Below are positions 1-23,048 of a stretch of DNA of 23,048 nucleotides, one piece after another. Source of the stretch: a virus; IMG/VR virus record IMGVR_UViG_3300046413_000570, positions 1 to 23,048 of that record; one strand, given 5' to 3'. The position numbers were made by a program, and so were the translations under genes. Below the pieces are notes generated by a model. The model searched no databases and was not told the DNA's origin. It saw only the letters and a list, made by a program, of their open reading frames with translations. Every line of letters begins with the position of its first letter. The first letter of the stretch is position 1.

Positions 1-1
1 A

Positions 2-1030
2 TGTCAATTGGTAACAGCTGATATCACTAAATCTGTTCCTGCAGTTTTATTAACAGTAGGTAAAGAGGTATCTAAAGAATACAACTTAGTAGAGCATGAT
101 CATTCTCGTACATCTGGTGAAACTCACTATGCTACACCAATGATGTTAGAAAACTTTATGTCTACATTACGTAAGAAATATTCTGTAACTGGTGCTGCTC
201 ACAGCCGTGTTATGGTTATCTCTATGTTAAATCCTGAAACTAATGAAAAAACTAACACTTGGGTAAAATATGCTGAGTGGGAATTTTGGAAGCAATTCAT
301 GGATGAAATTGAAATTAGTTTAATGTTTGGTGAATCTAACATTAAGTCTAATGGAACAACTGACTTAAAAGGTGCTTCAGGAAATACTATTTATTCTGGT
401 GCTGGATTAGAAGGACAAATTGCTCCAGGTAACAAGCGTTTGTATACTAGCTTAACTGAAAAAACTATTCGTGATTTCATGTCAGATTTAGCATACAATG
501 GTACTGAAGATGGTCCTCGTGAATACGTTGCACTATGTGGTCGTGAGTTCATGAACTTATTTGATCAAGCTATGAAAAACAAAACTGCTACTTTAACTCA
601 AATCACAGGTGACAAATTTGTTACTGGATCTGGTCAAGATTTAGCATTAGGTGGACAGTTCATGACTTACACTGGTTTAAATGGTGATAAAATTACATTA
701 AAAGAATACAAGCCTTATAATGACGTAGTAAGAAATCGTTTGTTACATCCTCAAACTGGTAAACCAGCTGAGTCTTACAAAGCAACTTTCTTAAACTTTA
801 AATCTTACAACAAAGGAGAACCTAATATCCAAAAAGTATACTCTAAAGATCGTGAGATGGTAACTACATACATTGAAGGAATGTACGGACCTTATGGACC
901 TAAGAAAAATGGTTCATCAGCAAGTTCAGTAGATGGTTACACATTTGAAGCAATGACAGAATGTGGTATCATGTTACGTGACCCAAGTGATGCAGCACAA
1001 TTAATTTTAGATGCATCTAGCATTAGCTAG
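2..1030 (+). CDS. Major capsid protein, crAss-like (5' partial)
   Basis: This is the C-terminal 342 residues of a crAss-like phage major capsid protein, the HK97-fold shell subunit; the frame is open to the left edge, so the true start lies outside the window. Recognition rests on the family pattern: a W-x-x-x-AEWEFW segment followed by an acidic helix and LMFGESN, then a Gly-rich stretch with GAGLEGQI, and a C-terminus with NIQKVYSKDRE, a GMYGPYG loop, a SVDGYTFEAMTECG strand and a final RDP...LIL segment. Codon use is distinctive: 10 of 11 visible Arg codons are CGT, whereas most neighbours use AGA, as expected for the most abundant virion protein. It ends with TAG and is followed by a terminator hairpin. 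The fold and role are known for the family; the family assignment is mine by sequence pattern. Confidence 0.88.
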   Translation, partial: CQLVTADITKSVPAVLLTVGKEVSKEYNLVEHDHSRTSGETHYATPMMLENFMSTLRKKYSVTGAAHSRVMVISMLNPETNEKTNTWVKYAEWEFWKQFMDEIEISLMFGESNIKSNGTTDLKGASGNTIYSGAGLEGQIAPGNKRLYTSLTEKTIRDFMSDLAYNGTEDGPREYVALCGREFMNLFDQAMKNKTATLTQITGDKFVTGSGQDLALGGQFMTYTGLNGDKITLKEYKPYNDVVRNRLLHPQTGKPAESYKATFLNFKSYNKGEPNIQKVYSKDREMVTTYIEGMYGPYGPKKNGSSASSVDGYTFEAMTECGIMLRDPSDAAQLILDASSIS

Positions 1031-1048
1031 TTAAAATAAAAGGTTTTG

Positions 1049-1082
1049 AAGAGTGTACCTTACCCAAACACTCTTTATTTTT
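1049..1082 (+). terminator. Intrinsic terminator after the major capsid gene
   Basis: AAGAGTGT (1049-1056) pairs perfectly with ACACTCTT (1068-1075) across an 11-base loop, followed by a T-rich run (TATTTTT). It lies 18 bases after the capsid stop codon. It may be only partly efficient, because the next structural genes follow at once on the same strand with no clear promoter. Confidence 0.72.
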
Positions 1083-1110
1083 AAACTAATAAAAGGCAAA
1101 TTAAAAACAA

Positions 1111-1911
1111 ATGGAAGAATCAGGTGCAAAATCTTATGTAATTAGACCTATCATAAGAAATAAATTTTCAGGTCAATCTTATTACAATAAAACTTTAACT
1201 GTAATAATGGGTGCTCAATTAAGTCAAAATGGTTTGTATAAAACTGGATTAACTTTAAATGATGAAGAGCATTATGAGAAAGAGTTAAACTTACCAAAAG
1301 GTGCATTGAATAAAAGAAATGCTGATTTTTGGTCAGATATGGAAGTAAGATTAAGAAATGATAAGTTGACTATATTTAATATAGTAACACCTTATGATGA
1401 ATTAAAATTTAAAATGTTGCAACAACATGATTGGATAGCTAACACTGAACATGATGTCGTTGGAAACTCAACAGCTAGATTTTATATATATGATCCAGAA
1501 GCAGCAAGTAAAATTGAAAGTGCTAAAATGGAATTTGAATTTGCAGCTATGGAAGCATTCCATGAAGCAACTATCGAAGAAAGAAGAGGTCTATTAAGAG
1601 TGTATGGTAAACGTGGGGTAGATGAGATGTCTGAAACTATGGTTAAAACTGAATTGTTTAAAGAAGTTAAAAAAGACTTTAAAGAATTTATTAGATTAGC
1701 TAAAGCTAAAGAAACTCCTACTAAAGCATTATTAGAAGCTCTAATTGAAAAAGATATTATTAAAAAGAAAGGTACTTACTTTTATAACGGTGAAGATCTT
1801 TTAGGTAGTTCAACTGATGAGGTTGTTAGTTACTTAACTGATGTTAAAAATCAAGCTGTTAAATTAGCATTACAAGGAAAACTTAAACCTAAAAAAACAA
1901 AATCTGAATAA
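1111..1911 (+). CDS. Conserved crAss-like virion protein downstream of capsid gene
   Basis: A 266-residue protein encoded directly after the major capsid gene. It matches the pattern of a conserved crAss-like family found beside the capsid gene: a central 'LNLPKGALNKRNADFW' segment, a hydrophobic 'LRNDKLTIFNIVTPYDELKF' strand region, an Ala/Glu-rich helical middle (about residues 125-165) and a C-terminal helical part that includes 'DIIKKKGTYFYNGEDLLG'. Its biochemical role is not known to me; position and family suggest a head or head-completion component. Arg codons are 10 AGA to 1 CGT, the reverse of the capsid gene, so it is probably made in much smaller amounts. The start is the ATG after an A-rich stretch. 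Its TAA stop overlaps the next ATG (TAATG), suggesting translational coupling. Confidence 0.72.
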   Translation: MEESGAKSYVIRPIIRNKFSGQSYYNKTLTVIMGAQLSQNGLYKTGLTLNDEEHYEKELNLPKGALNKRNADFWSDMEVRLRNDKLTIFNIVTPYDELKFKMLQQHDWIANTEHDVVGNSTARFYIYDPEAASKIESAKMEFEFAAMEAFHEATIEERRGLLRVYGKRGVDEMSETMVKTELFKEVKKDFKEFIRLAKAKETPTKALLEALIEKDIIKKKGTYFYNGEDLLGSSTDEVVSYLTDVKNQAVKLALQGKLKPKKTKSE

Positions 1912-2588
1912 TGACCTGTGCTGAACTTCATTTAGAATTTAAATTTAGATGTGATAAATTAGATACTCTAAATTATCCTAACTTCCTACCCGAAGAAATA
2001 GATTTGATTTTAAATAATGCTCAAGAAAGGTTAATTAAACAGAGATACGGGTTTAATAATAATAAAAGACAATCTTTTGAGGAAACTGAAAAACGTACTG
2101 AGGATTTAAAAAATGTTACTATTAATGCAATACTAACACCCTTACCTTACTCTATAGATAATATAGATTCACAAGCAAGGTTTTTAACTCTTCCTGCAGA
2201 TCATTGGTTTACTCTACAAGAAAGAGCAGGAATAACATGTGACTACTGTGGTACAGATGTAACTCAAAGAGTTGAAGTTATACCAACAAGTCATGCTGAG
2301 ATTTCTAAAGTATTGAAAGACCCTTTTAAGAAACCTAATGTTGAAAAAGTGTTAAGGTTAATGTATGATGGTAAAGTTGAGTTAGTGTCAAGTTGTACAA
2401 TAGTAAATTATCAAATGAGGTATTTAAAACAACCTAATAAGATTGATCTTGCTACAAATGTTACTTCTGAATTATCTGAACACATTCATTCTGAACTAGT
2501 TGACTTAGCAGTAAGTATAGCATTAGAAGGAATAGAAGGTAAACGTACTCAAACATTTAACCCTTTGATTAATAATACAAACGAATAA
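1911..2588 (+). CDS. Tail-barrel/connector structural protein, crAss-like
   Basis: A 225-residue protein of a conserved crAss-like structural family. Visible family marks are an N-terminal helix pair ('LPEEIDLILNNAQERLIKQRY', residues 26-46) followed by an SFEETEKRTEDL segment, a mid-protein LPADHWF strand (residues 94-100), then 'MRYLKQPNKIDL' and a C-terminal helix beginning SELSEHIHSELVDLAVSIALEG. This layout is that of the adaptor/ring proteins that stack below the portal in podovirus tails; which ring it forms cannot be decided from sequence alone. A Cys pair (C110, C113 in CDYCG) could bind metal. Its ATG overlaps the upstream stop (TAATG). It could instead be a head-completion protein, given that it sits near the capsid gene rather than with the ring genes at 13-16 kb. 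Confidence 0.68.
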   Translation: MTCAELHLEFKFRCDKLDTLNYPNFLPEEIDLILNNAQERLIKQRYGFNNNKRQSFEETEKRTEDLKNVTINAILTPLPYSIDNIDSQARFLTLPADHWFTLQERAGITCDYCGTDVTQRVEVIPTSHAEISKVLKDPFKKPNVEKVLRLMYDGKVELVSSCTIVNYQMRYLKQPNKIDLATNVTSELSEHIHSELVDLAVSIALEGIEGKRTQTFNPLINNTNE

Positions 2589-2630
2589 TAAATACAATAT
2601 CTAATAAATAAATTTTAAAAATTAAAAAAA

Positions 2631-3887
2631 ATGTCAATTCATAAAGTAACAAACACTTTTGTAGGAAATGGAACAGCTTTGGAAACTACTGTTAACACAT
2701 TAACTCCAGGTAAATTAGGTGTATTTGGTCAAGACCAAAACATTTTAGCATCAGCTTATTTAGCAGGTGGTGCAGCAGAATCAATCGTAGTATCAGAAAC
2801 TTATGCTGATGGTTCATTCAAAAAATCAATGTCTATTAATGGTGCAAGTGTAACTTCTGCACGTGGTAAGCGTTATTCTCCAGCAACTCGTGAAGTATGG
2901 GCTATTGGTTATAACCGTAAAACTGCTTCAGGACTTATTAATGCAGTTAGTTCAACTGACTACACTTTTAATATCCGTTTTAAAAATGACAAATCTTTAT
3001 ATTCTGAAAGACCAGAAGTATTAAGAGGTTCATTCTTTTCTTCAGCAGCAGCTACTCAATTAACTATTGCTACTCAAATTGCAGCAGTAATTAACAATGG
3101 TGGTTACAAAACTGTAATTAAAGCAATTATTGTAGGTAATGGTACAGGTATCCAAGGATTAACTGGTGCTACTGCTTATGGTGTTGAAATCACAGCATTA
3201 GACATCAATCAATTCCGTAGTTCTACTTACAAAGAAAACCGTGTGTATTTCTCAGTATTTGTAGAAGATGCTACAGGATTTGGTGCAACTACAACTTGTG
3301 ATCAAATTCAAGCTAACTCTTATGGAGAAGGAACTTATAACTATATTTATAACAAAGAAAACTTTGATTATCAATATGAAGGTTTATCTAACCGTAGATT
3401 ATGGCCAGCTCAATCTGTAAGCTTCAATGTAAGCAATACAGGTTATTTAACTGCAGCAATTGTTCCAACAGTAACAGGTGTAGTAGGTGAAGATACTGTA
3501 ACTTTTTCAGCATCAGTAGCAGCTATTATCCGTGTAGGTGAATTAGTAGAATTAAATGGTAACATGTACGAAGTAAAATATTTCATCAGTTCAACTGTTG
3601 CTGTATTAACTACTGCAGTTCCAGCTATTGCTGCTTTATCAGCAGTTAAACTTAAATACTTCTATAGTCTTTTAATTTTGGAATTTGCTGATAATGACTT
3701 TACTTCAGGAGCAGATGTAATCTCTCAAGCTCGTAAGTCAGTTTATATTGCAACTCCAGCTATTGACGCAGGTGCAGCTTATACAGCTATCTCTGCAGGT
3801 TCTACAGAAGGTGCTTCATTGTTATCTAAGTTAAACACTTGGTTAGCTACAACTCCTGCTAAACCAGTATTAACTTTTGCAGTTTAG
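2631..3887 (+). CDS. Putative abundant virion structural protein
   Basis: A 418-residue protein that I cannot assign to a named family with certainty. It looks beta-rich and Ala/Thr/Val-rich, with no transmembrane segment or signal peptide. Segments such as 'REVWAIGYN', 'DYTFNIRFKND' and a C-terminal Ala-rich helical tail are visible. The strongest clue is codon use: 10 of 13 Arg codons are CGT and Asn/Phe codons often end in C, matching the major capsid gene and unlike nearly all neighbours. This points to very high expression, so an abundant virion component such as an auxiliary capsid or head-decoration protein, or another major multi-copy structural protein. Like the capsid gene it ends in TAG, and it is followed by a strong terminator. 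The preceding 42 bases are A/T-rich with no Shine-Dalgarno sequence. Confidence 0.6.
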   Translation: MSIHKVTNTFVGNGTALETTVNTLTPGKLGVFGQDQNILASAYLAGGAAESIVVSETYADGSFKKSMSINGASVTSARGKRYSPATREVWAIGYNRKTASGLINAVSSTDYTFNIRFKNDKSLYSERPEVLRGSFFSSAAATQLTIATQIAAVINNGGYKTVIKAIIVGNGTGIQGLTGATAYGVEITALDINQFRSSTYKENRVYFSVFVEDATGFGATTTCDQIQANSYGEGTYNYIYNKENFDYQYEGLSNRRLWPAQSVSFNVSNTGYLTAAIVPTVTGVVGEDTVTFSASVAAIIRVGELVELNGNMYEVKYFISSTVAVLTTAVPAIAALSAVKLKYFYSLLILEFADNDFTSGADVISQARKSVYIATPAIDAGAAYTAISAGSTEGASLLSKLNTWLATTPAKPVLTFAV

Positions 3888-3897
3888 TTCTTAAACT

Positions 3898-3952
3898 GCT
3901 TATTATACCATTCGGTATACCAATCTTTAAAGCCTTAATTAGTATAATAAGC
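3898..3952 (+). promoter_or_regulatory. Long inverted repeat overlapping a terminator stem
   Basis: GCTTATTATAC (3898-3908) is the exact reverse complement of GTATAATAAGC (3942-3952), an 11-bp stem. Inside it TATACC (3904-3909) can pair with GGTATA (3914-3919), competing with the left arm. The right arm shares four bases (3949-3952) with the terminator stem that follows. The RNA could therefore switch between alternative folds, or form two stacked helices. Any function (3' end protection, processing, attenuation) is inference. Confidence 0.5.
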
Positions 3953-3992
3953 CCCTGGTTTTTCTTCCTTAAAGTTTCCAGGGGCTTTATTT
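3949..3992 (+). terminator. Strong intrinsic terminator after the 418-residue gene
   Basis: AAGCCCCTGG (3949-3958) pairs perfectly over 10 bp with CCAGGGGCTT (3978-3987), with a 19-base loop and a following TTATTTAT stretch. It is the most GC-rich element in an otherwise very AT-rich stretch. It separates the capsid-side genes from the appendage and fibre genes. Confidence 0.85.
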
Positions 3993-4014
3993 ATGCTCTA
4001 AACAATTAATTAAA

Positions 4015-4578
4015 ATGCTAAGTTTAAATTTTGAAATATGTCAAGTAAATGCTTGTAAAGATCTAGTGTTTTCTGAAACAACAGGTGTCTATGATAGTGT
4101 ATATAATACTACTGGATATGGTGCACCAAATATTGAATTAGCTGATATGGAGAGTGCCATATTAACTATTACTGATCCAACAGGTACTATTAGTACTATT
4201 GATCTAACTCCTCAAGGTTTTCCAACTAGTGATTTAATTGCTGATGGATATACCATAACTTCAACAACACCTTTAGCTGATGGACAATGGACATTTATTT
4301 ATACAGTGACTCCAAGTTTATTAGGTTCAGAACCATATACTAAAACTATTAGTAAATTATTTTATTGTAATGCAGATTGCTGTGTAGAAAAAATGTTAAC
4401 TAAAGTAGATGTGTGTGATTGTTGTAATGATAATACAGATTTAAATAACTATGTTAAAGTATCTACTTTCTTAAGCTCTTTGAAAAAAGCAGCAAGTTGT
4501 GGAGATGTTACTAGTTTTTCTAGTATTCTAAAAATCGTAAATAAATTATGTAAAAATAGTGGGTGTAAAACTTGCTAA
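4015..4578 (+). CDS. Cys-rich virion appendage protein, crAss-like
   Basis: A 187-residue protein resembling a conserved crAss-like protein encoded near the tail fibre genes. Recognisable features are an N-terminal 'CKDLVFSETTGVY' followed by a GYGAPN loop, a beta-sandwich-like middle (residues 40-115) containing 'ADGQWTFIYTV', and a helical C-terminal third. It has 12 Cys, clustered at residues 118-137 (CNADCC, VCDCC) and at the C-terminus (CKNSGCKTC), which could form disulfides or a zinc site. The N-terminal domain looks like an immunoglobulin-like or fibre-base fold, and the gene context supports an appendage or fibre-attachment role. The precise function is unknown. The start is the ATG 27 bases downstream of the terminator stem. 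Confidence 0.6.
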   Translation: MLSLNFEICQVNACKDLVFSETTGVYDSVYNTTGYGAPNIELADMESAILTITDPTGTISTIDLTPQGFPTSDLIADGYTITSTTPLADGQWTFIYTVTPSLLGSEPYTKTISKLFYCNADCCVEKMLTKVDVCDCCNDNTDLNNYVKVSTFLSSLKKAASCGDVTSFSSILKIVNKLCKNSGCKTC

Positions 4579-4609
4579 TTTAAATTAAAAACCTTATATT
4601 ATATATACT

Positions 4610-5137
4610 ATGTGTGATTGTTGTAAAAAAATAATAGTTAGAAATGAAATACCTGTAGTAGGTCCTACAGGTCCCGAAGGTCCAGAAGGACCAACTGGTG
4701 CAACTGGTCCACAAGGACCTCAAGGTATTCCTGGAGTAAGTCCAGTTCCATTAACTAGATTTCAAGGATATGGTCGTTCAGATATAGATGCTGGAAATTT
4801 TGTAGAACTTGGTGTAGGTATAGGTGGAGATCCTGGAGATTATCTTGTTCAATTTGAATATTATGGTTCTAATTTAGCAGGATTTGTTTCTTTATCTACA
4901 GAATTAATAGTAAACAGAGGGTCAGGATTCGTTTTAGAATCATTAAATACAAATTTTCAACATGTTGTAGCTCCTGTACTAGGTCCTTTAGAAATTATGG
5001 AAGGAACTTTTACTCATAATGCAGCAGTATTAGGTTTAAATACTGGAGATCAAATAGGATTTAGAGCAACTGCTTTAGGAGCTAGATTTGTAATAAACAA
5101 TGCATCAATAACTTTAACTAAATTAACAGCAGTATAA
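4610..5137 (+). CDS. Collagen-like phage appendage protein
   Basis: A 175-residue protein with three parts: a short Cys motif at the very N-terminus (MCDCCKK), a collagen-like region of eight Gly-X-Y triplets (residues 18-41) and a roughly 130-residue C-terminal beta-rich domain with alternating hydrophobic residues. Gly-X-Y repeats form a trimeric triple helix, so the protein is probably a trimeric spike or fibre with a globular tip. Such proteins are common in phage tail appendages. The gene lies in a run of fibre-type genes and is followed one base later by another collagen-like gene. The MCDCC coding sequence is a 16-base exact copy of sequence inside the preceding gene. The C-terminal domain could bind a receptor or act as a trimerisation knob; I cannot name its fold. 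Confidence 0.72.
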   Translation: MCDCCKKIIVRNEIPVVGPTGPEGPEGPTGATGPQGPQGIPGVSPVPLTRFQGYGRSDIDAGNFVELGVGIGGDPGDYLVQFEYYGSNLAGFVSLSTELIVNRGSGFVLESLNTNFQHVVAPVLGPLEIMEGTFTHNAAVLGLNTGDQIGFRATALGARFVINNASITLTKLTAV

Positions 5138-5138
5138 T

Positions 5139-5642
5139 ATGTGTGGAAATTGTGACGGATTAACAATCCCAGTAGGTCCAGCAGGACCACAAGGAATACA
5201 AGGACCAATTGGTCTTACAGGTGACACTGGACCAGAAGGTCCAATAGGAAATACAGGATCAACAGGTAGTCCTGGTACTAATGGTACTAATGGAACTAAT
5301 GGTACTAATGCTTTTAAATTTGCAAAAGAACTTGTTTATGAAGGTATAGATCCAACAGTAGTAATACCATATAGTGAAATTGTTAATTGTGGAGGATTAC
5401 CTGAAGCATGTACACCATCAGGAACAGAACCTCTTATTGCTGTAGATTACCATGTTCAAATTTGGAAATTAGTTTTTGAAGAATTAGGACCTCCTCCAAT
5501 TTTACATTGGGAATTAGTACAGCCAAGATGGAATGGTTTATCAATGGAATCTGTACAATTTCACATTGCTAGTAATGGTGATTTATCTGTTATATTTGAA
5601 AATATGATAACTACTAATTATAGAGTAGTAATTATTGGTTAA
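5139..5642 (+). CDS. Second collagen-like phage appendage protein
   Basis: A 167-residue protein with the same plan as its upstream neighbour: an N-terminal Cys motif (MCGNCDG), then 15 Gly-X-Y triplets (residues 13-57) and a C-terminal domain of about 110 residues. The last four triplets are identical GTN units encoded by 9-base tandem repeats, so their number may vary between strains. The C-terminal domain is unlike that of the neighbour, suggesting that a shared trimeric stalk carries different tips. It probably forms a spike or fibre on the virion. One base separates it from the previous gene, so the two are almost surely co-translated. The specific ligand is unknown. Confidence 0.72.
   Translation: MCGNCDGLTIPVGPAGPQGIQGPIGLTGDTGPEGPIGNTGSTGSPGTNGTNGTNGTNAFKFAKELVYEGIDPTVVIPYSEIVNCGGLPEACTPSGTEPLIAVDYHVQIWKLVFEELGPPPILHWELVQPRWNGLSMESVQFHIASNGDLSVIFENMITTNYRVVIIG
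5274..5309 (+). repeat. 9-bp tandem repeat encoding Gly-Thr-Asn (x4)
   Basis: Four consecutive copies of GGTACTAAT, the third with one change (GGAACTAAT), encode GTN x4 at the end of the collagen-like stalk. The unit is a multiple of three, so gain or loss of copies would change stalk length without breaking the frame. Confidence 0.9.
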
Positions 5643-5651
5643 TATTATATT

Positions 5652-5921
5652 ATGACAACTGAAAATATAAATATCGTTCTTACTAATGCACAATGTTGCA
5701 TTGGTAAATATGCAGTTAAAGTTTCTAAACTTTTATCTATAAATGATAATTGTGCAGAATCAGAAGTTGTTAAATTAAAATTAATGAATGATTATTTTAA
5801 AGTTGCTTGTGAATATAATAATACAACAACTTATGACAATTGTATAACTCCTGAAGAGTTTGAAATTGTAATTAATAAATTAATGAGGGTATGTGAAATA
5901 TGTCCATGCCAATTAACATAA
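5652..5921 (+). CDS. Small Cys-containing hypothetical protein
   Basis: An 89-residue protein I do not recognise. It appears mainly helical, with seven Cys: a CC pair near residue 15, single Cys in the middle and a C-terminal CEICPCQ cluster. The Cys-rich ends recall the Cys motifs of the three preceding appendage genes, so it may be a small part or connector of the same appendage, possibly through disulfides or a shared metal site. This is inference from position and composition. It starts nine bases after the preceding stop codon and has no signal peptide or transmembrane segment. Confidence 0.55.
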   Translation: MTTENINIVLTNAQCCIGKYAVKVSKLLSINDNCAESEVVKLKLMNDYFKVACEYNNTTTYDNCITPEEFEIVINKLMRVCEICPCQLT

Positions 5922-5936
5922 TAAAATTAAACTAAA

Positions 5937-6290
5937 ATGAGCAATTTATTTGGAAATCAAAGTAAGAGTTTTCTTGCGGAATTAATAAAAATTAATAAGT
6001 CTAACTTACTAGCATTTGCTTATCAAAAATTAACTGTAAGTAGTTCTGTAGTAGCATTAACTGTTCCTGAAGGAGCAACTTATGCTTTAGTAACTGTAGA
6101 GTCAAGTTTATCTACTCCTGCTATCAGATACTTAGAATTAGGTAACGTAACTCCTCCTACAGCAACTGATGGAATGGTAAGAACAACCTTAGATACATTT
6201 GATATTACAGGTGCACCTAATTTAATAAACTTTAGAGCAATACAAGTAGCAGCAGGTACACATACTTTGCATGTACAATATTATAAATAA
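5937..6290 (+). CDS. Small beta-rich virion-associated protein
   Basis: A 117-residue protein with a short charged/helical N-terminus (residues 1-30) and a predicted all-beta domain after it. The middle carries 'LTVPEGATYALVTVESS' and a run ending 'YLELGNVTPPTATDGM', a pattern seen in small phage structural proteins encoded next to tail fibres. It finishes with a strand pattern (THTLHVQYYK). A fibre-tip accessory or minor virion protein is likely, but no catalytic motif is visible and the precise role is unknown. It sits directly before the large tail fibre gene. Confidence 0.55.
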   Translation: MSNLFGNQSKSFLAELIKINKSNLLAFAYQKLTVSSSVVALTVPEGATYALVTVESSLSTPAIRYLELGNVTPPTATDGMVRTTLDTFDITGAPNLINFRAIQVAAGTHTLHVQYYK

Positions 6291-6332
6291 TTATATAATT
6301 TATTAACAAACTAATTAATAAATTTAATAATT

Positions 6333-9300
6333 ATGAGCAGTGTATTAAGAAATTATCGTAAAATCTATACAACACCTGGTGCAGATCCTTCTATGCCTGG
6401 TAGAGTATATAATCTAGAAACAAATGAGTATAAGGTCACATATTATCAAGTTGTCACAGGAACAAGCGGAACCCTCACAGTCCCTTCAGGAGGAACAATC
6501 AACTCCAATGAGTTTGGTTTATCGGGTAATGCGATCTTGTCAAAAGTTGATGTTAACGGTAAGCCAACATTTGAAAGCCCTGTTACATCTGGAGGTTCGC
6601 AGGTAACTGCAAGTCTAAATGTTTTAACTGGAGCATGGGTTGCTTCAGGTGTCTATACTTCTTCTAGTGTAGCATTAATTTATTCTATAAAAATTAAAGG
6701 AATAGATTATCACAATTTAGTTTACAATAATATTATTGAAACTGTTAAAGTTACTGCTGATGTTAGTACTATTAACTTGCAATCTGTAACAGATGGTGGT
6801 AGTAATACTACACATGTTATTGAAACTACAGGTTATGTAAAAACAGGTGGTACATCTTCTCAGTTCTTAAAAGCTGATGGTAGTGTAGATTCAACTGCAT
6901 ACTTAACTACTCAAGTAGTTCCAGCAGGTGGAACAACAGGTCAGATACTTGCAAAAGTTGACGACAATGATTACAACCTAGAATGGATTGAAAACTACGC
7001 TAACTATACAAGTGTTTTAAAACATACAGTTAAAGCTGGTGAAGCTATTAACAAAGGACAAGCAGTTTATGTAAGTTCAGCAGATGGTACTAACATGATT
7101 GTTAGTAAAGCATCTAATACAAGTGAAGCTACCTCATCTAAAACAATGGGATTGTTAGCTCAAACTTTAGCAACTAATGGTAAAGGTTTTGTAATTACAG
7201 AAGGTTTATTGGATAATGTAAATACATTTGGAGCAACAGCAGGAGATCCTGTTTGGTTAGGTACAAGTGGTAATTTAATTTACGGATTAGCAAGTAAGCC
7301 ATACGCCCCCGCTCATTTAGTATTCATTGGTATTGTTACACGTGTAAGTGCAACGGTTGGAGAAATATTTGTTAAGGTGCAGAATGGTTTTGAATTAAAT
7401 GAAATTCACGACGTAGATTTAAAAACTACAACTCCAATTAATGGACATATATTAGGATTTAATGGAACTTTATGGGTAAATAAAACAATAGCAGGTTGGT
7501 TAGGTTACACACCTTATGATGCAAGTAACCCATCTGGATTCATTACAAGCTCAGCATTAACTCCTTATCTTACTTCTGCAACAGCAGCAAGTACTTATTA
7601 TCCATTAACTAATCCTTCTGCTTATATAAGTGGAATAACTAGTGGAATGGTTACAACTGCATTAGGATATACTCCTTATAATGCTACTAATCCATCAGGA
7701 TTTATTACAAGTTCTGCATTGGCTCCATACTTAACAATTAATGATGCAGCACTTACTTACTTTCCAATACCAACAGGAACTACTTCTCAATATTTAAGAG
7801 GAGATGGTACATTAGCTACTTTTCCAACTATACCTACAGTAACTCCTTCTGCTTTAACTAAGACAGATGATACTAATGTTACTTTAACTTTAGGTGGTTC
7901 TCCATCTACAGCTTTATTAGCAGGAACATCTATAACAGTAGGTTGGACAGGTACATTAGCGGATGGTAGAATTGCAAGTGCAGCTACTTGGAATGCTAAA
8001 CAAGATGCTTTATCTGGAACAGGATTTGTTAAGTCAACTGCTGGTGTTATATCTTATGACACTAATACTTATTTAACTACATCAAGTGCAGCAAGTACTT
8101 ATGTACCTTATACAGGTGCAACAGGTAATGTTGATTTGGGAACTTATACTATAAAAGTAGGTAATGGAACTGCTTCAGCTACTGCTATTCAATTAGGAGC
8201 AACTGCTAACTTAGGTTTATATAGTTCATCTGCTAATAAAATAGATTTTGTTACTCAGGGGATAACACGAATGAGTGTAAATGCAAATGGTACTGTTGTA
8301 ATGGGTAGTGCTTCTACTAATGTAATTGGAGATAATTATTTAGATTATGCAACAAATGCAACAGGTATTAGATTTACTCCTACAACAATAACTTTATCTA
8401 CAGGTACAGGAACTCCAGGAACAGGAGTTAATTATATGAGAATGTTTCAAACAGGTAATATTACTATTCAAAATGGTGGAACATTTACAGACAACGGATA
8501 TAGATTAGAAGTAGTAGGTACATCTTATTTTACAGATAAACTTGCCATTAACTATCCATCTTTATCATCTACTTATAAATTAGGTGTTGGTGGAAGTATG
8601 GTTGTAAATGGACAAATAATTGTTCAAGATGATTCAGGAGTTTTTGCAGCTTATTCATCAGATGGTTTAACACAAAGTGGAGGTTTTAATTTTAATAGAT
8701 ATGTAGGAGTTAATATTTACTCTTCAAATACAAATCCTATTAAATTTGCAGTTAATAGTGCAGAAGCTCTTAGAATATTTAATGGTGGTAATATCTTAAT
8801 TCAAAACGGGGGTACATTTACAAATAATGGTTTCAGATTAGATGTTAATGGTACGGGTAGATTTCAAACAAGTTTAACAACTCCAACTATTAACGGTGTG
8901 AGTGGTTTATTAAGTTTTGGTTCAACTGATAGAGTAAGCGTTGGTAACTATGCAACTCCTTCGGCTCAAAGAATATTTACAATAGGACAAGATACTGCAT
9001 GGGTAACTATTGGTAGTTTGCCGGGAGCCACAAACTATGGTGCTATATTTTTTAATCAAGCAACACCTTCTATTGCTAATGCTGCTATGTTTGCTACATC
9101 TGGAGCAGTTACATTACAAGGTACAGCTAACGTGTATATTTCTGCTGGAAATTTTAATTCAATAGCATTATCAAGGACAAACATGTCATTAGGCCCATAT
9201 AATTCAGTTAGCGGTGCAACGAGTGCTTTTACAATTACTAACCCAGTAAATACAGGTCAAACGGCTTCAACTTCAATAGCTGGGTGGGATTATAAAGGTG

Positions 9301-10235
9301 GCTCACGTCAATGGAATACGGGTAACATAGGAACTCAATCTGAAAACGTTTGGGGTGCAACTACTTATTCATTTGTTGGTGCTTCAACTATTACCAACGC
9401 TTATGGTAATGTATTTAATGCACCTATTGCTGGGACTAATGCGACTATTACCAATAATTGGGCTGCTCAATTTAATGGTAGAATTCAAGTAACTAATGGT
9501 ATTACTGTTACTAATGGTGGAGCTGCAATTACAGGTTCAATTTCAGCAACAGGAAATGGTTATTTTAGTCAAGGTGTTTGGTCTAATCAATATTATAATT
9601 TATTTGGAGTTGAAATATTTAGAGTAACATTTACCACAAATAATTTTTTAATAGGAACTACAACAGATTCAGGTTATCGTTTAGACGTTAATGGTACAGG
9701 TAGATTTCAAAATACATTAAGAGTTACAAATAATTTAATTGCAGGTTTTAATACAACTCCAAGAACAGGAACAATTAGTGATGGTGTTACTTCTGTATTA
9801 GGTAACTTACAAAACTTTACAACTAACTATCATTCAGGAGAAGTTTTATATTCTGAAGTATCTGGTGAAGCTTTAAACTTTGGTCAATTATGTTACAGAA
9901 ATGCAGCAGGTAAATGGCAAAAAGCTACAGGTAGTTCATCTGCTATTGCAGCTTATAACATGTTAGGTATTTGTTTACATACAGTTGCTGGAATAGATAC
10001 TGCTATATCAATTTTAACAAGAGGTTATGTAGAATCTACTTATTTATCCGCAGGAGCAGTTGGTAGTCCATTATTTATGGATGCTACAACAGCAGGTTCT
10101 ATAACTGATACAGCACCATCTACAGCAGGTAACATTGTTAGAATAATTGGTAATGTATTTTGGAGTAGTGCTACACAAACTAACTCTAAATGGATTGTAT
10201 ATTTTAACCCAGATAATACTTGGATAGAATTATAA
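6333..10235 (+). CDS. Large repetitive tail fibre protein
   Basis: A 1300-residue, Gly/Ser/Thr/Asn-rich protein with very few charged residues, typical of trimeric beta-structured phage tail fibres that contact the host surface. Recognisable segments: GTSSQFLKADG (about residue 175) and GTTSQYLRGDG (about 487); a domain from about residue 230 (GEAINKGQAVYVSSADG) that resembles the C-terminal domain from about 1178 (GEALNFGQLCYRNAAG); a 54-residue repeat starting GYTPY at 391 and 445; and three YRLDVNGTGRFQ-type units near residues 722, 833 and 1114. The last motif is common in Bacteroidetes phage fibres that end in an S74-type intramolecular chaperone, but no such domain is visible here. Codon use is mosaic: about 6432-6602 and parts of 8870-9500 use many C- or G-ending codons. 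Its role in receptor recognition is inferred. Confidence 0.82.
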   Translation: MSSVLRNYRKIYTTPGADPSMPGRVYNLETNEYKVTYYQVVTGTSGTLTVPSGGTINSNEFGLSGNAILSKVDVNGKPTFESPVTSGGSQVTASLNVLTGAWVASGVYTSSSVALIYSIKIKGIDYHNLVYNNIIETVKVTADVSTINLQSVTDGGSNTTHVIETTGYVKTGGTSSQFLKADGSVDSTAYLTTQVVPAGGTTGQILAKVDDNDYNLEWIENYANYTSVLKHTVKAGEAINKGQAVYVSSADGTNMIVSKASNTSEATSSKTMGLLAQTLATNGKGFVITEGLLDNVNTFGATAGDPVWLGTSGNLIYGLASKPYAPAHLVFIGIVTRVSATVGEIFVKVQNGFELNEIHDVDLKTTTPINGHILGFNGTLWVNKTIAGWLGYTPYDASNPSGFITSSALTPYLTSATAASTYYPLTNPSAYISGITSGMVTTALGYTPYNATNPSGFITSSALAPYLTINDAALTYFPIPTGTTSQYLRGDGTLATFPTIPTVTPSALTKTDDTNVTLTLGGSPSTALLAGTSITVGWTGTLADGRIASAATWNAKQDALSGTGFVKSTAGVISYDTNTYLTTSSAASTYVPYTGATGNVDLGTYTIKVGNGTASATAIQLGATANLGLYSSSANKIDFVTQGITRMSVNANGTVVMGSASTNVIGDNYLDYATNATGIRFTPTTITLSTGTGTPGTGVNYMRMFQTGNITIQNGGTFTDNGYRLEVVGTSYFTDKLAINYPSLSSTYKLGVGGSMVVNGQIIVQDDSGVFAAYSSDGLTQSGGFNFNRYVGVNIYSSNTNPIKFAVNSAEALRIFNGGNILIQNGGTFTNNGFRLDVNGTGRFQTSLTTPTINGVSGLLSFGSTDRVSVGNYATPSAQRIFTIGQDTAWVTIGSLPGATNYGAIFFNQATPSIANAAMFATSGAVTLQGTANVYISAGNFNSIALSRTNMSLGPYNSVSGATSAFTITNPVNTGQTASTSIAGWDYKGGSRQWNTGNIGTQSENVWGATTYSFVGASTITNAYGNVFNAPIAGTNATITNNWAAQFNGRIQVTNGITVTNGGAAITGSISATGNGYFSQGVWSNQYYNLFGVEIFRVTFTTNNFLIGTTTDSGYRLDVNGTGRFQNTLRVTNNLIAGFNTTPRTGTISDGVTSVLGNLQNFTTNYHSGEVLYSEVSGEALNFGQLCYRNAAGKWQKATGSSSAIAAYNMLGICLHTVAGIDTAISILTRGYVESTYLSAGAVGSPLFMDATTAGSITDTAPSTAGNIVRIIGNVFWSSATQTNSKWIVYFNPDNTWIEL
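7503..7769 (+). repeat. In-frame 54-residue fibre repeat (GYTPY units)
   Basis: The protein unit starting GYTPYDASNPSGFITSSAL at 7503 recurs at 7665 as GYTPYNATNPSGFITSSAL. The second copy diverges after about 35 residues. DNA of the two copies has drifted at third positions, so the duplication is old or maintained at the protein level. Confidence 0.75.
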
Positions 10236-10238
10236 ATT

Positions 10239-10997
10239 ATGAAGATAAACGGTATTGCTACTACATCTATAATTAAAGTTAATGGACTTGCGTTTTCAAC
10301 TATGAAAAAGATGGCAGGTGTTACATTACCTACATCTTCTCCATTACCTTCAAGTTTATCAATTTTAAATGCTGATGCTTCAACTTGGAGTGCAGGTACA
10401 CCAACATCATGGACAGACTTTAATGGTCATACAGGAACATTAATGAATGGAACTACTTATGATTCATCTTATAGTGGTAATATGATGTTTGATGGAACAG
10501 ATGATTATGTAGTATTTCCTGATGAACCTGCTTTAGATAGTCAAACTATTACTATGGAAAGTTGGGTTTACTTAAATAGTACATTAAATCAAAATGGATT
10601 TGTATTTGAGAAAGGTCAAGTAAATACTCAGTTTAGTAACTTCTTTTATTCAGATGGTAACTTCTATTTTAGAACAATGGGATTAAGTAATCAAGATTTA
10701 AGTATTGCTTCATCTAGTTATATGACAGCTAATGCTTGGTATCACATTACATGTACTTATGGAGCAGGAACTAAAACTGTTTATGTCAACGGAGTTCAAG
10801 TAGGTCAAGTAACAGGAGTTACAGGAACAATACCAAGTAATCCTACAGGATTATTCTTAGGGTGTTATTATAATGGTGGACCAATAGATTTTTTACTTAA
10901 TGGTAGAATTGCTATATCAAGAGCTTATGACATTGCTCTTACTTCTACTCAAGTAGTAGAAAACTTTGATGCAGAAAAAACAAGATTTGGATACTAA
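10239..10997 (+). CDS. LamG/concanavalin A-like lectin domain protein
   Basis: A 252-residue protein with a short variable N-terminus (1-40) and a LamG-type jelly-roll domain (about 45-245). Hallmarks in order: the 'MMFDGTDDYVVFP' strand (82-94), 'ITMESWVYLN' (104-113), 'WYHITCTYGAGTKTVYVNG' (167-185), and the C-terminal 'NGRIAISRAYDIALT' (221-235) ending in an NFDAEKTRFGY tail. These domains usually bind glycans. Placed directly after the tail fibre gene (three bases apart), it is probably a receptor-binding or fibre-tip protein that recognises capsule or other surface polysaccharide of the host. No glycosidase catalytic residues can be identified by eye, so binding rather than cleavage is the better guess. 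Confidence 0.8.
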   Translation: MKINGIATTSIIKVNGLAFSTMKKMAGVTLPTSSPLPSSLSILNADASTWSAGTPTSWTDFNGHTGTLMNGTTYDSSYSGNMMFDGTDDYVVFPDEPALDSQTITMESWVYLNSTLNQNGFVFEKGQVNTQFSNFFYSDGNFYFRTMGLSNQDLSIASSSYMTANAWYHITCTYGAGTKTVYVNGVQVGQVTGVTGTIPSNPTGLFLGCYYNGGPIDFLLNGRIAISRAYDIALTSTQVVENFDAEKTRFGY

Positions 10998-10998
10998 T

Positions 10999-11247
10999 AT
11001 GGAAACAACTTATATGATATTTAATGTTAGTGAATTACCTAACATAAACTTTACAGAAGTATTAGAAACTTCAGTAGATACAGTAAGAAAGTCTGTAGAT
11101 GAAACTAAGACATTTGTCAAATGGGAAGGAGTTACTCCTCCAAGTATTGAATCTTTAACTACAAAAGAAGGTCCTTATACTAATGATGAAATGATAGAAA
11201 TATTGAAAACAAAAGAATGGAGTATTCCATTTCCCTTTTTTAATTAA
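10999..11247 (+). CDS. Small hypothetical protein, post-fibre
   Basis: An 82-residue acidic protein with no recognised domain. I chose the ATG one base after the upstream stop rather than an earlier in-frame ATG at 10966, which would overlap the LamG gene by 32 bases and add a Lys/Gln/Asp-rich segment unlikely to be native. The sequence has mixed alpha/beta character, with 'TFVKWEGVTPPSIESL' in the middle and a Pro/Phe-rich end (IPFPFFN). Its position between fibre and lysis genes suggests an accessory role in fibre assembly or a moron-like function, but nothing visible defines it. Confidence 0.6.
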   Translation: METTYMIFNVSELPNINFTEVLETSVDTVRKSVDETKTFVKWEGVTPPSIESLTTKEGPYTNDEMIEILKTKEWSIPFPFFN

Positions 11248-11270
11248 TAAAAAATAATTATATTTGCAAC

Positions 11271-11480
11271 ATGAAAACACTAATATATTTTAATGCACCA
11301 GACAAACCAGAAAGTATGGGTATTTGCCAACTTACTGATGATCTTACTTTATTCTTAGAAGAAAGAAGTGAGATATTAATTAACGCAACTGTTGATGGAG
11401 ATATCCTCAGCTTTACTAAACAAGATGAAACACCAGGGTATGCTGTATTAGCAACTACTCCTGCTGACTTTCAAAACTAA
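11271..11480 (+). CDS. Small hypothetical protein
   Basis: A 69-residue protein with no recognised family, membrane segment or signal peptide. It looks like a small alpha/beta protein with an N-terminal strand (TLIYFNAP), a hydrophobic middle and an acidic helix (LTLFLEERSEILINAT). The start is an ATG 23 bases after the previous stop. It belongs to a run of three short genes between the fibre and lysis genes. Confidence that it is a gene rests on tight packing and codon use like its neighbours. Confidence 0.55.
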   Translation: MKTLIYFNAPDKPESMGICQLTDDLTLFLEERSEILINATVDGDILSFTKQDETPGYAVLATTPADFQN

Positions 11481-11506
11481 AAATTAACAATTTAAAAAAC
11501 TTAAAA

Positions 11507-11704
11507 ATGGAAAACATTGAAAAAGAATTAACAGAAGTAGAAAAAGCTCAACAAATTATTGAAGCTGAATTTAAAAAAACAACTGAATTAGCTAGTGAAA
11601 AAATTGCAGAAGTTCTAAAAGAATTTAATTTAACATTAGTACCAGTTGGTAAGTTTGAAGGTAATAAGTTAGAAACGCAAATTATTTTTGCTAAAGCAAG
11701 TTAA
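11507..11704 (+). CDS. Small helical hypothetical protein, crAss-like type
   Basis: A 65-residue protein: a Glu/Lys-rich amphipathic helix (residues 1-45) followed by a short beta pair ('FNLTLVPVGKFEGNKL', 'TQIIFAKAS'). Similar short proteins (helix, then 'EVL.EFNLTLVP' and two strands) occur in crAss-like and other Bacteroidetes phages near fibre and lysis genes, by my recollection; the function is not known. The start follows an A-rich leader (aacttaaaaATG). Four bases separate its stop from the next gene, the first of the probable lysis cassette. Confidence 0.58.
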   Translation: MENIEKELTEVEKAQQIIEAEFKKTTELASEKIAEVLKEFNLTLVPVGKFEGNKLETQIIFAKAS

Positions 11705-11708
11705 TCTC

Positions 11709-12107
11709 ATGGGGACTCTGAATCTAGATAATACTAATATAAAATTTTGGGACACTGTTAAGTTAGTAGGTCTTGCTTTTACAATAGCAGGAGGAATTTG
11801 GAGATTTGAAACACAGATGGCAAACTTACAGAATAGTCAAGAAGCTTTAAGGAAAGAAATAATGTACACTTATAGTGTTGAAATTATAAAGTTAAATGGT
11901 AGAATAGACTTGTTAGAAAGTAAAATGAATGTATCAAATATTGCAAGATTAGTAGATACAACAGGATCTAATAAGTTGACTATCAATGAACTACAGCATA
12001 CTAATAAGGCACCTAAAAGGGAGAAAAGATTACCTCAAGTTTGTATGATATTATCTAGAGAACCAGAGGTTAAAAAAAGAAATTATTTTGATATTGAAAA
12101 TATATGA
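11709..12107 (+). CDS. Membrane-anchored coiled-coil protein (lysis-associated candidate)
   Basis: A 132-residue protein with a single transmembrane segment near the N-terminus (about 15-32, 'DTVKLVGLAFTIAGGIW') followed by a likely coiled coil (about 34-74) and a basic, disordered C-terminus. I prefer the ATG at 11709, four bases after the upstream stop, over a TTG 21 bases earlier inside the previous gene. One membrane anchor plus a coiled coil, next to holin-like and Rz-like genes, suggests a lysis role, for example a spanin or holin partner. A structural membrane protein is possible. Its TGA stop overlaps the next ATG (ATGA), implying translational coupling with the DUF5675 gene. Confidence 0.6.
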   Translation: MGTLNLDNTNIKFWDTVKLVGLAFTIAGGIWRFETQMANLQNSQEALRKEIMYTYSVEIIKLNGRIDLLESKMNVSNIARLVDTTGSNKLTINELQHTNKAPKREKRLPQVCMILSREPEVKKRNYFDIENI

Positions 12108-12544
12108 AAGCCTTATTAAAATTAACGAGGGATAGCTATACAAGTAAATCTACTATTGGAAAATTATATGTAAATGATAAATTTATATGTGATACTTTAG
12201 AAGATACTTGTAGAGATATCAACAGAGATGGTGATTTATCTGATAAAGGTGAAACAAAAGTTTATGGTGAAACAGCAATACCTTCAGGTATTTATAAGTT
12301 AATTATAAATATTTCTCCTAGATTTAAAAAGTTATTACCAAGATTAATAGGTATTGTAGGTTATGATGGAGTGTTAATCCATTCAGGAAATATTCCTGCA
12401 GACACACATGGTTGTATTTTAGTTGGTACAAGAGGATTAGATTGTCTTAAAGGTGGTACAAGTGTTAAAGCAATGACTGCTTTAATGAATGAACTTAAAA
12501 AATATGATGAATATGAAATTCAAATAATAGATAAAAAATTATAA
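12104..12544 (+). CDS. DUF5675 family protein (putative peptidoglycan-active)
   Basis: A 146-residue protein matching DUF5675: an N-terminal 'LTRD' strand, 'STIGKLYVNDKFICDTLED' (16-34), an 'AIPSGIYKLIINISPRF' strand region (58-74) and a conserved IHSGNIPADTHGCILVG block (92-108) with H93, H102 and C104. The H-x-G-N...H-G-C-I-x-V-G arrangement resembles the catalytic block of YkuD-type L,D-transpeptidases (His...Ser-x-Gly-Cys), so a link to peptidoglycan processing is plausible, but activity for DUF5675 is not established to my knowledge. It is encoded inside the probable lysis cassette, overlapping both neighbours by a few bases. No signal peptide is visible, so export would need the holin-type route or packaging in the virion. 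Confidence 0.75.
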   Translation: MKALLKLTRDSYTSKSTIGKLYVNDKFICDTLEDTCRDINRDGDLSDKGETKVYGETAIPSGIYKLIINISPRFKKLLPRLIGIVGYDGVLIHSGNIPADTHGCILVGTRGLDCLKGGTSVKAMTALMNELKKYDEYEIQIIDKKL

Positions 12545-12663
12545 TGGCAAAGAAAGAATCAACTACTAGTATTTTAATTAAAAAATCCAAAAACCATGGT
12601 AAAGCTAAGAAGCATCCTAACAAGAAAGAATGCAAAAAGAATTATAGAGCACAAGGAAGGTAA
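12544..12663 (+). CDS. 39-residue basic protein
   Basis: A very short gene: ATG at 12544 overlaps the stop of the DUF5675 gene (TAATG) and its own TAA at 12661 lies one base before the holin-like start. The protein is extremely basic (13 Lys and 1 Arg among 39 residues) with a His/Lys-rich centre (KSKNHGKAKKHPNKK) and ends YRAQGR. Short proteins with a KHGKAKK-like middle and a [YF]xGQGR-like end recur in crAss-like and related Bacteroidetes phages beside lysis genes, from memory of the family. Coding is supported by the perfect overlap with both neighbours and the family-like ending. It may bind nucleic acid or acidic surfaces; the function is unknown. Confidence 0.68.
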   Translation: MAKKESTTSILIKKSKNHGKAKKHPNKKECKKNYRAQGR

Positions 12664-12664
12664 G

Positions 12665-12901
12665 ATGAAAAAAATATTTAAAAATTACTATAAACCAACT
12701 CCTGCTAAGTTCAGGAAGTTAGGTGACGTGTTATTAGTTGTAGGTACATCTATAACTATGGGTACATTAATGGAATTTGATAAACTTGAAAAAGTATTTA
12801 CTTCTATGGAAATTAAAGTTGCGATGATCATAGCTTTATCTTTTGGAGTAATAGGTAAATTTTTAACAAACTTTTTTGCAGAAACTAAATCAAATGCTTA
12901 A
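12665..12901 (+). CDS. Putative holin
   Basis: A 78-residue membrane protein with a basic N-terminus containing 'YYKPTPAKFRKLGD' (8-21), a first hydrophobic segment (about 20-36) and a second (about 50-71) ending 'GKFLTNFF'. Size, two membrane segments and position next to lysis-type genes fit a small phage holin, which makes the inner-membrane hole that triggers lysis. The 'KFRKLGDxLL ... GKFLTNFF' pattern is that of holin-like proteins in crAss-like and other Bacteroidetes phages, by my recollection. I chose the ATG at 12665 over an upstream in-frame start at 12596, because that extension would overlap the 39-residue basic gene and has unrelated composition. Its end overlaps the next gene by eight bases. 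Confidence 0.74.
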   Translation: MKKIFKNYYKPTPAKFRKLGDVLLVVGTSITMGTLMEFDKLEKVFTSMEIKVAMIIALSFGVIGKFLTNFFAETKSNA

Positions 12902-13469
12902 AAATTTTAAAGATAATTTATTTTTAGTATTTGTGATAGTAGGTATTGCTATAGCTTTTCTATTAGGTAAATCTTGCAATGAAAATAAAGAAGCTAATAT
13001 TTTAAAACCTGTAGTGATAACTACTACACAATATAGAGATACCATATTTCCTAAAGATACTATTTATGAAAATAAGTGGTATCCAAGTAAACCTAAACAT
13101 GATACAGTTTGGATTCCTTTAGATTCAGTAGATTGTAATAAGGTAGTAATGTATGAAGATACTTTTAAAAAACCTGAATATGAAATATATGCTAGAACTA
13201 ATGTTCAAGGTATATTGAGAGATTTAACTTTAGGAGTTAAACTTAAAGTACCTTTAATAATAAAGGATAGTGTTATTGTAAAGAAAGATAGTATTTTTTT
13301 TTATCCTAGCAAGTATGCATTTTATGTAGGTGTAGTTGCTAGTCCAAAGACATTAGCTCCTACTATTATGTTTTCAAAGAATAGAAGTATTTATACAATA
13401 GGATATGACCCATTTAACAAACAACCTGTAATCGGATATTCATATAGATTATGGGGCTCTAAAAAATAA
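12894..13469 (+). CDS. Inner-membrane-anchored periplasmic protein (Rz-like candidate)
   Basis: A 191-residue protein with an N-terminal transmembrane anchor (about 8-25, 'NLFLVFVIVGIAIAFLLG') directly followed by a Cys, then a long extracytoplasmic part with repeated Asp-Thr-Ile motifs ('RDTIFPKDTIYEN', about 49-60), a middle of alternating hydrophobic residues and a C-terminal beta-rich segment ('YAFYVGVVASP', 'YTIGYDPFN'). Position straight after the holin gene and a signal-anchor topology suggest a spanin (Rz-like) role in disrupting the outer membrane; unlike lambda Rz it lacks an obvious coiled coil, so this is tentative. The ATG at 12894 overlaps the holin stop by eight bases; a TTG 18 bases upstream is possible but less likely. 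Confidence 0.6.
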   Translation: MLKNFKDNLFLVFVIVGIAIAFLLGKSCNENKEANILKPVVITTTQYRDTIFPKDTIYENKWYPSKPKHDTVWIPLDSVDCNKVVMYEDTFKKPEYEIYARTNVQGILRDLTLGVKLKVPLIIKDSVIVKKDSIFFYPSKYAFYVGVVASPKTLAPTIMFSKNRSIYTIGYDPFNKQPVIGYSYRLWGSKK

Positions 13470-13475
13470 TAAAAT

Positions 13476-14156
13476 ATGTTTACTTTAAGACACGCAGTTG
13501 CTGACGTCAGAAATATTGCTGACTCAGGTAAAAACAACTACTCATTTAGAATTAGTGATGAACAGATAGCTTTCTGGTTTCATGAAATTAGATCCATGCT
13601 TATATCTCAAGCAGTAACTAAACGTCAAGATATTTCTGATGCTTGGGTGCAAGATATATCATGTTTGGAATTAGAATTAGTAGATGCATCAGATTGTTGT
13701 TTTATAACAACTGATTGTTACATACTTAAAACTAAAGTTCAAATACCTAATACAGTTGAAACTAATGGTGATAACTTAATACTAAGGGTTACTAACCCAG
13801 TAGGTAATATTATATCTAAGTCTAATCCTTTTGAGGTAAAGTATAACAAGTATAATAAGTATACAGGCACTAAACATCAGTGGTATTTTAGAGATGGTTA
13901 TATGTATGTAACTTCAGAATTACTTTTGGAACATATAAATATATTTGCTATCTTTGAAAACCCAGAAGATTTGTCTGGACTTTCTAATTGTGGAGGTTCA
14001 TCATGTTTTAGTTGGGATAGTAAATATCCTTGTTCATTAAAAATGGCTAATGATATTACTAATATTATAATGCAAACTAAGGTACAACCATTCTTACAAA
14101 TGCCACATGATACAAGTAATGATGGTTTATCGCAAAACCAATTAGGTAAAAAATGA
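13476..14156 (+). CDS. Tail-barrel ring protein, crAss-like
   Basis: A 226-residue structural protein of the crAss-like ring type that builds the short tail barrel below the portal. Marks: an N-terminal helix set with 'FRISDEQIAFWFHEIRSMLISQA' and 'QDISDAW' (about 24-56), a strand-rich core beginning 'CLELELVDASDCCFITTDC' and a 'TKVQIPNTVE' strand, and a Trp-Tyr-Phe-rich central segment (HQWYFRDGYMYV). Several Cys (DCC, NCGGSSC, YPC) may form a local site. It starts six bases after the lysis cassette, and its TGA overlaps the next ATG (ATGA). Ring membership is inferred from family pattern and neighbours; which of the stacked rings it forms is not resolved here. Confidence 0.75.
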   Translation: MFTLRHAVADVRNIADSGKNNYSFRISDEQIAFWFHEIRSMLISQAVTKRQDISDAWVQDISCLELELVDASDCCFITTDCYILKTKVQIPNTVETNGDNLILRVTNPVGNIISKSNPFEVKYNKYNKYTGTKHQWYFRDGYMYVTSELLLEHINIFAIFENPEDLSGLSNCGGSSCFSWDSKYPCSLKMANDITNIIMQTKVQPFLQMPHDTSNDGLSQNQLGKK

Positions 14157-14653
14157 TAAATTTTAAAACTGTTAAAAGAACTGAGGGTAAGTTTAAAAAA
14201 GATTTAAGTACAAAAGATTTTTACAAAGATTACTGCAGAGCATCTTTTAACAACAAAAGAATACCTGTCGACTATGCTGTCTACTATAAAGTAGTTAGAG
14301 AATTTAATAAAGCATTAAAGGATAAAATAGTTAAAGAAGCAGTTTCTTTTAAAATGCCTTACAAATTAGGTTACTTAGGAATAATTAAATATGATGTCAA
14401 CTTTGATGCTGATAAGATTAAGAGATGGAAAGTTAATTATGGAGAATCTAGAAAACAAGGAGTGTTAATTTATTATGACCAACCTTTTAGATATAAATGG
14501 AAGTGGGATAAAACTAAATTAAAATTAACTGGTAAAAAATATTATAAGTTTACACCTTGCAGAGATGCATCAAGGTCAATAGCTAAACATATATCTAGTA
14601 CACCAGGATTTGATTATTATGAATTATTAAGCAAAAAACAAAATGATAGTTAG
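14153..14653 (+). CDS. Tail hub/ring-associated structural protein, crAss-like
   Basis: A 166-residue basic protein of a conserved crAss-like family always seen by me among tail-barrel genes. Family marks include 'YYKVVREFNKALKDKIV' followed by 'FKMPYKLGYLGIIKYD' (about 85-100), a 'WKVNYGESRKQG' segment, and an aromatic/Lys stretch 'YKWKWDK' then 'YYKFTPCRDASRSIAKHI'. The role is probably a tail hub or barrel connector; no enzymatic motif is visible. Its ATG overlaps the previous stop. The last residues (KKQNDS, ending in TAG) appear to have been altered by insertion of the homing endonuclease gene that begins inside them: the endonuclease end encodes a similar HNDNKI followed by TAA. Confidence 0.72.
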   Translation: MINFKTVKRTEGKFKKDLSTKDFYKDYCRASFNNKRIPVDYAVYYKVVREFNKALKDKIVKEAVSFKMPYKLGYLGIIKYDVNFDADKIKRWKVNYGESRKQGVLIYYDQPFRYKWKWDKTKLKLTGKKYYKFTPCRDASRSIAKHISSTPGFDYYELLSKKQNDS

Positions 14654-15357
14654 GTTAAATTATTTTAATTATATTTATTTAGATCCTAGAAAACCAGGTG
14701 TTTTTATTTATAAAGATGTTCCTTTTATTTTTAAACATGAACCTTTTTATATTGGTAAAGCTTCTTCTACTAAAAGAATGAAATCACATATTACAAGTTC
14801 TTTAAACCCAAAATATGCTAGTGGTAAATTTAAATGTTCTTTAATAAAATCTATTTTAAAATCTAATTTAAAACCTATTGTTTATTCTTTAAATAAAAAT
14901 ATTTCAGAATTTGAAGCGTTAGAAAATGAAAAATTTTTAATTTCAAAAATAGGAAGAAGAGATTTAAAAAAAGGACCACTTACAAATTTAAAAGATTCTG
15001 ATACAGGTAGTATTAATTTTATTATGCCTGAAGAAACTAAACAAAAATTAAGAATTAAAAATTTAGGTAAAACTCTTTCTGAAGAACATAAAAAGAAAAT
15101 AGGATTAGCAAATAAAGGTTATATTAGTGAAGTTACAAAAGAAGCTAGAAAAAATAAAATAAAATTAGAAGGAAATTGGCTTAATAAAAAAGTCTTACAA
15201 TTAAATTTAAATAACGAGATTATTAAAGAATTTATTTCAATTAAAGAAGCTTGTGAATATTTAAAATTAGGAAGAGCACGTATAAAAAATAGATGTGAAT
15301 TACACGATTTAAAAATTATAAACAATACTTATAAATTAATATTTAAACATAATGATA
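14636..15357 (+). repeat. Imperfect 13-bp direct repeats flanking the first homing endonuclease gene
   Basis: AAACAAAATGATA (14636-14648) and AAACATAATGATA (15345-15357) differ at one base. Each contains an ATG used as a start codon: the first starts the endonuclease, the second starts the downstream ring gene. Read as an insertion footprint, the repeats restore the junction between the two structural genes. Confidence 0.7.
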
Positions 15358-15368
15358 ACAAAATTTAA
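14643..15368 (+). CDS. GIY-YIG homing endonuclease with NUMOD DNA-binding motifs
   Basis: A 241-residue free-standing homing endonuclease, a mobile gene that cuts DNA of alleles lacking it and is copied in by repair. The N-terminal catalytic domain (about 5-125) is a divergent GIY-YIG: 'YIY' at 10-12, 'FYIGKA' at 35-40, a conserved Arg (45), a Glu-rich helix (EALENEKFLI, 91-100) and an IGRRDLKKGPL segment. It is followed by NUMOD3-type helices (about 128-175, including SEEHKKKIGLANKG) and a NUMOD1-like helix-turn-helix (about 183-232) for target DNA binding. It overlaps the end of the upstream hub gene by 11 bases and the downstream ring gene by 17 bases. Codon use is more A/T-rich than in the flanking structural genes, supporting acquisition. 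Confidence 0.88.
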   Translation: MIVRLNYFNYIYLDPRKPGVFIYKDVPFIFKHEPFYIGKASSTKRMKSHITSSLNPKYASGKFKCSLIKSILKSNLKPIVYSLNKNISEFEALENEKFLISKIGRRDLKKGPLTNLKDSDTGSINFIMPEETKQKLRIKNLGKTLSEEHKKKIGLANKGYISEVTKEARKNKIKLEGNWLNKKVLQLNLNNEIIKEFISIKEACEYLKLGRARIKNRCELHDLKIINNTYKLIFKHNDNKI

Positions 15369-16053
15369 ATCATTTAAAAGCATAATTGCTGGATTATATC
15401 GTGACTTAGGTATTAATACAGAAATTAACGAACAAGAAATAGGGGAGTGGATTGCTGAAGCTTTAAACCTTATAGGTTCTTATGCTCAGTTAGAAGAAGT
15501 ATCTTCTATCATTACTGTAGATAATCATAGAGTAATGTTACCTTGTGGTTTCTTATATCCTAAAGACATTACACATAATGGTAGACCTTTATCTTGGTCA
15601 ACTAAATCTGCTGCTAACAATTATCAATGTGAAGATTGTAATAAGATTCCAACATGTTGTACAGATCATAATTTTTATATATCAGATGGATATATTAATA
15701 CATCATTACCTAAAGGTGATTTATGTATAGTATATTTAAGTATACCTGTAGATGAAGAAGGTTATCCTTTAGTTCCAGACAATGTATATTTTGACAAAGC
15801 TTTAAAAGCTTATTGTACTTACATGTTAGATAGAATACAATTTAGAAGAGGATTAATTCCTGATAAGGTTTATCAAGAATCTAAAGTAGATTGGTTATTC
15901 TATGTTAACAGTGCTAGAGGTTCAGCTAACATGCCTGATTCTGCACAGATGGATCGTATAATGAAAGTTTGGGTAAGATTAATTCCAAAACCTCATGAAT
16001 TTAATAATAATTTTAGAAATCTTGAAAATCATGAAAGAAGAAATTTAAGATAA
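15352..16053 (+). CDS. Tail-barrel ring protein, crAss-like (second)
   Basis: A 233-residue protein of a second crAss-like ring family. Marks in order: 'NEQEIGEWIAEALNLIGSY' (about 26-44), a strand region 'IITVDNHRVMLPCG' (53-66), the 'YISDGYINTSLPKGDLCIVYLSIPVDEEGYPLVPD' block (108-142, a hallmark of the family), a helix with 'ALKAYCTYMLDRIQF', and 'NMPDSAQMDRIMKVWVRLIP' near the end. It should form a ring of the tail barrel next to the muzzle. Cys-rich CEDCNKIPTCC (about 93-103) could bind metal. It is flanked on both sides by homing endonuclease genes, yet its ends look intact: the start overlaps the upstream endonuclease and its TAA overlaps the ATG of the downstream one. Confidence 0.8.
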   Translation: MITKFKSFKSIIAGLYRDLGINTEINEQEIGEWIAEALNLIGSYAQLEEVSSIITVDNHRVMLPCGFLYPKDITHNGRPLSWSTKSAANNYQCEDCNKIPTCCTDHNFYISDGYINTSLPKGDLCIVYLSIPVDEEGYPLVPDNVYFDKALKAYCTYMLDRIQFRRGLIPDKVYQESKVDWLFYVNSARGSANMPDSAQMDRIMKVWVRLIPKPHEFNNNFRNLENHERRNLR

Positions 16054-16668
16054 TGGGATATTCAAAAAATAATATAATAGGTATTTATTCTATTACAAAT
16101 ATAATAAATAATAAAAAATATATTGGAAAATCAATATCTGTTAAAGAAAGATTTAATAGTCATTTAAAAAAATTAGAATATAACAAACATCATAGTTTTC
16201 ACTTACAAAGATCTTATAATAAATATGGAAAAGATGTTTTTAAATTTGAAATACTTGCAACATGCCCTGAAGAATATTTAGCAAAATTAGAATGTAAATT
16301 TATAAAAATATTTAAAAGTGATACTCGTAAAAATGGTTATAATATAATTAATAGATTTAATAGTACATCACTTAAGACAAGATTAAAATTAAGTGAAACT
16401 TTAAAAAAATCAAGTAAAGTAAAACAAGCTAAAATTGATATGTGGAAAACAAGAACTAGAAGAAATATAAATCAATATACAATAGATGGTAATTTTATAA
16501 AAACTTGGGAAAGTGTACCTTTAGCAGCAAAAGAATTAAATATAAATTCTAGTTGTATAAATAAAATTTGTAGTCAAAAATATAATTTAAAATCAGTAAA
16601 AGGATTTATGTTTAGATATTATGATAATAATACTTGTAATATTTCAAAATATATAAAAAAAAGATAAT
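16047..16668 (+). repeat. 8-bp direct repeats flanking the second homing endonuclease gene
   Basis: AAGATAAT occurs at 16047-16054 (end of the ring gene, containing AGA TAA) and at 16661-16668 (end of the endonuclease gene, again AGA TAA, just before the muzzle ATG). Chance identity is possible in such AT-rich DNA, but the repeat spans equivalent codons at both gene ends, as for the first endonuclease. Confidence 0.55.
16053..16667 (+). CDS. GIY-YIG homing endonuclease (second, canonical)
   Basis: A 204-residue free-standing homing endonuclease. The catalytic domain (about 8-100) has a canonical GIYSITN (10-16) and KKYIGKS (21-27), catalytic Arg33, H37, and Glu80 in KLECKFI, followed by the NGYNIIN segment. 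A degenerate NUMOD3-like helix (about 107-121) leads to a clear NUMOD1 module (about 138-189: 'INQYTIDGNFIKTWESVPLAAKEL' ending GFMFRYY), which binds target DNA. It differs strongly from the other GIY-YIG gene 700 bases upstream, so the two are independent arrivals rather than a recent duplication. Its ATG overlaps the ring gene stop (TAATG), and the muzzle ATG starts one base after its stop. The DNA is strikingly A-rich. Confidence 0.92.
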   Translation: MGYSKNNIIGIYSITNIINNKKYIGKSISVKERFNSHLKKLEYNKHHSFHLQRSYNKYGKDVFKFEILATCPEEYLAKLECKFIKIFKSDTRKNGYNIINRFNSTSLKTRLKLSETLKKSSKVKQAKIDMWKTRTRRNINQYTIDGNFIKTWESVPLAAKELNINSSCINKICSQKYNLKSVKGFMFRYYDNNTCNISKYIKKR

Positions 16669-19600
16669 ATGGAAAGTATAAACTCATTTGTAAAAGGTAT
16701 GAACTCAGATGTATCTAATCAGATACATACTCCAGACTCATATCTTCAAGCTTTAAATTTTAGAGGGGTAGGTAATTTAGGTGACTCTAATGGATCTTTA
16801 GTTAATATTAAAGGTAATGATCATACAATAAGCTTTCCTATATTAAGAAACACTTATAAACTAATAATAGATCCTGTATTAACAGGAAGTAAATCTACTA
16901 GTGGAATAGTTACAATAACTATTAATGGACAAACTACTGCACCAATAAATGTTAGTGCTGGTAGTGTAGGTTTAGATATTTATAATGCATTAAAAAATTT
17001 ACCTAATTGTTTTGAAACAACAGGAACTCCTTCAGTTGCTCAATTTGCAGTAAGTTATTTAGATAACTATGTAGTTGTTTATCAACAACCTGTTTATACA
17101 TTAACTACAGCAATTCCTGCTAGTTTATTAATGTCAATTAATTTAAGTAATCCTACAGTAGCAACTACTACAATATCTTTTGTAGATTTTGCTAATGTTA
17201 CAAGTAACACTCAATCTGTTTATTTACCTAGTGCTAGTAATTCAATATTAATAGGTTCAGGTTATATAGATGATGATATTTATTTATTAACAGCTGTTGA
17301 TAATGATACTGAAGCTAATCCTCATCCTAATGATTCATTTAGTAACTTAGGTACTATTTGGAAATTAAGTATTGATGAAATAACTAAAGTTTCTACATTA
17401 ACTTTAATTTACAATAATAATTTAGATTTTACAAAATATCATCCTGTTCCACCTAGTGCAATAGTAGGTAGATATGAAAGTAATGGAATACAAAGAATAT
17501 ATTGGTCAGATTTCTACAATGCTATTAGAACTATTGTAGTTAGTGATCCTCAGTTAATGGCATTAGACCCTACACAAATTTCTGTGTTTCCTGCAGTATC
17601 ATTTGAAATACCTTTATTAAAAGAAATAACAACAGGTTCTTTATTAAGAGGTAGTTATGAAGCTTGTTATAGATTAAAAAAGACTACAGGTGCAATAAGT
17701 AATTATTCTCAAACATCTAATATTGTAAACTTACAAGGAGATGAAAGTAATCCTTATGCTGTAGGATTTCTTTCATATGAGTGTAATGGAGGTATAATTG
17801 ATTCAGGTAGAGGTATTAGATGGAATGTTTGGAATGTAGATACTTCTTGGGATACTATAGAATTTTTTGTTTTATATAGAGAAAGTAAAACAGCTTTACC
17901 TATTATTTATGTAATACCTTCAGAAACAATACCTACAGGAACTCCTTATTTATTTGAATTTACAACTATTACAGATTTAGAAACTATTAGTGTAGAAGAA
18001 TATTTAACTTTATCTTCAGGATTTACACATGCTAAAACTTGTGAAACAAAAGATAATATTTTATTTTGGGGTAATACTAAATTAGTTAAACAAAAACAAA
18101 TTACTGAAGTATTTGATTCTAGAGCTTTTAGAGCACATAGTCCAAATACTCAAGATATTATTTTAAAAAATAATGGAGTATTTGATACTTACACATTAAG
18201 TGCCGCTGCAGATACTCCTCACACTAATGATAGTATAAATCAATATTATACATCTACAGGAGATATTGATACAGTACATGAGTGTTATTATAAACCAGGT
18301 ACATCTGTATTAGGTGGAGCTGGTAAATATATTAGTTATGAGTTTGGAACAGAAAATATTTTATTAACAGATTTAGCTGTAACAAAAGGTGGAGATTGGT
18401 TTATAAATACTGTTGCTTCAGCTGATCCCCCATATAGTTATAGAACAATAGGTATTCAACAAGTATTTAATCCTACAGATTTAATTGAAGGAACAACTGA
18501 TTCAGATAATCAAACTTATCCTGTAAGTGGTGTAGGTACTGCTAAAAATCCTTATTTTACTTCATTGTTAAAAGGATTTCAACAAGAAGAAATTTATAGA
18601 TTTGGTATTCAATTCTTTGATTTACAAGGAGTTCCATATTTTACAGAATGGATAGGTGATATTAAAATGCCTAGTTATGGAGATACTTGTAATAACTTAA
18701 CAGAATTAGAAATACTAGCAGGAGTTACTGATTTTAGAAATTCATTTTATCATTTTGAACAAGTATATGGTAGAACATTATATGTTAAATTTACAGTAGA
18801 TGTAACTGCTGTTGCTAACTTAATTAGTGGTTATCAAATAGTAAGAGTTGAAAGAGATAAGAATAATAGAACAATGTTAGGTTATGGAATGCTTACTAAT
18901 GTTTACAAAGATCTTGTAAATGGTGCTGCAAATATAGGTGGAGGTATGCATAAAACTACTGCTGTTTATTTTGATAATGTAGGAACTGTTTTACAATATG
19001 GTCATCCTTATTCTCCTTGGCCTGATCAAGATAGTGTTGAAAGTTTAGGTCAATCAACAGTTAATAATGATGCAGATGTTTCAGATAGAATGTTAACATT
19101 TGATTGTTTTGATTATATGACTGGAGAATTTGGTTTTCAAGCAGGTGATAAAATGTTAGTTAGATCTAGAGTTAATCCTATTAATTTTAAAAATTCTTCT
19201 ATAACTAGTAGATATAGAACTGGCTTTTTTGAATTATCTGATTATTTAACAAATAGTGCAGTAGCAAATACACAACCTTCTTTAATTAATCCTGTATTTA
19301 GTGGAGGAAGATTTAAAACAGGTTATGATGCCGTAGAGTCACCTATATATATATTATTTTATATAGATGATGAAACTTACGGTAGACTTAGACCTGATGT
19401 TAATAAAATAATATCTAAAGGACTTTATTGTGCAGCAGGATCTAGTTTAACTTCTGGTGAAACAAGTATTGTTGATTTTAATAATTATATGATGGAATTT
19501 GGTTCTGAAGGAGGACCTTCACATCCAGGTCAAGGAACAGCTACAATGTTAACTACTTATAATACTACTGATCAAATTAGATCTATAGATTTTGGAGCTT

Positions 19601-21363
19601 CTGCAGGAAATGGTAAAAAATTAATGGCATTGTACTATAGACCTAACGCTAAACAATATGGTGGTAATACTTATTCTAATAGAGCAGGTAATGAATATAT
19701 TGCATGTGGAAGTTTTATTCCGTTAGTTAGAAAAAATAATTTATTAATAAATAATAAAATAGTAACTGCTAAAGTTTTTGGTGGTGATGTATTTATTAAT
19801 AATTGGGATCTACAAAAAATGATAAAAGATTCTACAGGTACAACTTATAATCATTATAATAATTCACCTACATCAAGTTCAAATGTTGGTTCTGTTACAG
19901 GTATACCAATGGTTAGTAGTGAAATGAAAATGTCTAATATGTTTTATATTCCATGTACTAATGTTAATAATCAAGCAGTTAGAGGAGGTTATCATTTTGA
20001 TAAACATTTAATAAATGGTGGTTATACTTATCCAGATTATATAGATGAATATCTATATGACTCTTTCCACAGTAGTGAAAAAACTACAACTAAATTTATT
20101 CCTAAACCAGTTGAATTTATTGTAAATGATGAATGGAGAAATAGAATCTATTTTTCAAATCCTAAATACGATAATGAAACTTCTGACTCTTGGTCAGCAT
20201 ATCCTATAAATCAATTCTATGATGTAGAAGGTAACTATGGTGGAATTACATCTTTAATATCTTTAAATCAAACTGTATACTTTATACAAGAAAGAGGATT
20301 TGGAATGTTAATGATTAATCCAGTATCAATGGTTAGTGATACTACTACTGGTGCACCTATTAAATTAGGTTCTAGTACTACAGTAATTCAAAAACATTTT
20401 TACAAAGCTTTAGATATTGGTACTAAACATCAATGGTCTGTTTATAGATCTCAAAACTCAATTGCTTTTACAGATACTAGACAAAAGAAGATTTTTATAT
20501 TTAATGGTGAATCTTTAAATCCTGCTAGTGATTCTAAGGGTCAACGTAACTTTATGTTTAAAAGATTACATGATAATATTTTAAATCATGATAATCCAAT
20601 TATTGGTAAAGGTTTACTTACAACATTTGATTATCAAAATAATGAATTCTTATTTACATTTAAAAATAATAATACAATACCTGATCCTTCAAAAGATGAA
20701 AATTATACTATAAGTTATTCAGAATATTTAGATGCATTTGTATCAATGTATTCTTTTACTCCAAATATCTATGTGAATAACAATACTAATTTATTATCTG
20801 TAGTAAATAATAATCCTAGAAAATTATATTTACACAATAATGGAGAGTATTCTAAATTTTATGGTAAAGTTTATCCTAGTACATTAAAGTTTCTTGTAAA
20901 CAATAATCCCACATATACTAAAGTATTTGATAATTTAACAATAACTACTGAAGCAATTGATGATAGAATTGAATGGTCAGATGATTTAAATGTTTATCCA
21001 GGTGCTATTACATTACCAATATATCCTGACAATGTTAATATTAAAGATTCAACTTTTGATTATGCTAGATTCTATAATCAATATCAAAATACTGATTGGA
21101 TTGTATTAGATCCTAATGTTGGAGGTAATATTAGAAAAGTTGAACAAGGATTTAATTTACAGATACCTAGAAACAAATTTAACTATGATCTTTACCCTGT
21201 ATCTACATCATCTTTATTTGACCCCTACAAGCTTACAAAAACTTCGTTTGGTGATAGATTAAGAGATAAGTGGATGAATGTAGACCTAAGTTATAATAAC
21301 CTCTTAGGAATAAGATTTATAGTCCACAATGTTAAAGCATTATTTAGAATATCTGATAGATAA
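16669..21363 (+). CDS. Muzzle / tail stabilisation protein, crAss-like
   Basis: A 1564-residue protein that forms the distal end ('muzzle') of the crAss-like short tail, closing the barrel and probably holding fibres. Marks: an N-terminal 'KGMNSDVSNQIHTPDSYLQALNFR' pattern (residues 9-32, typical of podovirus tail-stabilisation proteins); a first beta-propeller-like region containing 'GTIWKLSIDE', 'LIYNNNLDFTKYHP' and GRYESNGIQRIYWSD (about 222-282); and a second (about 1155-1330) with 'RIYFSNPK', 'DSWSAYPINQFYDVEGNYGG', 'TKHQWSVYRSQNSIAFTD' and a KKIFIF strand. A beta-insert of about 100 residues (about 65-165) interrupts the first part and could be lineage-specific. Arg codons are nearly all AGA. 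It is followed by a terminator. Confidence 0.9.
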   Translation: MESINSFVKGMNSDVSNQIHTPDSYLQALNFRGVGNLGDSNGSLVNIKGNDHTISFPILRNTYKLIIDPVLTGSKSTSGIVTITINGQTTAPINVSAGSVGLDIYNALKNLPNCFETTGTPSVAQFAVSYLDNYVVVYQQPVYTLTTAIPASLLMSINLSNPTVATTTISFVDFANVTSNTQSVYLPSASNSILIGSGYIDDDIYLLTAVDNDTEANPHPNDSFSNLGTIWKLSIDEITKVSTLTLIYNNNLDFTKYHPVPPSAIVGRYESNGIQRIYWSDFYNAIRTIVVSDPQLMALDPTQISVFPAVSFEIPLLKEITTGSLLRGSYEACYRLKKTTGAISNYSQTSNIVNLQGDESNPYAVGFLSYECNGGIIDSGRGIRWNVWNVDTSWDTIEFFVLYRESKTALPIIYVIPSETIPTGTPYLFEFTTITDLETISVEEYLTLSSGFTHAKTCETKDNILFWGNTKLVKQKQITEVFDSRAFRAHSPNTQDIILKNNGVFDTYTLSAAADTPHTNDSINQYYTSTGDIDTVHECYYKPGTSVLGGAGKYISYEFGTENILLTDLAVTKGGDWFINTVASADPPYSYRTIGIQQVFNPTDLIEGTTDSDNQTYPVSGVGTAKNPYFTSLLKGFQQEEIYRFGIQFFDLQGVPYFTEWIGDIKMPSYGDTCNNLTELEILAGVTDFRNSFYHFEQVYGRTLYVKFTVDVTAVANLISGYQIVRVERDKNNRTMLGYGMLTNVYKDLVNGAANIGGGMHKTTAVYFDNVGTVLQYGHPYSPWPDQDSVESLGQSTVNNDADVSDRMLTFDCFDYMTGEFGFQAGDKMLVRSRVNPINFKNSSITSRYRTGFFELSDYLTNSAVANTQPSLINPVFSGGRFKTGYDAVESPIYILFYIDDETYGRLRPDVNKIISKGLYCAAGSSLTSGETSIVDFNNYMMEFGSEGGPSHPGQGTATMLTTYNTTDQIRSIDFGASAGNGKKLMALYYRPNAKQYGGNTYSNRAGNEYIACGSFIPLVRKNNLLINNKIVTAKVFGGDVFINNWDLQKMIKDSTGTTYNHYNNSPTSSSNVGSVTGIPMVSSEMKMSNMFYIPCTNVNNQAVRGGYHFDKHLINGGYTYPDYIDEYLYDSFHSSEKTTTKFIPKPVEFIVNDEWRNRIYFSNPKYDNETSDSWSAYPINQFYDVEGNYGGITSLISLNQTVYFIQERGFGMLMINPVSMVSDTTTGAPIKLGSSTTVIQKHFYKALDIGTKHQWSVYRSQNSIAFTDTRQKKIFIFNGESLNPASDSKGQRNFMFKRLHDNILNHDNPIIGKGLLTTFDYQNNEFLFTFKNNNTIPDPSKDENYTISYSEYLDAFVSMYSFTPNIYVNNNTNLLSVVNNNPRKLYLHNNGEYSKFYGKVYPSTLKFLVNNNPTYTKVFDNLTITTEAIDDRIEWSDDLNVYPGAITLPIYPDNVNIKDSTFDYARFYNQYQNTDWIVLDPNVGGNIRKVEQGFNLQIPRNKFNYDLYPVSTSSLFDPYKLTKTSFGDRLRDKWMNVDLSYNNLLGIRFIVHNVKALFRISDR

Positions 21364-21392
21364 CTAAATAGATTATAAGAAATACGTATAAT

Positions 21393-21424
21393 AACCTAAG
21401 TTATCATAAACTTAGGTTTTTATT
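21393..21424 (+). terminator. Intrinsic terminator after the muzzle gene
   Basis: AACCTAAGTT (21393-21402) pairs perfectly with AACTTAGGTT (21409-21418) around a 6-base loop, followed by TTTATTTG. It starts about 30 bases after the muzzle stop codon. Confidence 0.85.
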
Positions 21425-21483
21425 TGTTTATACCACTTAAAAACATTATATTATAATAGTATATAATTTAAACAATTATACCC
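21425..21483 (+). promoter_or_regulatory. AT-rich leader of the cargo gene, possible promoter
   Basis: The 59 bases between the terminator and the cargo ATG contain TATAAT at 21452-21457 but no well-spaced upstream element, and no TAnnTTTG motif of the Bacteroidetes type. The end of the leader, TAAACAATTA (21469-21478), is identical to the 10 bases at 3999-4008 just before the ATG at 4015; both genes follow a terminator. Promoter function is a guess. Confidence 0.25.
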
Positions 21484-23048
21484 ATGAAAAAAACTAAAAA
21501 AATACCTAATACTCCTAAATATAAATTTGGTGGAGGATTTGATTCTAAAGACAAAGCCAATGTAAGAAACTTTATAGGTAACTCTGCAAAGATGTATGCT
21601 GATACAGCATTAAATGCTGTTGGAGTAGATGCTGTAGGTGCAGGTAAAGGTATGGAGTACAAAGGTACTTCTGCTAACAAGTTTAATCAAGCTTCTAATG
21701 TTACAGGAGCAGTATCTAAAGCTGTTGCACCAGCAGTAGCTAATGTACTTTTACCAGGGTCTGGTCAATTTGTATCTATGGGTCAACAAGTTGCAGGTGG
21801 AGCATATGGTAAATTTGGTCCTCAAAATGAACAAGGGTTTAATGCTTATGATGCTGACGGTAATCCTATTATGAATGAAAATGATAACTCTGCTCAAGTT
21901 GCTCAAATAGCAGGACAAGTAGGTGGTATGGCAAGTGGTTTTATGGGAGGTTCTCCAGGTGGAGGAGCTGCAGGAGCAGGAGCAGCCGCAGGTATGTTTG
22001 CTAAATATGGTGGACAAATGAAATATGCAATGGGTGGTATGCAATATGCTAATGGTGGAACTGGTGAAATAAATGCTGAAGTAGAAGGTGGAGGTTATAA
22101 TAAAGATGGAGAAAATGCTATTTCACCTAATGGTGAATTTACACAATTTAATGGTCCTACACATGCTCAAGGTGGAATTAAAACTGACATGGCTCCAGGT
22201 ACTAGAGTATTTTCAGATAAACTTAAAGCTCCAGGAACTAATAAAACATTTGCTAAATTAAATGCAGGTAATAATACTAACAGAGAAGATAAACTTGATG
22301 CTAAAGAATATTTAGATCCTAAAAGTAAAACATCAATATATTTAAGAAGAATGGCTAAGACAAAAAATAGTGATATGCTATTTGCTATGCAAGAACAATT
22401 AAAGAAAGATAAAGTTGCTGCTTATGCTAGACGCATGGGAGTAGAATTACCTTCAATGGATAATGAGCAAATGGAACCTCAAGGTATGCCTGAGCAATCT
22501 GAAGGTGAAATGGGTATGGCAAGATATGGTGGAATGTATGCTTCAGGTGGTATTCATATTAATCCTGCTAATAAAGGTAAGTTTACAGCTAGTGCTCAAA
22601 GAGCAGGTATGGGTACTCAAGAATTTGCTAATCATGTATTAGCTAATAAAGAAGATTATAGTTCTACACAAGTTAAGAGAGCTAACTTTGCACACAATGC
22701 TGCAGGTTGGAAACATGAAATGGGTGGTGTAAATAATCCAGGATTTGATGCGTTACCAAAAGAAGTGCAACAAAATATTTTATCTAATATGGCAATGGGT
22801 GGAGTTCAACTACCTTATTATAATATAAATAATGATGGTACTCCTAAATATGTAATTGGTGGATTAACTAAACCACAATATGAACAAGCACAAGCAGATA
22901 GTATGAATTTGTATAATGCAGGATTAAAATCTAATAAGATTCCTAGTTGGCAAGTTCCTGGTGCTATTGAATCTGCAGGAAGATTAACTGCTTTAAATAA
23001 CCAAGCACCTATGCCAACAAAAGGAGTTTTTTACGGAAATGAATCTAA
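21484..23048 (+). CDS. Cargo protein (capsid-packaged, ejected), crAss-like (3' partial)
   Basis: The first 521 residues of a large protein that runs off the right edge with no stop. It matches the crAss-like cargo family, virion proteins stored in the capsid or tail and thought to be ejected into the host. Marks: a basic, Lys-rich N-terminus; Gly/Ala-rich hydrophobic stretches (about 75-115 and 135-190) with KYGG/YAMGG-type repeats; 'GEINAEVEGG' (194-203) leading to 'FNGPTHAQGGIKTDMAPGTRVFSDKL', a block typical of the family; and 'GGIHINPANKGKFTASAQRAGM' (355-376) followed by an NHVLANKEDYSSTQVKRANFAHNAAGWKH stretch split over 380-410. The ATG is set by the upstream terminator and A-rich leader. 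Placement directly after the muzzle gene is as expected for crAss-like phages. Confidence 0.85.
   Translation, partial: MKKTKKIPNTPKYKFGGGFDSKDKANVRNFIGNSAKMYADTALNAVGVDAVGAGKGMEYKGTSANKFNQASNVTGAVSKAVAPAVANVLLPGSGQFVSMGQQVAGGAYGKFGPQNEQGFNAYDADGNPIMNENDNSAQVAQIAGQVGGMASGFMGGSPGGGAAGAGAAAGMFAKYGGQMKYAMGGMQYANGGTGEINAEVEGGGYNKDGENAISPNGEFTQFNGPTHAQGGIKTDMAPGTRVFSDKLKAPGTNKTFAKLNAGNNTNREDKLDAKEYLDPKSKTSIYLRRMAKTKNSDMLFAMQEQLKKDKVAAYARRMGVELPSMDNEQMEPQGMPEQSEGEMGMARYGGMYASGGIHINPANKGKFTASAQRAGMGTQEFANHVLANKEDYSSTQVKRANFAHNAAGWKHEMGGVNNPGFDALPKEVQQNILSNMAMGGVQLPYYNINNDGTPKYVIGGLTKPQYEQAQADSMNLYNAGLKSNKIPSWQVPGAIESAGRLTALNNQAPMPTKGVFYGNES

Follow-up and report, generated by a model that had tools for sequence, protein, structure and literature searches.

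A homing endonuclease gene at a crAss-like phage gene junction appears to use the downstream gene's start and to carry a replacement

Introduction

Phage genes are packed together with overlapping ends, which raises the question of how endonuclease genes without an intron enter essential operons non-lethally. The locus described here allows empty and filled alleles to be compared base by base, with one copy of a gene junction serving the endonuclease and the other serving the downstream gene. The window, that is the whole stretch of DNA analysed, is a virus record of 23,048 bases in which crAss-like structural genes are present. It contains an endonuclease gene (HEG1) between an upstream gene labelled 'hub' and the gene for ring protein 1 (ring-1). 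An earlier note on this DNA proposed that 13-base repeats around HEG1 are the footprint of its insertion, that the hub gene lost its original end in the process, and that the endonuclease arrived with, or evolved, a 3' end copying the target.

Results

The endonuclease gene and its neighbours

The features of the locus are listed in Table 1. Several elements of the earlier description hold: the repeats differ by a single base and each contains an ATG, the endonuclease gene overlaps both neighbours at the places given (by 11 nt the upstream ORF 14153-14653 and by 17 nt the downstream ORF 15352-16053), and the downstream gene is indeed a ring gene by its CrAss_Ring_1 match. The name 'hub', used here as a label, reflects gene position and found no backing in the profile searches, where the product had no Pfam match and phrog_12177, of unknown function, as its sole match.

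Table 1. Features of the HEG1 locus; positions are those of the window
Feature	Position (strand)	Length	Remarks
CrAss_Ring_2 gene	13476-14156		Profile match
Upstream gene ('hub')	14153..14653 (+)	166 aa	Complete; ends KKQNDS-stop like HEG-free L006
Left repeat copy, AAACAAAATGATA	14636..14648 (+)		Ancestral hub/ring-1 junction; bases shared with empty allele L006
ATGATAGTTAG	14643..14653 (+)		Original ring-1 start, now HEG1 start; overlaps hub stop
HEG1	14643..15368 (+)	241 aa	Predicted free-standing LEM-3-like GIY-YIG homing endonuclease
Right repeat copy, AAACATAATGATA	15345..15357 (+)		Replacement ring-1 start and 7 preceding bases
Overlap of HEG1 3' end and replacement ring-1 start	15352..15368 (+)	17 nt	
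Foreign tract, ring-1 5' end (nt 1-120)	15352..15471 (+)		Read as co-conversion; right edge approximate
Ring protein 1 gene (CrAss_Ring_1)	15352..16053 (+)		3.5e-50
Second mosaic tract, ring-1 3' end adjoining HEG2	15912..16053 (+)		Last 42 nt L007/L020-like (98%)
HEG2	16053..16667 (+)		Second GIY-YIG endonuclease; brackets ring-1 together with HEG1

The HEG1 product matches PF22945 (LEM-3_GIY-YIG) at 44.6 bits against a cut-off of 27 (2e-11), as well as NUMOD1 and NUMOD3, each below its own cut-off. Conserved motifs of the homing family are present, and identity to an endonuclease of Bacillus phage Mater is 35% over the domain, with homology from residue 6 onward. Neither an intron nor an intein surrounds the gene, and hub and ring-1 are both complete. 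On these features HEG1 is predicted to be a free-standing GIY-YIG homing endonuclease. Searches for a donor found none: viral contigs yielded just two distant partial matches as candidate HEG1-carrying relatives, and matches among phages reached at most 37% identity, in unrelated phages. In Mater, the homologue (L127:592-1287) and the RNase H gene that follows it overlap by 17 nt, the same size as the HEG1/ring-1 overlap, and a homologue in BcepSaruman (L128:421-1317) overlaps its upstream gene by 11 nt, the same size as the hub/HEG1 overlap. The window also contains a 64-nt direct repeat, 72% identical, between the hub gene (14434-14497) and the start of HEG1 (14672-14735); at the protein level the hub stretch YGESRKQGVLIYYDQPFRYK and the GIY-YIG stretch YLDPRKPGVFIYKDVPFIFK share 11 of 20 residues (E=7e-4 in a two-sequence comparison). 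This likeness may be due to chance, as each stretch is conserved within its own family.

The empty site and the older copy of the junction

Relatives were gathered by ring-1 and hub searches, with ring-1 protein identities of 37-88%; a ring-1 search of bacterial and archaeal genomes returned no relative. The comparison rests on the contig sequences, all of them metagenomic. HEG1 is absent from the hub/ring-1 junction in all 20 relatives in which that junction could be read, several of them near-duplicates of one another, a presence/absence polymorphism of the kind that marks homing endonuclease genes. In the closest of these, L006 (on the same contig as L013), the hub gene is 95% identical in DNA up to the stop codon and ends SKKQNDS-stop, ring-1 opens with ATGATAGTTAGAAACAAATC, and the two genes overlap by 11 nt (ATGATAGTTAG), as hub and HEG1 do in the window. 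The window follows L006 through the hub stop codon (14653), bar scattered substitutions, and then diverges into the endonuclease.

Because L006 has an identical hub end and ring start without HEG1, the upstream repeat represents the ancestral junction. The alignment shows, at the level of sequence, that the hub gene lost nothing and that the HEG1 start codon is the original start codon of ring-1; the first four codons of the endonuclease gene (MIVR) are the original first codons of ring-1. Among 478 ORF starts of the clade, the best match to the HEG1 start was the ring start of L006 (P=0.002), and no second in-frame start was found upstream of the HEG1 catalytic domain. The copy at the 3' end of HEG1 is, on this comparison, the newcomer. 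As the earlier note had it, the junction does occur twice around the endonuclease, its 3' copy supplying a ring start that overlaps the HEG1 stop; the copy taken there as old is the wrong one, judging from L006. The note had regarded endonuclease-free relatives with an NDS-ending hub and a junction lacking ATGATAACAAGATTTAAATC-like sequence as evidence against its model. L006 is such an NDS-ending relative and speaks against it, and native ATGATAACAAGATTTAAATC-like ring starts, found in L018 and L019, do not.

A replacement start and an adjoining foreign tract

The ring-1 start of the window, ATGATAACAAAATTTAAATC, resembles the native starts of L018 and L019 (ATGATAACAAGATTTAAATC). The 3' copy is thus a genuine ring start, belonging to a different lineage, and was not created by the endonuclease from nothing. 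Beyond the first codons, the 5' end of ring-1 resembles the L022/L025 group. At positions where L006 and L025 differ, the ratio of L006-like to L025-like bases in the window is 80:14 in the hub gene, 3:14 in ring-1 nt 1-60, 6:7 in nt 61-120 and 72:12 in nt 121-560. Mismatches to L006 number 35 in the first 120 nt of ring-1 and 35 in the following 480 nt, a density ratio of 4.0 (Fisher 1.4e-9), which is the highest among 45 genome pairs, the next being 2.35. Of the first 40 codons 24 are changed, 16 of them synonymously. As the changes are mostly synonymous and match other lineages, they look more like an imported allele than a decayed start. Taken together, the base patterns show the second ring-1 start and the next ~60-120 nt to be of the type of other lineages, and the hub gene and the middle of ring-1 to be L006-like.

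The foreign stretch (ring-1 nt 1-120) adjoins the right side of HEG1, with none seen on the left, and looks like a short co-conversion tract of the kind that homing leaves. Mosaicism is general in the clade and extends over the full length of the window, and the tract could accordingly have other causes. The last 42 nt of ring-1 are 98% identical to L020 (on the contig of L007) and 69% identical to L006; the 3' end of the gene (15912-16053) represents a third lineage, and L007/L020 themselves lack HEG2. The HEG2 site is empty in most relatives and filled in L002. An RNA hairpin is known for mobE; around the new ring start no unusual folding was detected (z -0.68).

The 13-base repeat

The repeat alone is unremarkable, because a position-free search for an equally good repeat gives P values that are not small in this AT-rich DNA (P=0.10 when random windows are the background, 0.22 when other gene starts are). 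When the two copies are registered by start codon, a match at 12 of 13 bases is found in no more than 0.3% of ORF-start pairs. ATGATA is the native ring-1 start in most relatives, and as both copies are ring-1 starts, six of the 13 bases are thereby accounted for. The other seven match at six positions, a weak signal given that 29 of 525 ORF starts match AAACAAA equally well. A permissive local-alignment test for duplication proved uninformative, as overlaps in the AT-rich null averaged about 30-100 bases. It is the empty allele and the mosaic pattern that carry the argument; the repeat does not.

Other endonuclease insertions in the clade

Across 13 related contigs and the window, a survey took in 15 endonuclease insertions, HEG2 accounting for two of these because it occurs in two genomes; for most insertions a relative provided the empty allele. 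The choice of sites and empty alleles was made by eye from alignments, and the P values of the survey are to be read as indicative. Ten endonuclease domains were confirmed by profile, with two more (one below the cut-off), and three were assigned by eye from motifs (the L006 gene at G006:7673-8347, G004:84715 and G004:80457). Taken jointly, the left and right junctions of the 15 insertions are more alike than expected by chance (Fisher about 1e-5 against random windows, about 0.0075 against gene starts), whereas this likeness is absent from eleven ordinary gene indels used as a control (0.085 and 0.59, respectively).

Takeover of the downstream start was seen at four of ten gene-start insertions (joint P = 0.001 over the ten sites), namely HEG1 and three others. 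At G013:31712 the endonuclease begins MNRLLEKK, the empty-allele gene MNRLLDKY and the new start MNNLLNNY; the corresponding sequences are MEESKWQN, MEGKWQKV and MKTKWQKV, with a small gap, at G001:25868, and MKEQINTL, MIEQISVD and MEQLNIDL at G004:13782. No takeover occurred at G004:84715, G013:28120 and G004:80457, where the insertion point has no gene start. About 37-39 bases are shared by both sides at G004:20705, and the endonuclease at G013:16745 ends NKPKTPKK-stop where the upstream gene of the empty allele ends NKPKPTK-stop (P=0.006).

Two side observations concern insertions in relatives. L006 has an endonuclease-like gene of its own (L006:1340-2014; G006:7673-8347), with no Pfam match, ahead of a small membrane-protein-like gene whose first ~20 bases appear on either side of it; the window counterpart of the latter gene (near 12596-12901) is HEG-free. 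In L095 (3104-4167; G002) and L114 (3900-4794; G013), different endonuclease-like ORFs have entered one gene region at points separated by ~50 bases. The joints are clean (gap -1), which is how intron-like insertions would look, but Rfam showed no intron at gathering cut-offs.

Discussion

We posit, with a probability of about 0.78, that HEG1 entered exactly at the hub/ring-1 junction, took the ring start as its own, carries a replacement at its 3' end, and brought co-converted DNA with it on the right. Its arrival would have been through double-strand-break repair, with a HEG1-bearing phage as the donor and co-conversion of the right flank. Because co-conversion is on the right, the cut site probably lies within the first ~100 nt of ring-1 in HEG-free phages. 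Ribosomes finishing the hub gene would restart on HEG1, and those finishing HEG1 would restart on ring-1, which is complete because the second ring start overlaps the HEG1 stop. The earliest step was most likely an illegitimate insertion that duplicated the junction, after which selection would have kept both junction copies; it is such insertions that would survive selection, because they break neither neighbour. Fill-in of a staggered cut was rejected as the source of the first duplication, because GIY-YIG enzymes leave 2-nt 3' ends (PMC2988022), too short for 13-39 bases.

We consider it unlikely that ordinary mosaic recombination, homologous or illegitimate, swapped in a block of HEG1 and the beginning of ring-1, without involvement of endonuclease activity, the repeat then being two conserved ring starts. 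The mosaicism of the clade throughout the window and the weakness of the repeat outside the start-codon register would fit such an origin, but each end of ring-1 has a mosaic tract that abuts an endonuclease gene, HEG1 belongs to a homing family and has its conserved motifs, and matched junctions accompany endonuclease insertions and not other gene indels. A still smaller chance attaches to the new ring start having evolved in place, with HEG1 first destroying or displacing the old one and an ATG and overlap then arising anew by mutation of the HEG1 3' end. Among relatives, ring-1 varies most in its first codons, as such a history would have it; the divergence, however, reaches ~100 nt past the start, is mainly synonymous and matches alleles of other lineages.

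The loss of an original hub end reading KQNDNKI-stop, now carried by the 3' terminus of the endonuclease, also appears very improbable. The HEG1 terminus K-H-N-D-N-K-I shares its frame register with K-Q-N-D-S of the hub, its match to the hub end of L006 has P=0.0099 (shared ring start included), and the L140 hub ends REDDK-stop across ATGATAA. Yet the HEG-free L006 has the same NDS-stop end and the same 11-nt overlap, and the window hub is 95% identical to it up to the stop. L006 refutes such a loss for the window lineage, unless it is itself a HEG1-loss allele that retained an altered end. The last codons, H-N-D-N-K-I, could instead be the hub end of the donor (compare the L140 hub, with REDDK-stop over ATGATAAATAA). 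We give almost no credence to HEG1 lying within an intron or another element that is spliced from RNA or bypassed by the ribosome. Deleting one repeat plus the ORF does yield a clean hub/ring junction, but the window has no Rfam family match, the ORF fills the insert and leaves no space for a ribozyme, and both neighbours are complete without splicing.

Returning to the takeover of the ring start by HEG1, we tentatively suggest, as a possibility we would not yet favour, that free-standing endonucleases of this clade spread as start-swap cassettes, which take the downstream start together with the coupling that ties it to the gene upstream, supply a substitute start at their 3' end, and so enter packed operons harmlessly. 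If true, this would be a general intron-free route to neutral insertion. Recurrence at several sites within one clade makes the idea testable across phage genomes. The locus also serves as a caution that a gene lying behind an endonuclease may have a foreign N-terminus.

Among known systems, the GIY-YIG seg and HNH mob genes of T4-like phages are likewise intron-less, lie between conserved genes and are found in some relatives but not in others, with co-converted flanks; homing in T4 co-converts flanks, and five of 12 free-standing endonucleases of T4-like phages overlap the upstream ORF, for which coupling has been proposed, as in the UAAUGA of mobE (PMC2988022). Unlike these, HEG1 uses the start of the downstream gene and has a replacement start at its own 3' end, an arrangement that the available portion of that paper does not describe (PMC2988022). 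Its LEM-3-like catalytic domain further sets it apart from seg and mob. As with Aeh1 mobE in nrdA and T4 mobA in gene 60, a free-standing endonuclease has entered an essential operon, and what is encoded downstream has to have a start of its own, but there the target protein is split in two, whereas HEG1 splits neither neighbour (PMC2988022). The locus also resembles HEG-islands (Barth et al. 2023; PMC10448857) in that the essential structural gene ring-1 lies between two endonuclease genes, HEG1 and HEG2, at recombination boundaries, each end of ring-1 having a mosaic tract. The L006-like middle of ring-1 suggests that the gene has not moved as one block here, and HEG-island work, in the portion available, concerns neighbourhoods and exchange, with no description of a start being taken over or a junction duplicated (PMC10448857).

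A literature search that covered few subscription papers turned up no phage element described as taking over a start and carrying a replacement for it. A carried replacement gene end is already known from fungal mitochondria, so that it is the phage gene-start version for which we found no description. Endonuclease ORFs in fungal mitochondria (Allomyces atp6; Glomus atp6, atp9, cox2 and nad3) bring a foreign C-terminal end of their target (PMC3630166). As there, a foreign part of the target arrives, the target stays whole and the native copy persists alongside as a diverged duplicate; the target end is present twice at HEG1, with the native, L006-identical start on the left and the foreign start on the right. 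Whereas the fungal ORFs supply a C-terminal end for the upstream gene, HEG1 brings a foreign 5' end for the downstream gene, reuses the native start, and has a duplicate of just tens of bases, drawn mainly from the start of the downstream gene and not from the C-terminal end of the upstream one (PMC3630166). HEG1 thus works like the fungal mORF type without being a member of it.
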